From assembly GCF_038719015.1 (NCBI RefSeq), contig NZ_CP152276.1:1002001-1066000 (forward strand): a DNA stretch of 64,000 bases, in the 5' to 3' direction. Each line of letters opens with the position of its first letter. The stretch's first letter is position 1. Below the pieces are notes generated by a model, which had not been told where the DNA came from, did no database searches, and saw only the letters and a program-made list of their open reading frames with translations. The stretch is from Nguyenibacter vanlangensis (GTDB taxonomy: Bacteria; Pseudomonadota; Alphaproteobacteria; Acetobacterales; Acetobacteraceae). A program made the position numbers and the translations under genes. This document shows, piece after piece, positions 1 through 64,000 of this stretch.

Positions 1-1273
1 ACAATTCCTCGCGCACCCACACGCTGTCGGTCTCGGCCATCCGGCGGCGCAGGTTGGTCACCACCCCGTCGAACGCCTTGGTCAGGTCATAGGATTTACG
101 GCCATCGCGATAGCGGAAGGTGATCTCCTCGCCGCTCCCCTGCATGATCACGTCGCGCACGCCCTGCGGCAGGTCCCGCCAGGGCGTCTCCATGCGCACC
201 CCGTAATGCGCCGCCAGGCTTTCCAGCGTCTGCTGGTAATACGGGCTCTGCGCACTGCGCCACGGCGCGATCGCGCCGGCGGCCAGCGACAGCGACTCGT
301 CCGGCACGATCAGATGCGGATCGAAGAAGGTCTCGGTGCCGATTCCGTCGCAGGCCGGGCACGCCCCCTGCGGCGCGTTGAACGAGAACAGCCGCGGCTC
401 GATCTCCTCCAGGGTGAAACCGCTGACCGGACAGGCGAATCGCGACGAAAACACGATGCGCGGCGGCGGCTCGGCATCGCCCCGCACCACTTCCTCGGCA
501 TAGACCAGCCCGTCGGACAGCCCCAGCGCCGTCTCGAAACTGTCGGCCAGGCGCGATTCCAGCCCGGGCTTGACCACCACCCGGTCCACCACCGCCTCGA
601 CCGTGTGGCGCAGCTTGCGGTTCAGCTCGGGCACCTCGGCGATCTCGTACAGCGCGCCATCCACCTTCACGCGGGCAAAGCCCTTGCGCTGCAGTTCGGC
701 CAGTTCCTTGCGCCACTCGCCCTTGCGGTCGCGGATCACCGGGGCCAGCAGCATCAGCCGTGTGCCCTCCGGCAGGGCCATCACCCGGTCGACCATCTGG
801 CTCACGGTCTGGGCCTCGATCGGCAGGCCGGTGGCCGGCGAATAGGGCACGCCCGCCCGCGCCCACAGCAGGCGCATGTAATCGTGGATCTCGGTGATCG
901 TGCCGACGGTCGAGCGCGGATTCTTCGACGTGGTCTTCTGCTCGATGGAAATCGCCGGCGACAGGCCCTCGATCGCATCGACGTCCGGCTTGCCCATCAG
1001 CTCCAGGAACTGCCGCGCATAGGCCGACAGGCTCTCGACATAGCGGCGCTGCCCCTCGGCATAGATCGTGTCGAACGCCAGCGACGACTTGCCCGACCCC
1101 GACAGCCCGGTCACCACCGTCAGCGCGTCGCGCGGGATCTCGACGTCGATATTCTTCAGGTTGTGCGCCCGCGCGCCCCGCACCCGGATGGACTGCGCCG
1201 CCGGCGGCCCGCCCGCCGGACGAGTGCTCGGACCAGCATCCCGGTCGGCCTCCTGACTGGATCGATGTGCCAT
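1..1273 (-). CDS. uvrA: UvrA, excinuclease ABC subunit A (N-terminal part, runs off the window)
   Basis: Encodes the first ~424 residues of UvrA, the damage-recognition ATPase of nucleotide excision repair. The minus-strand reading shows the UvrA start block [18 protein letters not shown], the Walker A motif [20 protein letters not shown], the block [14 protein letters not shown] and the Q-loop region [20 protein letters not shown], followed by the zinc-module approach [21 protein letters not shown]. The ATG at 1273 leaves a ~28-residue low-complexity leader before the conserved core. The C-terminal half, with the second ATPase domain, lies left of the window. It is divergent from ssb, a frequent arrangement in Alphaproteobacteria. 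Confidence 0.97.
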
Positions 1274-1668
1274 GCTCTGTCGCTCTCTGCCGCCGCTCTC
1301 TATCGCCGCTCTATATTCTATATATCGTCGCTCTTTGGCGCCCGCTGGGGCGCCCTCTGGCGCTCCCGCTCCGGACCCGCCGCGTCCGGCCCGCCGCGTT
1401 CCCACTCTGTTCTGACCGTTTCCGCGCCGTCCGCCAAGATCCGCCGCCTCAAAAATGCCGGGGACGAAGCGATATGAACCGACATGCCGGAAAAAAACAT
1501 CCCGACGGAACGCCATCCGCCGCACCGGTATCATCCGCCGCGCATCTGGGTTAGGATGGCATCAGAGTTGCGTCCGCCCCCCAGACCGGCCGGGGCGGAC
1601 GGTTTTTTAGAGCAGGAGCATCGCCGCCCGCGCGGCGTCTCCGGACCGGACAGCGGCAGGACAGCGTC
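1274..1668. other. uvrA-ssb divergent intergenic region
   Basis: About 395 bases between the divergent uvrA and ssb genes. It holds an AT-rich patch near 1308-1325 that could serve the uvrA promoter, and a strong terminator-like hairpin at 1571-1607 pointing toward ssb. I looked for an alphaproteobacterial LexA box (GTTC-N7-GTTC) and found only a near miss around 1408. The overlapping open frames here look like composition artefacts. Confidence 0.5.
1571..1607 (+). terminator. Intrinsic terminator-like hairpin upstream of ssb
   Basis: CGTCCGCCCC at 1571-1580 pairs with GGGGCGGACG at 1592-1601 (10 bp) and is followed by GTTTTTT, the form of a Rho-independent terminator on the plus strand. No plus-strand gene lies upstream, so it would end a short leader RNA or small RNA ahead of ssb. 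Inferred from shape only. Confidence 0.6.
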
Positions 1669-2232
1669 ATGGCAGGTAGCGTCAACAAGGTTATTCTCGT
1701 GGGCAATCTGGGCAAGGACCCCGAGGTCAGAAACAGCCAGAACGGCGCCAAGATCGTCTCGCTCACGCTGGCCACCAGCGACACGTGGAACGACCGCGCC
1801 TCCGGCGAGCGGCGCGAGCGCACGGAATGGCACCGCGTCGTCATCTTTAACGAACGCATCGCCGACGTGGCCGAGCGTTTCCTCCGCAAGGGCCGCAAGA
1901 TCTATCTGGAAGGCTCGCTGCAGACCCGCAAATGGACCGACCAGTCCGGCCAGGAACGCTATACGACCGAGGTCGTGGTCGACCGCTTCCGCGGCGACCT
2001 GGTGCTGCTGGACAGCAATCGCGGCGGCGAGTCCGGCGACGACGCGGGCGGCGGATATGGCGGCGGCAATACCGGCGGCGGATATTCCTCCTCCGCCCCG
2101 CGCCAGATCGGCGGCGGCGGCGGTCGCGGCGGCAATGCCGGCGGCCCAGGCGGCAATACGGGCGGCAATACGGGGGGCTGGGACGCGCCGCATGGCGGCG
2201 GCAGCGACCTGGACGACGAAATCCCGTTCTAA
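1669..2232 (+). CDS. ssb: Single-stranded DNA-binding protein
   Basis: 187-residue SSB that coats single-stranded DNA in replication, recombination and repair. The OB fold fills roughly residues 1-110: it begins [20 protein letters not shown] and carries the family pattern EWHRVVIFN and [17 protein letters not shown] glycine-rich linker of GG/N repeats (about residues 125-175) follows. The acidic tip DLDDEIPF, which docks PriA, Topo and other partners, closes the protein. Length and layout are normal for the family. A terminator-like hairpin sits about 60 bases upstream of the start. Confidence 0.97.
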
Positions 2233-2337
2233 ATCCCGCTCCGGGCCGGCACGACCCGGCCCCTGGCACAGGCCGCCCCTTTGGTACAGCCTGCCCGGCC
2301 CCAACGGGCCATCGGGACGGCGCATGCGGCATCTTCA

Positions 2338-2379
2338 CCGTGGTTTCCCCACTGTGGTTTCCCCACCGTGGTTTCTCTG
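2338..2379. repeat. Three tandem 14-bp repeats upstream of gyrA
   Basis: Three head-to-tail units of 14 bases: CCGTGGTTTCCCCA (2338-2351), CTGTGGTTTCCCCA (2352-2365) and a diverged CCGTGGTTTCTCTG (2366-2379). They lie between the end of ssb and the gyrA start. No function is evident; strand slippage is the likely origin. Confidence 0.85.
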
Positions 2380-2462
2380 GGCCCCGCACTCTGTGCTAGG
2401 CTCGGGTCCAGTTCCCGCCCTCCTTGCCCACGGGCCGGGGGCCTTGACATGACGGATTTGCA

Positions 2463-5303
2463 TTGACCGAAATTCCCGATCCGCCGGAGCCGCCGGCGCC
2501 TTCCGATCTGCTTCCGGTGACGATCGAGGAGGAGATGCGGTCCTCCTACCTCGCCTATGCGATGTCGGTCATCGTCAGCCGCGCCCTGCCCGACGTGCGC
2601 GACGGGCTGAAGCCCGTGCACCGGCGCATCCTCTATTCGATGCGCGAGAGCGGCTTCACCCACGACAAGCCCTACCGCAAATCGGCCCGCGCGGTCGGCG
2701 ACGTGATGGGTAAATACCACCCGCATGGCGATTCCTCGATCTACGACGCCATGGTGCGCATGGCGCAATCCTGGTCGATGCGCGTCAAGCTGATCGACGG
2801 TCAGGGCAATTTCGGCTCGGTCGACGGCGATTCCCCTGCGGCCATGCGCTATACCGAGGCCCGGCTGGCCAAGGCCGCGTCCTTCCTGCTGGACGACATC
2901 GACCGCGACACCGTCGATTTCCAGCCGAACTACGACGAAAGCGAGCAGGAGCCGAAGATCCTGCCCGCCGCCTTCCCCAACCTGCTGGTCAACGGCGCGT
3001 CCGGGATCGCGGTCGGCATGGCGACCAACATCCCGACCCATAATCCTGGCGAGATCATCGACGCGACCCTGGCGCTGATCGCCCGCCCGGACATGACCCT
3101 GGACGAGCTGATGCAGATCGTCCCCGGGCCGGATTTCCCCACCGGCGGCATCATCCTGGGCCGCGCGGGCATCCGCAGCGCGTTCGAGACCGGGCGCGGC
3201 TCGGTCATCATCCGCGCCCGCGCCGAAATCGAGGAGCTGCGCCGCGACCGCCGCGCCCTCGTGATCACCGAAATCCCGTACCAGGTTAACAAATCGACCC
3301 TGCAGGAACGCATCGCCGAACTGGTGCGCGCCAAGCAGATCGAAGGCATCTCCGACATCCGCGACGAAAGCGACCGGTCGGGCATGCGCATCGTCATCGA
3401 GATCAAGCGCGACGCGACGCCCGAAGTGGTGCTGAACCAGCTCTACCGCTTCACCCAGCTCCAGACCTCGTTCGGCGTCAACATGCTGGCGCTGGACAAC
3501 GGCCAGCCCCGCCTGATGGGGCTGAAGGACGTGCTGCACGCCTTTATCACGTTCCGCGAGGACGTGATCCTGCGCCGGGCGCGCTTCGACCTCAACAAGG
3601 CGCGCGACCGCGGCCACCTGCTGGTCGGCCTCGTGATCGCGGTGGCCAATATCGACGCGGTGATCGCGCTGATCCGCGCCGCCCCCGACGCCGCCACGGC
3701 GCGCGAGGCGCTGATGCGCACCGCGTGGGACGCCGCCGACGTCGCGCCGCTGCTCGACCTGATCCAGGATGAGGGCAACGTGATCGCCGACGGCAAGGTC
3801 CACCTGACCGAGGCCCAGGCCCGCGGCATCCTCGAACTGCGCCTGCAGCGCCTGACCGGGCTCGAGCGCGAGAAGATCCAGCAGGAACTGTCCGAGGTCG
3901 CGGTCCGGATCAACGAACTGCTCGAAATCATCGCCAGCCGCCCCCGGCGCATGGAGGTGATGTGCGCCGAACTGGCGGCGATCCGTGCCGAGCTTGCCTC
4001 GCCGCGCCTGACCGAGATCGCCGATTACGCGGGCGACCAGACCGACGAAAGCCTGATCGAGCCCGGCCAGATGGTGGTGACCATCACCCGCGACGGCTTC
4101 ATCAAGCGCACGCCGCTCGACATCTTCCGCGCCCAGAATCGCGGCGGGCGCGGCCGTACCGCCGCCGGGCGCCGCGGCGACGACATCGTGGTGCGCTCGT
4201 TCAACGCCCACACCCATCAATGGGTGCTGTTCTTCTCGTCCGGCGGCAAGGCGTATCGCGAGAAGGTCTGGCGCCTGCCCGAGGCCAGCCCCACCGCCAA
4301 GGGCCGCGCGCTGGTCAACCTGCTGCCCGACCTGGGCGGCGATTCGATCACCGCCGTCCTGCCCCTGCCGCAGGACGAGACGCTGTGGGAAAACCTGCAC
4401 CTGGTCTTCGCCACCGCGTCGGGCAATGTCCGCCGCAACCGGCTCAGCGATTTCCGCAATATCCGCGCCTCGGGCCTGATCGCGATGAAGCTGGACGAGG
4501 GCGACCGCCTGATCGGCGTCGCCACCTGCCGCGAAGGACAGGACGTGTTCCTGGCCACGCGCAACGCCCGCTGCATCCGCTTCCAGATCACCGACGACAC
4601 GCTGCGCGTCTTCGCCGGGCGCGACAGTTCCGGCGTGCGCGGCATCCGCCTGGCCGAGGGGGATGAGGTGAACAGCCTGTGCGTCCTCAACCATGTCGAG
4701 GCGACGGTCGAGGAACGCTCGGCCTTCCTGCGCATGGCCAATGCCCGCCGCCGGGCCGAAAACGCCGCCGCGGGCGACGAGGCCGAGGACGTCCCGCCCG
4801 ATGCGTCCGACGAGGAATCGGCCCCCGCCGATTCGGTCATCACGCCCGAGCGATTCGCCGAACTGGAACTGGCCGAGGAAATCCTGCTGACCGTCAGCAA
4901 CGCGGGCTTCGGGCGCCGCTCCTCGGCCTACGACTACCGGGTCAGCGGGCGCGGCGGGCTGGGCATCGCCAACATGACCTTCAGCAGCAGCCGGCGCGGC
5001 ACCGAAGTCGTGGCGACGCTGCCGGTGATCAACGGCACCGACGTCATGCTGGTGACCGACGCGGGCCGCCTGATCCGCCTGCCGGTCGGCCAGATCCGCG
5101 TCATGTCGCGCCAGGCCGGCGGCGTGACCCTGTTCCGTCTCGACACCACCGAGCGCGTCACCAGCGTCTTCCCCGTCATGGATGACGGCGAGGATGGAGG
5201 CGAGGATGACGCTGCCGAGGACGGGCTCCAGAACGGCGCCCCGGACGGCGCCCAGGACGGCGTCCAGGATGGCCAGGGCGCGGCGGAGGCACCCGATGCC
5301 TGA
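2463..5303 (+). CDS. gyrA: DNA gyrase subunit A
   Basis: 946-residue GyrA, the cleavage-religation subunit of DNA gyrase. The core begins [20 protein letters not shown]. The catalytic tyrosine is about residue 130, in [10 protein letters not shown]. The C-terminal beta-pinwheel carries a GyrA-box-like NRGGRGRT near residue 556. Two features lengthen it: an acidic insertion between pinwheel blades (about 760-800, rich in E, D and A) and a ~45-residue acidic tail with repeated [14 protein letters not shown] units. The start is the TTG at 2463: an in-frame stop lies at 2445-2447 and the next in-frame ATG is inside the conserved core. Its end overlaps coaD by 8 bases. Confidence 0.97.
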
Positions 5304-5805
5304 CGCCGCGCCGCGCACGGGATTCTATCCCGGCACGTTCGACCCGGTGACCAACGGCCACCTGGACATCATCGAACGTGCGGCGCGGCTGGTGGACCGG
5401 CTGATCGTCGGCGTGGGCGAAAATGCCGGCAAGCAGCCGCTGATGCCGGTCGACGAGCGCATCGCCTGCCTGCAGGCCGAAACCGCGCCGGTCGCACGCC
5501 GCGCCGGGATCGCGATCGGCGTGGTGGGCTTCGGCGGCCTGCTGGTCGACGCCGCGCGCGCCCATGGCGCGACCGTGATCGTGCGCGGCCTGCGCGGGGT
5601 CGCCGATTTCGATTACGAGGTCCAGATGTTCGGCATGAACCGCCAACTGGCTCCGGACATCGAGACGATGTTCCTGATGGCCGGCGAAGGCAGCCAATAT
5701 ATCTCCTCGCGGCTGGTGAAGGAGGTCGCCCGGCTGGGCGGCGACATCACCGGCTTCGTCCCCCCGTTCACCCGGCGGCGAATCCTCGCGCGCCTGGGCG
5801 GATGA
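5296..5805 (+). CDS. coaD: Phosphopantetheine adenylyltransferase
   Basis: 169-residue CoaD, which transfers AMP from ATP to 4'-phosphopantetheine in the fourth step of coenzyme A synthesis. It shows the nucleotidyltransferase start [19 protein letters not shown] with the T/HxGH-type signature, the block [20 protein letters not shown], and the C-terminal [22 protein letters not shown] chose the ATG at 5296 because it starts next to the conserved block; the frame is open further upstream but encodes only gyrA-shadow sequence. It overlaps the gyrA stop, so the two genes are probably translationally coupled. Confidence 0.96.
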
Positions 5806-5872
5806 CGCGGGGCGCGCCCCGGTGCGCCGCCCACGATGTCTAGATGTTTATTTCAGCACTGGAACACGAATC

Positions 5873-6367
5873 ATGACCGATACCGCAACCGATACCGCAC
5901 CGGCGGACCTGATCGCCCTGGAACTGAAGACCGGCCGCGTGGTCATCCAGCTTCGGCCCGACCTGGCGCCGCTGGCGGCCGAGCGGATCCGCACGCTGGC
6001 GGCCGAGGGCTTCTATGACAACACGCCCTTCCACCGCGTCATCCACGGCTTCATGGCGCAGGGCGGCGATCCGACGGGCACCGGCACCAGCGGCAGCCAC
6101 CTGCCGGACCTCAAGGCCGAGTTCACCCGCGCCGCGAAGTTCGAGCGCGGCACCGTCGGCATGGCCCGCACCATGAACCCCGACAGCGCCAACAGCCAGT
6201 TCTTCATCATGTTCGAACCCTCGCCGCACCTCGACGGCCAGTACACCATCGTCGGCCAGGTGATCGAAGGCATGGAACATATCGACCAGATCAAGCGCGG
6301 CGCGGGCCAGAGCGGCACGGTCCAGGACCCGGATCGCATCGTCAGCATGCGCCCGGTCGCCGCCTGA
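5873..6367 (+). CDS. Peptidyl-prolyl cis-trans isomerase, cyclophilin type
   Basis: 164-residue cyclophilin that speeds proline isomerisation during folding. Visible motifs are FHRVIHGFMAQGGDPTGTG with the catalytic-site arginine, TVGMARTMNPDSANSQFFI, and the tail region LDGQYTIVGQVIEGM. No signal peptide is seen, so it should be cytosolic. The ATG at 5873 is chosen because the upstream extension of the frame shows no family similarity. It lies 67 bases after coaD and could be read from the same transcript. Confidence 0.95.
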   Translation: MTDTATDTAPADLIALELKTGRVVIQLRPDLAPLAAERIRTLAAEGFYDNTPFHRVIHGFMAQGGDPTGTGTSGSHLPDLKAEFTRAAKFERGTVGMARTMNPDSANSQFFIMFEPSPHLDGQYTIVGQVIEGMEHIDQIKRGAGQSGTVQDPDRIVSMRPVAA

Positions 6368-6381
6368 CTCTCCACCCGCCG

Positions 6382-6404
6382 CGCGAATGCCGCCGGCATT
6401 CGCG
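6382..6404 (+). terminator. Stem-loop after the cyclophilin gene
   Basis: CGCGAATGCC (6382-6391) pairs perfectly with GGCATTCGCG (6395-6404) around a 3-base loop, 15 bases after the cyclophilin stop. There is no T run, so termination is likely but not certain. Confidence 0.5.
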
Positions 6405-6408
6405 AGGG

Positions 6409-6437
6409 TTGACTTGACCGCCCGCAGAAGCTACCCG
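6409..6437 (+). promoter_or_regulatory. Possible promoter of tRNA-Lys
   Basis: TTGACT at 6409-6414, a 17-base spacer, then a weak -10 candidate TACCCG at 6432-6437, placed 27 bases before the mature tRNA end. The -35 match is good and the -10 is poor. Confidence 0.35.
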
Positions 6438-6463
6438 AGGCCGCACCGCAGCGCGGCCTCGGT

Positions 6464-6539
6464 GAGCCGGTAGCTCAGTCGGTAGAGCATTCGACTTTTA
6501 ATCGAATGGTCGTGGGTTCGAGTCCCACCCGGCTCACCA
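6464..6539 (+). tRNA. tRNA-Lys (anticodon TTT), CCA encoded
   Basis: 76 bases forming a full cloverleaf. The acceptor arm GAGCCGG pairs with CCGGCTC, followed by discriminator A and an encoded CCA. The D arm contains TAGCTCAGTCGGTAGAGC, the anticodon stem is TTCGA/TCGAA around loop CTTTTAA, and the T arm carries GTGGGTTCGAGTCCCAC. The anticodon TTT reads lysine codons. Confidence 0.97.
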
Positions 6540-6546
6540 CAGAGCC

Positions 6547-6820
6547 TCAGCCCGCGCGCTTCAGCGCATCGCGCAACGCATCGTTCAACCGGCTCCGCCA
6601 TCGGGGACCCGTGCCGCGCCAGCCATCCAGCACATCCTGGTCCAGGCGGAGGGAAACCAGCCGCCTTGGGATGGGACAGACGCGGGGGGCCTCTGCGGAC
6701 GACCCGCTCGCCCCGCCGGATCTCGGCCTGGTCGAAAAAGGCGTCGGTCAGTTCCGGCGCATCGTCCGGATCAACCCATTCGGGCCATTCGGGCGCGCCA
6801 GAGGGCTTCTTCACGGTCAT
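6547..6820 (-). pseudogene. BrnA-like antitoxin, frameshifted
   Basis: The start MTVKKPSG and EWVDPDDAPELTDAFFDQAE, then RRGERVVRRG, match the N-terminal half of BrnA antitoxins. The rest of the family pattern, LVSLRLDQDVLDGWRGTGPR followed by WRSRLNDALRDALKRAG and a stop at 6547-6549, is in another reading frame. The switch falls between about 6655 and 6700, near a run of six C. As sequenced, the first frame instead runs on through the tRNA gene. Either the gene is broken or the base run was mis-sequenced. It lies directly downstream of a similarly damaged BrnT fragment. Confidence 0.75.
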
Positions 6821-6951
6821 GCGCATGCCTCATCGAAATCATGCGCCGCGCCGAGCGGGGTCCAGACCATCACGACCGGGCGGCCACCGAGCATGCCGGC
6901 CGCGATGAACCGTTCCTCACCATAATCCTTCCGGCCATCCAGGACAGTCGC
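6771..6951 (-). pseudogene. BrnT-like toxin fragment (5' truncated and frameshifted)
   Basis: The segment ATVLDGRKDYGEERFIAAG then MLGGRPVVMVWTP is typical of the middle of BrnT ribonuclease toxins. The family C-terminus, ARRMISMRHAHDREEALW, follows in a +1 frame and stops at 6771-6773, overlapping the brnA start as in intact loci. The first ~35 residues of BrnT (with the W-D-x-x-K and N-x-x-KHG blocks) are missing: the open frame extends upstream to 7209 but with unrelated sequence. With two lesions, I judge this an inactive relic. Confidence 0.7.
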
Positions 6952-7319
6952 GGTCGTCGGCTGCGGCCGAACGTTCAACGGCTTGATCAACACCTTCTTG
7001 GCACAGATGCGCAAGCCGGACGGGCGCCGCGCACTGATGCGCTTCGACCGGACGGTGAACATCGCATCGCAGCCTTGTCGTAATGTAGCCCCGGCTTCGG
7101 GTATTCGAGGGCCCGAACGGCGCCGGGAAATCCACGATAGTCGATCGTTATATGTGGGCGTTATGCACGGGCACGGATTCCGGTCGTGAATCCCGGCACG
7201 ATCGCGCATTCCCTTGGCCCTGCTCCTGATGACCCGACGCGCGTTCTGCCGGCCGAATCGCTGTGCACGAGCGCTCTGGCCTGCTCCGCACCATCAAATC
7301 CCGGGACTAAACATTTAAT
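6952..7319. other. Region without a recognisable gene (toxin remnant flank)
   Basis: Open frames are present but none has a recognisable product. Part of it forms the non-homologous 5' extension of the BrnT frame. A 24-base sequence near its right end recurs at 49162-49185. Confidence 0.4.
7291..7314 (+). repeat. 24-bp dispersed repeat, copy 1
   Basis: The sequence containing CATCAAATCCCGGGACT is present again at 49162-49185 with a single mismatch (A versus G). Both copies lie beside toxin-antitoxin genes or relics. It may be the scar or end of a mobile element. Confidence 0.7.
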
Positions 7320-8735
7320 TTATTCTGTTCCTATCATTTTCCATCTCACCTTCTTGAGGTGAGCAGCGGGATCGTAAAGGGTTACATCCAAGGCGAGATC
7401 GCGAGCGGTGAGACGGCCAATGGCGGCGGCAAGGGCATAGGAATCCTGCACCGTGTTGGCGATGTTCTGGATCAGTGTCCGTTGCTGCTGGAACAGAAGT
7501 TGCTGCTGTTGCAGCACCTCGAACGTCGTGCGGACGCCCAGGAGTTCCTGTTGCTGGATGGCGCGGAATGCTGCTTCTCCCAACGAGACAGCCTCCCGGT
7601 TCCTGGCCAGTTGATCGCGATCCGCCTGCCATTTGCGCCAGGCGCTGTCCGCCGCTTGAATGGCCGTTCTCCGTTGGTCGTCCAGATCATGGCGGGCGGC
7701 ATCAACCGCGCGCCGGGCTGCGCGGATTGCGGCATATTCCGATCCGCCCTGATAGAGCGGAATACTGGCCTGAATCGTGGCCATCTCACCGTCTTCGGTG
7801 AATTTTGCCTCGTCCTGGTTGATCTGGCGCTGAAAAGACGCCTGAGCAGAAATCTGCGGCAGCAGGGCGGCAAAGGCGACCTTCACGGCATCCTGCCCGG
7901 CGGCGAGAGCGTATTGGGCACCGATGACCTGCGGGGCGTTGGTCACAGCAAGACGCGCGGCATCGGCCTCCTGCGCGACAGGCAGGACCAGGGGCTGGGG
8001 TGGTGCGAGGTCGCGTGGAGGTGAGCTGCCGACCTGACGCTGGAACGCAGCTTCGGCGACGCCGAGATCGCCTTCGGCCTGGCGGGTGGCGGCCCGTGCG
8101 GCCTCGTATTGCGAACGTGCCTGCAGAACGTCCGTCTGGGTGGCCTGATTGAGTTCGAACTGGCGTGTGGTCAGGCGTACCTGCCCGGCTAAGGTGTCTT
8201 CGTTGCGTTTTGTAAGGTCCAGAAGGCGGTGGGCCTGGGTCACGGACACATAGGCCGAGACGACGTTCTGGAAGACCTGCTGTTCGATCTGCACAAGGCG
8301 GGCACGTTCCTGCATGACCGTATGCATGGCCTGTCGGGTCGAGGCGACAGTCCGGCCGCCGGCGAATAGCGGCTGGGTGACGGTCACATCCGCGTTATAG
8401 CCGGGGGCAGCAAATTGCTGATCGTAACGGAATGATCCGCCAAATGGATAAGTGATATAGCTGGATTGATTGTAATTGGCGCTGGCGGCGACAGAAACAG
8501 TCGGTCGCCAGCCTGAAAGGGCCTTCGGAACGCCTTCGTCTGTCTGCTGGAGCAGCGCCCGTTCCTGCAGTAATTGAGGAGCAGAGTTATAGGCTGTGGC
8601 CAGGGCATCGTTGAGAGAATAGGTGTTCGGTCGCTCTTTTCCCTGACCGATTGACGGTACAAAAATGACTGCCAGAGCGGCCGTGACATAGAATCCAGAC
8701 CATTTCGGTCTTGTTGAAGTCTTGTTCCGTTTCAT
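7320..8735 (-). CDS. TolC-family outer-membrane channel of a type I secretion system
   Basis: 471 residues with a Sec signal peptide (about 1-32, hydrophobic WSGFYVTAALAVIFVPSIG). The mature protein has the paired coiled-coil repeats of the TolC/outer-membrane-efflux family: LNDALATAYNSAPQLLQERA near the N-terminus, and a duplicated arrangement with VTNAPQVIGAQYALAAGQDA in the second half. Trimers form the channel through which the adaptor and ABC exporter release their substrate. It is divergent from the CvaA-like adaptor gene, with a 92-base gap to the later start. Composition is less GC-rich than in the core genes, in line with the rest of this export/peptide island. Confidence 0.9.
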   Translation of the reverse strand: MKRNKTSTRPKWSGFYVTAALAVIFVPSIGQGKERPNTYSLNDALATAYNSAPQLLQERALLQQTDEGVPKALSGWRPTVSVAASANYNQSSYITYPFGGSFRYDQQFAAPGYNADVTVTQPLFAGGRTVASTRQAMHTVMQERARLVQIEQQVFQNVVSAYVSVTQAHRLLDLTKRNEDTLAGQVRLTTRQFELNQATQTDVLQARSQYEAARAATRQAEGDLGVAEAAFQRQVGSSPPRDLAPPQPLVLPVAQEADAARLAVTNAPQVIGAQYALAAGQDAVKVAFAALLPQISAQASFQRQINQDEAKFTEDGEMATIQASIPLYQGGSEYAAIRAARRAVDAARHDLDDQRRTAIQAADSAWRKWQADRDQLARNREAVSLGEAAFRAIQQQELLGVRTTFEVLQQQQLLFQQQRTLIQNIANTVQDSYALAAAIGRLTARDLALDVTLYDPAAHLKKVRWKMIGTE

Positions 8736-8827
8736 CGCTTACGTGCATTGCATGATTTTTCCGAACGTATCAATATGTGTCGAAATTATGTCAGTTCCCT
8801 TCTGACGGAGCATATCGACCGTGCATC

Positions 8828-10159
8828 ATGGCTGACGGATCGGCACGCCCCCTGTTTCGGGCGGAAGCCCTTAAATGGCATCAGGAAGCCTGGATCGGCT
8901 CGGCGCAACTCGTGGAGCCGATCTCCGGGCGCATCGCCTCACTGTGTTCTGTGGTGCTGGTCGCAACAGCGTGTTTCTATGTCGCGTTCGGGACCTATAC
9001 ACGGCGGATCCACGCCAATGGTCTGATGCTGCCGCCGACCGGACTGGTGGTCGCCGAGGCGGACCAGAGCGGTATTGTCGCATCAACTCCGGTCAAAGAG
9101 GGGATGCATGTCACAGCTGGAGACCGGCTGTTTACCCTGGATGTTGAAAGTTGGTCCGAAGCCGGGCCGACCGGACGACAATCGCTGGATGATCTGGCGG
9201 CTGAGAGGGATCTGTTGACGGCGAGACGCGCGTTGTTGAACGCGGATGCTCCGGTCGAACTGGAATCGTTTCGGGACGAACTGACGGCGCTGGAAAAGCA
9301 GCAGACCATGCTGACCGAACAGGTTGGGCGGGACAATGCGTCCTTGCCACTGGTGGAACGGGCGATGAGTGAGATGCGGACAGCGATCGGCACCCATCTG
9401 GTGACGGAAAGCCAGTTCCAGAGCCAGCTTTATACCTATGTGCAGTTCATGAATACGCACTCGCAGACCTTGCGCACGCTGGTCGAAACGGGCGGCCAGA
9501 TTTCTGACCTGCGCTACAAGATCGATCGGCACCGCTACAAGGTGGATGAAGATCTGAACGACCTCGATGTGCGTCTGGCCGATATCAAGCGCCAGATTGC
9601 CCAGGCACGGGGCCAGGCCGGAACGGTCATCGACGCCCGTGTCAGCGGGACGGTGGACGGTATCCGTGCGTCGGTCGGGCAGCGCGTCGCGGCCGGCCAG
9701 CCCCTGGCCAGCATTCTTCCCGACAATGCCGAATTGCTGGCCGAGCTGTACGTGGATAGTCGGGCGGTCGGTTTCGTGCGGCCTGGGCAGCATGTGCTGC
9801 TGAAATATGCGGCCTATCCGTTCCAGAGATTCGGTTTGTATGACGGTACCGTCGTTGAAGTGACGAAGGCGCCCCTGCCGGAGCGGAATGGGTTCGTTTC
9901 CAGGGACAATGGCGATAGTGAGGCCAACAGCGCCTCGCCACGGCCACAAGGCGATACCTATCGTATTCGGGTGCGACCGGATCGGTCCTATGTGTTGGCC
10001 TATGGCCAGCAGGAGCGGCTGACGCCGGGGATGGCGGTGGAGGCGGAGATCGCGATCGATCGCCGTCGTCTGTATCAGTGGCTGCTTGATCCGGTCATCT
10101 CGATGACATCGACGCTGAAGTCGGTTTCCGGTGGTCCCGTGTCCAGGACGATGCCGTAA
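8828..10159 (+). CDS. CvaA/HlyD-type membrane fusion protein
   Basis: 443-residue periplasmic adaptor that bridges the ABC exporter and the TolC-like channel. PLFRAEALKWHQE followed by one transmembrane helix (about residues 36-56, ASLCSVVLVATACFYVAFG) and GTYTRRIHANG is the CvaA pattern of colicin V-type exporters. It continues with a lipoyl-like half (GIVASTPVKEGMHVTAGDRL), a coiled coil (about 115-270), the second lipoyl half (SGTVDGIRASVGQRVAAGQP) and the C-terminal RRRLYQWLLDPV. An alternative GTG start at 8777 would add 17 residues; neither start has a clear ribosome binding site. It overlaps the ABC gene as TAATG. Confidence 0.9.
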   Translation: MADGSARPLFRAEALKWHQEAWIGSAQLVEPISGRIASLCSVVLVATACFYVAFGTYTRRIHANGLMLPPTGLVVAEADQSGIVASTPVKEGMHVTAGDRLFTLDVESWSEAGPTGRQSLDDLAAERDLLTARRALLNADAPVELESFRDELTALEKQQTMLTEQVGRDNASLPLVERAMSEMRTAIGTHLVTESQFQSQLYTYVQFMNTHSQTLRTLVETGGQISDLRYKIDRHRYKVDEDLNDLDVRLADIKRQIAQARGQAGTVIDARVSGTVDGIRASVGQRVAAGQPLASILPDNAELLAELYVDSRAVGFVRPGQHVLLKYAAYPFQRFGLYDGTVVEVTKAPLPERNGFVSRDNGDSEANSASPRPQGDTYRIRVRPDRSYVLAYGQQERLTPGMAVEAEIAIDRRRLYQWLLDPVISMTSTLKSVSGGPVSRTMP

Positions 10160-12258
10160 TGCTGCGGCCGATCCAGACCGGGTTTCGCCGAAAACTCCCC
10201 GTTATCCTGCAAACCGAGACAGCGGAATGCGGGTTGGCCTGCCTGGCGATGATCTTGTGTGCCCATGGGCATCTGATCGATCTGGCCTCCCTGCGTCGAC
10301 AGGCTGCGGTGTCTGGGTCCGGCCTCAACCTGCGGTCTCTGATGCGGATTGCCGACCGGTTCGGGTTGCATAGCCGGCCGGTCAAGCTCGATCTACCGGC
10401 GCTGGCGAAGCTATCTCTGCCTTGTGTCCTGCATTGGGATTTCAACCATTTCGTGGTGCTGGTGAAAGCCGGCGAGAAAGAGATCCTGATCCACGATCCG
10501 GCACGGGGCGCGCGCAGGCTGACGCTGGACGAAGCGTCGCGACATTTTACCGGTGTGGCCCTGGAATTGACTCCGGCAGCCGCATTCGAGAAGCGCGACG
10601 AACGCCGGCTGCTGAGCATCGGCGACATGTTCCGCCATATCGCGGGATTGAAGGGAGCGCTACTGGCCCTGGGTGGTCTTTCTCTGGGTCTGGAATTCAT
10701 TGCCCTGGCCAATCCCATGCTGGCGCAGGTGATCATCGACGAGGTACTGACGACGGGAGACCGTTCCCTGCTGTGGACGATCGCCGCCGGTCTGGTGCTT
10801 CTGGTGGTCTTGCAGGGGGTGATCGCGACCTTTCGTTCATGGATGGTCATGCTGCTGTCCACGCGAATCTCCGTGCAATGGAATGTCAGTCTGTTTTCCC
10901 ATCTGATGGGCTTGCCGCAGGACTATTTTGCGAAACGGGGGGCGGGTGACATTCTCTCGCGTTTTGCCAGCCTGGGGACGATCCAGCAGACCTTTACGAC
11001 CGACCTAGTGCAAAGCGTGATGGACGGTCTGATGGCGATCGGCATGTTCGTCATGATCGTGATCTATGGGAAATGGCTGACGGCGATTGTCGCTGTGTCT
11101 TCTCTGCTCGATCTGATGGTGCGGATCGTCCTGTTTGAACCCTATCGGGAAATGTCTGAAGAGGCGCTGATGCATGAAGCGGCCCAGCAGGGCCATTTCC
11201 TGGAAACTTTGCGCGGGATGCGCAGCATCAAGTTGCTGTCCCTGGAAGGACGACGGAAGATTGCCTGGGGAAACAGGCTGGTCGACAGCATCAATGCGGG
11301 GTTGAATATCCAGCGATACGATCTGATTTTCGCGCGGACACAGGAAGCTCTGTTCGGGCTTGATCGCGTACTGATGCTGGTTCTCGGTGCCCGGATGGTG
11401 ATCTCGGCCGAGATGTCGGTCGGGATGCTGGTGGCATTTCTGAGCTACCGGGATCAATTTGCAAGCCGCTTTGGGAGCCTAGTGACGGCCGGGTTCAAGA
11501 TCCGGAATTTGAAAGTGCAGTGTGACCGGCTTTCTGATATCGCTCTCGCCGAAGCTGAGGTGACCGATCAGGTTCAGGCTCCGCTGTCCGCTCCAGCGTT
11601 AGTCGACGTCAAGTCCGATGTGCCGGTCATCGAATGTCGAAATATCGGGTATCGGTATGGCAGGGAAGATTCCTGGGTGTTCCGAGGTGTCAATCTACAG
11701 GTGCCGGCCGGAAAAAGTCTGGCTATTACGGGGCCCTCCGGTTGCGGCAAGTCGACCTTGTTGGCGATCATGATGGGGTTGGTCCAGCCGGAAGAGGGGC
11801 AGGTGCTGTGGAATGGCGTCGAGCTTGGCCCTGCAAACCGGGAAGCATATCGATCGCAGATCGCCGGTGTGCTTCAGGACGATATTCTGTTATCGGGAAG
11901 TATCGCCGAAAACATTGCCGGCTTTGATGAAAACATGGATTGGGGTTGGATGATTGAATGTGCGAGTAACGCGCAGATCCTTGACGACATTCAGCGCATG
12001 CCCATGGGATTCGAAACTCTGATCAACGAAATGGGACATACTCTTTCAGGGGGACAACGGCAGCGCGTTATTTTGGCTAGAGCATTTTACCGTAAATCAC
12101 TGATTTTATTTCTTGATGAGGCAACGAGCAATTTGGATTTTGTTTCGGAACAATCTGTCGAAAATTTCCTTCAATTGACAAAAACCACACGAATTATAGT
12201 TACACATAGAAAAAATATCGCTGAAAACGCAAATAATATATTTCAAATGCTTAAATGA
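10159..12258 (+). CDS. Peptidase-containing ABC transporter (C39 family, CvaB-like)
   Basis: 699 residues. The N-terminal C39 protease domain has the oxyanion Gln18 and catalytic Cys24 (QTETAECGLACLAM), His97 (WDFNHFVVL) and Asp113 (IHDPARG), so it should cut leader peptides after a double glycine. A six-helix transmembrane domain (about 165-440) follows. The ATPase domain has Walker A GPSGCGKST at residue ~525, signature LSGGQRQRV at ~629 and Walker B LILFLDEATSNLD. It is coupled to the CvaA-like gene. The only double-glycine peptide I found nearby is the one at 14495-14662, the likely substrate. Base composition falls toward the AT-rich 3' end. Confidence 0.93.
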   Translation: MLRPIQTGFRRKLPVILQTETAECGLACLAMILCAHGHLIDLASLRRQAAVSGSGLNLRSLMRIADRFGLHSRPVKLDLPALAKLSLPCVLHWDFNHFVVLVKAGEKEILIHDPARGARRLTLDEASRHFTGVALELTPAAAFEKRDERRLLSIGDMFRHIAGLKGALLALGGLSLGLEFIALANPMLAQVIIDEVLTTGDRSLLWTIAAGLVLLVVLQGVIATFRSWMVMLLSTRISVQWNVSLFSHLMGLPQDYFAKRGAGDILSRFASLGTIQQTFTTDLVQSVMDGLMAIGMFVMIVIYGKWLTAIVAVSSLLDLMVRIVLFEPYREMSEEALMHEAAQQGHFLETLRGMRSIKLLSLEGRRKIAWGNRLVDSINAGLNIQRYDLIFARTQEALFGLDRVLMLVLGARMVISAEMSVGMLVAFLSYRDQFASRFGSLVTAGFKIRNLKVQCDRLSDIALAEAEVTDQVQAPLSAPALVDVKSDVPVIECRNIGYRYGREDSWVFRGVNLQVPAGKSLAITGPSGCGKSTLLAIMMGLVQPEEGQVLWNGVELGPANREAYRSQIAGVLQDDILLSGSIAENIAGFDENMDWGWMIECASNAQILDDIQRMPMGFETLINEMGHTLSGGQRQRVILARAFYRKSLILFLDEATSNLDFVSEQSVENFLQLTKTTRIIVTHRKNIAENANNIFQMLK

Positions 12259-12354
12259 TATTGCGACGAGAGAAAACGCTCCCGCCTTTATGGGTCGTCC
12301 ATTTCGCATGGAGCGCCTAAAAAACTCGTCGTAGCGAGAAGTTGGTATCGCTGC
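12259..12354. other. Convergent gap between exporter and peptide operon
   Basis: About 96 bases between two convergent genes. It contains short inverted repeats (GCGACGAG near 12263 with CTCGTCGT near 12325, and GGTATCGC near 12344 with GCGATGCC near 12362) that could form stem-loops and end transcription from either side. No T-run terminator is obvious. Confidence 0.35.
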
Positions 12355-13374
12355 CTATAAGGCGATGCCTTGGTATCGATAGGTAAGAAAATTTCTTATG
12401 GATCGTGCAACCAATGTTGTAAGTGAATTATTAAAATAACGGTCGAGCCATGCCCATTGCCCCCCCGGGTTTATCTCAAGAAAGACAGGATTTCCGCATT
12501 TATCGATGATAACGTCTACCACAGCCAAGTTTAAATTTAAACGCTCGCATAAAGACAGTAGGTTAATTTTTAATGATTCTGGTATTTCTGAAATCTCAAA
12601 AATTTCCTTGTTGAGTTGTTCAGTCCTCCAGTCAATTTTTGCCGTCTCTGAGTTCTGAGAATTCACCTTAATGGAGATTATTTCAGATAATATAATTAAA
12701 ATCCTCAGTTCGTACTTTTTATCGACGTAATTCTGCAATTGATTTGGGCAAGATTCTAAGTAAAATTTACCATTTTTAATGGCATCCTTCGATATTTCGG
12801 TCGTAAGAATTATGTTATTTGCATCATGCATAGGCTGCGAAAGAGTTTTGTAAACAACTCTACTGTCATAAAATAGGGAAAGTAAATCATCATTATTATT
12901 AGATATGATCGTTTTTGGTACGTGGAGTCCCATTTCTTTCGCAATAGTTAATTGTAATATTTTATTATCGGCAATTTTTTCTGCACTTGGATTGTTTAGC
13001 CAAACTGCGTTTGGCAAAAGCGCCGGCAAAGATTCAACAAAACGACACCACTCACGAAATCGAAAATGGTCATCAGGAGTAAGGTCTTTATCAAATGGAG
13101 GGGAAAGATGAAATGTTTTCACTCTCCAGAATACACAATCGATTTCAGAAAAGGAGAATGATACTCCATCGTCCGCAGTAAATCTTGGATCAATTCCATC
13201 TATGTTGGACCATCTGATATAGAAATTCTTCCTGTTTTTAGGCTCTAAATCCAGTATAAAAACATTGAATCCTTCCTTTTTTAAAAAAGAAGAAAGCTTC
13301 TCCACGTGCTCGTCAGGCAAAAGTCCTATTAATAAGCAGGTGAATGCCCGATTAGGTATATTTTTATCCTTCAC
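12355..13374 (-). CDS. ATP-grasp peptide ligase of the graspetide (MvdC/MvdD-like) type
   Basis: 339 residues. ATP-grasp enzymes of this group activate Asp/Glu side-chain carboxylates with ATP and join them to Thr/Ser (ester) or Lys (amide) side chains of a precursor peptide. Visible marks are VWLNNPSAEKIADNKILQL (125-142), the ATP-binding lysine region VVYKTLSQ (173-180), QNYVDKKYELRIL (214-226), and the closing metal/ATP motif VFLEINPGGQWAWLD (297-311), diagnostic of peptide maturases. The start is a GTG at 13374 with GGAG about 7 bases upstream; it overlaps the DUF6624 gene by 11 bases. Composition is strongly AT-rich compared with the genome, suggesting horizontal transfer. Confidence 0.85.
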   Translation of the reverse strand: MKDKNIPNRAFTCLLIGLLPDEHVEKLSSFLKKEGFNVFILDLEPKNRKNFYIRWSNIDGIDPRFTADDGVSFSFSEIDCVFWRVKTFHLSPPFDKDLTPDDHFRFREWCRFVESLPALLPNAVWLNNPSAEKIADNKILQLTIAKEMGLHVPKTIISNNNDDLLSLFYDSRVVYKTLSQPMHDANNIILTTEISKDAIKNGKFYLESCPNQLQNYVDKKYELRILIILSEIISIKVNSQNSETAKIDWRTEQLNKEIFEISEIPESLKINLLSLCERLNLNLAVVDVIIDKCGNPVFLEINPGGQWAWLDRYFNNSLTTLVARSIRNFLTYRYQGIAL

Positions 13375-14413
13375 ATTTTTCTCCGTATGCTTTTTTCAGC
13401 GATTCAGCATATAATCTTAATCTAATCAGGCCAAATCTCTTTCTCTCGTGATCAACGTTACTGGGTGTTTTTATAGGAAAAGGAACCCATTTTCCTGAGA
13501 TGCACTGGAATTGTGTCCCGAATGTTTGTTTCCCATGTAAATATAGGTCAATTCTGTCCTTAAATTCTGTATACTGTTGGCCCGTTAGTTTATTATTTTG
13601 ATACCATGTTAAAATATGGTTTGATGCAGATACTTGAAATGCCATATCAGACGTGACATGTTGTATAATCAAAAAAGCTGCTTGATTGACGTCACGAGGG
13701 CTTGTTGTGAAATATTTCCATCCCTTTTTTTCAATTATATGCTCAAATTGGGATATTCTTTCCGAGTCTTCTTCGGAAAGATAATTTCCAAGTGTATTCG
13801 TGACGATTTTTTGGACATCATTATCAAATTTATTCTTCATACCGTATTCAATATACGTATCTCTATCAACCTGATCTTCCTCTGCCAAAAGCTTTATAAG
13901 ATCGTCATCCTGCAGGGTAATTGTTTTTTGTCGGTTATGCATTTCTTTTACTGCAAATAAAATAGCATTCAGTTGATCATCAGCTACTGTCAATACTTTT
14001 GAAAGATCGGAATAAGACCGAAATAAATTCACGTTTTTGACAAAAAATAAAACGCTCCTACATATACCATTTTGGTACGGCGCAAGAACTAGATGAGAAA
14101 ATTCTATTTTCAAATCATTTAATTTATTCTCTTGATTTTTTTTATCCTGCACTTGACAATCATTTAAATATTTTTTTATTTCTCCCCATTGTTGTTTTTC
14201 TTCAGCAGTGGCATCTGCGAAGGCGCCACGTGCCCATTGGTAATGGTTTGGGTTAAAATGGGAGTTTTTAATATATTTTTTGAGTATAGGTGGAGGATTT
14301 ATTTCCGATGAATAGCAGAGTTTAGGATATAATAAATAAAATATTAAAATATAAGATGATACATCGCGAAAGCTCATAACCATCCTATCGTGTGTGGTCA
14401 AAAAATCTTTCAT
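13364..14413 (-). CDS. DUF6624 domain protein in the peptide operon
   Basis: 349 residues from the ATG at 14413. The C-terminal half matches the DUF6624 pattern: LLAEEDQVDRDTY, AAFLIIQHVTSDMAFQ, GKQTFGTQFQ and GKWVPFPIKTPSNVDHERK. The N-terminus carries a hydrophobic stretch (SSYILIFYLLYPKLCYSSE) that looks like a signal peptide or anchor, so the protein may act in the envelope. Other starts are possible: an ATG at 14377 has AGG 6-8 bases upstream and gives a cleaner signal peptide, while TTG at 14449 gives a longer form. The middle (about 60-180) is unassigned. Its place between precursor and ligase suggests a role in maturation, export or immunity (inference). Very AT-rich. Confidence 0.75.
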   Translation of the reverse strand: MKDFLTTHDRMVMSFRDVSSYILIFYLLYPKLCYSSEINPPPILKKYIKNSHFNPNHYQWARGAFADATAEEKQQWGEIKKYLNDCQVQDKKNQENKLNDLKIEFSHLVLAPYQNGICRSVLFFVKNVNLFRSYSDLSKVLTVADDQLNAILFAVKEMHNRQKTITLQDDDLIKLLAEEDQVDRDTYIEYGMKNKFDNDVQKIVTNTLGNYLSEEDSERISQFEHIIEKKGWKYFTTSPRDVNQAAFLIIQHVTSDMAFQVSASNHILTWYQNNKLTGQQYTEFKDRIDLYLHGKQTFGTQFQCISGKWVPFPIKTPSNVDHERKRFGLIRLRLYAESLKKAYGEKCEG

Positions 14414-14494
14414 TTGTTTGGAAGAAAAACACGAAGACACGTTATACAACGATATCTTCGTGGCAGCATGAAAGACTGATTTAGAAAAAATATA

Positions 14495-14662
14495 TTAAGG
14501 GTTTGTGTCGAATTTATTATTTTGATTGGGAGTTACAATAATAGTACTCCCATTGTCTCCGCCCCCGGACACTTGACTGATCTCGTCGGCACTAAGGATC
14601 TCTTTGACAGGGCGAGCAAGCTTTGATCCAAAGCTTGTGCTGACAGTCGACGTTTCTTTCAT
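14495..14662 (-). CDS. Double-glycine precursor peptide (candidate graspetide-like RiPP)
   Basis: 55 residues, ATG at 14662 to TAA at 14495-14497, with GGAAAG about 10 bases upstream of the start. The leader begins MKETSTVSTSFGSKLARPV and ends KEILSADEISQVSGG, a textbook double-glycine leader for C39 peptidases. The core after Gly34 starts GDNGSTIIVTPNQ and ends NNKFDTNP (21 residues). It holds acceptor and donor side chains usable by an ATP-grasp ligase: Asp36, Asp52, Ser39, Thr40, Thr44, Lys50, Thr53. It is the first gene of the minus-strand operon with DUF6624 and the ligase. Ring pattern and exact cleavage site are not visible from sequence. Confidence 0.85.
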   Translation of the reverse strand: MKETSTVSTSFGSKLARPVKEILSADEISQVSGGGDNGSTIIVTPNQNNKFDTNP

Positions 14663-14797
14663 GATTACATGTCTTTCCGATAAGAGGAAGTGAACATAGA
14701 GATTTGAGTATCTTCAGATCATTGTGGCAAATTAATAATATTAAAAATTTTTTTATATTACGCAACCTATTAAGTGTTCAGTCTCGGAACCAAACAC
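14663..14797 (-). promoter_or_regulatory. AT-rich promoter region of the peptide operon
   Basis: About 135 bases between the precursor start and the IS1380-type element, very AT-rich around 14730-14765. The operon promoter should lie here or read out of the IS element. I could not pick one -35/-10 pair with confidence. Confidence 0.4.
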
Positions 14798-16399
14798 CTA
14801 GCCCGGATTATGCGTGAGGGTTGGCGGGTATGGGCGTAACGCCTTGATCTGTCCTAGGATTTTGGTATCGACGCCAAAACCCACCTGCTCTGGACCGCGC
14901 CATGCTCGCCGCTGAGCCTATCGCTTTTCTACCCGGCCTGTCACCGGTCTGCGGCAAGCCGATCGAGGCCCGTTTCGACGAAGCCCTGATGTCCTCGGAC
15001 GGCGGCTTGCTGGCACTGCGGGAGATCGAGCAGCGTCTCGGCATTGCCCGGCGCCTGGCGGCCTGCATTGACGATCCGCGGGCGCCGGAACGCGTCGTGC
15101 ATTCGCTCGACGGGATCATGCGTTTTCGTATGCTGATGATCGCCGCGGGTTATAAGGACGGCAACGACGCTGACAGCCTGCGCACCGATCCCATGTTCAA
15201 GCTGGCGATGGACCGGCTGCCGGAGCACCGGGATCTCTGTTCGCAATCCACCGTATCGCGCACCGAAAATCTGCCGGACCGCCGCATGCTTCTCCGTATG
15301 GGCCATGCGATGGTTGAGCACTACTGCCACAGCTTCCGGCAGACGCCGCGCCGCATCGTACTCGATATCGACGATACCTTCGACGCCGTTCACGGAGACC
15401 AGCAGCTTCGTCTCTTCAACGCCCACTACGACGCTTATGGCTTCCAGCCGATTGTGGTGTTCGACGGCGAGGGCCGCATGGTTGCCGCGGTGCTGCGTCC
15501 CGCCTGTCGGCCGAAGGGGTCACAGATCGTCAAATGGCTGCGCCGGCTGATCCGCGCCATGCGTACCCATTGGCCCCGCGTCGAGATCCTCCTGCGCGCC
15601 GACAGCCACTACTGCACACCCGAGGTGCTGCGTTTCTGCCGTGCCGAGGCGCTGGACTATGTTCTCGGTGTCGCTTCCACCACGACGCTGCGCAAGCATG
15701 TCACAGCCCTGGAGGCCAGCGTGGCGGGCCGCGCCCATGGCGGCAGTGGAAAGCTGCGCCGGTTCAAGGAATTCCATGACGCCGCCGCAAGCTGGGATCG
15801 CGTCGAGCGCATCGTCGCACGCGTCGAAGCCGGACCTCAGGGCGTCGACACGCGGTTCATCGTCACCAGCATCAAGGGGGTCCGCGGACGCGTCGTCTAC
15901 CAGAACCTCTACTGGTGCCCGCGGTCAGGCCGAAAACCACATCAAGGCATGGAAGACGCACCTGGCGGCCGATCGCACATCGTGCTGCCGCGCCGCCGCC
16001 AACCAGATGCGCCTGTTCCTTCACATCGGTGCCTACTGGCTGATGTGGGCCTTGAGGGCCGCCATGCCACGCCGTTCATCGTGGCGAACGGCCCAGTTCG
16101 ACACCTTGTGCCTGCGTCTGATCAAGCTCGCCGTCAGGGTCGTCGTGCAGAAACGCAAAGTCCGCCTGCATCTGCCGCGCGCCACGCCGGATCAGGCCAT
16201 CTTCTCCTGCGCGCTCATGCGGCTGCCCGGAATGATCGTCTGATCCACGGGGCTCATGCCCCGTCTCCGCCCCGCATCCCGCCAACCCAAACGCCGAACA
16301 CCGCCGCGACCGTCAAACCCTCTCAAAAGGAGCGCGCCCTTGCGCCTGCAGCCTCGACACGCGCTCAATATGCCAACCCTCATGCATTATCCGGGCTAG
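14798..16399 (+). mobile_element. IS1380-family insertion sequence (1602 bp)
   Basis: Terminal inverted repeats are clear: the left end reads CTAGCCCGGATTATGCGTGA and the right end, on the other strand, CTAGCCCGGATAATGCATGA, both continuing GGGTTGGC, i.e. 28 bases with two mismatches. The single transposase gene inside matches IS1380-type DDE enzymes. No exact target duplication is visible (left flank ...ACAC, right flank TCAC...), perhaps through later mutation. The element lies 135 bases upstream of the precursor-peptide gene. Confidence 0.9.
14902..16243 (+). pseudogene. IS1380-family transposase, frameshifted
   Basis: The reading frame from ATG 14902 (FDEALMSSDGGLLALREIEQ, VLDIDDTFDAVHGDQQLRLF, LLRADSHYCTPEVLRFCR) is intact to about 15914. 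There an extra G in TACTGGTGCC shifts the frame. Removing one base gives NLYCARGQAENHIKAWKTHL and then the normal C-terminus through FLHIGAYWLMWALRAAMPRR to a stop at 16243. The first two catalytic acidic residues lie before the break and the essential C-terminal part after it. This copy is therefore probably inactive unless recoding occurs. Confidence 0.85.
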
Positions 16400-16744
16400 T
16401 CACTTAAAACTGAAATGGGCTTCATTATATTCTTCTCTTGTTGCAAGGATGGGAGCGGAAAGATGTAGCAAAGCTCCATGCACCGACTGTCCACGCCGAT
16501 GTGATTACGTCCCAACCTCGATCGGTAAACCCTAGAATCTTCGACATGCTTTGCTCCTTATGCAAATGGATGGATGGCAGGCAGCCGTCTCCTTATGTTG
16601 GATGATAATCGACAGCACGGCATAATCGCACGTAATCCCCGCCGCCACTATCGTCGGCGTAGCGTGCCGCCACAGTTCAGATTGGGACCGTGCCGAGGCA
16701 CTTAGAATCCGTCCAAGATCATTATCTGCGATTACAGAGTTTCT
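16400..16744. other. No recognisable gene between the two IS relics
   Basis: The right flank of the IS1380-type element, leading into the decayed end of an IS5-like transposase frame. The open frame here continues the transposase fragment without further family similarity. Confidence 0.4.
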
Positions 16745-17050
16745 GCCCCTCAAGCGAACTAGCGCATTGTAATCAAGACACTCCCAATCCTTGCTCAGGC
16801 GTCGGCAGCGGTTCAGCCAGGCGATGAAGCGCTCCACAATCCATCGGTTGGGCAGGACTATGAATTGGCCGGCGTCACTGCGCCACACGATCCCGACGTT
16901 CACGGAGCGGCAGACCCTGGCCAGCCCTTTGTGGAACTTTTCCCCTTGATAGCCGGCATCGGCATAGAGTTTCAGCTAGAATGGATAAAGGCCGAACAGG
17001 ATCGCCATCGGCACGACGCCGCCATCGCGGTCCTGGATGGGCGTGGCCCG
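16745..17050 (-). pseudogene. IS5-family transposase remnant (C-terminal part)
   Basis: The minus strand reads QDRDGGVVPMAILFGLYPF, a TAG stop at 16976-16978, LKLYADAGYQGEKFHKGLAR and then FIVLPNRWIVERFIAWLNRC with RRLSKDWECLDYNALV. This is the C-terminal DDE part of IS5-type transposases, with the YADAGYQG and WxVER-F-WLNR motifs. The N-terminal half is absent, an in-frame stop interrupts it and the far C-terminus has decayed, so it is a dead fragment. Confidence 0.8.
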
Positions 17051-17084
17051 CCATTCCCCACGTCCCGATCGGCAGGCGTCAGCC

Positions 17085-17888
17085 CTATTCCTCGTAGGTC
17101 GTCACGGAAAATTCCGCCAGCCCGGCCGGCCCGAAGGACGTGCTCAACGCAACGTCGGTCGCATCCCGGCCCCGCGCCATGACGATCCGCCCGATCCGCG
17201 GCCGGTTGTGCCGCGCGTCGAACGTGTACCACTGGCCGTCCAGCCAGACCTCGAACCAGGCCGAGAAATCCATCGGGTCGGGCACCGGCGGCACGCCGAT
17301 ATCACCCAGATAGCCCGTGCAATAGCGCGCCGGAATGTTCATGCAGCGGCACAGCGCCACCGCCAGGTGGGCGAAGTCGCGGCACACTCCCACCCGCTCG
17401 CGATAGGCTTCATGGGCCGAACGCGTGGGCCGCGCCTGGCCGTAATCGAAGCGGATATGGTCGTGGACGAAGGCGGTGATCGCCTGCACCCTGCCCCAAC
17501 CCGGCGCCAGATGGCCGAACAGCGACCACGCGATGGGCGACAGCAGGTCGGTCTCGCAATACCGGCTGCCCAGCAGAAAGACCAGGCAATCGGACGGCAA
17601 ATCCTGCACCGGCACCTCGCGCGCCGTCGGCATCTGCCGGTCCGGCAGGCCGCTGTCGGCAATCACGAAGGACATGCTGGTCCGGAACAGCCCCGCCGGG
17701 GCCAGCACCCGCGTGCAGCGATTGCCGAACCCGTCCAGATAGCGCTGGCTGGGTACCGGCGGGTCGAAACACGGGATCTGCGGCGTCATCAGATCGGGCT
17801 CGCGGTCCGGATGGACCTCCAGCATCAGCACGATCGGCGTCGGGGACGACAGCAGCAGCGCGATGTCATAACCGGCTCGGATCAGCAT
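17085..17888 (-). CDS. Transglutaminase-like superfamily protein
   Basis: 267 residues: an N-terminal beta-domain (LMLEVHPDREPDLMTP, about 20-110) followed by a transglutaminase/protease-like core. The nucleophile is Cys169 in RERVGVCRDFAHLAVAL. The usual HAW block appears as FSAWFEVWLDGQWYTFDARH, so the histidine position is Ser209 while Asp224 is kept. I believe this S-for-H change is common in this bacterial subfamily, so its chemistry may differ from true transglutaminases. No signal peptide is clear. It stands alone beside IS debris, with a short repeat tract upstream. Confidence 0.85.
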   Translation of the reverse strand: MLIRAGYDIALLLSSPTPIVLMLEVHPDREPDLMTPQIPCFDPPVPSQRYLDGFGNRCTRVLAPAGLFRTSMSFVIADSGLPDRQMPTAREVPVQDLPSDCLVFLLGSRYCETDLLSPIAWSLFGHLAPGWGRVQAITAFVHDHIRFDYGQARPTRSAHEAYRERVGVCRDFAHLAVALCRCMNIPARYCTGYLGDIGVPPVPDPMDFSAWFEVWLDGQWYTFDARHNRPRIGRIVMARGRDATDVALSTSFGPAGLAEFSVTTYEE

Positions 17889-17964
17889 GCCGTCCCTCTC
17901 CCCGACGCCACGCGCGCCGCGACCCCACGTGGCCCGACCACTGTGATCCGACCAGGCGGCACCG

Positions 17965-18005
17965 TCAATGCGCCCCGGTCAAACGCACCCCGTCAACGCG
18001 CCCCC
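17965..18005. repeat. Imperfect 14-bp tandem repeats abutting the YidB-like gene
   Basis: TCAATGCGCCCCGG (17965-17978), TCAAACGCACCCCG (17979-17992) and TCAACGCGCCCCC (17993-18005) repeat head to tail, and the next partial unit TCAATGCGG contains the stop codon of the downstream minus-strand gene. It likely arose by slippage. Confidence 0.7.
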
Positions 18006-18365
18006 TCAATGCGGCGTGGTGGCGTGCGCCCGCTTGTAGATCACGTTCGGCAACTGCCTGGCCAGGATCAGTTCCACCGCCTGCGCCGACAGGCCGGTCT
18101 GCTCGGCGAACCAGTCCAGGTCGGACGGCGTGAACAGCGCCCGGACCATCTCCTCGGTGGCGGGCCCGGCCTCGTGGTCGGTACGCCAGCGCATGACGAT
18201 ATCGCCATACCCCGCCGCCGCCGCCCGGTCGGCAAAGCCGTACAGCCCATGCTCGCGGCGCACCCGGTCCAGATATTCGTTCAGCGCGCTGATCAGTCCG
18301 GAATGGTCATAGCGCGCGCCGGTCAGGAAATCCCCCAGCGCCGACGCCGATTTGGCCAGAGACAT
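18006..18365 (-). CDS. YidB-like (DUF937-related) protein
   Basis: 119 residues from ATG 18365. Family features are GARYDHSGLISALNEYLDRV, HGLYGFADRAAAAGYGDIV and the C-terminal pattern LDWFAEQTGLSAQAVELILA with RQLPNVI. These small soluble proteins of unknown role have a helical repeat and usually occur as single genes. The frame is open far upstream, but that part covers a terminator hairpin and has no similarity, so the ATG is preferred. Confidence 0.8.
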   Translation of the reverse strand: MSLAKSASALGDFLTGARYDHSGLISALNEYLDRVRREHGLYGFADRAAAAGYGDIVMRWRTDHEAGPATEEMVRALFTPSDLDWFAEQTGLSAQAVELILARQLPNVIYKRAHATTPH

Positions 18366-18498
18366 CGTTCCCCTCCTTGCATGAGGTCTTGCGGAACATA
18401 TCATCCAGCGCGCCGGACCGCCGATCGTTTCCCTCTCCCGCAACTGTGACACAATGTCCATGCCGCGCCCCTGCCGCGAAGCCCCTGCCGCGAACGAA

Positions 18499-18527
18499 AA
18501 ACCGGGGCCCCTTGGGGGCCCCGGTTT
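18499..18527 (-). terminator. Strong stem-loop terminator (minus strand)
   Basis: AAACCGGGGCCCC (18499-18511) pairs perfectly with GGGGCCCCGGTTT (18515-18527); read on the minus strand it is followed by further T residues. It lies upstream of the YidB-like gene and would insulate it from transcription arriving from the DUF2076 gene. Confidence 0.75.
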
Positions 18528-18671
18528 CCCGCGGATGAGACGACACAGAGGAATGGCCTTGCGGCCACCTTCTGCATAACATCCATGCTTCGCACGGAGC
18601 AATCAGCCTCACGACAATGTGCGATGACTCGCACGCGCGTTGCAAAATTCCCCGTCCAGTTCGGAATACAT

Positions 18672-18700
18672 AAAAAAGGGGTGGCTCTCACGGCCACCCC
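18672..18700 (-). terminator. Intrinsic terminator of the DUF2076 gene
   Basis: On the minus strand GGGGTGGC, an 7-base loop and GCCACCCC are followed by TTTTTTA, about 80 bases past the DUF2076 stop. This is a classic Rho-independent terminator. Confidence 0.85.
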
Positions 18701-18779
18701 CTCTCCACTATGCGGACGGTGTCGGAACCGAGCGTCCGAACGGAGCGCCCGGATCGCCCGCGATCAGAAATTCCCGCGA

Positions 18780-19514
18780 TCAGAAATTATCGTCGCCGCC
18801 GCCCCAATCGCCGCCTCCAAAATCGCCGCCGGCATCGAACCCCGGATCGACGTCGGTGCCGGTCCCGCCGAACGGATCGGCCGACGGCGCGGTGCCGTAA
18901 TTATTGTTGATGATGGTCTCGCCGGGCATGCCGCCCCCGAACCCGCCGCCAAGCCCGCCATCATGATGGCCGCTGAACAGGTCGGTCAGCGCATTGCCCA
19001 CCATCATGCCGCCGGCGACCCCGGCCGCCGTCGTCAGTGCCGAGCCCAGGAAGCCGCTGCCGCGCGCGGGAAACATCCCGGGCTGCATGCCTTGCGGATA
19101 GACCGGCTGCGGCGGCGGGGGCGCGGCCTGCTGGCTGCCCCAGCCCGGCGGGGGCGGCGCCTGGGTGCGCTGCCCACCGCCGAACAGCCCACCGAACAGC
19201 CCGCCACCCCCGGCCGGCCGCTGCTGACCCTGCTGGGCCTGGAGCGCCTGCTGGGCCTGCTGCAATTCCCATTGCAGTTGCTGGATGCGGTTCTGCGCCG
19301 CCACCAGCGCGGCTTCCTGCACCACCGCCATCTGGGTCACGCGATAGCGCGCCTCGGGATATTGCTGGAACATCTGGCCGATATACTGGTCGGCCTGGGG
19401 GTCGATCGGGGGCAGGTTGGGCGTCGTCGCAGGCACGCTGCCGAATCCCCCCTGCGGTGCGCCGCCGACGCGGGCGACGAACTTCGTGATAAGGTCGCGT
19501 TCCTCGTTGTTCAT
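18780..19514 (-). CDS. DUF2076 family protein
   Basis: 244 residues from ATG 19514. The start [18 protein letters not shown], the [20 protein letters not shown] block and a coiled coil rich in Gln ([20 protein letters not shown]) match DUF2076. A Gly/Pro/Gln-rich linker follows, then [20 protein letters not shown], a short glycine-zipper hydrophobic stretch, and a low-complexity tail of GGGDxGGGD units ending DDNF. Family function is unknown; a periplasmic or membrane-associated role has been suggested, but no signal peptide is seen here. Confidence 0.85.
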
Positions 19515-19695
19515 CGTATCCGTCCTGTCTCCGCTGAAGGGTCGGACCCAAGATGTGGCGTGGACCGGCGATTTCCGCAAGCCCACCCCGCCTTCCGGTC
19601 CGCGCCCCATACCTGTATGGTGCGCCCCTTCCGCGTGCCGGACGGCACGCCCCGTCTTCACGCCTCGTCTTATCGCCTACCGGAGCATCCTTTCC

Positions 19696-20595
19696 ATGGT
19701 CCCGGCCTCCGCGCCCCGCCCGCCCGTTCCCCCGTCCGCCAAGCGTCCGCTGTCATTCCAGGCGCTGATCCTCAAGCTGCACCAGTTCTGGTCCGAGCAG
19801 GGCTGCGCCATCCTGCAACCCTACGATACCGAGGTCGGGGCCGGCACGCTCTCGCCGCACACCACATTGCGCGCGCTGGGCACCCGGCCGTGGAAGGCCG
19901 CCTATGTCCAGCCCTGCCGCCGCCCGTCGGACGGACGCTACGGCGAAAACCCCAACCGGCTGCAGCATTACTACCAGTACCAGGTCCTGCTGAAGCCCAC
20001 GCCCGAGGACAGCCAGAAGCTGCTGCTCGACAGCTACCGCGCGATCGGGATCGACCCGCTGGAGCACGACATCCGCTTCGTCGAGGACGACTGGGAAAAC
20101 CCCACCATCGGCGCCTGGGGCCTGGGGTGGGAGGTCTGGTGCGACGGGATGGAAGTCACCCAGTTCACCTATTTCCAGCAGGTCGGCGGCATCCCCACGG
20201 TGGTCCCCTCGACCGAACTGACCTACGGGCTGGAACGGCTGGCGATGTACGTCCAGGGCATCGAGAATGTCTACGACCTCGATTTCAACGGCCAGGGCCT
20301 GACCTACGGCGACGTGTTCCTGCGGGCCGAGCGCGATTATTCGCGCCATAATTTCGAACTGGCGGATACCGACATGCTCCACCGCCATTTCATCGACGCC
20401 GAGCGCGAGGCGATCGCCCTGGTCGAGCACGGCATCGCCCAGCCCGCCTACGACCAGTGCCTCAAGGCCAGCCATTTGTTCAACCTGCTGGACGCGCGCG
20501 GCGTCATCAGCGTCAGCGAGCGCGCCGCCTATATCGGCCGGGTACGCACCCTGGCGCGGCGCTGCTGCGAAGCGTGGCTGGCGGGCGAGGAATAA
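19696..20595 (+). CDS. glyQ: Glycyl-tRNA synthetase alpha subunit
   Basis: 299-residue alpha subunit of the tetrameric (alpha2beta2) glycyl-tRNA synthetase; it carries the catalytic site that makes glycyl-adenylate. Motifs include [57 protein letters not shown] and [20 protein letters not shown]. The ATG at 19696 gives the usual length plus a ~17-residue Pro-rich start. It is followed 4 bases later by glyS, forming an operon. Confidence 0.97.
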
Positions 20596-20599
20596 GATC

Positions 20600-22693
20600 A
20601 TGCCCGAATTGCTGCTCGAACTGTTCTCCGAGGAAATCCCCGCGCGCATGCAGGCCCGCGCGGCCGAGGACCTGGTCCGGCTGGTGAGCGACGCCCTGGC
20701 GCCGCTGAACCCGCGCGCGGCCACCGGCTTCTCCGGCCCCCGCCGGATCGCCCTGACCCTGACCCTGGACGCCGTGGTGCCCGGCACGATCGCCGTCGAG
20801 CGCGGCCCGCGCGAAGGCGCGCCCGACAAGGCGCTGGACGGCTTCACCCGCAAGCACGGCGTCACCCGGGACGACCTGATGCTCCAGGACGGGTTCTGGG
20901 TGCTCAGCCGCACGCTCCCCCCCGTCGAAGCCGCGGCCCGGATCGCCGAGGCGCTGCCGCCGCTGCTGCGCCGCTTTCCCTGGCCGAAATCCATGCGCTG
21001 GGGCGACGGCAGCGCCTTCACCTGGGTCCGGCCGCTGCGCCGTATCCTGTGCCTGCTGGACGGTCAGGTGGTCGGCATCACCCTGGCCGAGGACGGGAAC
21101 GGAAACGGCAACGGAAACGGGAACGGGGGCGATGACGGCCACGGCCTGCGCTCCGCCGACCTGACCGAGGGCCATCGCTTCACGGCGCCCGGGGCCTTCG
21201 CCGTCACCGGCGCCGCCGACTGGGCCCAGGGCCTGCGCGCGCGGCAGGTCCTGGTCGACGCCGCCGAACGCCGCGCGCTGATCGAGGCCGACACCCAGCG
21301 CCTGGCCGCCGAGGAAGGGCTGCGCGTGGTCGCCGATCCCGGACTGGTGGACGAAATCGCGGGCCTGACCGAATGGCCGGTCGCGTTCCTGGGCCGCATC
21401 GACGAATCCTTCATGGACCTGCCGCCCGAGGTCATGCAGGTCTCGATGCGCGTCAACCAGCGCTATTTCGCGCTGCGCAACGATGACGGCTCGGCCGCGC
21501 CGCGCTTCGCCTTCGTCGCCAACCTGCTGCCCGCCGACGGCGGCGCCCTGACCATCGCCGGCAATGAACGGGTGCTGCGCGCCCGCTTCGCCGACGCCCG
21601 CCATTTCTGGGACCTCGACCGCGCCCGCCCGCTGGCCGGCCGCGTCGGCGCGCTCGACGGCATCGTCTTCCACGCCGCCCTCGGCAGCCAGGGCGAACGC
21701 GTGGCCCGCATCGTCCGCCTCGCCGGCATCCTGGCGCCGCTGGTCGGCGCCGACGCGGCGCAGGCCGAACGCGCCGCCCTGCTGGCCAAGGCCGACCTGA
21801 CCACCGGCATGGTCGGCGAATTCCCCGAACTCCAGGGGGTGATGGGCGCCTATTACGCCCGCCATGACGGCGAGGACGACGCGGTCGCCGACGCGATCGC
21901 CGATCATTACATGCCGCGCGGCCTCAATGACGGCGTGCCGACCGCCCCGGTCTCCATCGCCGTGGCGCTCGCCGACAAGATCGACAGCCTGACCGCCTTC
22001 TTCGCCGCCGGCGAGAAGCCGGGCGGCTCGGGCGATCCCTACGCGCTGCGCCGCGCCGCCCTGGGCGTCATCCGCATCATCCGCGACAACGCGCTGCGCC
22101 TCGACCTGGTCAGCCTGTTCGTGCAGGCCGCCCGGGCCCTGCCGCCCGCCCTGCGCGACGCGCCGGACCTCGACGCCCTGCCCGGCTTCGTCGCCGAGCG
22201 GCTGCGCGTGCAGCTCCGCGCCGAGGGCGCGCGGCACGACATCCTGGCCGCGATCTCCAGCGGCAATGCCGACAGCGACATCACCCGCCTGCTGGCCCGC
22301 ACCGAGGCCCTGGCCGCCATGCTGGCCACCGATGACGGGCGGAACCTGCTGGCGGCGACCCGGCGCGCGGCGAACATCCTGCGCATCGAGGACCGCAAGG
22401 ACGGCCCGCACGAGGGCGCGCCCGACCCGGCGCTCTATGCCCAGCCCGAGGAACGCGCCCTGGCCGACATGCTGGGCGACGCCATTCCCACGGTCGAAGC
22501 CGCCATCGCCGAGGAACGCTTCACCGACGCCATGCGCGCGGCGGCCCGCCTCCGTCCTGTCCTGGACAGGTTCTTCGACATGGTGACGGTCAATGCCGAC
22601 CAGGCCGAACTGCGCCTCAACCGGCTGCGCCTGCTGTCCGAACTGCGGCGAATGACGGTGCTGATCGCCGATTTCAGCCAGATCGAAGGCTGA
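20600..22693 (+). CDS. glyS: Glycyl-tRNA synthetase beta subunit
   Basis: 697-residue beta subunit, needed for tRNA binding and activity of GlyQ. It starts PELLLELFSEEIPARMQARA and shows FPWPKSMRWGDGSAFTWVRP, VSMRVNQRYFALRNDDGS, GDPYALRRAALGVIRI and a C-terminal anticodon-binding helical domain (FFDMVTVNADQAELRLNRLR). An insert at residues ~167-176 is a run of Asn-Gly pairs from a hexanucleotide repeat. It overlaps the convergent DUF3293 gene by 20 bases. Confidence 0.97.
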   Translation: MPELLLELFSEEIPARMQARAAEDLVRLVSDALAPLNPRAATGFSGPRRIALTLTLDAVVPGTIAVERGPREGAPDKALDGFTRKHGVTRDDLMLQDGFWVLSRTLPPVEAAARIAEALPPLLRRFPWPKSMRWGDGSAFTWVRPLRRILCLLDGQVVGITLAEDGNGNGNGNGNGGDDGHGLRSADLTEGHRFTAPGAFAVTGAADWAQGLRARQVLVDAAERRALIEADTQRLAAEEGLRVVADPGLVDEIAGLTEWPVAFLGRIDESFMDLPPEVMQVSMRVNQRYFALRNDDGSAAPRFAFVANLLPADGGALTIAGNERVLRARFADARHFWDLDRARPLAGRVGALDGIVFHAALGSQGERVARIVRLAGILAPLVGADAAQAERAALLAKADLTTGMVGEFPELQGVMGAYYARHDGEDDAVADAIADHYMPRGLNDGVPTAPVSIAVALADKIDSLTAFFAAGEKPGGSGDPYALRRAALGVIRIIRDNALRLDLVSLFVQAARALPPALRDAPDLDALPGFVAERLRVQLRAEGARHDILAAISSGNADSDITRLLARTEALAAMLATDDGRNLLAATRRAANILRIEDRKDGPHEGAPDPALYAQPEERALADMLGDAIPTVEAAIAEERFTDAMRAAARLRPVLDRFFDMVTVNADQAELRLNRLRLLSELRRMTVLIADFSQIEG
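21098..21127 (+). repeat. Hexanucleotide repeat inside glyS
   Basis: Five successive AACGGN units (21098-21127) encode five Asn-Gly dipeptides in a loop between conserved blocks of GlyS. Units differ only in the wobble base, which fits slippage followed by drift. Confidence 0.9.
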
Positions 22694-23156
22694 AACCAAG
22701 GCCGGAACGGTTCCCCTGCCCTCTGCCGGCGTCCTCCAGAAGGGACGCCAGAAACACCAGCCGGGCCGGCCCGCCGTCACGCACCAGCAGCAGGGCATTC
22801 TGCCGGAAGCGGCGGGCCAGCACCCGGGCGCGCGCCAGCGGCATGCGGGCGGCGAACAACGGCTCGCCCCACCGTCCCAAGCGCCCCTCGCCGCGGCGGG
22901 CCGGCACCCCCGCCAGATGCGCCGCCAGCCGGGCCATCATGCGCTCGTTCCATCCGTCGGGGCGCCGCCGGCCGCCGGGATTGGCCGCGCTGATGAACAC
23001 GATATCCCCCCGGATCCCGCTCCGCCTGTCTCCCTGCGCGTCTCCCTGGCCGGCCACCGGCCGGCAGCCGACGCGCAGGACCATGCCCCCCGCGTGATAG
23101 GTACTGCGCCGATAGGCGCGCGCCGTCGGCACGTCGACGGGCCGGATGCCGGTCAT
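22674..23156 (-). CDS. DUF3293 domain protein
   Basis: 160 residues. The pattern FISAANPGGRRRPDGWNERM, GRLGRWGEPLFAARMPLARA and VLARRFRQNALLLVRDGGPA fits DUF3293, a small soluble family of unknown role. It starts 7 bases after the rodA stop, so it is the distal gene of the cell-shape operon, and its 3' end overlaps glyS on the other strand. No catalytic motif is recognisable to me. Confidence 0.75.
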   Translation of the reverse strand: MTGIRPVDVPTARAYRRSTYHAGGMVLRVGCRPVAGQGDAQGDRRSGIRGDIVFISAANPGGRRRPDGWNERMMARLAAHLAGVPARRGEGRLGRWGEPLFAARMPLARARVLARRFRQNALLLVRDGGPARLVFLASLLEDAGRGQGNRSGLGFSLRSG

Positions 23157-23163
23157 GCGCCGC

Positions 23164-24318
23164 TCACCTCTCCTCCGTCTCGGCCTCGCCGAAACGCGAA
23201 TTGCGGTGCACCCACGCCGACAGCAGCAGGCCGAAGCCGAACATCACCGTCAGCATCGCCGATCCGCCATAGGAAATCAGCGGCAGCGGCACCCCTCCCA
23301 CCGGGATCGCCCCCATCACCATCGACAGGTTGACCGCGCAATACAGGAAGAAATTGGTGGCGATTCCCAGCCCCAGCAGCCGGCCGAACTGGTTGCGGCT
23401 GCGCAGGGCGATCAGCATGCCGCCCAGGATCATCAGCATCAGCAGCCCGATCACCGCGATCCCGCCGACATAGCCCCATTCCTCGGCGATCATGGTGAAG
23501 ATGAAGTCGGTCTGCTTTTCCGGCAGGAAATTCAACTGCCCCTGCGTGCCGTGCAGATAGCCCTGCCCCCACATCCCGCCCGACCCCAGCGCGATCTTGG
23601 ACTGGATGATGTTGTACCCGGCACCCAGCGGATCGCTCTCCGGATGCAGGAAGGTGGTGATCCGCGCCTTCTGGTAGTCGTGCAGATGGGCATAGACGAT
23701 CTTGCCCAGGAACGGCACCGGCGCCAGCAGCAGCGCGATCTGCCAGATCCGCATCCCGGCGGCGAAGAAGATCGCCGCCCCGACCAGGCCGGTGATCACC
23801 GCGGTCCCCAGGTTGGGCTCCTTCAGCACCAGCCCGACCGGCAGCAGCACCAGCAGCGCCGGCGGCAGCAGATAGAGCGGATTGGCCATCTTGCGGTAAT
23901 TGACCCGATGGAACCAGGTGGCCAGCACCAGGACCAGCGCGATCTTCGCCAGTTCCGACGGCTGGATCTGCATGCCGCCGACGATCAGCCAGCGTTCCGC
24001 CCCCTTGCCGACATGCCCCATCCGCAGCACCGCCACCAGCAGCAGCATGGACAGGCCGTAAAGCGGCCAGGCCAGGCGCACCAGCACGCGCGGACTGGTC
24101 AGCGCCACGCAGACCATCATCACCAGCCCGATGGCGAAGCGGATGCTCTGCGGTCCGGCGAAGGGGCGCGACGACCCGCCGGCCGCCGAATACAGCGCGC
24201 CGTACCCCACCCCCGCCAGGACGCAGATCAGCAGCACATACAGCCAGTTGACCTGCCAGAGCTTGGCCAGGATGCGGAAATTGGGCTCGGCGCGCAGCAG
24301 GCGCTTCTGAAAATTCAT
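23164..24318 (-). CDS. rodA: RodA, SEDS peptidoglycan glycosyltransferase
   Basis: 384 residues with about ten membrane helices. RodA polymerises lipid II glycan strands in the elongasome with PBP2. Family marks are KGAERWLIVGGMQIQPSELA, the LKEPNLGTA loop, FLPEKQTDFIFTMIAEEWGY and the C-terminal VGGVPLPLISYGGSAMLTVM, including the conserved acidic and ISYGGS sites. The ATG at 24318 begins MNFQKRLLRAEPNFRIL. It lies 32 bases after mrdA, in the order mreB-mreC-mreD-mrdA-rodA. Confidence 0.96.
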   Translation of the reverse strand: MNFQKRLLRAEPNFRILAKLWQVNWLYVLLICVLAGVGYGALYSAAGGSSRPFAGPQSIRFAIGLVMMVCVALTSPRVLVRLAWPLYGLSMLLLVAVLRMGHVGKGAERWLIVGGMQIQPSELAKIALVLVLATWFHRVNYRKMANPLYLLPPALLVLLPVGLVLKEPNLGTAVITGLVGAAIFFAAGMRIWQIALLLAPVPFLGKIVYAHLHDYQKARITTFLHPESDPLGAGYNIIQSKIALGSGGMWGQGYLHGTQGQLNFLPEKQTDFIFTMIAEEWGYVGGIAVIGLLMLMILGGMLIALRSRNQFGRLLGLGIATNFFLYCAVNLSMVMGAIPVGGVPLPLISYGGSAMLTVMFGFGLLLSAWVHRNSRFGEAETEER

Positions 24319-24350
24319 CTCCCCTCCGGCCCGCCTGAGCGCAAACTGCT

Positions 24351-26255
24351 CTACTCGATCTCGGCCACCACCTGGCCCGGCGGCTCCTTGCGGTTCGCCG
24401 GATCGCGCGTCAGGGCGTCGGTCATGATGTCGCGGGCCAGCGGCGCCGCCACGGCGGCGCCGGCATTGCCGTGCTCGACGACCACCGACACCGCATAGCG
24501 CGGCGCGTCGAAGGGCGCAAAGCAGATGAACAGCGCATGCGGCCGATATTCCCACGGCAGCGCCGAGGAATCGAAATGACCGCTCTCGCGCATGGCGCGC
24601 GACACCCGCCGCACCTGGGCCGACCCGGTCTTGCCGGCCATCTGCACGCCCGGAATGTCCAGCCGGGCCTTGGGCGCCGTGCCGTGGGGCTCGTTCACCA
24701 CGGCGAACATGCCCTGCCGAAGCTGGTCCAGGAACGGGTCGGGCATCTCCAGCGCCGGCCAGTGCGCCGGATCTGTGCCCTCCACCAGCTTGCCGGAGAC
24801 GGCACGGACCAGATGGGGCTGCACCGCCCGCCCGCTGGCGAGGCGCGAGACATAGGTCGCCAGTTGCAGCGGCGTGACCTGCACGAATCCCTGCCCGATG
24901 CCGCTGACGATCGTATCGCCGCCATTCCAGTGCTGGCCGTGCGCCCGCCGCCATTGCGGCGTGGGGATCAGCCCCTGGCGGGCATGAGGCAGCTCGATGT
25001 CCAAAGATGTGCCCAGCCCGAAACTGTGGGCCGCGGCGGCGATCGCATCCATGCCCGTCCGGCGCGCGACCTCGTAGAAGAACACGTCGCACGAGAATTT
25101 CAGCCCGTCCCGCAGGGTCAGCGACCCATGGCCGTAGCGCGACCAGCAATGGAAGCGCGTGCCGCCCACGTCCAGATAGCCGGGGCAGAAGATCCGGTCG
25201 GCCGGCGACAGCGTTCCGGCCCGCAGCGCCGCCATCGCCACCGCGGGCTTGAAGGTCGATCCGGGCGGATAGACGCCGGCCACCGCCTTGTTGATCAGCG
25301 GCGTGCGCTCGTCATTGGTCCATTCGGCCCATTGCGCCTGGCTGACGCCGCTGTCGAACAGCGACGGGTCGAAGGACGGGTTGCTGACCATGGCCAGCAC
25401 CTCGCCGTTGCGGCAATCCATCACGACCGCGCTGGCCGACTGGTCGGCGATCCGGCCCAGCACCGCCTGCTGCAACCCCGAATCGACGGTCAGGGTGATT
25501 TCGTCGCCCGGCTGGCCGTCATCGCGCGACAATTCGGCCATGACGCGCCCGACGGAATTGACCTCGATCTCCACCGCGCCCACCGTGCCGCGCAACTGCG
25601 CGTCCTGGGTCTGCTCCAGGCCGGCACGGCCGATACGCATCCCCGGCAGCGCCATGGTCGCGTCATGGGCCACCTCCGCCTCGCCCGGCGGCGCGACATA
25701 GCCCACCACATGCGCCAGCAACGGCCCGAACGGGTAATTGCGCGTGGTGCCCACGTCGATCACCACCCCCGGCAGCGACGGCGCGTTCAGCTCGATCCGC
25801 GCCATGTCGTCCCAGGACAGGAAATCGCGCAGCATGATCGGGATGAAACGCCGCTTGTGGCGCATCTCCCGCTCGATACGGGCGCGATCGCGGGGCTCGA
25901 TCGGCAGCAGGGCGGAAAACCGGTCCAGCGTGCCCGGAATGTCGCTGGTCTCCTCCGGCAGCAGCAGGGCGCGCCAATTCACCTTGTTCGACGCCACGGC
26001 AATGCCGAACCGGTCGACCACCCGCCCGCGCGGCGGCGCGATCAGCCGGCGATTGACGCGATTGTTCTCCGCCAGCCGGGCATAATGGTCGCCGTCGCGC
26101 ACCTGCAGCTCGTACAGCCGGTGCCCCAGCCCGCCCAGGGCCGCCATCTGCGCCGTCAGCACCACCAGCGCCCGGCGGGTAAAGACGCCGCGGGACGGGT
26201 TTTCGGTGTCGGGCCGCGACATCAGGCGGGGCATGGTCTTTCTGCGCCGGATCAT
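24351..26255 (-). CDS. mrdA: Penicillin-binding protein 2 (peptidoglycan transpeptidase)
   Basis: 634 residues with one N-terminal signal-anchor helix (ALVVLTAQMAALGGLGHRLY). The pedestal domain begins RDGDHYARLAENNRVNRRLI. The transpeptidase domain has the active-site motif PPGSTFKP (serine near residue 335), the SCD-type motif KFSCDVFFYEVA, and AGKTGSAQVRR. It cross-links cell-wall peptides during elongation as the partner of RodA. It follows mreD by 38 bases. ATG 26255 is taken as the start; a second ATG seven residues on is possible. Confidence 0.95.
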   Translation of the reverse strand: MIRRRKTMPRLMSRPDTENPSRGVFTRRALVVLTAQMAALGGLGHRLYELQVRDGDHYARLAENNRVNRRLIAPPRGRVVDRFGIAVASNKVNWRALLLPEETSDIPGTLDRFSALLPIEPRDRARIEREMRHKRRFIPIMLRDFLSWDDMARIELNAPSLPGVVIDVGTTRNYPFGPLLAHVVGYVAPPGEAEVAHDATMALPGMRIGRAGLEQTQDAQLRGTVGAVEIEVNSVGRVMAELSRDDGQPGDEITLTVDSGLQQAVLGRIADQSASAVVMDCRNGEVLAMVSNPSFDPSLFDSGVSQAQWAEWTNDERTPLINKAVAGVYPPGSTFKPAVAMAALRAGTLSPADRIFCPGYLDVGGTRFHCWSRYGHGSLTLRDGLKFSCDVFFYEVARRTGMDAIAAAAHSFGLGTSLDIELPHARQGLIPTPQWRRAHGQHWNGGDTIVSGIGQGFVQVTPLQLATYVSRLASGRAVQPHLVRAVSGKLVEGTDPAHWPALEMPDPFLDQLRQGMFAVVNEPHGTAPKARLDIPGVQMAGKTGSAQVRRVSRAMRESGHFDSSALPWEYRPHALFICFAPFDAPRYAVSVVVEHGNAGAAVAAPLARDIMTDALTRDPANRKEPPGQVVAEIE

Positions 26256-26293
26256 CCGACCACCCGCTCAGAAACGCATCCCGGCGGCGCCGA

Positions 26294-26857
26294 TCAGGCG
26301 CGCTCGGGATTCGCGACGGTGCGCGACATGGCCGTGAACAGCCCGTACAGAACCGGAAAGACCCCCATCCCCAGCGTCCACTGGAACCCGAACGCCGCCC
26401 CCGGCATCACCCGCAGCGACAGCGCGGAAACCAGCGCCCATTGCAATACGGTGCCGGCGGCCGACACCCCCCCGAACGCCAGCCACAGCGCCAGCACGTG
26501 CAGCCGCGCCAGCCCATAGCGCGCGGACAGCGCGACCCCATGGACGATCAGCAGCACCAGCAGCATGACCCCCGGCGGCCCGAACCCCAGCAGGTCGACC
26601 AGCAGCCCGCACAGGAAGACGGCCGGCGACGGCATCGAGGCCGGCCGGAAGATCGACCAGAAGAACACCGAGGACAGCACCACGCCCGGCAGCAGCTCGG
26701 CCTGCCCCGGCAGGTCGAGCGGCGCGGACAGCAGCAGGATGGCCAGGCCGGTCAGCGCGGCGGGAAGGCCGCGCCGCGCCAGCACGTCCAGCCGCCGCCA
26801 CAGGCTGGCGCGGGGCTGGATGCCCGGCTGTAGCGCAGGTGACGGGTCGGGCGTCAT
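26294..26857 (-). CDS. mreD: MreD, rod shape-determining membrane protein
   Basis: 187 residues with five or so hydrophobic helices (for example LPAALTGLAILLLSAPLDLP and AVFLCGLLVDLLGFGPPGVM) and the family pattern PSPAVFLCGLLVDLL. MreD links MreC to the PBP2/RodA complex in the inner membrane. Weak primary conservation is normal for MreD; position between mreC and mrdA secures the call. It starts 12 bases after the mreC stop. Confidence 0.9.
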   Translation of the reverse strand: MTPDPSPALQPGIQPRASLWRRLDVLARRGLPAALTGLAILLLSAPLDLPGQAELLPGVVLSSVFFWSIFRPASMPSPAVFLCGLLVDLLGFGPPGVMLLVLLIVHGVALSARYGLARLHVLALWLAFGGVSAAGTVLQWALVSALSLRVMPGAAFGFQWTLGMGVFPVLYGLFTAMSRTVANPERA

Positions 26858-26869
26858 CCATGCACACTC

Positions 26870-27850
26870 TCATCCTCGGCCGAACGGGGCGCGGCCGAAC
26901 GGCGCCGGACCGAACGGAGCACCGCCGAACGGAGCGCCGCCGAATGGGGCGCCACCAGCCGGAGACTGGAACGGAAGCCCAAGGCCGTCCGCCGGGCGCT
27001 GGGCGGGCACGCGCCCCGGCGCGTCCGGCGCGACCACCGCCCCGCGGCCGTAATCGAAGATCCGGACGATGTCGAGATGCCCCAGCATCGCCGCCGGAAC
27101 GACGACCGGCTGCCCGGGACGGGGATAATGGACCCGGCCGACGGGCAGGCCAGGGGGCAGTGAATCGATCTCGCCATTGGTGACGACACGTTCTCCCTCG
27201 ATCGGCGGATTATCCTGCGGGTAATAGATCAGGCGCGGAGTAGCTGAATTGTCTCCCGCCATTATAGCCGCCCCGTGGCTGACTTCCAGAGTGACCGGAA
27301 TGCGGCTGGACTCATCCGTCACCAGCAGCACCCGCGCCGAGCGGATTCCGGTTTCGGTCACCCGCCCGACCAGGCCCGACGCATCCAGCGCGATCTCGCC
27401 CTTGCGGATTCCCGCATCGACGCTGGCGGCCACCAGCACGCTGCGGGCATACAGCCCGCTGGCGTCGCGCACCACGCGGCCGGTGACGAAGGACGATTCC
27501 GGGTCCGGCATCCAGTGCAGGTTGGCCTTCAGGGTCGCATTCTCGTCGGCCAGGGCGGCCGCGACGTCGTACCAATGGCGCAGATTGGCGTTCTCGGCAC
27601 GCAGGCGCTGGTTTTCGGCCTCGACCCGCCCCATGTCGCGCACCCGGCCGACCAGGAAGCGGATCCGCGCCTGCGGCCAGGCGATCATCCCATAGGCCGG
27701 CGCCAGCAGATCGGCGACCTCCATGCGCATCCGCTCGGCCAGCGGGCGATCCGCCTGTCCCAGCAGCATGACGCCCAGCGCCGCGACGATCAGGAACGGC
27801 AGCACCAGCTTGTCCAGCGCCTGGCGCAGCGGGATGGACAGCGGAATCAT
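26870..27850 (-). CDS. mreC: MreC, rod shape-determining protein
   Basis: 326 residues from ATG 27850. One transmembrane helix (LVLPFLIVAALGVMLLGQAD), a coiled coil (VEAENQRLRAENANLRHW) and the paired beta-barrel domain with GRVVRDASGLYARSVLVAAS and ALDASGLVGRVTETGIRSAR. MreC activates PBP2 from the periplasm. The last ~30 residues are a tandem series of APFGG/APFGR-type units encoded by a 15-base repeat (about 26880-26955), an unusual extension beyond the family core. It overlaps nothing and leads into mreD. Confidence 0.95.
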   Translation of the reverse strand: MIPLSIPLRQALDKLVLPFLIVAALGVMLLGQADRPLAERMRMEVADLLAPAYGMIAWPQARIRFLVGRVRDMGRVEAENQRLRAENANLRHWYDVAAALADENATLKANLHWMPDPESSFVTGRVVRDASGLYARSVLVAASVDAGIRKGEIALDASGLVGRVTETGIRSARVLLVTDESSRIPVTLEVSHGAAIMAGDNSATPRLIYYPQDNPPIEGERVVTNGEIDSLPPGLPVGRVHYPRPGQPVVVPAAMLGHLDIVRIFDYGRGAVVAPDAPGRVPAQRPADGLGLPFQSPAGGAPFGGAPFGGAPFGPAPFGRAPFGRG

Positions 27851-28000
27851 CGCGCGGCACCCCCGCACGGCAGGTGCCCCCCGGTCGCGTCGCCGATCCG
27901 CTCGCCGTCGTTCCGCGGGATCTTCATCACCCCCGCCCCCTTGCCCGTGCCTGTCCCGGACGCGCGGCGCGCGCCCGGCTCGCCTCTTCCGCGGTCAGTA

Positions 28001-29479
<1,479 letters not shown>

Positions 29480-29758
29480 ATGACGATCCGCGTGCATGCC
29501 CCCCTTCTGGCTCGCTCCGCGATCCTCGGCGCCGGCCTGCTGGCGCTCGCCGGCTGCAGCAATCCCTATGACCCGGGCCAGCGCGCGCTGGGCGGCGGGC
29601 TGATCGGCGCCGGCGGCGGTGCCGCGATCGGCGGCCTCGCCGGCGGCGGCACCGGGGCCGCGATCGGCGCGCTGTCCGGCGGCGCGCTGGGCGCCGCCGT
29701 CGGTGCCGCGACCACGCCCAACCCGCCGCCGCGCCGCGGCTACAACGGCGGTTACTGA
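29480..29758 (+). CDS. Small glycine-zipper lipoprotein, copy 1
   Basis: 92 residues. A lipoprotein signal peptide ends LLALAGC with the lipobox cysteine at about 26, followed by SNPYDPGQRALGGGLIGAGG and alternating Gly/Ala zipper repeats (GGLAGGGTGAAIGALSGG). Glycine-zipper lipoproteins of the OsmB/17-kDa-antigen kind sit in the outer membrane and interact with it. The next gene is a duplicate with almost the same sequence. Function is unproven. Confidence 0.85.
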   Translation: MTIRVHAPLLARSAILGAGLLALAGCSNPYDPGQRALGGGLIGAGGGAAIGGLAGGGTGAAIGALSGGALGAAVGAATTPNPPPRRGYNGGY

Positions 29759-29862
29759 CAGGGGCGGCTACTGACAGGACGCCCCGCCGGAGATAAACGG
29801 TCGGGGAGGACGGCTCCATCCTCCCCGATCACGTTCTCCGGGCCGCGCCTCCCAACCATGAG

Positions 29863-30264
29863 ATGAACATGAGTCTTCTTCGCAGTCTCTCCATTTGCTC
29901 TCCCCTCATGCCGCGCCGGCCGCTTCGCGTGCTGGGCCTCGTCGCGGCCGCCGGCGGCATGCTGTCGCTCGCGGCCTGCAGCAATCCCTATGACCCGGGC
30001 CAGCGCGCGCTGGGCGGCGGACTGATCGGCGCCGGCGGCGGCGCTGCGATCGGCGCGCTCGCCGGCGGCGGCCGCGGTGCCGCGATCGGCGCACTGGCCG
30101 GCGGCGCGGTCGGCGCCGCGACCGGCGCCGCGACCACCCCGCAGCGCCCGTACTATCCGCAACAGGGCTACGCCCCTCCGCCGCCCCCGCCGCCGCCGGG
30201 CTATTACGGACGGCCCGCCTATCCGCCGCCGCCGCCTCCGCCGGGCTATTACAACGGCTACTGA
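29863..30264 (+). CDS. Small glycine-zipper lipoprotein, copy 2 with Pro/Tyr-rich tail
   Basis: 133 residues. The lipobox LSLAAC, the NPYDPGQRALGGGLIGAGG block and the zipper are near-identical to the preceding gene. It adds a C-terminal tail of proline runs and PGYYGRPAYPPPPP units ending GYYNGY. The N-terminus is longer; an internal ATG at 29911 (MPRRPLRVLG) gives a more usual lipoprotein signal. A tandem duplication followed by tail divergence is the simplest history. Confidence 0.85.
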   Translation: MNMSLLRSLSICSPLMPRRPLRVLGLVAAAGGMLSLAACSNPYDPGQRALGGGLIGAGGGAAIGALAGGGRGAAIGALAGGAVGAATGAATTPQRPYYPQQGYAPPPPPPPPGYYGRPAYPPPPPPPGYYNGY

Positions 30265-30309
30265 CGCCCGGATCCTCGGGGCCCGGGCCGTTCATGCCCG
30301 GGCCGCATG

Positions 30310-30343
30310 AAAAAAGGCGCCCGCACGATGCGGACGCCTTTTT
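30310..30343. terminator. Bidirectional terminator between lipoprotein gene and leuA
   Basis: AAAAAGGCGCCCGCA and TGCGGACGCCTTTTT pair with one mismatch around a 3-base loop. It has A and T runs on both sides, so it can stop transcription from both converging genes. Confidence 0.85.
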
Positions 30344-30370
30344 CCCGTTCCGACCGAACGGACCGCAGGT

Positions 30371-31945
<1,575 letters not shown>

Positions 31946-31985
31946 GGGGAATATACCTCGGACTTGTGCCGGATGTTCGCCTTAT

Positions 31986-32035
31986 GAACGCCATGGGCGG
32001 CGTTCGCTTACCTGCATGCGGGCCCGGGCCCGCAT
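31986..32035 (-). promoter_or_regulatory. Candidate leuA attenuator hairpins
   Basis: Two perfect stem-loops lie between the leader ORF and leuA. One is a 20-base palindrome ATGCGGGCCCGGGCCCGCAT at 32016-32035. The other has arms GAACGCC (31986-31992) and GGCGTTC (31999-32005). There is no long T run, so the exact terminator/antiterminator roles are inferred from position after the leader stop. Confidence 0.5.
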
Positions 32036-32075
32036 CATCCCCTGGGCGTACCGGCATCGCGCCGGCCCTGAACGC

Positions 32076-32171
32076 TCAGGGGCAGATAAGTCGAAGGCGA
32101 AGGAGGAGCGCCCCGCGTCCATGGGCGCACGACAGCGCAGGCGCTTGCGCACCCATCCCGCCGGCCATCAT
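32076..32171 (-). CDS. Leu leader peptide (candidate, leuL-like)
   Basis: A short minus-strand frame ending ALLLRLRLICP then TGA at 32076-32078, with codons CTC CTC CTT CGC CTT CGA CTT ATC. Five leucine codons within seven positions immediately before two hairpins and leuA is the hallmark of a ribosome-mediated attenuator: when charged tRNA-Leu is short, the ribosome stalls here. The start is uncertain (ATG at 32171, 32168 or 32156); none has a strong ribosome binding site. Confidence 0.55.
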   Translation of the reverse strand: MMAGGMGAQAPALSCAHGRGALLLRLRLICP

Positions 32172-32284
32172 GAACGTCACGCGATCCATGGGCGGCACCA
32201 TACAGGCCGATCCGCCGATTGCAACCGAAATTGCAACCGAATTCGCGCGGAAAGCCGCCCCCAACGATCGACGCGACCGGCCGA

Positions 32285-33214
32285 TCAGCCGGTCAGCCGC
32301 GTCACCCCGCCGGCCGAGGCGAAATACCGGTCGATCGCCTGCTTCATCGCCCCCGCGACCATCATCCGGTGCCCGGCCTGGCGCAGCGCCGCCTCGTCCA
32401 GCCGGTTGGACATGAACCCCATCTCGACCAGGACCGACGGAATATCCGCCGATTTCAACACCACGAACGCCGCATGGCGCGACGGATTGGGCAGCAGCCC
32501 GATCCGCGGCTGGAACGCCGCGACCACGCTGCTGGCCATATGGGCGGCGCCGCGGCGCGTCTCCTCGGTCACCAGGCTGGCCAGGATGGCCTGCACCTCG
32601 GGCGAGGCGGCATGGACCTGTGGCCCGCCGAACCGGTCGGCGCTGTTCTCGGTGCGCGCCAGCGCCGCCGTCTGCGCGTCCGACGCCTGGCCCGACAGGG
32701 TATAGACGCTGGCCCCGCGCACGCCGCGATCGGTCAGCGCATCGGCATGCATCGAGATGAACAGCGCGGCCCGGTGGGCATGGGCGATCTCGACCCGCCC
32801 CTCCAGCGGGATGAACCGGTCGTCCGCGCGCGTCATCGCCACGCGATACGCCCCGCTGGCCAGCAATTGCCGCCGCAATTCCGCCGCCGCCGCCTCGGCG
32901 ATATGCTTCTCATAGGTGCCGGAAACCCCGATCGCGCCCGGGTCCTTGCCGCCATGGCCGGGGTCCAGCATGACCAGCGGCAACGGCGCCGCCGCCCGGC
33001 CGACGATGGCCGGCGCGCCCAGATGATGGCCCGATCCAGGCGGTCCAGGCCGATGCCCGCCCTGCCCGTGTCCGCCCTGCCCGTGCCCACCATGATGCAC
33101 CGCCGCCCGCGCCGGCAGCGTCACGCACGCCGCCAGCCCTGCCAGCAGCACCCGGCGGCGCCCCTCAGCCTGCCTGCCCGGCGCCGCCGCGCCGTCGGAA
33201 CGATATTGGAACAT
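32285..33214 (-). CDS. N-acetylmuramoyl-L-alanine amidase (Amidase_3)
   Basis: 309 residues from ATG 33214 (a longer start at 33250 is possible). The N-terminus RRRVLLAGLAACVTLPARA is a signal peptide with a twin-arginine flavour, followed by a His/Gly-rich linker with repeated GHGQGGHGQG. The zinc amidase domain shows LVMLDPGHGGKDPGAIG, ALFISMHADALTDRGVRGAS and the catalytic glutamate region PSVLVEMGFMSNRLDE. It removes stem peptides from peptidoglycan in the periplasm, probably in cell separation. No AMIN targeting domain is present. Confidence 0.93.
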   Translation of the reverse strand: MFQYRSDGAAAPGRQAEGRRRVLLAGLAACVTLPARAAVHHGGHGQGGHGQGGHRPGPPGSGHHLGAPAIVGRAAAPLPLVMLDPGHGGKDPGAIGVSGTYEKHIAEAAAAELRRQLLASGAYRVAMTRADDRFIPLEGRVEIAHAHRAALFISMHADALTDRGVRGASVYTLSGQASDAQTAALARTENSADRFGGPQVHAASPEVQAILASLVTEETRRGAAHMASSVVAAFQPRIGLLPNPSRHAAFVVLKSADIPSVLVEMGFMSNRLDEAALRQAGHRMMVAGAMKQAIDRYFASAGGVTRLTG

Positions 33215-33862
33215 GCAAAACCGGTCTCCATTGCCGATCCCACCCCTCATCTAGCAGGAATCGCGCGCGTCGTCAGCATATCAATGGTTTGCACGCAATC
33301 ATTGGTACCGGCCGTCAACCCCGATGACGAAACCCGGCTGCCCCCCGAGGGGCGCTTGCAGCGGGGGCGCAGTTGGGTCATGCTGTACTCGTGATGGGTC
33401 CGCGCCGATCGACGCCTGAAAGAGGCACGCGCGGCATGACCGGACCCATCCGGCCGGCCGGTCCCATCGGGGCGTGGCGCCCGACGCCCAGGGGACTGAC
33501 ATCCTGGACGGCCGGGCCGCCCACGCCGACGGAACCGGCTGCCGCTCCGCCCCGGCCGCAAGGCCGGACGGCGGATGACGACGCCATATATGCGACGATG
33601 CGGCCAGACGATGCACGGCCGCGCGTCATCGTTTGATGAGGATGGATGAACGCCACGCGACCCGCGTCCGAAGACCGTTTGACCCAGCCCGCGCCCCTGG
33701 CGGCGCGCGCTGATCACGGCCGCGCGGGCTCCGCCGCAACGGTTTCTGGATTCATCATGTTCCCCCCGACTGTTTTTGCCCCTTCCGCCCGCCGCCTCCG
33801 TCCGCCCCCGATGCGGACGCCGGACAGAGGCCGGGACCGGGCATACCGGAGTTCCGTTTTTT
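33215..33862. other. Long leader region upstream of rne
   Basis: About 650 bases without a supportable gene. Several GC-rich open frames on both strands have no recognisable features. RNase E genes often have long 5' untranslated leaders that the enzyme itself cleaves for autoregulation, so such a leader is a reasonable reading (inference). GC-rich inverted repeats such as the GGCCGGCCGG stretch near 33450 could fold. Confidence 0.4.
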
Positions 33863-36800
33863 ATGAACAAGCGCATGCTGATCGACACGACCCACGCGGA
33901 AGAAACCCGCGTGGTCGTGATGGATGGTAACAGGCTCGAAGATTACGACGTCGAGGCATCGGCCAAGAAGCAGCTCAAGGGCAATATCTACCTGGCCAAG
34001 GTGATCCGGGTCGAGCCCAGCCTGCAGGCCGCCTTCGTCGAATATGGCGGCAACCGCCACGGTTTCCTGGCCTTCAGCGAGATCCATCCGGACTACTACC
34101 AGATCCCGGTGGCCGACCGCGAGCGCCTGCTCGCCCTGCAGGAGGAAGAAGCCCGCGCTGACGAGGCCCAGCTTCAGGACGATTTCGCCGAAGCCGGGCC
34201 CGGCTCTGAAGCCGACGCCGAAACCGGCCTGGAATCCGGCTCGGAATCCGTCTCCGGCACCGCCGAACTGGTGGCGACCGACGACGAGGCCGCCCAGGCC
34301 GAACCGGAGCCCCTGCCCGAGACGGTCGGCGGCGAGACCGATACCGGCGAGGAAGGCGCGGTCCAGCGCCGCATCGCCCGCTTCCTGCGCAGCTACAAGA
34401 TCCAGGAAGTCATCCGCCGCCGCCAGGTCCTGCTGGTACAGGTCGTCAAGGAGGAACGCGGCAACAAGGGCGCCGCGCTGACCACCTACATCTCGCTGGC
34501 CGGCCGCTACTGCGTGCTGATGCCCAACTCGCTGCGCGGCGGCGGGGTGTCGCGCAAGATCACCTCGGTGGCCGATCGCCGCCGGCTCAAGGACGTGATC
34601 GCCGAACTGCAGATCCCCCGCGGCATGGCCATGATCGTGCGCACCGCCGGCGCCCAGCGGCCGCGCCCCGAGATCATGCGCGACTGCGAATATCTGCTGC
34701 GGCTGTGGGACGATATCCGCGACCATACGATGCGCTCGATGGCGCCCGCACTGATCTATGAGGAAGCCAGCCTCATCAAGCGCGCCATCCGCGACATCTA
34801 CACCCGCGACGTGGGCGAGATCCTGGTCGATGGCGAGGCCGGCTGGAAATCGGCCCGCGAATTCATGCGCATGCTGATGCCGCAGAGCGCGCAGAAGGTG
34901 AAATGCTGGCAGAACGGCGCCCAGCCGCTGTTCTCGCATTTCAATGTCGAGGGCCTGCTGGACTCGATGCTCTCGCCCACCGTGCAGTTGCGCTCGGGCG
35001 GCTACCTCGTCATCAACCAGGCCGAAGCCCTGGTCGCGATCGACGTCAATTCGGGCCGCGCGACGCGCGAGCGCAATATCGAAGAGACCGCGCTGCGCAC
35101 CAATCTCGAAGCCGCCGAGGAAGTCGCCCGGCAATTGCGCCTGCGCGACCTGGCGGGCCTGATCGTCATCGACTTCATCGACATGGAAAGCCGCAAGCAC
35201 AATGCGATGGTCGAGCGGCGGCTGAAGGACGCGCTGCGCACCGACCGCGCGCGCATCCAGGTCGGCGCGATCTCGCATTTCGGCCTGCTGGAAATGTCGC
35301 GCCAGCGCCTGCGCCCGTCGATCACGGAATCCACCTTCACCCCCTGCCCGCACTGCCAGGGCACCGGCATCATCCGCGGCACCGAAAGCGCGACCCTGCA
35401 CGTGCTCCGCGCGATCGAGGAAGAAGGCGCGCGCCGCCGCGCGGCCGAGATCATGGTGCATGTCGCTGCCGAGATCGCGCTCTATATCCTGAACAACAAG
35501 CGCGTCTGGCTGGACGAAATCGAAAAGCGCCACAAGATGCGCGTCACCTTCGCGCCCGACCCCAGCCTGGCGCCGTCGCAGGTCCGCATCGAACGCACCC
35601 GTCCGCAGACCGAGCGGTTCGAACCGGTGGCACCGCAGCCGGTCCCCGCCGAGGCCGCGCAATCCGGCCAGGTCCGCGAAATCCCGATCCTGCCCGCCGC
35701 GCCGGCCGAGACGCCCCAAGGTGAAACCACCCAGGGTGAAACCATCCAGGGTGAAGCCGCTCTGGGCGAAGCCGCCCAGGGTAAAGCCGTTCGGGCCGGA
35801 ACGACCCCGGCCGAAGCCGCGCCGTCCGCCGCCGAGGGAGAAGGCGAAGAGGGCACCGATCATCGCCGCCGCCGCCGCCGTCGCCGCCGCCGCCGCGGAG
35901 CCGAACGGGGCGAACAGCTCGAAACCGCGCTGCACCCCGCCGGGGAGGAAGCCGCTCAGGAAGACGCCGGAGAAGACACCGAGGCGGCATTCGCCACCGA
36001 GGCGCCGCTCGAACCGGGCGAAGAGGCCGAGGCTCCGCAGGCACGGCGCCAGCCTGCTCCCGAGCCTGCGCAGGGCCGCGAGGATGGCGGACGCGATCGC
36101 CACCGCCGCCGCCGCGACCGGCATGAACGCCGCGCCCCAGGCGCCGAGCCCCATCGCGCCGAGCCTTATCGCGGCCCGACGCCGGCCAATCCGTTCGGAA
36201 ACGGTATCATCGACATCTTCGACGTGATCGAACAATCCGCCGAGCTGGCGCCCGCCCAGGCAACGCCCGCATCGCCGGCCGCGCTCATCGAAGGCAATCT
36301 CGCCAAGGATAGTCTCACCGGGGACAGTGCCGCCGGGGACATCCTCGACGTCGCCGAAACACTGGCGGTGTCCGAGCCCGAGGCGGTGCCCGCGATCGCC
36401 GAGCTCACGATCGCCGAGCCCACGATCGCCGAGCCCCCGATCGCCGAGCCCCCGATCGCCGAGCCAACGGCGGTTGAGGCCGAGGCACCGGCCAAGCCCA
36501 GGCGCCGCCGCGCGGCGACCGCGCGCAAGGCCGCGACCAAGGCGGCGGAACAACCCGCCCTGGTCGAAGACAGCGCCGCCCCCGCAACGGAGGCCGTGGA
36601 AGCTGCTGGGGATTCCCCTGCGGAAACCGCCGGGGAATCCCCCGAGGCAACGCCCGCCAAGCCGGCCCGCAAACGGGCCACCCGCGCCGCCACGTCCACG
36701 GCCACGTCCACGACCCGCGCCCGCAAGGCCAAGCCGGCGGCCGAGACGCCCGCCGACGCCGAGAGCACGGCGGACGTCGAGGACGCAGCCGAAGCAGCCC

Positions 36801-37120
36801 CCGCCAAGCCGGCTCGCAAGCGGACCACCCGCGCCGCCGCATCCGCGACCGCGCCCCGCACCCGCAAGGCCAAACCGGCGGCCGAGACGCCCGCCGAGGA
36901 CGCCACCAGCGAAACCGCCGACGAAACTACCGCGGCCAAACCCCGGCGCACGCGCAAAACCCCCGCCCGCGCGAAGGCGGCAACGGGGGCAGGCACCGCG
37001 TCAACGCCCGAACCGGCCGCCGCGGAGGCCACGCCGGCGGGCAGCCCGGCCGTGCAGCCGATCGTCATCGACGGTTCCAGCCCCGCTCCGGTCCGCAAGA
37101 CCGGCTGGTGGCGCCGCTGA
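33863..37120 (+). CDS. rne: Ribonuclease E
   Basis: 1085 residues from ATG 33863. The endonuclease core starts MNKRMLIDTTHAEETRVVVM. The S1 domain is split by an acidic insert (about residues 95-170, rich in E/D/A), typical of Alphaproteobacteria. DNase I-like motifs include AIDVNSGRATRERNIEETAL and DLAGLIVIDFIDMESRKHN, and the Zn-link is CPHCQGTG near 495. The ~450-residue C-terminal scaffold has an Arg-rich RRRRRRRRRRG RNA-binding patch (about 672-682), AEPTIAEPP-type repeats and two copies of a Lys/Arg-Ala block around KPARKRTTRAA. This tail should organise the RNA degradosome. Confidence 0.96.
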   Translation: MNKRMLIDTTHAEETRVVVMDGNRLEDYDVEASAKKQLKGNIYLAKVIRVEPSLQAAFVEYGGNRHGFLAFSEIHPDYYQIPVADRERLLALQEEEARADEAQLQDDFAEAGPGSEADAETGLESGSESVSGTAELVATDDEAAQAEPEPLPETVGGETDTGEEGAVQRRIARFLRSYKIQEVIRRRQVLLVQVVKEERGNKGAALTTYISLAGRYCVLMPNSLRGGGVSRKITSVADRRRLKDVIAELQIPRGMAMIVRTAGAQRPRPEIMRDCEYLLRLWDDIRDHTMRSMAPALIYEEASLIKRAIRDIYTRDVGEILVDGEAGWKSAREFMRMLMPQSAQKVKCWQNGAQPLFSHFNVEGLLDSMLSPTVQLRSGGYLVINQAEALVAIDVNSGRATRERNIEETALRTNLEAAEEVARQLRLRDLAGLIVIDFIDMESRKHNAMVERRLKDALRTDRARIQVGAISHFGLLEMSRQRLRPSITESTFTPCPHCQGTGIIRGTESATLHVLRAIEEEGARRRAAEIMVHVAAEIALYILNNKRVWLDEIEKRHKMRVTFAPDPSLAPSQVRIERTRPQTERFEPVAPQPVPAEAAQSGQVREIPILPAAPAETPQGETTQGETIQGEAALGEAAQGKAVRAGTTPAEAAPSAAEGEGEEGTDHRRRRRRRRRRRGAERGEQLETALHPAGEEAAQEDAGEDTEAAFATEAPLEPGEEAEAPQARRQPAPEPAQGREDGGRDRHRRRRDRHERRAPGAEPHRAEPYRGPTPANPFGNGIIDIFDVIEQSAELAPAQATPASPAALIEGNLAKDSLTGDSAAGDILDVAETLAVSEPEAVPAIAELTIAEPTIAEPPIAEPPIAEPTAVEAEAPAKPRRRRAATARKAATKAAEQPALVEDSAAPATEAVEAAGDSPAETAGESPEATPAKPARKRATRAATSTATSTTRARKAKPAAETPADAESTADVEDAAEAAPAKPARKRTTRAAASATAPRTRKAKPAAETPAEDATSETADETTAAKPRRTRKTPARAKAATGAGTASTPEPAAAEATPAGSPAVQPIVIDGSSPAPVRKTGWWRR

Positions 37121-37149
37121 CGCCGGCCTGACGGAAGGCCGATCGACGA

Positions 37150-37186
37150 GTGTCCTGCCCGGGAAAGAATTTCCCGGGCAGGACAC
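37150..37186 (+). terminator. 17-bp perfect hairpin after rne (REP-like)
   Basis: GTGTCCTGCCCGGGAAA (37150-37166) pairs fully with TTTCCCGGGCAGGACAC (37170-37186) around GAA. It may end rne transcription although no T run follows. The left arm recurs with one change at 48131-48147, so it may belong to a dispersed palindromic repeat family. Confidence 0.7.
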
Positions 37187-37297
37187 CAACGTTAGAAACC
37201 GTTATTCATCAACAGATTGGGGTCAAGGGGTCCGCGACCCCTTGCGGGTCGAGGGCAGTGCCCTCGCCTTGCCTTGTCCCATGCCCCTGCCGCTCGC

Positions 37298-38797
37298 TCA
37301 CCCCGCGCCGTTCGGATCGGCGGGCGCGGTCTCCCACCCCGGGCCGATCACGGCCGCGCTGCGCCGCCCCATCCCGTCGGTGCGCAGGACGATGACGTTC
37401 TGTTCTTCCAGATAAGCGAGCTGCCGGCGCGCCCGGCCGAGGGAATGGGTGCCGTACGCCCTGGCGATGGTGGCGTCCGACGGACAGGGCGCCCCCTGCT
37501 GCGCCGCCCGGGCGATCAGCAGGAAAATCCCCCGCACATCGTCCGGCAACGGTCCCGCGATGCGCTCGGCGGTCTGCCAGGTCTCGCTCTCGGCGGCCTC
37601 GGCGTCGATCCCGGCGCGGGCGGTGGCCAGCAGGCGGCGGAATTGCGGCATGTCCAGCGCCTGGCGCCCCATCCCCTCGATCCGGCAGCGCACCAGGAAA
37701 TCCTGGTACAGCACGTGCACCGGGCGGAAACCGGCCTCCTCGTCGCGCAGGATCTCGGTCAGGATCGCGCCGAACTGCCGCCGCCGCTCGGCCGGGTCCA
37801 TGTCGGTCTCGGCCGGCGCGCCCCGCGCCTCGGCCTCGGTGACGATCGCGGCCGAGGCTGCGTGGGCGGCCAGTTGCGCCAGGATGTCCGGCGGCGGCGG
37901 CGCCACCGGCCGCGGCGGACGGGCGGGCGCTTCGCGCTCCGGCATCCGGGTCAGGATCAGGTCGCGAATGTCCTCGGGCGGCGGCGCGGGGGCGAAGGGC
38001 ATCAGGGCCGGCCCGGCCGAGCGGCTCTCGGTCTCGACCGCGCCGATCCGCACCGGCAGCGGCCGGCGGGACAAAGCCGGCCCCAGCGCGACGAAATAGC
38101 CGCGCTCCAGGTCGCGGAAGCTCTCGGCCTGGCGCCGCTCCATACCCAGCAGGTCGGCGGCGCGCATCATGTCGATATCCAGGAAGGTGCGCCCCATCAG
38201 GAAATTCGACGCCTCGGCCGCGACGTTCTTGGCCAGCTTCGCCAGGCGCTGGGTGGCGATCACCCCCGCCAGCCCGCGCTTGCGCCCACGGCACATCAGG
38301 TTGGTCATCGCGCCCAGCGAAGCCCGCCGCGCCTCGTCCGACACCTCGCCCGCCGCCGCCGGAGCAAAGAGCTGCGCCTCGTCCACCACCACCAGCACCG
38401 GGTACCAGTAATCCCGCCCCACCTCGAACATTCCGCCCAGAAAGGCGGCGGCGCGGCGCATCTGCACCTCGGCGTCCGCGCCTTCCAGGTTCAGCACGAC
38501 CGACGCGCGATGCACGCGCATGCGCTCGCCCGCCGCCTGCAGTTCCGCCTCGGTATGGGCGGCGCCGTCGATCACCAGATGGCCGTATTTCTCCGCCAGG
38601 CTGACGAAATCGCCCTCGGGATCGATGATGGCCTGCTGCACCAGCGTCGCCGACTGCTCCAGCAGCCGGCGCAGCAGATGCGACTTGCCCGACCCGGAAT
38701 TGCCCTGCACCAGCAGGCGGGTGGACAGCAATTCCGCCAGATCCATCTGCGCGGGGCCCCCGCCCCGCACGTCGCCTATGGTGATCGCAACCGTCAT
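37298..38797 (-). CDS. HerA-like (DUF87) P-loop ATPase
   Basis: 499 residues from ATG 38797. It has the HerA/VirB4-type core: the N-terminal beta segment TVAITIGDVRGGGPAQMDL, Walker A LVQGNSGSGKSHLLRRLLEQ, the DPEGD motif, Walker B VLVVVDEAQLFAP, and the sensor LAGVIATQRLAKLAKNVAAE. The C-terminal third contains a Pro-rich linker and a winged-helix-like region (ATIARAYGTHSLGRARRQLA). These ATPases pump or remodel DNA; its exact role is unknown. It is coupled (ATGA overlap of 4 bases) to the upstream flavoprotein gene. Confidence 0.85.
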   Translation of the reverse strand: MTVAITIGDVRGGGPAQMDLAELLSTRLLVQGNSGSGKSHLLRRLLEQSATLVQQAIIDPEGDFVSLAEKYGHLVIDGAAHTEAELQAAGERMRVHRASVVLNLEGADAEVQMRRAAAFLGGMFEVGRDYWYPVLVVVDEAQLFAPAAAGEVSDEARRASLGAMTNLMCRGRKRGLAGVIATQRLAKLAKNVAAEASNFLMGRTFLDIDMMRAADLLGMERRQAESFRDLERGYFVALGPALSRRPLPVRIGAVETESRSAGPALMPFAPAPPPEDIRDLILTRMPEREAPARPPRPVAPPPPDILAQLAAHAASAAIVTEAEARGAPAETDMDPAERRRQFGAILTEILRDEEAGFRPVHVLYQDFLVRCRIEGMGRQALDMPQFRRLLATARAGIDAEAAESETWQTAERIAGPLPDDVRGIFLLIARAAQQGAPCPSDATIARAYGTHSLGRARRQLAYLEEQNVIVLRTDGMGRRSAAVIGPGWETAPADPNGAG

Positions 38798-40098
38798 GGA
38801 CAGGACGGATACCGTCCCTTGCCCTGCTCCTGCAACCAGTCCAGCACGCCGCCCGCGGCGGCATGCCCGGTGGCGAAGCAGGCCTGCAACAGATATCCCC
38901 CGGTCGGGGCCTCCCAATCCAGCATTTCGCCGGCCACGAACACCCCCGGCCGGGCACGCAGCATGAAGCGCGCATCGATCTCGGCGCGGCGCACCCCGCC
39001 GGCCGCCGAAATCGCCCGCTCCAGCGAATCGGGCGCCGTCGCCACCACCGGCACCGCCTTGACCAGCCGCGCCAGCGCCACGGCGTCGCGCGGCGGGCTT
39101 TCGCCATGCGGCATGCCCTCGCGCAGCAGCGCCACCGCCACGGGCGGCAGGCGCAGCGCCTTGCGCAGCAGGTTGGACAGGCTCTCGCGCCCCCGCACCC
39201 GCGCCAGCCGCCCGGCCACCGCGTCGCACGCCATGTCCGGCCGCAGATCGATCATCAGCCGCGCCGTCCCGTGCCGCGCGATCCGCTCGCGCAGCCGGGC
39301 GGACAGCGCATAGACCGCGCCGCCCTCCAGCCCGCGCCGCGTCACCACCGCCTCGCCCCGCACCCGCGCATCCTCTCCGGCGCCACCCTCATCCGGCACC
39401 CCATCCAGCATCAGCGCGATGCCCCGCAACGGCGTGCCGGCGAACCGGTCGCAAAATTCCCGGCTCCAGTTCGTGACGAACCCGCAATTGGCCGGCCGGA
39501 ACGGCGCGACCCCGATCCCGGCCTCCTCCAGCAGCGCGGTCCAGCGCCCGTCCGCCCCCAGGCGGGGCCGGCTCGCGCCGCCCAGCGCCAGCAGCACGGC
39601 ATCGGCCGGCATCGTCCCTTCGCCCCGCATCCCGTCTCCCTGGGGCCGATCCCCCTGGGGCCCGACAAAGCGAACCCGCCCCGCCTCGTCCCAGCCGGTC
39701 CAGTCATGGCGGGTCAGCAGCCGCACCCCCAGCGCATCCAGCCGCGCGCGCCAGGCCCGCAGCAGCGGCGACGCCTTCATGGCAAGCGGAAAGACCCGCC
39801 CGCTGCTGCCGACGAAGCAGGGCTGGCCCAGCCCGTCCGCCCAGCGGCGCAGATCGTCCGGGGCAAAGCCGCGCAGCGCGGGCTCCAGCCACGATCGCGC
39901 CGCGCCATACCGCGTGACGAACCGATCGAACGGCTCCGAATGGGTCAGGTTCAGCCCGCCCCGGCCCGCCATCAGCAGCCGGCGCCCGATTGTGGGCATC
40001 CGTTCCAGCACGCTCACCGCGCAGCCGGCCTCCGCCAGCCGCTCGGCCGCCGCCAGCCCGGCCGGACCGGCCCCGACAATGACGATGGCGGGCCTCAT
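38794..40098 (-). CDS. HI0933-type flavoprotein (TIGR03862-like)
   Basis: 434 residues. The N-terminal FAD-binding Rossmann motif is IVIVGAGPAGLAAAERLAEA, with the family block IGRRLLMAGRGGLNLTHSEP, and the C-terminal end GVFVAGEMLDWEAPTGGYLL followed by QACFATGHAAA. Members are probable FAD-dependent oxidoreductases of unknown substrate. No signal peptide. The stop overlaps the HerA-like gene start, so the two are co-translated. Confidence 0.9.
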   Translation of the reverse strand: MRPAIVIVGAGPAGLAAAERLAEAGCAVSVLERMPTIGRRLLMAGRGGLNLTHSEPFDRFVTRYGAARSWLEPALRGFAPDDLRRWADGLGQPCFVGSSGRVFPLAMKASPLLRAWRARLDALGVRLLTRHDWTGWDEAGRVRFVGPQGDRPQGDGMRGEGTMPADAVLLALGGASRPRLGADGRWTALLEEAGIGVAPFRPANCGFVTNWSREFCDRFAGTPLRGIALMLDGVPDEGGAGEDARVRGEAVVTRRGLEGGAVYALSARLRERIARHGTARLMIDLRPDMACDAVAGRLARVRGRESLSNLLRKALRLPPVAVALLREGMPHGESPPRDAVALARLVKAVPVVATAPDSLERAISAAGGVRRAEIDARFMLRARPGVFVAGEMLDWEAPTGGYLLQACFATGHAAAGGVLDWLQEQGKGRYPSCP

Positions 40099-40160
40099 GC
40101 CCCCATTCCCGCTTCACCCGATACACACATCCTCGGGGCTTTAGATCAGATCGCGCCCCA

Positions 40161-40220
40161 GTGGAATCGCCTTACGTGGAATCGCCTTACGTGAAATCGC
40201 CTCACGCGAAATCACCTCAT
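40161..40220. repeat. Four tandem 15-bp repeats downstream of the amidohydrolase
   Basis: GTGGAATCGCCTTAC twice (40161-40175, 40176-40190), then GTGAAATCGCCTCAC (40191-40205) and GCGAAATCACCTCAT (40206-40220). The last unit includes the amidohydrolase stop codon. The array decays with distance from 40161. Confidence 0.95.
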
Positions 40221-41626
40221 TGCGCGACCAGCGCCCCCTCGGTGCGGACGCCGCGATGCCAGACCTGCGCGATCCGGTCGACCGCGGCGATATCCCGCGC
40301 CGGATCGCCCGCCACGACAAGCAGGTCGGCCCATTTCCCGGGCTGGACCGTCCCCCGGTCGTCCCAGCGCATCAGCGCCGCCGCCTGGCCGGTGGCCAGC
40401 GTGATGGCCTGCAGCGGCGTCAGGCCCGCCGCCACCGTCAGCTTCAGTTCCCGATGTTCGGCGAACCCCGGAATCCGCGTGGCCGACGCGCCGGAATCGG
40501 TGCCGAACCCGATGCGGATGCCCGCGCGGTACAGGGTCGCCAGGTTGCGCTGATTGATCGCCAGCGCCTTGCGCGACGCCGCCGTCAGCGGCGCGGCCAG
40601 GATCCTGGCCCGCCATGCCGGATCGGCGAACTGGGCGCGCAGGGCGGGGTCCAGCCCGGCGGACAGGAACGGATCGTCCAGCCATTCCGGATGCTGGGCG
40701 AAGATGTAATTGGCCTCGTCCAGATCCAGGGTGGCGATGTACCACGCCCCCTTCTGCTCCATCAGCATGATGAAATCGGGATCGACCGGCCGGTCGCGCA
40801 CGCCATGAGCGATGATGTCCGCCCCCGCCGCGACCAGCGCCTTCGCGTCGGCCAGGTCGTGGATATGCGCCGCCACCCGCAGGCCGCGCCTGTGGGCCTG
40901 GTCGATCGCGGCGCGATAGATTGCCGGATCGATCTTGGGATACCCCTTCGCCCCCGGCACGCCGTTGCGGAAATCATCCACCCAGATCTTGACCAGGTCG
41001 GTCCCCTCGTCGGCCATCCGGTCCACGGCGGCGCGCGCCTCGTCCGGCGTGGTCGGGCGATAGATCTGGTCGGGCCCCAGATGGAACATTCCCTGCGGCG
41101 GCACCCCGTCCGGCGCCCCGATCCCCTGATCGACCCCGAACAGGTCGGCCCCCGGATTGCGCCCCGCATGCTGCTCCGCGCGCAGCCGGTCGAACAAGGG
41201 CGATGTGTTCAGCCCCAGCGACACCACGTCCAGCACGCCATAGCGTGCATACTGCCTCATCTGGGCCAGGATGTTGTCCCGCGTGTAATTGGCCGCGTCG
41301 TCGCGCGTGCCCTTCACCAGCCCGGTATGGCTGTGGTCGGAAATCAGCCCCGGCAGAACCGTCAGCCCCGCCAGATCGACCCGCCGCGCACCGGCCGGCA
41401 CCGCAAACGTCCCGTCCCGCCCCACCGAAGCGACACGCCCGTCCCGCACCAGGATCGCACTGTCCGCCACCGGCGCCGCGCCGGTCCCGTCGATCAGGGT
41501 CGCATGCTCCAGCAGCACCGGCGCCGCCCCCAACGCCGGCGTCCCGCCCAGCAGCCACGCCCCCAGCGGCAACACGCCCCGGAACCGTACGCACCGCTTT
41601 CCTCCGAACCGTGACGCGATCGTCAT
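40217..41626 (-). CDS. Secreted amidohydrolase family protein
   Basis: 469 residues from ATG 41626 with a signal peptide (LPLGAWLLGGTPALGAA). Amidohydrolase marks: LEHATLIDGTGAAPVADSAI, the metal motif LPGLISDHSHTGLVKG (HxH), VAAHIHDLADAKALVAAGAD, IIAHGV, and FGTDSGASATRIPGF with the catalytic aspartate, closing with GTVQPGKWADLLVVAGDP. It should be a periplasmic metal-dependent hydrolase, of the imidazolonepropionase/prolidase-like group; substrate not assignable. It is divergent from the phosphodiesterase-like gene. Confidence 0.88.
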   Translation of the reverse strand: MTIASRFGGKRCVRFRGVLPLGAWLLGGTPALGAAPVLLEHATLIDGTGAAPVADSAILVRDGRVASVGRDGTFAVPAGARRVDLAGLTVLPGLISDHSHTGLVKGTRDDAANYTRDNILAQMRQYARYGVLDVVSLGLNTSPLFDRLRAEQHAGRNPGADLFGVDQGIGAPDGVPPQGMFHLGPDQIYRPTTPDEARAAVDRMADEGTDLVKIWVDDFRNGVPGAKGYPKIDPAIYRAAIDQAHRRGLRVAAHIHDLADAKALVAAGADIIAHGVRDRPVDPDFIMLMEQKGAWYIATLDLDEANYIFAQHPEWLDDPFLSAGLDPALRAQFADPAWRARILAAPLTAASRKALAINQRNLATLYRAGIRIGFGTDSGASATRIPGFAEHRELKLTVAAGLTPLQAITLATGQAAALMRWDDRGTVQPGKWADLLVVAGDPARDIAAVDRIAQVWHRGVRTEGALVAQ

Positions 41627-41921
41627 GCCGGCTGCCTCCCTTTTCGGCCCCGTCCTCCGCGTCACCATCCGGCACCATGTCCGAAATCCCCCGACGAGGC
41701 GATATGATGAATTCTGCGATTCTATCTTATTTTTTTGAAATAATGACAAGAAACTTGCATTTCTACGGCATGACGACTCATCGCCGGGAAAAGAACCCTT
41801 GATGGATAAGGATCCTTTTGCTTCTTCTCCGGAAGAAAACGCTTTCGATCGTCCTGCGCCCGATCCCGTCACGGGCAAATATCAGAATGCCCCCCGTCCC
41901 GAACCAATCCTTTCCAGAACC

Positions 41922-42965
41922 ATGAAGATCCGGAATAGTCTCGCATCCTTCGCCATCGGAACAGCCCGTCTTCACGCGATTTTTCTCGCGATTCTTCCCG
42001 TGACTCTCTGGGGCATTACGCGCCCCGCATGCGCCACTGGGTTCGATATCGTCGTGCTCGGCGCCCGGGGCGGCATCCAGGACGGCAATCTCAGCGCCTA
42101 TCTGGTTCGGCCATCGGGGGACGCGCGCGCCATTCTTTGCGATGCCGGAACCGTGGTGGCGGGTCTCGAAGCCGCGTCTCGACATGGCGCGTTCCACGAT
42201 CTCACCCGGTCCCCCCAAATCGCGCCGCGCGAAGCCGGCATCGTGCTTCACGACATCATCAAGGGCTATTTGATCAGCCACGCGCACCTCGATCACATCG
42301 CCGGCCTTGTCGCCGTATCGCCCGATGACATGCCGAAGCCGATCTATGCACTTCCGTCCGTCAACCGCATCCTGGCCCGGGACATATTCAACTGGCGCGT
42401 CTGGCCCAACATGGGTGACCGCGGTCCGCCGCCGCGCCTGGCAACATATCGATATCGCGACCTGGTACCGGGACAAAGGCTGCCGCTGGACGGCACGGCC
42501 ATGGAGGTCCGCGCCTTTCCGCTCAGCCATGGCGGCGTGGAATCCACCGCGTTCCTGATCGAAAGCGGCGGCGCCGCGATGGTATATCTTGGCGACACCG
42601 GACCCGATGCGCTGGAACACGGCACGCGCCTGCAGGATCTTTGGCGTGCCGTAGCGCCTTTGGCGCGCGCACACCGCCTGAAGGGGATCATCATCGAATG
42701 TTCATGGGACAATGCGCGTCCCGACCACCTTCTCTTCGGTCACCTGACACCACGATGGCTTGCGGCGACATTGTCCGACCTGCGCTCGCAAAGCGGCGGA
42801 GGGACCGTCCTTGCCGGATTGCCGGTACTGGTCAGCCACGTCAAATATACCTTGACCGGCGCCCCGCCTGCCCAGGTGACGATCGAGAACGAACTGAAGG
42901 CCGCTGACCGAACAGGCGTGCATTTCATTATCGCGGAGCAGGGCATGTCGCTGCGCTTCGACTGA
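41922..42965 (+). CDS. Class II cyclic-nucleotide phosphodiesterase-like protein (periplasmic)
   Basis: 347 residues from ATG 41922, chosen because a signal peptide starts there (MKIRNSLASFAIGTARLHAI ... PACA); the frame is open to an ATG at 41802, which would bury it. The metallo-beta-lactamase-like core has DIVVLGARGGIQDGNLSAYL, the metal motif LISHAHLDHIAGL, FPLSHGGVESTAFLIESGG and YLGDTGPD. This fits PDE1-type 3',5'-cAMP phosphodiesterases, which are periplasmic in some Gram-negatives. Composition is slightly less GC-rich than neighbours. Confidence 0.85.
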   Translation: MKIRNSLASFAIGTARLHAIFLAILPVTLWGITRPACATGFDIVVLGARGGIQDGNLSAYLVRPSGDARAILCDAGTVVAGLEAASRHGAFHDLTRSPQIAPREAGIVLHDIIKGYLISHAHLDHIAGLVAVSPDDMPKPIYALPSVNRILARDIFNWRVWPNMGDRGPPPRLATYRYRDLVPGQRLPLDGTAMEVRAFPLSHGGVESTAFLIESGGAAMVYLGDTGPDALEHGTRLQDLWRAVAPLARAHRLKGIIIECSWDNARPDHLLFGHLTPRWLAATLSDLRSQSGGGTVLAGLPVLVSHVKYTLTGAPPAQVTIENELKAADRTGVHFIIAEQGMSLRFD

Positions 42966-43068
42966 GCGACCGTCTCCATTGCCCTATCCGTTCACCCCTT
43001 CACGGATATGGCTCCATCTCACTGTTCGGATCAGGATCCTCTCTCAGACCCCGCATCCGCCCATCCCC

Positions 43069-43932
43069 TCAGATCATGTAGTCGATCGGCGGCAGCATCT
43101 GGTCCATGGTAAAGGCCGGCAGCGAGGAATGGCGCGTGCCCACCGGGCGCGCCGGATTGCCGACCACGGTCGTATAGGGCGGCACCGATTCCAGCACGAT
43201 CGACCCGGCGCCCACCTTGGCGCCCTCGCCCAGCTCGATATTGCCCAGCACCTTCGCCCCGGCACCGATCAGCACGCCGCGCCGCACCTTGGGATGCCGG
43301 TCGCCGACATTCTTGCCCGTGCCGCCCAGGGTGACGCCCTGCAGCAACGACACGTCGTCCTCCAGCACCGAGGTCTCGCCGATCACGATCCCGGTGCCAT
43401 GGTCGAACAGGATGCGCCGCCCCAGCCGCGCCGCCGGATGGATATCGACCGCGAACAGTTCCGACGCCCGGCTCTGCAGATGCAGCGCCAGATAGCGCCG
43501 GTCGTTATGCCACAGCCAATGCGCCACGCGGTGGCTCTGCACCGCGTGATAGCCCTTGAAGAACAGGAACGGCGTCGCGTAATTCGCCGTCGCCGGATCG
43601 CGCTCGCGGATCGCCACCAGGTCGGCGGCGGCGGCGGCCACGATCTCGGGATCGGCGTCGAACACTTCCGTGACCAGTTCGGCCAGCGCGTCATCCGCCA
43701 CCGACCGGTCGCCCAGCTTGCGGCCGATCAGCGCGGCCAGCCCGTTGGCGAAGCCGGCATGGTTGCGAATGCCCGTCGCCAGCAATCCCCGCACCAGCGG
43801 ATCGCCGCAGCCCTCGCATCCTTGCGTGATGTCGTCCCACAGCCGGCGCAGGTCGATCTGCGTCAGGGTGGGCTCGGATGCGGAACGGCTCTTGCGGGCA
43901 TCGGCAAGCGAAATCGGCGAACTATCGGGCAT
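43069..43932 (-). CDS. cysE: Serine O-acetyltransferase
   Basis: 287 residues from ATG 43932. The N-terminal helical domain ends around FFKGYHAVQSHRVAHWLW. The left-handed beta-helix then has DIHPAARLGRRILFDHGTGI, VIGETSVLEDDVSLLQGVTL, GGTGKNVGDRHPKVRRGVLI and VVGNPARPVG. It makes O-acetylserine, the carbon skeleton for cysteine. It lies 103 bases after the FAD hydroxylase gene on the same strand. Confidence 0.96.
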   Translation of the reverse strand: MPDSSPISLADARKSRSASEPTLTQIDLRRLWDDITQGCEGCGDPLVRGLLATGIRNHAGFANGLAALIGRKLGDRSVADDALAELVTEVFDADPEIVAAAAADLVAIRERDPATANYATPFLFFKGYHAVQSHRVAHWLWHNDRRYLALHLQSRASELFAVDIHPAARLGRRILFDHGTGIVIGETSVLEDDVSLLQGVTLGGTGKNVGDRHPKVRRGVLIGAGAKVLGNIELGEGAKVGAGSIVLESVPPYTTVVGNPARPVGTRHSSLPAFTMDQMLPPIDYMI

Positions 43933-44035
43933 GACAGACCTGACGCAGCAGAGAAAGGCAGCATATGGGACAGCGTCCCGCCCCGGACCAGAGGGCACCT
44001 GCCCGGAAAAGATCCCAAACGAAAAACGCCGGCCC

Positions 44036-47378
<3,343 letters not shown>

Positions 47379-47422
47379 CGCAGCGCCCCGCGCGGGCATG
47401 CTGGCCGGCAGGCCGATCGACT

Positions 47423-47458
47423 GGCCGATCTGGGGCTTCCCCCCGGATCGGCCTTTTT
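47423..47458 (+). terminator. Intrinsic terminator after amtB
   Basis: GGCCGATC (47423-47430) pairs with GATCGGCC (47446-47453), followed by TTTTTC, 45 bases past the amtB stop. Confidence 0.85.
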
Positions 47459-47567
47459 CTTTCCGTATTCATGTCAAACTGTTATGAAGAATCGTCCAGA
47501 CCGAACGCCACGTCCGGCACGGCCGCCGGCGCGTGCCGTTCCGCAAACGGAAAGGGTTGCCTTCCTC

Positions 47568-48131
47568 ATGGTTCATGCGATTCGCGGCCGGCTCGCGCTC
47601 GGCCTGCTTCTGACCGTTCCCGCCCTCGCGCTGGAGGCGCCGCACGCCCACGCCGTCAGCGCCGCGCAGGCGTGCTACAAGAAATTCAACGCCGAGCGGA
47701 AAGCCGGCACCATCAAGGGCCAGACCTACAAGGACTTCAAGGCCACGCAATGCGCGGCGCCCGGGGCGGCCCAAGGCACGGCCGCCGCCCCCGCCACCGC
47801 CACGCCCGCCGCCAACATGCCCGCGGCGCCGTCCCCGGCGGCCCAGGCCGCGCCCACGGCTCCGGGCGCGGCATCCCCGCCGCCGACCGCCCCGGCCGCC
47901 GCCCCGATGCCGGCCAAATCCGCCCCCACCACGGCCGCGGTTCCCGGCAACGCGGTGCTGCCCAACGCGGTCTCGCCGAAATATACCAGCGAAAGCCCCG
48001 GCAAGGCGCGGATGCATACCTGCCTGGACCAATACAACGCCAACAAGGCCACCAACGGCAATGGCGGCCTGAAATGGATCCAGAAGGGCGGCGGCTATTA
48101 CAGCGTCTGCAACGCCCACCTCAAAGGCTAG
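47568..48131 (+). CDS. Secreted PsiF-repeat-like protein
   Basis: 187 residues from ATG 47568, which starts a signal peptide (RGRLALGLLLTVPALALEAP, cleaved near HAHA). A first cysteine-pair motif, ACYKKFNAERKAGTIKGQTY followed by KDFKATQC, resembles the PsiF repeat. A ~100-residue Ala/Pro-rich linker leads to MHTCLDQYNANKATNGNGGL and KWIQKGGGYYSVCNAHLKG, a second Cys-pair module. The linker suggests an extended periplasmic protein. Longer start at 47484 is possible but lacks signal character. Function unknown. Confidence 0.75.
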   Translation: MVHAIRGRLALGLLLTVPALALEAPHAHAVSAAQACYKKFNAERKAGTIKGQTYKDFKATQCAAPGAAQGTAAAPATATPAANMPAAPSPAAQAAPTAPGAASPPPTAPAAAPMPAKSAPTTAAVPGNAVLPNAVSPKYTSESPGKARMHTCLDQYNANKATNGNGGLKWIQKGGGYYSVCNAHLKG

Positions 48132-48330
48132 TGTCCTGCCCGAGAAATTCTTATGAGAATTTCTCGGATCAGCAGGCCACTAAAATATTGATCCCAGTGT
48201 CCTCGGGACACTGGGGCATCATCCGACCGGATGGACTCATCCGGTCGGACAAAGATGCTCGATAAAACAATAAATTAGAGCCATATCCGTGAACCCCATA
48301 TCCGTGAACCAGTGTGAACGGATATGGCTC
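48131..48330. repeat. Cluster of four perfect stem-loops
   Basis: Four consecutive perfect hairpins: CCGAGAAATTC/GAATTTCTCGG (48140-48167); CCCAGTGTCC/GGACACTGGG (48193-48215, loop TCG); TCCGACCGGATG/CATCCGGTCGGA (48222-48249); GAGCCATATCCGT/ACGGATATGGCTC (48278-48330), whose loop holds a perfect 15-base direct repeat CCATATCCGTGAACC (48281-48295, 48296-48310). They sit between the PsiF-like gene and the toxin-antitoxin pair. The first resembles the hairpin at 37150. Confidence 0.9.
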
Positions 48331-48405
48331 TACGACCCGATCTGGGAATGATTGCCAACAATGCTGTAAATCATGTATTTTGTTCCACCTTCAGGGAGGA
48401 ACAAA

Positions 48406-48660
48406 ATGCGGACATTCTCAACGAGCGACCTGTCCCGCAAATCCGGGGACATCATTGCCAGCGCTCTTCAAGGGCCGGTATCGATCAGCCAGCGTGGCAA
48501 GCCGCGCCTGGTTGTGTTGAGCGTGGAGCAATACGAGGCCCTGGTGCGCAGTCCGGAGGATCGGATTGCGGGCGCCACTGCGGACATGCCGGGGCCCCTG
48601 GCGCACGATATCGCGACGGCTATCGATGCGTATCTGGCGTCGACCGAATCAACGCCGTGA
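48406..48660 (+). CDS. Phd/YefM-type antitoxin
   Basis: 84 residues from ATG 48406, preceded by GGAGGA at 48395-48400. The start MRTFSTSDLSRKSGDIIASA, then GPVSISQRGKPRLVVLSVEQ and YEALVRS, is the Phd/YefM DNA-binding fold that represses its own operon and binds the toxin through a C-terminal tail. It is open further upstream but without a better start. The stop overlaps the next gene by 4 bases. Confidence 0.88.
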   Translation: MRTFSTSDLSRKSGDIIASALQGPVSISQRGKPRLVVLSVEQYEALVRSPEDRIAGATADMPGPLAHDIATAIDAYLASTESTP

Positions 48661-49070
48661 GCGTCGGTCTGCGACCCGGGACCGTCCTCAGATACCCCTA
48701 TCTCTGGCATTGGCAGGACGCCCGCGGTGAAACGGAAGGGCGCAAGGAGCGTCCGACCGCCGTTGCCGTGGTGTTCCTCGCGCGGGAAGGACAGGAGTAT
48801 GTCCTGCTCCTGCCTCTGACCACGCGCGAGCCCGCCGCCGCGCGAGTGGCGGTCGAGATCCCGGACACGGAGAAGCGGCGGGCCGGGCTTGATCGGACAT
48901 TGCGCCAATGGCTCATCCTGGACGAATACAATCTCGATCCGTTGCAGGCGTCATATTATCTACGCGGGGACACGGTCACCGGACAGTTCAGCGAGGCCTT
49001 TATTCGGCCTGTGCTGACCCGGTTCAGGTCTCTTTTGCCGCAGGCCAGGCGCGTGTCTCGCTATCCCTGA
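48657..49070 (+). CDS. PemK-like plasmid-maintenance toxin family protein
   Basis: 137 residues from GTG 48657, overlapping the antitoxin stop as GTGA. LRPGTVLRYPYLWHWQDARG followed by ETEGRKERPTAVAVVF, LPLTTREPAAARVAVEIPDT, EKRRAGLD and WLILDEYNLDP are the pattern of the PemK-like family annotated beside such antitoxins in Alphaproteobacteria. By analogy it may be a ribonuclease toxin; activity is not demonstrable from sequence. Coupling and order (antitoxin first) support a toxin-antitoxin pair. Confidence 0.75.
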   Translation: MSVGLRPGTVLRYPYLWHWQDARGETEGRKERPTAVAVVFLAREGQEYVLLLPLTTREPAAARVAVEIPDTEKRRAGLDRTLRQWLILDEYNLDPLQASYYLRGDTVTGQFSEAFIRPVLTRFRSLLPQARRVSRYP

Positions 49071-49161
49071 TGGACAAAATTCACGCGCGCCCCATTTCCA
49101 TTTGGCGACTGTCTCCGGGTTGATCCCATAGCGCTTCTTTCCGCTCTCGCGAAAAGATTGC

Positions 49162-49185
49162 CCATCAAATCCCGGGACTGAACAT
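49162..49185 (+). repeat. 24-bp dispersed repeat, copy 2
   Basis: Matches 7291-7314 with one mismatch, in the same orientation. It lies 90 bases after the PemK-like gene, in a 138-base gap with no other recognisable feature. Confidence 0.7.
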
Positions 49186-49208
49186 CCAAGCTTCCCCGCC
49201 TCCGATGC

Positions 49209-51202
<1,994 letters not shown>

Positions 51203-52255
51203 TCACGAATCCGATGCCGCCCCGCCGGCGCGCGGATGGGTGCGCGTCCACACCTCCATCAACTGCGCCTCGTCGGCCAGGGTATAACGCTGGGTGGTCG
51301 ACAGGCTGGCATGGCCCAGCAGGTCCTGGATCACCCGCAAATCCGCCCCGCCCTTCATCAGGTGCGTGGCAAAGGAATGGCGCAGCGCGTGCGGCGTGGC
51401 ATGCTCCGGCAGTCCCGCCACCTCCCGCCAGGCCCGCATCGCCCGCTGCGCCACCGCGGGCTGCAGCCGCCCGCCGCGCACGCCCACGAACAGCGGCGCA
51501 TCGTCCAGCGGCGCCGGATGCCGCGCCCGCCAGTCCGCCAGCGCCCGCATGACGGGCGGCAGCACCGGCACCAGCCGCTCGCGCCCGCCCTTGCCGCGCA
51601 CCAGCAGCGTGTCGCCTGCAACCCGGGCCCGGTCCAGGTCGCGTATATCCAGGTCCAGCGCCTCGGAAATCCGCAGCCCGCACCCGTACAACAGCACGAA
51701 CAGCGCCGCGTCGCGCGACTGCGCCATCGGTGTTGCGGCCAGGTCCGCCACCCCCGGCGCCACCTCCAGCGCCTGCGCCTCGCCCAGCGGACGCGGCAGC
51801 GGCGCGCGGGTGCGGGGGGCCGCCAGCAACCCCGGCGCCGGATTGGTCAGGCCATGCCGCCGCGCCAGATAGCGAAAGAAGGACCGCACGGCCGAAACCC
51901 GCCGCGCCCGGGTCCGCGCCGCGCGCTCCGGCGTGCCGCGCCGCCCTCCGGACTTCGCAGACCGGGCAGACCGGGTCAACCGGGCCGATGCAAGGGCATG
52001 CTCATGCGCCAGCCAGGCACGCAGATCCGCCAGCGCGAGTCGGTCCAGCACCGCCAGGTCGACCGCGTCGCCGACATGCGGGCCGATGAAATCCAGAAAC
52101 CGGTCCAGGTCGCCGCGATAGGCGTCGATCGTCCGCACTGATGCCCGCCGCTCGTCCCGCAGCCAGGACAGGAAGGCATCGCGCAGCGCCGCCCCCTCCA
52201 TGCGCTCCCCCATCCGTTCCCCGGTCATGCGCCCCCCATCGCCGGCACTCGGCAT
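51203..52255 (-). CDS. xerC: Tyrosine recombinase XerC
   Basis: 350 residues. The SAM-like N-terminal core-binding domain (FLSWLRDERRASVRTIDAYR) contains a variable Arg/Ser-rich insert. The catalytic domain has Arg in YGCGLRISEALDLDIRDL, Lys in VRGKGGRERLVPV, HALRHSFATHL (HxxR), LLGHASLSTTQRY with the nucleophile Tyr. With XerD it resolves chromosome dimers at dif. Several ATGs lie near the N-terminus (52255, 52228); the first is listed. It is divergent from priA. Confidence 0.93.
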   Translation of the reverse strand: MPSAGDGGRMTGERMGERMEGAALRDAFLSWLRDERRASVRTIDAYRGDLDRFLDFIGPHVGDAVDLAVLDRLALADLRAWLAHEHALASARLTRSARSAKSGGRRGTPERAARTRARRVSAVRSFFRYLARRHGLTNPAPGLLAAPRTRAPLPRPLGEAQALEVAPGVADLAATPMAQSRDAALFVLLYGCGLRISEALDLDIRDLDRARVAGDTLLVRGKGGRERLVPVLPPVMRALADWRARHPAPLDDAPLFVGVRGGRLQPAVAQRAMRAWREVAGLPEHATPHALRHSFATHLMKGGADLRVIQDLLGHASLSTTQRYTLADEAQLMEVWTRTHPRAGGAASDS

Positions 52256-52306
52256 CGGCGCCCAAACCGGACAAGACAGAACGCGGCAGGGCGGATAGAA
52301 AACCTC

Positions 52307-54580
52307 ATGGCCAGCACGACACTAGACAAACCCGCCCCGGGGCGGAAGCCCGGGGCCGCCGCCCGCCGGCGCGTCTCCGTGCTGCTGCCGCTGCCTTTCC
52401 CCGGACCGTTCGACTACGCCCTGCCCGATGACGGCCGGCTGGACGATGTGCGGCCGGGCGAGGTGGTCAGCGTCCCCCTGGGCCGCCGCACGGAAACCGG
52501 GGTCGTCTGGGACCGCGACGGCACCCTTCCTCCCGAATTCGCCCCGCCGCCCGGCCGGCCCGTCGCCGACGGACGGCTCAAGCCGGTCATCGCCCGCGCC
52601 GGCCTGCCCGCCCTGCCCGCCGCCCTGCGCCGCTTCGTCGACTGGGTCGCGGCCTATACGCTCTCGCCGCCCGGACTGGTGCTCGCCATGGCGCTGCGCA
52701 CCAGCCAGTCCGCCCAGGCCGCCCCCGCCCAAGGTCGGGCCCAGGGCTGGGCCCCGGCCGATCCGCCCCCGGCCGGGCTGCGCGACACCCCGGCCCGCCG
52801 GCGCGTGCTGGACGTCGCGTCGCGCGACGGGCCGCTGGGCGGCGCCGAACTGGCGCGCCGCGCCGGCGTCGGCGCCGGCGTGGTGCGCGGCCTGGCCGAT
52901 GCCGGCGCGCTGCGCCCCGTCACCCTGGCGCCCGCTCCCGCCTTCGCCGCGCCCGATCCCGGCCACTGCCCCCCCACCCTGGGCGATCACCAGGCCCAGC
53001 CCGCCCAGGCCCTGCGCGACCTGGCGGCGGCGGGCGGGTTCTCCGTCACCCTGCTCGAAGGCGTGACGGGCTCGGGCAAAACCGAGATCTACATGGAGGC
53101 GATCGCCGCCTGCCTGGCAAAAGGCCGCCAGGCCCTGGTCCTGCTGCCGGAAATCGCCCTGTCCGCGCAATGGACCGGCCGCTTCGCCCGGCGCTTCGGG
53201 GCCGAACCCGCGCTATGGCATTCCGACCTGGGGCCGCGCCTGCGCCGCGTCACCTGGCGGGCGGTGGCCGACGGCACCGCCCGCGTCGTGGTCGGCGCCC
53301 GCTCGGCCCTGTTCCTGCCCTTCGCCGAGCTGGGCCTGGTCATCGTGGACGAGGAACATGAAAGCGCCTTCAAGCAGGAAGACGGCGTCACCTACCATGC
53401 CCGCGACATGGCGGTGGTGCGGGCACGCATGGACGACGCCCCGGCCATCCTGGTCTCCGCCACCCCCAGCCTGGAAACCCTGGCCAATGTCGGGGCCGGC
53501 CGCTACCGCCACCTGGTCCTGCGCGCGCGCCATGGCGGGGCCGGCATGCCCGACGTGCGCACCATCGACATGCGCGCCCACCCGCCCGAACGCGGCCTGT
53601 TCCTCTCGCCGGTGCTCGCCGCCGCCCTCGATGAAACGATGGGCCGCGGCGAACAGGCCATGCTGTTCCTCAACCGGCGGGGCTACGCGCCGCTGACCCT
53701 GTGCCGCACCTGCGGCCACCGGCTGCAATGCCCCAACTGCACCGCCTGGCTGGTCGAACATCGCGCGCGGCGGATCGTCACCTGCCATCATTGCGGCTAT
53801 CAGGACCCCACGCCCCCGGCCTGCCCTTCATGCAAGGCCGAATCCAGCCTCACCCCGATCGGCCCCGGCGTCGAACGCATCACCGAGGAAGCGCGCGCCA
53901 CCTTCCCCGATGCCCGCATCCTGGTCATGGCCAGCGACACCCTGCCCGGCCCGGCCGCGACCGCCGACGCCGTGGCCCGCATCGCCCGGCGCGAGATCGA
54001 CCTGGTGATCGGCACGCAGATCGTCGCCAAGGGCTGGCATTTCCCGCATCTCACCCTGGTGGGCGTGGTCGATGCCGATCTCGGCCTGGGCGGCGGCGAC
54101 CTGCGGGCGGCGGAACGCACGGTGCAGCTCCTGCACCAGGTCGCCGGCCGCGCCGGCCGCGCCGAGGCCCCGGGCACGGTCATGCTGCAAAGCTACACCC
54201 CCGAACACCCGGTTATGCAGGCCCTGGTGCTGGGCGATTTCGAGAATTTCATGCGGCAGGAAGCCGAACAGCGCCGCCCCGGCTTCTGGCCCCCCTTCGG
54301 GCGCCTGGCCGCCCTGATCGTCAGCGCCGACACGCCCGAAGCCGCCGACGCCACCGCCCGCGCCCTCGGCGAGGCCGCGCCGCACGGCGACGGGGTCCAG
54401 GTCCTCGGCCCCGCCCCCGCCCCCCTGGCCATCCTGCGCGGCCGCCACCGCCGGCGCCTGCTGCTGCGCACAAGGCGCGACATCGCCGTCCAGCCCCTGG
54501 TCCGCCAATGGCTCGCCCGCGTCCCCCCCGACCGCGGCGCCCGGATCGACGTCGATATCGACCCGATCTCGTTCCTTTGA
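52307..54580 (+). CDS. priA: Primosomal protein N' (PriA helicase)
   Basis: 757 residues. The 3'-DNA-binding domain begins VSVLLPLPFPGPFDYALPDD. Helicase motifs: Walker A LEGVTGSGKTEIYMEAIAAC near residue 251, DEEH box IVDEEHESAFKQEDGVTYHA, and the zinc module CRTCGHRLQCPNC with CHHCGYQ and CPSCKAE between helicase lobes. Motifs DLVIGTQIVAKGWHFPHLTL and VAGRAGRAE follow. It restarts stalled replication forks. A set of short tandem repeats lies directly downstream. Confidence 0.97.
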   Translation: MASTTLDKPAPGRKPGAAARRRVSVLLPLPFPGPFDYALPDDGRLDDVRPGEVVSVPLGRRTETGVVWDRDGTLPPEFAPPPGRPVADGRLKPVIARAGLPALPAALRRFVDWVAAYTLSPPGLVLAMALRTSQSAQAAPAQGRAQGWAPADPPPAGLRDTPARRRVLDVASRDGPLGGAELARRAGVGAGVVRGLADAGALRPVTLAPAPAFAAPDPGHCPPTLGDHQAQPAQALRDLAAAGGFSVTLLEGVTGSGKTEIYMEAIAACLAKGRQALVLLPEIALSAQWTGRFARRFGAEPALWHSDLGPRLRRVTWRAVADGTARVVVGARSALFLPFAELGLVIVDEEHESAFKQEDGVTYHARDMAVVRARMDDAPAILVSATPSLETLANVGAGRYRHLVLRARHGGAGMPDVRTIDMRAHPPERGLFLSPVLAAALDETMGRGEQAMLFLNRRGYAPLTLCRTCGHRLQCPNCTAWLVEHRARRIVTCHHCGYQDPTPPACPSCKAESSLTPIGPGVERITEEARATFPDARILVMASDTLPGPAATADAVARIARREIDLVIGTQIVAKGWHFPHLTLVGVVDADLGLGGGDLRAAERTVQLLHQVAGRAGRAEAPGTVMLQSYTPEHPVMQALVLGDFENFMRQEAEQRRPGFWPPFGRLAALIVSADTPEAADATARALGEAAPHGDGVQVLGPAPAPLAILRGRHRRRLLLRTRRDIAVQPLVRQWLARVPPDRGARIDVDIDPISFL

Positions 54581-54603
54581 CATCCTGGCGATTGGCGTAC
54601 CAT

Positions 54604-54684
54604 CCAAGGAATACCCAGGGCCAAGGAAATACCCGGGGCCAAGCATTACCCCGGGGCAGGCTTGCAAGGACAGGCTTGCAAGGA
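54604..54684. repeat. Two adjacent short tandem repeat tracts after priA
   Basis: Tract 1: three 17-18-base units beginning CCAAG (54604-54620, 54621-54638, 54639-54656), e.g. CCAAGGAAATACCCGGGG. Tract 2: CAGGCTTGCAAGGA twice, perfect (54657-54670, 54671-54684). They mark the left side of the Hsp70 island. Confidence 0.9.
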
Positions 54685-54861
54685 TCGGCAGCTTCATCCC
54701 GATTGACCCGTCGCAGCCGTATCTTCTGCTGCCTGCGCCATATCCCGACTGGCTGACGACGGCACGATAGCGCGGCGGTTGCCACCGACGGCCCGACGAT
54801 CGACGCCACCTCGCGCGTCTCGCAGACAGCCTGTAGACAGGTTCCCGAAATATATACAAAA

Positions 54862-54874
54862 TGAAACGGTTTCA
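54862..54874. promoter_or_regulatory. Palindromic operator candidate upstream of the Hsp70 operon
   Basis: TGAAACGGTTTCA is a perfect 13-base palindrome around one G, 60 bases before the first gene of the island, beside an AT-rich stretch (AAATATATACAAAAT) that could be a promoter. It resembles LacI-family sites; a CCTGT-AG-ACAGG palindrome lies ~30 bases upstream. Confidence 0.4.
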
Positions 54875-54934
54875 GTTCTGCTCACTTGAGAAAATTTCTT
54901 GTCCACCACCGGGTCATCTCCAACGGGGGGAGCA

Positions 54935-55294
54935 ATGCGGTCTGATGGCACGGCAGTGCACGCCGAGGAACTGCTGATTGACGTTGCGGTCGAGAGTTGG
55001 CGCCTGTCGCGTACGTTTCAGAGATCGCTAGACTTTCGAAACGAAAAGGCTGCTGGACGACAATCCAGCCAGATCAGCTACTTCCAGCGTAAATTGGCGG
55101 ACACCCTCTCTCTGCTCGGACTCCGACTCGTTGATCTCGATGGTCAACCATACGACGTCGGGATGGCGGCAACGGCACTGAATGCCGCGGACTTCGACGC
55201 CGATGACGTCCTTTACGTCGATCAAATGATGGAACCGATCGTGATGGGTCCCAATGGGGTCCGTCGGACCGGTACGATGATGCTTAGGAAGTAA
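54935..55294 (+). CDS. GrpE-like small protein (candidate nucleotide exchange factor)
   Basis: 119 residues from ATG 54935, preceded by GGGGGGAG. The N-terminal part is helical (EELLIDVAVESWRLSRTFQR). The C-terminal part, LLGLRLVDLDGQPYDVGMAA and later VRRTGTMMLRK, follows the layout of the GrpE beta-domain (a G-x-x-x-x-D-x-x-GQPYD/FD turn, then a closing strand). It lies 4 bases before a divergent Hsp70, so it is probably that protein's dedicated exchange factor (inference). It is much shorter than housekeeping GrpE. Confidence 0.6.
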   Translation: MRSDGTAVHAEELLIDVAVESWRLSRTFQRSLDFRNEKAAGRQSSQISYFQRKLADTLSLLGLRLVDLDGQPYDVGMAATALNAADFDADDVLYVDQMMEPIVMGPNGVRRTGTMMLRK

Positions 55295-55298
55295 GACA

Positions 55299-57776
55299 GT
55301 GGAATATGTCGGTATCGATCTTGGCACAACCAACAGTGCCATTGCCAGCTTCGATGGCGAGAATGTGATCCTATATAAAAGTCCGGAGCAGCACGACGTT
55401 ACTCCATCAGCCATCTTCCTCGATCGTCGCGGCAACAAATTCGTCGGCAGCCGCGCTTACAACAACGCCGCACGCAATCCCGACAATGCGGCGACCCTAT
55501 TCAAGCGCTTCATGGGCACCAGCACGCCAATCGCCATGAAAGGCGTCGGCAAGACAATGACTCCGGAGGAGTGCTCAGCCGACATCCTGCGGACAATCTT
55601 CGGCTATCTACCCGAAGCCATGCGCAACGGCGGCCAGAGCGGCACGGTGATCACCGTTCCTGCCGCGTTCAACCAGATGCAAAAGGACGCGACGCTGGCC
55701 GCCGCGGAGTCGGCTGGAATCGGTCGCGTGGCCCTGATGCAGGAACCGGTCGCCGCTGTCATGAGTGTGATGCGCCAACGCAGCCGCGACGGCACGTTCC
55801 TGGTATTCGACCTCGGCGGCGGCACACTCGATATTGCCATCGCCCAGAGTATGAAGGGTCGCGTGAGCCTTCTTGCCCATGGCGGCGTCGAGATGTGCGG
55901 CGGCCGCGACATCGACCGTGCGCTCATGGACGAAGTCGTAAAGCCTTGGCTGGTGGAGCATTTCGACATCGGAGACGATTTCACAACCAACGCCAAGTAT
56001 CGGACTCTAGTCCGCATGGCGACATGGGCGGCCGAGAAGGCGAAGATCGAACTTTCACGCACCGAAGACACGGTGATCGCCCTATCGGAGACCGAGATCG
56101 GTATCCGCGATGAGGGCGACGAGGAAATCTATGTCGACATCCCTATTGACCGAACGACGTTCGACAACTTGATCGCGCCCACTGTCGCCAAGGCGATCGC
56201 GTCCGCCCGCGAGACCCTTGAACTGGCAGGCATCAGCCCCCACGATGTGGACCGCATCGTATTCGTCGGCGGCCCGACCCATTACAAGCCGCTGCGCGAC
56301 AAGGTCGCCTTTGAACTCGGCATCGCGGCCTCCACCGACGTCAACCCCATGACTGCCGTCGCGGAAGGTGCCGCTATCTTCGCGGAATCAATTGATTGGT
56401 CGACAAAAAGCCGCGGACGCAAAGCCTCGCGCAGTTCGCTCTCCTCGGCGGGCGTCGCGTTCGCCTACACCACGCGCACACCCGACATACAGGCGCGGTT
56501 CGTCGTCAGAAATGTGGGCGACCTGTCTGGCGCGTTCCAGGTCGACAGTCTTGATACCGGTTGGTCATCGGGCCGAAAGGCGTTGCAGGAGGGCGCTTCG
56601 ATGGAGCTTCCCCTGGTAAAGCCCGGAGAGAACAGCTTTCGCGTTTTTGTCTTCGATCCCGCTGGCGGCCCGGTCTCGATCTCCGAGGACAGGATCGTCA
56701 TCGTCCGTACCGCCGCGTCGATCGATGCTATTCCCGCATCCCATACAATCGGCCTCGCCGCACTCCGAAGCCGCAATGGCCCCGAGATTCTGATACCTCT
56801 GGTCAAAGCTGGTGATCCGCTGCCGAAGAAGGGAAAGATCAAGGTCATCGCAGGCGAGACGCTCCGCGCGGCAAGCCCAGGCTCCCTCAACTTCAAGCTA
56901 TGGGAAGGCAACATTCAGAGCAACATCCAGGACAATCTGTTCATCGGTACATTCCGCGTGAACGGTTCGGACTTCGAAGCGGGCATGATCGCCACCGGCA
57001 CCGAAATGCTCCTCGAATATGAAGTAACGGACAGCGGAAACATCAAGCTCGACGTATCCGTTCCGTCCATCGGAAGTTCATTCGCGACCGACCACAATTA
57101 TTATTCGCGCCAGGACGCGCAGATCGACTACACACAGGCGTCGGCACGTGTTGCCGCCGAGGCACGCTCCACCCTTTCGCGTCTCGACGAAATCGCCAAG
57201 CATATCGACGATCCCCGTATTGCCATCATCCGCGCCCGGCTGATCCGCATCGACGCCATCGACGTGGATCGCGCCGATCCGGAAGAGACGAAGCACGCCC
57301 TCGATGAGATCCGTGCGATCCGCAAGGCCATCTCGCTCGTCCGCAAGGATTGCTTGAAGCCTCTCCGCCAAGTCGATCTGAACAGCATCGTCGATATTTT
57401 CCGTAGCTGGTCAATGAAGTTCGCGCGACCGGAGGAAACGCAGTCGTTTGATGCACTCGCCAGGACCGCACAAAACTCGATCGACACCAACGGCAGCGAC
57501 TTCGAGACCCATCTGGCCGAGCTCCGCTCGCGTAATCTCTCCATACTCTGGAGGTCTGACGATTTCATCGTTGACCGCTTCCACTGGATCTCGCAAAGCC
57601 CGGAGCAATTCGTCGACCAGGACCGCTATGCGTCGCTCGTCATCCAAGGTCGAAGTGCCCTCGCAAAGCCCGATCTACCCAAGCTCCGCGATATCCTCAC
57701 CACGCTTGACCAACTCCGCTTTGCCCGGACCGGCGAGGAGGAGATCTTCGCGATGACGAACATCGTGGGGGCCTGA
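55299..57776 (+). CDS. Divergent Hsp70 (DnaK-like) chaperone
   Basis: 825 residues, GTG start at 55299. The ATPase domain shows phosphate 1 MEYVGIDLGTTNSAIASFDG, phosphate 2 FLVFDLGGGTLDIAIAQSMK near residue 168, and the adenosine motif IVFVGGPTHYKPLRDKV near 320. About 440 residues follow: a short beta-sandwich-like region (490-620, AAPGSLN-type strands) and a long alpha-helical part, with no EEVD-like tail. It is well beyond the ~640 residues of DnaK. It is the largest gene of a five-gene coupled operon with GrpE-like, AAA+ and J-like partners, in a less GC-rich island. Confidence 0.9.
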   Translation: MEYVGIDLGTTNSAIASFDGENVILYKSPEQHDVTPSAIFLDRRGNKFVGSRAYNNAARNPDNAATLFKRFMGTSTPIAMKGVGKTMTPEECSADILRTIFGYLPEAMRNGGQSGTVITVPAAFNQMQKDATLAAAESAGIGRVALMQEPVAAVMSVMRQRSRDGTFLVFDLGGGTLDIAIAQSMKGRVSLLAHGGVEMCGGRDIDRALMDEVVKPWLVEHFDIGDDFTTNAKYRTLVRMATWAAEKAKIELSRTEDTVIALSETEIGIRDEGDEEIYVDIPIDRTTFDNLIAPTVAKAIASARETLELAGISPHDVDRIVFVGGPTHYKPLRDKVAFELGIAASTDVNPMTAVAEGAAIFAESIDWSTKSRGRKASRSSLSSAGVAFAYTTRTPDIQARFVVRNVGDLSGAFQVDSLDTGWSSGRKALQEGASMELPLVKPGENSFRVFVFDPAGGPVSISEDRIVIVRTAASIDAIPASHTIGLAALRSRNGPEILIPLVKAGDPLPKKGKIKVIAGETLRAASPGSLNFKLWEGNIQSNIQDNLFIGTFRVNGSDFEAGMIATGTEMLLEYEVTDSGNIKLDVSVPSIGSSFATDHNYYSRQDAQIDYTQASARVAAEARSTLSRLDEIAKHIDDPRIAIIRARLIRIDAIDVDRADPEETKHALDEIRAIRKAISLVRKDCLKPLRQVDLNSIVDIFRSWSMKFARPEETQSFDALARTAQNSIDTNGSDFETHLAELRSRNLSILWRSDDFIVDRFHWISQSPEQFVDQDRYASLVIQGRSALAKPDLPKLRDILTTLDQLRFARTGEEEIFAMTNIVGA

Positions 57777-59161
57777 TGGCCGCGTCGCCCTTCCCTCGCG
57801 GGCTGGCCTTGTCCGGCGGGGACGTTCGTCGGGTCGGGCGGACATTGACCGCGCAGCACAATGCCTACTGGCTTCACGCCCTCACGCCGGAAGGGCGGGT
57901 CCTTATCATGACGCCCGACTTCCATTCAGCACTCATCCACGCCGGCGTTGGCCTCGACGTCGCCGCGCTCCCGACCCTCTCCTTCGGCGGCACCGATTAC
58001 CGCTATCTCGCCGTCTATGGCGAGATGGATGAGATTTCCCGCCTCGCCCGCCCGATGTCGAAAGAGGACGCGCTACCGTTCGCACGGGCACTCGCGGCGA
58101 TGCCCGAGGGATATTCGGGTGCCGTATTCTGCCGCGATTATGCATGCATGCTATCCGTCGACGTCGATGGCGCGCCGCGACTGGACAAGGCGCTCGTCCT
58201 TGGCCGCTATCTCAGCGGCGGCATCGAGGTGTCCGCCGAGGACATCGTCGCCCTTGACCGAATTGTCACGCGCCTCGACGTGGACGACCTGGAAGAGATC
58301 ACTGCCGTCGCCGGAGTCAAGATCAGGCAGGCGCTCGGCCGATCCGCCAGATGCGAGATCTCGCCCGCGCGCAAATCCGAAAGTTCACCTCCCCCCTTCG
58401 GCACATTTCGTCTACCAGGCAGGAATCAACTCGAAGCATTCTTCAACGATTACGTCATCGACGTCATCGCAAACGAGGCCCGCTATGCGGCGCTGGGGAT
58501 CGGCTTCCCCGGCGGTATCATTCTCGAAGGCCCGACGGGCTGCGGCAAGACTTATGCCGTCGAGAAGCTCGTCGACCATCTCGGCTGGAAAAATTTCTCT
58601 ATCGATGCCACAAGCATCGCCAGTCCCTACATTCACGAGACCTCGCGAAAGATCGCCGACATATTCGCCGAAGCGACGAAGGCGGCACCGGCCGTGATCG
58701 TGATCGACGAAATGGACGCCTTCCTCACGGACCGCGATGTGGGCAACGGCCATCACCGCATCGAGGAAGTCGCCGAATTCCTGCGGCGCATCCCCGGGGC
58801 CAGCGCCGCGCGCGTACTGGTTATCGGCATGACCAACAAAATCGATTTGATCGATCCCGCCATCCTTCGCCGCGGCCGTTTCGACCACGTGATCCGGGTC
58901 GATCACGCGACGCCGGAAGAGATTGAGGAGATGCTGGCCTCGCTTCTTAGAGACATACCACACGGTCTCGATGATTTCGCGCCTCTGTCACGAACGCTTG
59001 CCAGGCGCCCGCTTTCCGATGTCGCCCATATCATTCGCGAGGCCGGTCGCCTGGCGGCGCGTAAGCGTAAGGACAAGATCGGCGCCGACGACTTCGATGC
59101 CGCCCTGGCCCGAAGTCCCTCCCGCAGCCCTGACGACCAGCGAAAGATTGGTTTCAGATGA
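57776..59161 (+). CDS. AAA+ ATPase (Cdc48/FtsH-like module) with novel N-terminal domain
   Basis: 461 residues; the ATG shares its first base with the Hsp70 stop (TGATG). The first ~215 residues have no family I recognise (NAYWLHALTPEGRVLIMTPD, GYSGAVFCRDYACMLSVDVD). The classical AAA module follows: Walker A GIILEGPTGCGKTYAVEKLV near 252, Walker B APAVIVIDEMDAFLTDR, sensor 1 VLVIGMTNKIDLIDPAILRR and arginine finger GRFDHVIRVD. It lacks a protease domain, so it is a remodelling or unfolding ATPase. Confidence 0.88.
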   Translation: MAASPFPRGLALSGGDVRRVGRTLTAQHNAYWLHALTPEGRVLIMTPDFHSALIHAGVGLDVAALPTLSFGGTDYRYLAVYGEMDEISRLARPMSKEDALPFARALAAMPEGYSGAVFCRDYACMLSVDVDGAPRLDKALVLGRYLSGGIEVSAEDIVALDRIVTRLDVDDLEEITAVAGVKIRQALGRSARCEISPARKSESSPPPFGTFRLPGRNQLEAFFNDYVIDVIANEARYAALGIGFPGGIILEGPTGCGKTYAVEKLVDHLGWKNFSIDATSIASPYIHETSRKIADIFAEATKAAPAVIVIDEMDAFLTDRDVGNGHHRIEEVAEFLRRIPGASAARVLVIGMTNKIDLIDPAILRRGRFDHVIRVDHATPEEIEEMLASLLRDIPHGLDDFAPLSRTLARRPLSDVAHIIREAGRLAARKRKDKIGADDFDAALARSPSRSPDDQRKIGFR

Positions 59162-59775
59162 ACGATTTCTGCAAGACGGCTGTCGGCTTTACCGGCCTCA
59201 GCACCTATCGGACGGACGTGGATGCCGCAATCGCCGAAGCCGACCGTGTGGTGACCGCCGACGGACCGATCCGTTATTCCGGCCCCGCTCTTGCGCCTGA
59301 TCCGATCGAACCGGTTCATCACGATCGTGACGCCTTTTCTGGTGGCATCAGGAAGGCAGGAGGTTGGGTAATCGGCATAGGCATCATGGTTGCCATCAGG
59401 ATCGGCCTCTCCGGAGGCTTGCACAGTTCGGGCACCAACACCCCCGACACCCACACCCCGCCACCTGCGGCTTCGACGTCGGACATAACAAGACCGGCCA
59501 TCTACAGCAGTTCCACTCTCTCGATCGGCGAACTGCGCTACTGTCTCGCCGAGGGTATCCGTCTCGGGGGAGAACAATCGGAACTCAATGATATGCGCTC
59601 GACGGACGTGGCGCGTTACAACAGGAACGTCGACAGTTACAATGCGTTGGTCAGGGACTTCCAAAGCCGCTGCGCACATCGCTCTTTCTTCGTGAACGAC
59701 AAGGAGATCACCGGGCCGCAAATCGAAGAGCAACGGTCGGCGCTGGTTAAGGAAGGCCGTGATCGTGTCCTCTGA
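59158..59775 (+). CDS. Single-pass membrane protein of the Hsp70 operon
   Basis: 205 residues, coupled to the AAA+ gene by ATGA. About 65 N-terminal residues are soluble, then one glycine-rich hydrophobic segment (GGWVIGIGIMVAIRIGLSGG, about 69-88), a Pro/Thr-rich linker (NTPDTHTPPPAASTS) and a C-terminal domain with two cysteines (IGELRYCLAEGIRLGGEQSE, DFQSRCAHRSFFV). The pattern suits an anchor tying the system to the membrane. No family recognised. Confidence 0.65.
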   Translation: MNDFCKTAVGFTGLSTYRTDVDAAIAEADRVVTADGPIRYSGPALAPDPIEPVHHDRDAFSGGIRKAGGWVIGIGIMVAIRIGLSGGLHSSGTNTPDTHTPPPAASTSDITRPAIYSSSTLSIGELRYCLAEGIRLGGEQSELNDMRSTDVARYNRNVDSYNALVRDFQSRCAHRSFFVNDKEITGPQIEEQRSALVKEGRDRVL

Positions 59776-61375
59776 CATGACAAGGCAGGTCGTGCTCGAC
59801 ATGAACCCCTTTGCCGTGCTCGACGTCACCACACGTGATACCCGCGAACGCATATATGATGCGGTCGAAGATCGTTCCCTCATCGTCGATCTGGACTCTT
59901 GCAACGAAGCCCGTGCCATTCTTACCGCGCCACGGCGCCGGTTCGAAGCAGAGCTCGGCTGGTTTCCGGGAATCGCCCCCACGACCGCGAAACGCGCCCT
60001 GGGCGCACGTAACCTCGAAGACATAGAGGCCCTGTCGATCGGTGGTCTCGCTCTGGCGAATGCGCTAACCACATGCGCCGTACGGCGCCCGCCAGCGTCG
60101 CTCGACCAACTTGTGGCATTCCTGACCACCATATCCGCCGCAATCGACTCGGTCTCGCTGGAAACGACCCTCCGCGACGTGAACGAGGATCGCGAGATCG
60201 CGGGCTTCCCGCCGTTCACCTCGGCAGATACCGCTGAAGAGATGCTCCGCGACCGACGCCAGATCTGGCGGAGCGACGTCGTGTCGGTCCTTGCGCGAAT
60301 GCCCACTCATCTCATGATCGAAGGACTTTATTTGGCTTCGGAAAGAATGGCGCAGGGGGGCAGCTTTCCTCAGTTCATGCACAGCCTCGTCGAAGATTAC
60401 GGCCTTCGTGCCCAGCCGTTCCTTCAGAATGAGATGGCGGGCGCGATCCGGCTCATCGAGAAGGCGCAGATTATCGCTGGCAGCCACCCACGCGCTTTGT
60501 CCCCGCTCATCGACGCCCTCGCCGAATTGCTCACGACCTGGGAGAAGGTAACGAAGCCGATCCAGCTCACCATGACCCATCTGGGACGCATCGATCCGGA
60601 TAGCGAACGCCTCGGCTACCTGATTCGTGATCTATCGATCGACCTATACAACCAGCACTGCCTCACTGACGAGGCACGCCGGCTATCCGTACTCCTCTCA
60701 AAGCGCTTTTCGTCCCTACCTGAACTGGCAGGCAGAATCGGTGAGGATCAGGATGCTCTTGACCGTCTCGCAAGAGAGGCAACAGAGCGCGAGGCGGAAA
60801 TCGCCTACGCTGCCGACATTGGTATTTTCAGGAAATCGCGCCTTTCCATCAATTCACGCAGGCTGGAATGGAAGGGACAACATTATGACGTCAAACAGAT
60901 CCGCAGCGCCAGATGGGGAGCAATCAAGAAATCGGTGAACGGCATTCCTGCAGGCACCGACTATCTCATTGCCTGGAGCGACGAAAACCGCACCGCGATC
61001 GTTAAATTCCGAAAGGGCATCATCTACGAAGCCTTCATCGAGCGCCTTCTGCGCGTTCTCGCCGAGCCGATGCTCTCCGCGATGACCCTCGGCTTGCAGA
61101 ACGGCCGTGAGTTCCACTTCGGCGGAGCCGCGATCCGGGACAACAGCGTTACCCTGCCATGCACGAAGATATTTGGCAAAAAACGGACTGAATTCGGCTG
61201 GGGCGAGGTAACCGTCCGCAACGCTGATGGCTTCTTCATCATCGAAGGACCGCCCAGGTCGAAGGCCTCGGTGAGACTATCCTTCCGCAACGTGGCCAAC
61301 GTCCATTTCCTCGAGATTCTCGTGCGCACGGCCTTCCAGAACGGCCGGACGCAACTGAGCACAGCGTTCGCCTAG
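59759..61375 (+). CDS. J-domain-like co-chaperone with C-terminal PH-like repeats
   Basis: 538 residues. The N-terminus MNPFAVLDVTTRDTRERIYD followed by AVEDRSLIVDL, then ARAILTAPRRRFEAELGWFP, reads as a J-domain-like helical hairpin of the kind found beside unusual Hsp70s; a clear HPD is missing. A long helical middle (about 110-350) follows. The C-terminus has two similar beta-rich modules: RLEWKGQHYDVKQIRSARWG and FHFGGAAIRDNSVTLPCTKI, each followed by a strand such as DYLIAWSDENR or DGFFIIEGPP, like PH-type domains. AAGGAAGG precedes GTG 59759 and 59765; ATG 59777 is an alternative. Confidence 0.65.
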   Translation: MIVSSDMTRQVVLDMNPFAVLDVTTRDTRERIYDAVEDRSLIVDLDSCNEARAILTAPRRRFEAELGWFPGIAPTTAKRALGARNLEDIEALSIGGLALANALTTCAVRRPPASLDQLVAFLTTISAAIDSVSLETTLRDVNEDREIAGFPPFTSADTAEEMLRDRRQIWRSDVVSVLARMPTHLMIEGLYLASERMAQGGSFPQFMHSLVEDYGLRAQPFLQNEMAGAIRLIEKAQIIAGSHPRALSPLIDALAELLTTWEKVTKPIQLTMTHLGRIDPDSERLGYLIRDLSIDLYNQHCLTDEARRLSVLLSKRFSSLPELAGRIGEDQDALDRLAREATEREAEIAYAADIGIFRKSRLSINSRRLEWKGQHYDVKQIRSARWGAIKKSVNGIPAGTDYLIAWSDENRTAIVKFRKGIIYEAFIERLLRVLAEPMLSAMTLGLQNGREFHFGGAAIRDNSVTLPCTKIFGKKRTEFGWGEVTVRNADGFFIIEGPPRSKASVRLSFRNVANVHFLEILVRTAFQNGRTQLSTAFA

Positions 61376-61427
61376 TGTCCCGATTCCGAAATTCGCAGGC
61401 AAGCCTCTGTCCTGCTCACCCTTTCCG

Positions 61428-63110
61428 CTACTGCGCGGACGCGCTCCGCGTCATGGTCTGGCGGATCAACCCGTCCACCTCCCGCCCGGCCAGGCTCAGC
61501 GCCACCGCCTCGGCGATGCGGATCCCGTCGATCCCGGCCGACAGGATGCCGCCGGCATAGCCCGCCCCCTCGCCGGCCGGAAACAGTCCGGCGGTATTCA
61601 CGCTCTGCCCGTCCGGCCCGCGCGGAATGCGCAACGGCGAGGATGTCCGCGTCTCCACGCCGGTCATCACCGCGTCCTCCATGGCGAACCCGTCCAGTTC
61701 CCGGCCGAACGCCGCCAGCGCCTCGCGCATCGCATCGACGGCGAACGCGGGCAGGCACAGCGCCAGGTCGGTCGGCGTCACGCCCGGGCGATAGGACGGC
61801 TCTACCGCGCCCAAGCGGGTCGACGGCCGGCCGGCCAGGAAATCGCCCACGCGCTGGGCCGGCGCGCGATAATCGCCGCCTCCGGCCAGATAGGCCTGCC
61901 GTTCCCAATGACGCTGGAAGGCAATGCCGGCCAGCGGTCCGTCCGGATAGTCGGCCTGCGGGGTCACTCCGACCACGATCCCGGCATTGGCATTGCGCTC
62001 GGCGCGGGAATACTGGCTCATGCCGTTGGTGACCACGCGCCCTTCCTCGGACGTCGCGGCGACCACCGTGCCGCCCGGACACATGCAGAAGGAATAGACC
62101 GCCCGCCCGTTCGACGCGTGATGCACCAGCCGGTAATCCGCCGCCCCCAGCAGCGTGTGCCCCGCCTGGGCGCCGAACCGCGCGGCGTCGATCACCGATT
62201 GCGGATGCTCGATGCGCACGCCGATCGAAAACGGCTTGGCCTCCATCGCCACGCCGCCGGCATGCAGCATCGCGAACGTATCGCGCGCGCTGTGGCCGAT
62301 CGCCAGCACGACATGGCCGGTCTCCACCACGCCGCCATCCGCCAGCCGCACGCCCACGACCCGCCGCCCGTCCGGCCCGGCCTCCACCAGCACCTCCTCG
62401 ACCCGCGTGCCGAAGCGGTATTCACCGCCCAGCGCCTCGATCTCGGCCCGGATATGCTCGACCATCGACACCAGGCGGAACGTGCCGATATGCGGCTTGG
62501 ACAGGTACAGAATCTCCTCCGGCGCGCCGGCCCGGACGAATTCCGCCAGCACCTTGCGACCGTAATGGCGCGGATCGCTGACCTGGCTGTACAGCTTGCC
62601 GTCCGAAAACGTGCCCGCCCCGCCTTCGCCGAACTGGACATTGCTCTCGGGCGTCAGCACCGACCTGCGCCACAGCGCGAACGTGTCGACCGTACGCTCG
62701 CGCACGATCTTGCCGCGCTCCAGGATCAGCGGCCGCAGCCCCATCTGCGCCAGCACCAGCCCGGCCAGCAGCCCGCACGGCCCCGCGCCGATCACCACCG
62801 GGCGGCGATAACCGGCACCCGCCGCCAGCCGCGCCCCGTCATCCAGCACGAAGCGATAGGTCATGTCCGGCGCCGGCGCGACATGCCGCGCGCCGGCCAG
62901 CCGCGCCAGGACCGCCGCCTCGTCGCGCACCGCGCAATCCACGGTATAGACCAGGACGACCGCTCCCCGCCGCCGCGCGTCATAGCCGCGGCGGAACACC
63001 GCATGTTCCAGCAGGTCGCCCGGCACGACGCCCAGCCGCCGGACGATTTCCGCCTCCAGCGCCTCGGGCGGGTGGTCGAGCGGAAGCCTGATTTCGGTCA
63101 GTCGGATCAT
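61428..63110 (-). CDS. FAD-dependent dehydrogenase (BT_3147/YtfB-like uncharacterised family)
   Basis: 560 residues from ATG 63110. An N-terminal ~90-residue domain (MIRLTEIRLPLDHPPEALEA, FRRGYDARRRGAVVLVYTVD) precedes FAD-binding PVVIGAGPCGLLAGLVLAQM. It continues with NVQFGEGGAGTFSDGKLYSQ, HVVLAIGHSARDTFAMLHAG, SFCMCPGGTVVAATSEEGRV and FPAGEGAGYAGGILSAGIDG. This is the family annotated as uncharacterised FAD-dependent dehydrogenase in many bacteria; substrate unknown. It lies convergent to the Hsp70 operon. The family nickname in the call is approximate. Confidence 0.85.
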   Translation of the reverse strand: MIRLTEIRLPLDHPPEALEAEIVRRLGVVPGDLLEHAVFRRGYDARRRGAVVLVYTVDCAVRDEAAVLARLAGARHVAPAPDMTYRFVLDDGARLAAGAGYRRPVVIGAGPCGLLAGLVLAQMGLRPLILERGKIVRERTVDTFALWRRSVLTPESNVQFGEGGAGTFSDGKLYSQVSDPRHYGRKVLAEFVRAGAPEEILYLSKPHIGTFRLVSMVEHIRAEIEALGGEYRFGTRVEEVLVEAGPDGRRVVGVRLADGGVVETGHVVLAIGHSARDTFAMLHAGGVAMEAKPFSIGVRIEHPQSVIDAARFGAQAGHTLLGAADYRLVHHASNGRAVYSFCMCPGGTVVAATSEEGRVVTNGMSQYSRAERNANAGIVVGVTPQADYPDGPLAGIAFQRHWERQAYLAGGGDYRAPAQRVGDFLAGRPSTRLGAVEPSYRPGVTPTDLALCLPAFAVDAMREALAAFGRELDGFAMEDAVMTGVETRTSSPLRIPRGPDGQSVNTAGLFPAGEGAGYAGGILSAGIDGIRIAEAVALSLAGREVDGLIRQTMTRSASAQ

Positions 63111-63260
63111 GAAACGGGGTCCTATCACGCACGCCGCCCCCGATGAAAGCACGGCGACGCAACACGGGACTCGCCCCGCGCTCGGCGCGTCTGATACAGA
63201 GACCGCCAAACCCGCCCTCGGAGTCGGACCTGGAATCGGGTCCGATGATTCAGGATTTCC

Positions 63261-64000
63261 ATGGCCGAGCCGCACGACCACGCGCACCCGCATCACCATG
63301 GCCCCAGCCACGACCATGACCACGGGCATCACCATGGGCATCACGGCCATCACCACGGACATGCCCACGCTCCCGCCTCGTTCGGCACGGCCTTCGCCAT
63401 CGGCATCGCGCTGAACCTGGCCTATGTCGCGGCCGAGGCCGGCTGGGGCGTCGCGTCCCACGCCCTGGCCCTGCTGGCCGATGCGGGGCATAATTTGTCC
63501 GACGTGCTGGCCCTGGCCGCCGCATGGCTGGCGCAGCGCCTGTCGCGCCAGGCCCCCAGCGCCGACTATACCTACGGCCTCCGCCGCTCCTCGATCCTGG
63601 CGGCGCTGGGCAACGCGGCGGCGCTGCTGCTGGTGACCGGCGGCATCGCGTGGGAATCGATCCTGCGCCTGGTCACGCCCGCGGCGGTGCCGGGCGGCAC
63701 CATCATGGCGGTGGCCGGCGCCGGAATCCTGGTCAACGGCATCACCGCCCTGCTGTTCCTGCGCGGCGGCGACGACCTGAATATCCGCGGCGCATTCCTG
63801 CACATGGCCGCCGACGCGCTGATGTCGCTGGCCGTGGTGATCGCCGGGGCGATCATTCTCTATACCGGCTGGCTCCGGGTCGATCCGGTCATCAGCCTGG
63901 TGGTGTCGGCCACCATCGTCGCCGGCACCTGGTCCCTGCTGCGCGATTCGCTGGACATGGCGCTGGACCGCGTGCCGCGCGCCATCGACCGCGCGGGGGT
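63261..64000 (+). CDS. Cation diffusion facilitator (CzcD/ZitB-like), partial
   Basis: First ~246 residues of a CDF-type metal/proton antiporter; it runs off the right edge. A strongly His-rich start (HDHAHPHHHGPSHDHDHGHH and on to about residue 36) probably binds zinc. Membrane helices follow with the metal-site motifs ALLADAGHNLSDVLALAAAW (HxxxD) and FLHMAADALMSLAVVIAGAI (HxxxD). The ATG at 63261 directly precedes the His-rich tail. Substrate Zn, Co or Cd by family. Confidence 0.93.
   Translation, partial: MAEPHDHAHPHHHGPSHDHDHGHHHGHHGHHHGHAHAPASFGTAFAIGIALNLAYVAAEAGWGVASHALALLADAGHNLSDVLALAAAWLAQRLSRQAPSADYTYGLRRSSILAALGNAAALLLVTGGIAWESILRLVTPAAVPGGTIMAVAGAGILVNGITALLFLRGGDDLNIRGAFLHMAADALMSLAVVIAGAIILYTGWLRVDPVISLVVSATIVAGTWSLLRDSLDMALDRVPRAIDRAG

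What the first reader, a model, noticed from the sequence alone, without database searches (positions are those of the whole stretch)
7320..14662. Complete candidate graspetide-like RiPP cluster with dedicated C39 export machinery
One contiguous island holds a double-glycine precursor, an ATP-grasp peptide ligase with the EINPGGQW motif, a DUF6624 protein, a peptidase-containing ABC exporter with an intact Cys-His-Asp site, a CvaA-type adaptor and a TolC-like channel. ATP-grasp chemistry, C39 cleavage after GG and tripartite export are established for these families. The combination in an acetic acid bacterium, with this precursor, is one I do not recognise. The convergent layout of exporter and biosynthesis genes suggests an assembled cassette.
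Basis: partly seen in the sequence, partly recalled or inferred. Interest (0 to 1): 0.92.

Follow-up and report, generated by a model that had tools for sequence, protein, structure and literature searches.

The report
Graspetide cargo on borrowed bacteriocin exporter
A recently acquired DNA island in an acetic acid bacterium carries genes that very likely make a small ring-closed peptide and ship it out through an exporter that related bacteria use for plainer bacteriocin-like peptides.

Summary
Observation confirmed: all six genes stand where stated; the precursor is the only ORF in 64 kb with a strict double-glycine leader (0 in 10 shuffles). Ligase + DUF6624 + peptidase exporter is not new as a combination: Carter 2026 (PMC13097080, section read) reports DUF6624 in graspetide groups 18, 20, 23, 42 and NHLM exporters in 18, 20, 23. 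Added here: (1) the cluster lies in a strain-level island at tRNA-Lys (window ~6540-17080), absent from a ~99% identical conspecific. (2) The exporter clade is common in the order (63 of 299 genomes) and elsewhere sits beside GG peptides without a ligase: 30 of 40 places have one by a relaxed pattern, 0 of 40 have ATP-grasp or DUF6624. (3) A second such cargo, convergent on an ABC fragment of this clade, lies on a probably circular 52-kb contig with a MobA/MobL relaxase in another genus. (4) DUF6624 proteins mostly have hydrophobic, signal-like N-termini (16 of 19; control ligases 2 of 64), so DUF6624 probably acts in the periplasm, not in ring formation. New variant of a known kind; chemistry, activity and DUF6624 function untested.

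The parts
6464..6539 (+). tRNA-Lys(TTT), left boundary of the island; homology to 10 of 13 other genomes of the genus ends at or within 3 bp of its 3' end
6540..17080 (.). variable island between tRNA-Lys and a transglutaminase-like gene; in congeners 23, 103, 103, about 600 or about 2100 bp stand here; window 6665-16833 is absent from the conspecific genome G690
7320..8735 (-). TolC-family outer membrane channel
   Evidence: TIGR01844 252.9 bits over cut-off; inside the 86% nt identical block in congener G010
8777..10159 (+). HlyD-type periplasmic adaptor
   Evidence: PF13437, PF16576; inside the 86% nt block shared with G010
10159..12258 (+). C39 peptidase-containing ABC exporter; Cys24-His97-Asp113, Walker A and signature present
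   Evidence: PF03412, PF00664, PF00005; motifs; nearest solved structures are entries named ABC-type bacteriocin transporter, such as 8vp3 and 4ry2
12355..13374 (-). ATP-grasp graspetide-synthetase-like ligase
   Evidence: TIGR04185 150 bits, below cut-off 425; solved-structure hits 5ig8, 7mgv (CdnC), 5ig9, 7m4s (AMdnB)
13364..14449 (-). DUF6624 protein, probably secreted to the periplasm; start uncertain; overlaps the ligase gene by 11 bp
   Evidence: PF20329 53.4 bits; hydrophobic N-terminus at the place of signal-like segments in aligned homologues
14495..14662 (-). 55-aa precursor: 34-aa leader ending in SGG, 21-residue core GDNGSTIIVTPNQNNKFDTNP
   Evidence: GGAAAG upstream of the ATG; whole-length similarity to the G499 precursor (48 of 5000 shuffles reach the score)
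14902..16407 (+). IS1380-family transposase next to the cargo
   Evidence: NF033539 270.9 bits

Best explanation
A graspetide cargo module (precursor, ATP-grasp ligase, probably secreted DUF6624 protein) has been joined tail-to-tail to a TolC-HlyD-C39 exporter of a clade that in related bacteria sits beside double-glycine peptides without a ligase. Likely working: the composite leader is read twice; its first ~19 residues bring the ligase, which closes one or at most two side-chain ester or amide rings in the core (acceptors Asp36/Asp52, donors Ser/Thr/Lys); its last ~15 residues, the size of the whole leader of most other cargo peptides tabulated, bring the C39 domain, which cuts after Gly33-Gly34 during export through HlyD and TolC. 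DUF6624 goes by the Sec route to the periplasm and acts there, most likely as self-protection or a post-export step. Shown here: gene content, family membership, island, exporter clade and its other cargo, second cargo. Inferred: ring formation, dual leader reading, cleavage, DUF6624 place and role, biological activity.
For: Ligase nearest to graspetide synthetases by profile and solved structures; intact C39 and ligase motifs. The precursor is the only strict GG-leader ORF in 64 kb, 0 in 10 shuffles. Second occurrence in another genus: an ABC 3' fragment of the same clade with DUF6624-like, ligase and GG precursor genes converging on it. Exporter clade: 63 of 299 genomes; among 40 fetched places 30 have a GG peptide by a relaxed pattern (2 of 40 shuffled flanks), 0 have ligase or DUF6624. 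Of seven other cargo leaders tabulated five have 15 residues, the others 18 and 25; the two graspetide leaders have 34 and 30. Hydrophobic N-terminus (12-residue mean hydropathy 1.7 or more within the first 60): 16 of 19 DUF6624-type proteins, 2 of 64 ligases as control. Low-GC cargo: 38-43% in four stretches of three other loci, 34-45% in the window.
Against: No experiment. The core has only two Asp and no Glu, poor for a multi-ring graspetide; the core similarity of the two precursors is not significant (1308 of 5000 shuffles). A relaxed GG pattern is reached by chance in shuffled windows. The signal of the window's own DUF6624 is weak: 1.82 against 1.72 for the window's own ligase, and 1.42 against a control maximum of 1.73 with a 16-residue span. 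The tree groups the two ligases only weakly (86/69, long branch). The G499 DUF6624-like protein is not hit by PF20329, rests on hhalign E 5e-6 at 86% and hmmsearch E 3.8e-5, and a whole-genome search with A3 did not ring there. In G499 the neighbouring ABC copy is broken and the intact exporter lies about 9 kb away if the contig is a circle. DUF6624 also occurs far from any such ligase.
Confidence: 0.7

Rival explanations
1. DUF6624 is a cytosolic partner or tailoring enzyme that the ligase needs, as MirC is for rosaritide; the cluster is then an ordinary partner-dependent graspetide cluster.
For: DUF6624 and ligase genes overlap by 11 bp, suggesting coupled expression; [quoted passage not shown] invariant His264, Asp298, Arg299, Gln308, Gly311, Gln313 could be catalytic; 3 of 19 DUF6624-type proteins (L064, L065, L067) lack a hydrophobic N-terminus and the window's own is only modest.
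Against: Hydrophobic N-terminus in 16 of 19 DUF6624-type proteins against 2 of 64 ligases, at the same aligned place in the window protein; DUF6624 genes without such a ligase nearby.
Confidence: 0.3
2. The cargo and the exporter are neighbours by chance: the island simply collects mobile genes, the ligase modifies a peptide exported otherwise, or the cluster is a relic.
For: The island is a mosaic with an IS1380 element and a BrnT-toxin-like ORF; cargo and exporter differ in GC; the other ligase loci of the order have no intact C39 exporter in the stretches looked at.
Against: The precursor carries a C39-type leader; the same convergent arrangement occurs in another genus; all six window genes are open; low-GC cargo beside this exporter was seen in all three other loci measured.
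Confidence: 0.15
3. The ATP-grasp enzyme does not make rings but adds or links something else (RimK-like tailing, or a linear modification), so the product is not a graspetide.
For: Bit scores lie far below the graspetide equivalog cut-offs; only two acidic residues in the core; weak RimK-family scores too.
Against: MvdC-type profiles far outscore RimK (150 against 20.6 bits) and the four best solved-structure hits are annotated ATP grasp ligase, CdnC and AMdnB.
Confidence: 0.13

Closest known systems
Graspetide groups 18, 20, 23 (and 42) of Carter et al. 2026 (PMC13097080; abstract, section 7 and passages read)
   Same: Ligase with DUF6624 at high frequency; NHLM-type exporters in groups 18, 20, 23
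   Different: Group assignment could not be tested (network data are in the supplement); the host family, the exporter clade otherwise seen beside ligase-free GG peptides, and the TolC-HlyD set are the specific features here
Microviridin-type synthetases MvdC/MvdD and CdnC (NCBIfam and structure names from the calls; MdnB/MdnC for 5ig9/5ig8 recalled)
   Same: ATP-grasp family and active-site motif
   Different: Far below equivalog cut-offs; precursor lacks the acceptor-rich core recalled for microviridins
Class II microcin exporters such as that of microcin V (titles and starts of abstracts of PMC10231218 and PMC9746304 seen)
   Same: C39 ABC + HlyD + TolC and short double-glycine leaders (recalled for microcin V)
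   Different: Here the cargo is encoded with a modifying ligase; its leaders are 30-34 rather than mostly 15 residues
Cluster 23 family of Makarova et al. 2022 (PMC8939145; abstract, section 6 part 1, section 7 and passages read)
   Same: Graspetide-associated, predicted secreted, conserved His and Arg
   Different: Identity with DUF6624 is not established; their alignment is in a supplement I could not read

Membership tests
Graspetide RiPP | ATP-grasp ligase of the graspetide-synthetase clade | tested here: met
   Best profiles TIGR04185, 04187, 04184, 04192 (150-105 bits, all below their curated cut-offs) and graspetide-synthetase structures; met by homology only
Graspetide RiPP | Precursor with leader and a core holding hydroxyl/amine donors and acidic acceptors | tested here: inconclusive
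   Leader clear; core has Ser/Thr/Lys donors but only Asp36 and Asp52 as acceptors; core not significantly similar to the G499 core
Graspetide RiPP | Side-chain ester or amide macrocycle (-18 Da per ring) | not testable with these tools
   needs mass spectrometry
Graspetide groups 18/20/23/42 | Ligase falls in that similarity-network group | not testable with these tools
   group sequences are in a supplement not available here; only the co-occurrence statement was read
Peptidase-containing ABC exporter (C39) | C39 domain with Cys-His-Asp, ABC membrane and ATPase domains | tested here: met
NHLM bacteriocin exporter TIGR03796 | score over the curated cut-off 853.3 bits | tested here: not met
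   456.6 bits
DUF6624 (PF20329) | score over the gathering cut-off | tested here: met
   window protein 53.4 against 27 bits; the G499 counterpart gave no Pfam match and is called only DUF6624-like
Tripartite type I secretion | ABC + HlyD adaptor + TolC channel encoded together | tested here: met
   the same trio in G010 (ABC cut by the contig end); a TolC hit beside the exporter in 9 of 40 other places

The most novel reading that the evidence does not exclude
Acetic acid bacteria own an exporter platform whose low-GC cargo block is exchanged between strains and plasmids and can switch chemistry, from ligase-free bacteriocin-like peptides with mostly 15-residue leaders to a ligase-modified graspetide with a composite leader; the graspetide cargo brings its own periplasmic self-protection or post-export factor, DUF6624, in place of the small membrane proteins that stand beside some of the other peptides.
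Probability: 0.3. Interest if true: 0.65.

Novelty: new variant of a known kind. Interest (0 to 1): 0.48.

Why it matters
DUF6624 is a frequent but unexplained companion of graspetide synthetases and was suggested to be a biosynthetic enzyme (PMC13097080). Signal-like N-termini point to the periplasm and give a direct test (localisation; ligase activity without it). The loci also offer a natural experiment on how one C39 exporter clade comes to serve peptides with and without a modifying ligase, and a pair of precursors in which ligase recognition and export recognition may be separable within one leader.

Tried and rejected

DUF6624 homologues in the protein database: only the window's own protein with a single sequence and one more with an alignment; that search needs shared 5-residue words. 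Viral-contig scans with P0066 and an L067 protein found no relative.

Plasmid DNA like the cargo or the IS: no match.

A recombination point inside the ABC gene: similarity to four relatives ends at window 12128-12139 and the last 127 bp are 28% GC, but the protein tails remain alignable by eye with a conserved His-Arg, so I do not claim one.

Core homology of the two precursors: rejected as unproven (1308 of 5000 shuffles).

Equating DUF6624 with Makarova's cluster 23: left open.

GG patterns: a stricter pattern flagged only 7 of the 40 exporter places; I relaxed it after seeing known leaders missed, giving 30 of 40. Only the ATP-grasp ligase and DUF6624 were searched for beside the 40 exporters, so 'without a ligase' does not exclude other modifying enzymes.

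Rows set aside or left out: G005's ATP-grasp hit (82 residues, E 7e-4, three stops) counts in the tallies of 3 of 60 and 8 of 299 but not as a real locus. Of the class matches to profile A1 (73 of 385) six have E <= 1.2e-25, own included; many of the rest are short weak hits. The conspecific G690 was not in the ligase searches. Of the exporter matches I fetched 40 places besides G010, G005, the G499 fragment and the window; the rest were not looked at, and some of the 40 stretches are cut by contig ends. Of the seven non-own DUF6624 genomes of the class search I fetched six (not G154). L065 was left out of the hydropathy table and added. Two of the three candidates of L265 look spurious.

In-print searches: DUF6624 (one paper), graspetide + DUF6624, graspetide + C39 + genome mining, graspetide + aminomalonic acid, graspetide + immunity protein (none), acetic-acid-bacteria terms, graspetide + bacteriocin terms. 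A find for 'microviridin' in the Acetobacteraceae metabolite survey PMC8776678 gave 0 (passages only).
Full report
OBSERVATION. The ligase scores 150 bits on the MvdC model, well under the curated 425, and its best solved-structure matches are 5ig8, 7mgv (CdnC), 5ig9 and 7m4s (AMdnB): a divergent graspetide-synthetase relative. Its best matches in the protein database, itself apart, are two proteins at 34% identity. The exporter has a complete C39 site (Cys24, His97, Asp113) and resembles solved ABC-type bacteriocin transporters. The 55-aa precursor is the only ORF in the window with a strict GG-leader pattern, none in 10 shuffled windows; with a relaxed pattern it is again the only one, but shuffled windows then give 0-2. 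GGAAAG stands upstream of its start.

AN ISLAND. In 10 of the 13 other genomes of the genus homology from the coaD side ends at or within 3 bp of the 3' end of tRNA-Lys (window 6539; two end inside the tRNA and the conspecific at 6664). In five of six congener stretches compared, homology resumes at 17077-17089, with 23, 103, 103, about 600 and about 2100 bp between; the sixth (G004) showed no right flank in its 19.9 kb. The same-species genome G690 is 98.6-99.4% identical on both sides, in one contig (one 112-bp piece 95.5%), but lacks window 6665-16833 and has about 1.3 kb there without a match to window 1-40000. The ligase rings in none of the 12 other congeners searched except a weak, stop-bearing 82-residue hit in G005 (3 of 60 genomes with a match, own included; 8 of 299, own included); G690 was not in those two searches.

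COMPOSITION. Core genes 67-71% GC, TolC and HlyD 60-61%, the ABC gene 59% falling to 45% at its end, ligase and DUF6624 34-36%, precursor 45%. Cargo beside this exporter in three other loci is also low in GC (38-43%, four stretches).

THE EXPORTER CLADE AND ITS USUAL CARGO. Congener G010 has TolC, HlyD and most of the C39-ABC gene at 86% nucleotide identity in another place; a second G010 contig, not proven contiguous, carries an ABC end followed by a 109-aa GG peptide and a small membrane protein. Congener G005 has a C39-ABC copy lacking its N-terminus, followed by an 88-aa GG peptide and an aspartyl-protease-like protein. In the order, 63 of 299 genomes have a match at E <= 1e-90. Of 40 places fetched, 30 have a GG-leader peptide within 4.5 kb by a relaxed pattern (2 of 40 shuffled flanks; a stricter pattern flagged 7 of 40), and none has an ATP-grasp or DUF6624 in the fetched stretch. 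Named examples on plasmids are Gluconobacter thailandicus NZ_CP043044 and Kozakia baliensis NZ_CP014685, with glycine-rich GG peptides. So the exporter is not dedicated to graspetides as a clade. Other modifying enzymes were not searched for at these places.

A SECOND GRASPETIDE CARGO. Genome G499, another genus of the family, has on contig C23 an ABC 3' fragment of this clade (71.5% nt to the window), and converging on it a 199-aa DUF6624-like gene, a ligase and a 55-aa GG precursor (L100). The order inside the cargo differs (precursor-ligase-DUF6624 against precursor-DUF6624-ligase). The same contig holds an intact TolC-HlyD-C39 set, ABC 81% identical to the window's, a MobA/MobL relaxase, two more GG-type peptides, one next to an Rce1-like protein, and identical 249-bp ends, hence probably a circular plasmid of about 52 kb. 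The 199-aa protein is not found by PF20329 but matches the DUF6624 alignment by hhalign (E 5e-6, 86%) and is the only one of 7378 ORFs from 63 ligase loci to ring in hmmsearch at E <= 0.01 (E 3.8e-5); a whole-genome search of 12 ligase genomes, G499 included, did not ring and had no positive control. The ligase tree joins window and G499 only weakly. The two precursors are alike over the whole length (48 of 5000 shuffles reach the score) but not in the core alone (1308 of 5000).

LEADER. Seven other cargo leaders tabulated have 15 residues in five cases, 18 and 25 in the others; the graspetide leaders have 34 and 30. I infer an added N-terminal segment for the ligase before a C39-type end.

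DUF6624. In the class it occurs in 8 of 385 genomes, in the order in 14 of 299, 11 of these in one genus, own included in both. None of the 14 fetched order neighbourhoods (13 genomes) and none of the six fetched class neighbourhoods has a ligase of this kind. Among the 14 order genomes only G000 also has a ligase match. Sixteen of 19 DUF6624-type proteins have a 12-residue stretch of mean hydropathy 1.7 or more within the first 60 residues, against 2 of 64 ligases, one of which is the window's own ligase at 1.72. The window protein is modest (1.82; 1.42 with a 16-residue span), but its stretch lies where aligned homologues have signal-like segments. This is a hydropathy measure, not a signal-peptide predictor, and most of the homologues come from one genus. 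Invariant in 18 aligned proteins: Arg196, Trp244, His264, Asp298, Arg299, Gln308, Gly311, Gln313, Arg336. The fold stayed unresolved.

LITERATURE. Carter 2026 (PMC13097080; abstract, section 7 and passages read) reports DUF6624 at high frequency in graspetide groups 18, 20, 23, 42 and NHLM exporters in groups 2, 8, 14, 16, 18, 20, 21, 23. The full-text search for DUF6624 returned only that paper. Makarova 2022 (PMC8939145; abstract, part 1 of section 6, section 7 and passages) describes a graspetide-linked family of predicted extracellular enzymes (cluster 23); whether it is DUF6624 I could not test.

MECHANISM AND VERDICT. Best reading: a graspetide cargo on an exporter of a clade otherwise found beside GG peptides without a ligase, with at most two rings (two Asp acceptors) and a probably periplasmic DUF6624 of protective or post-export role. 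Ring formation, cleavage, localisation and activity are inference. New variant of a known kind; interest moderate.

Noticed in passing
L197 (NZ_CP009874.1, Klebsiella pneumoniae plasmid pKPN-b9c), locus 4863-5408: A DUF6624 gene stands between dfrA1 and aadA1 downstream of intI1, apparently as an integron cassette, which suggests a function that stands alone.
   Followed up: no
L193, L194, L095:12335-13381: Retropepsin-like or aspartyl-protease-like proteins recur beside this exporter clade with GG peptides in Gluconobacter, Kozakia and congener G005; the Pfam scores of the two scanned are just under the cut-offs.
   Followed up: partly
L154 (conspecific G690), reverse-complement positions about 1332-2500: At the same tRNA-Lys site the conspecific has two ORFs that look like a PIN-type toxin and its antitoxin, and a relaxase-like remnant (by eye, not family-tested).
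   Followed up: no
window 6817-7209: BrnT-toxin-like ORF at the left end of the island, 24.6 bits, under the Pfam cut-off of 34.5.
   Followed up: no
L099:5392-5562, G611 of the same family: A different graspetide-like precursor (core after AGG rich in Thr, Asp and Glu) upstream of a ligase 28% identical to the window's, beside an ABC half-transporter without C39.
   Followed up: partly
L056:2050-2451 and L104:1724-2275: Ligase loci with long precursor-like ORFs that repeat a DPD-containing motif about three times each.
   Followed up: no
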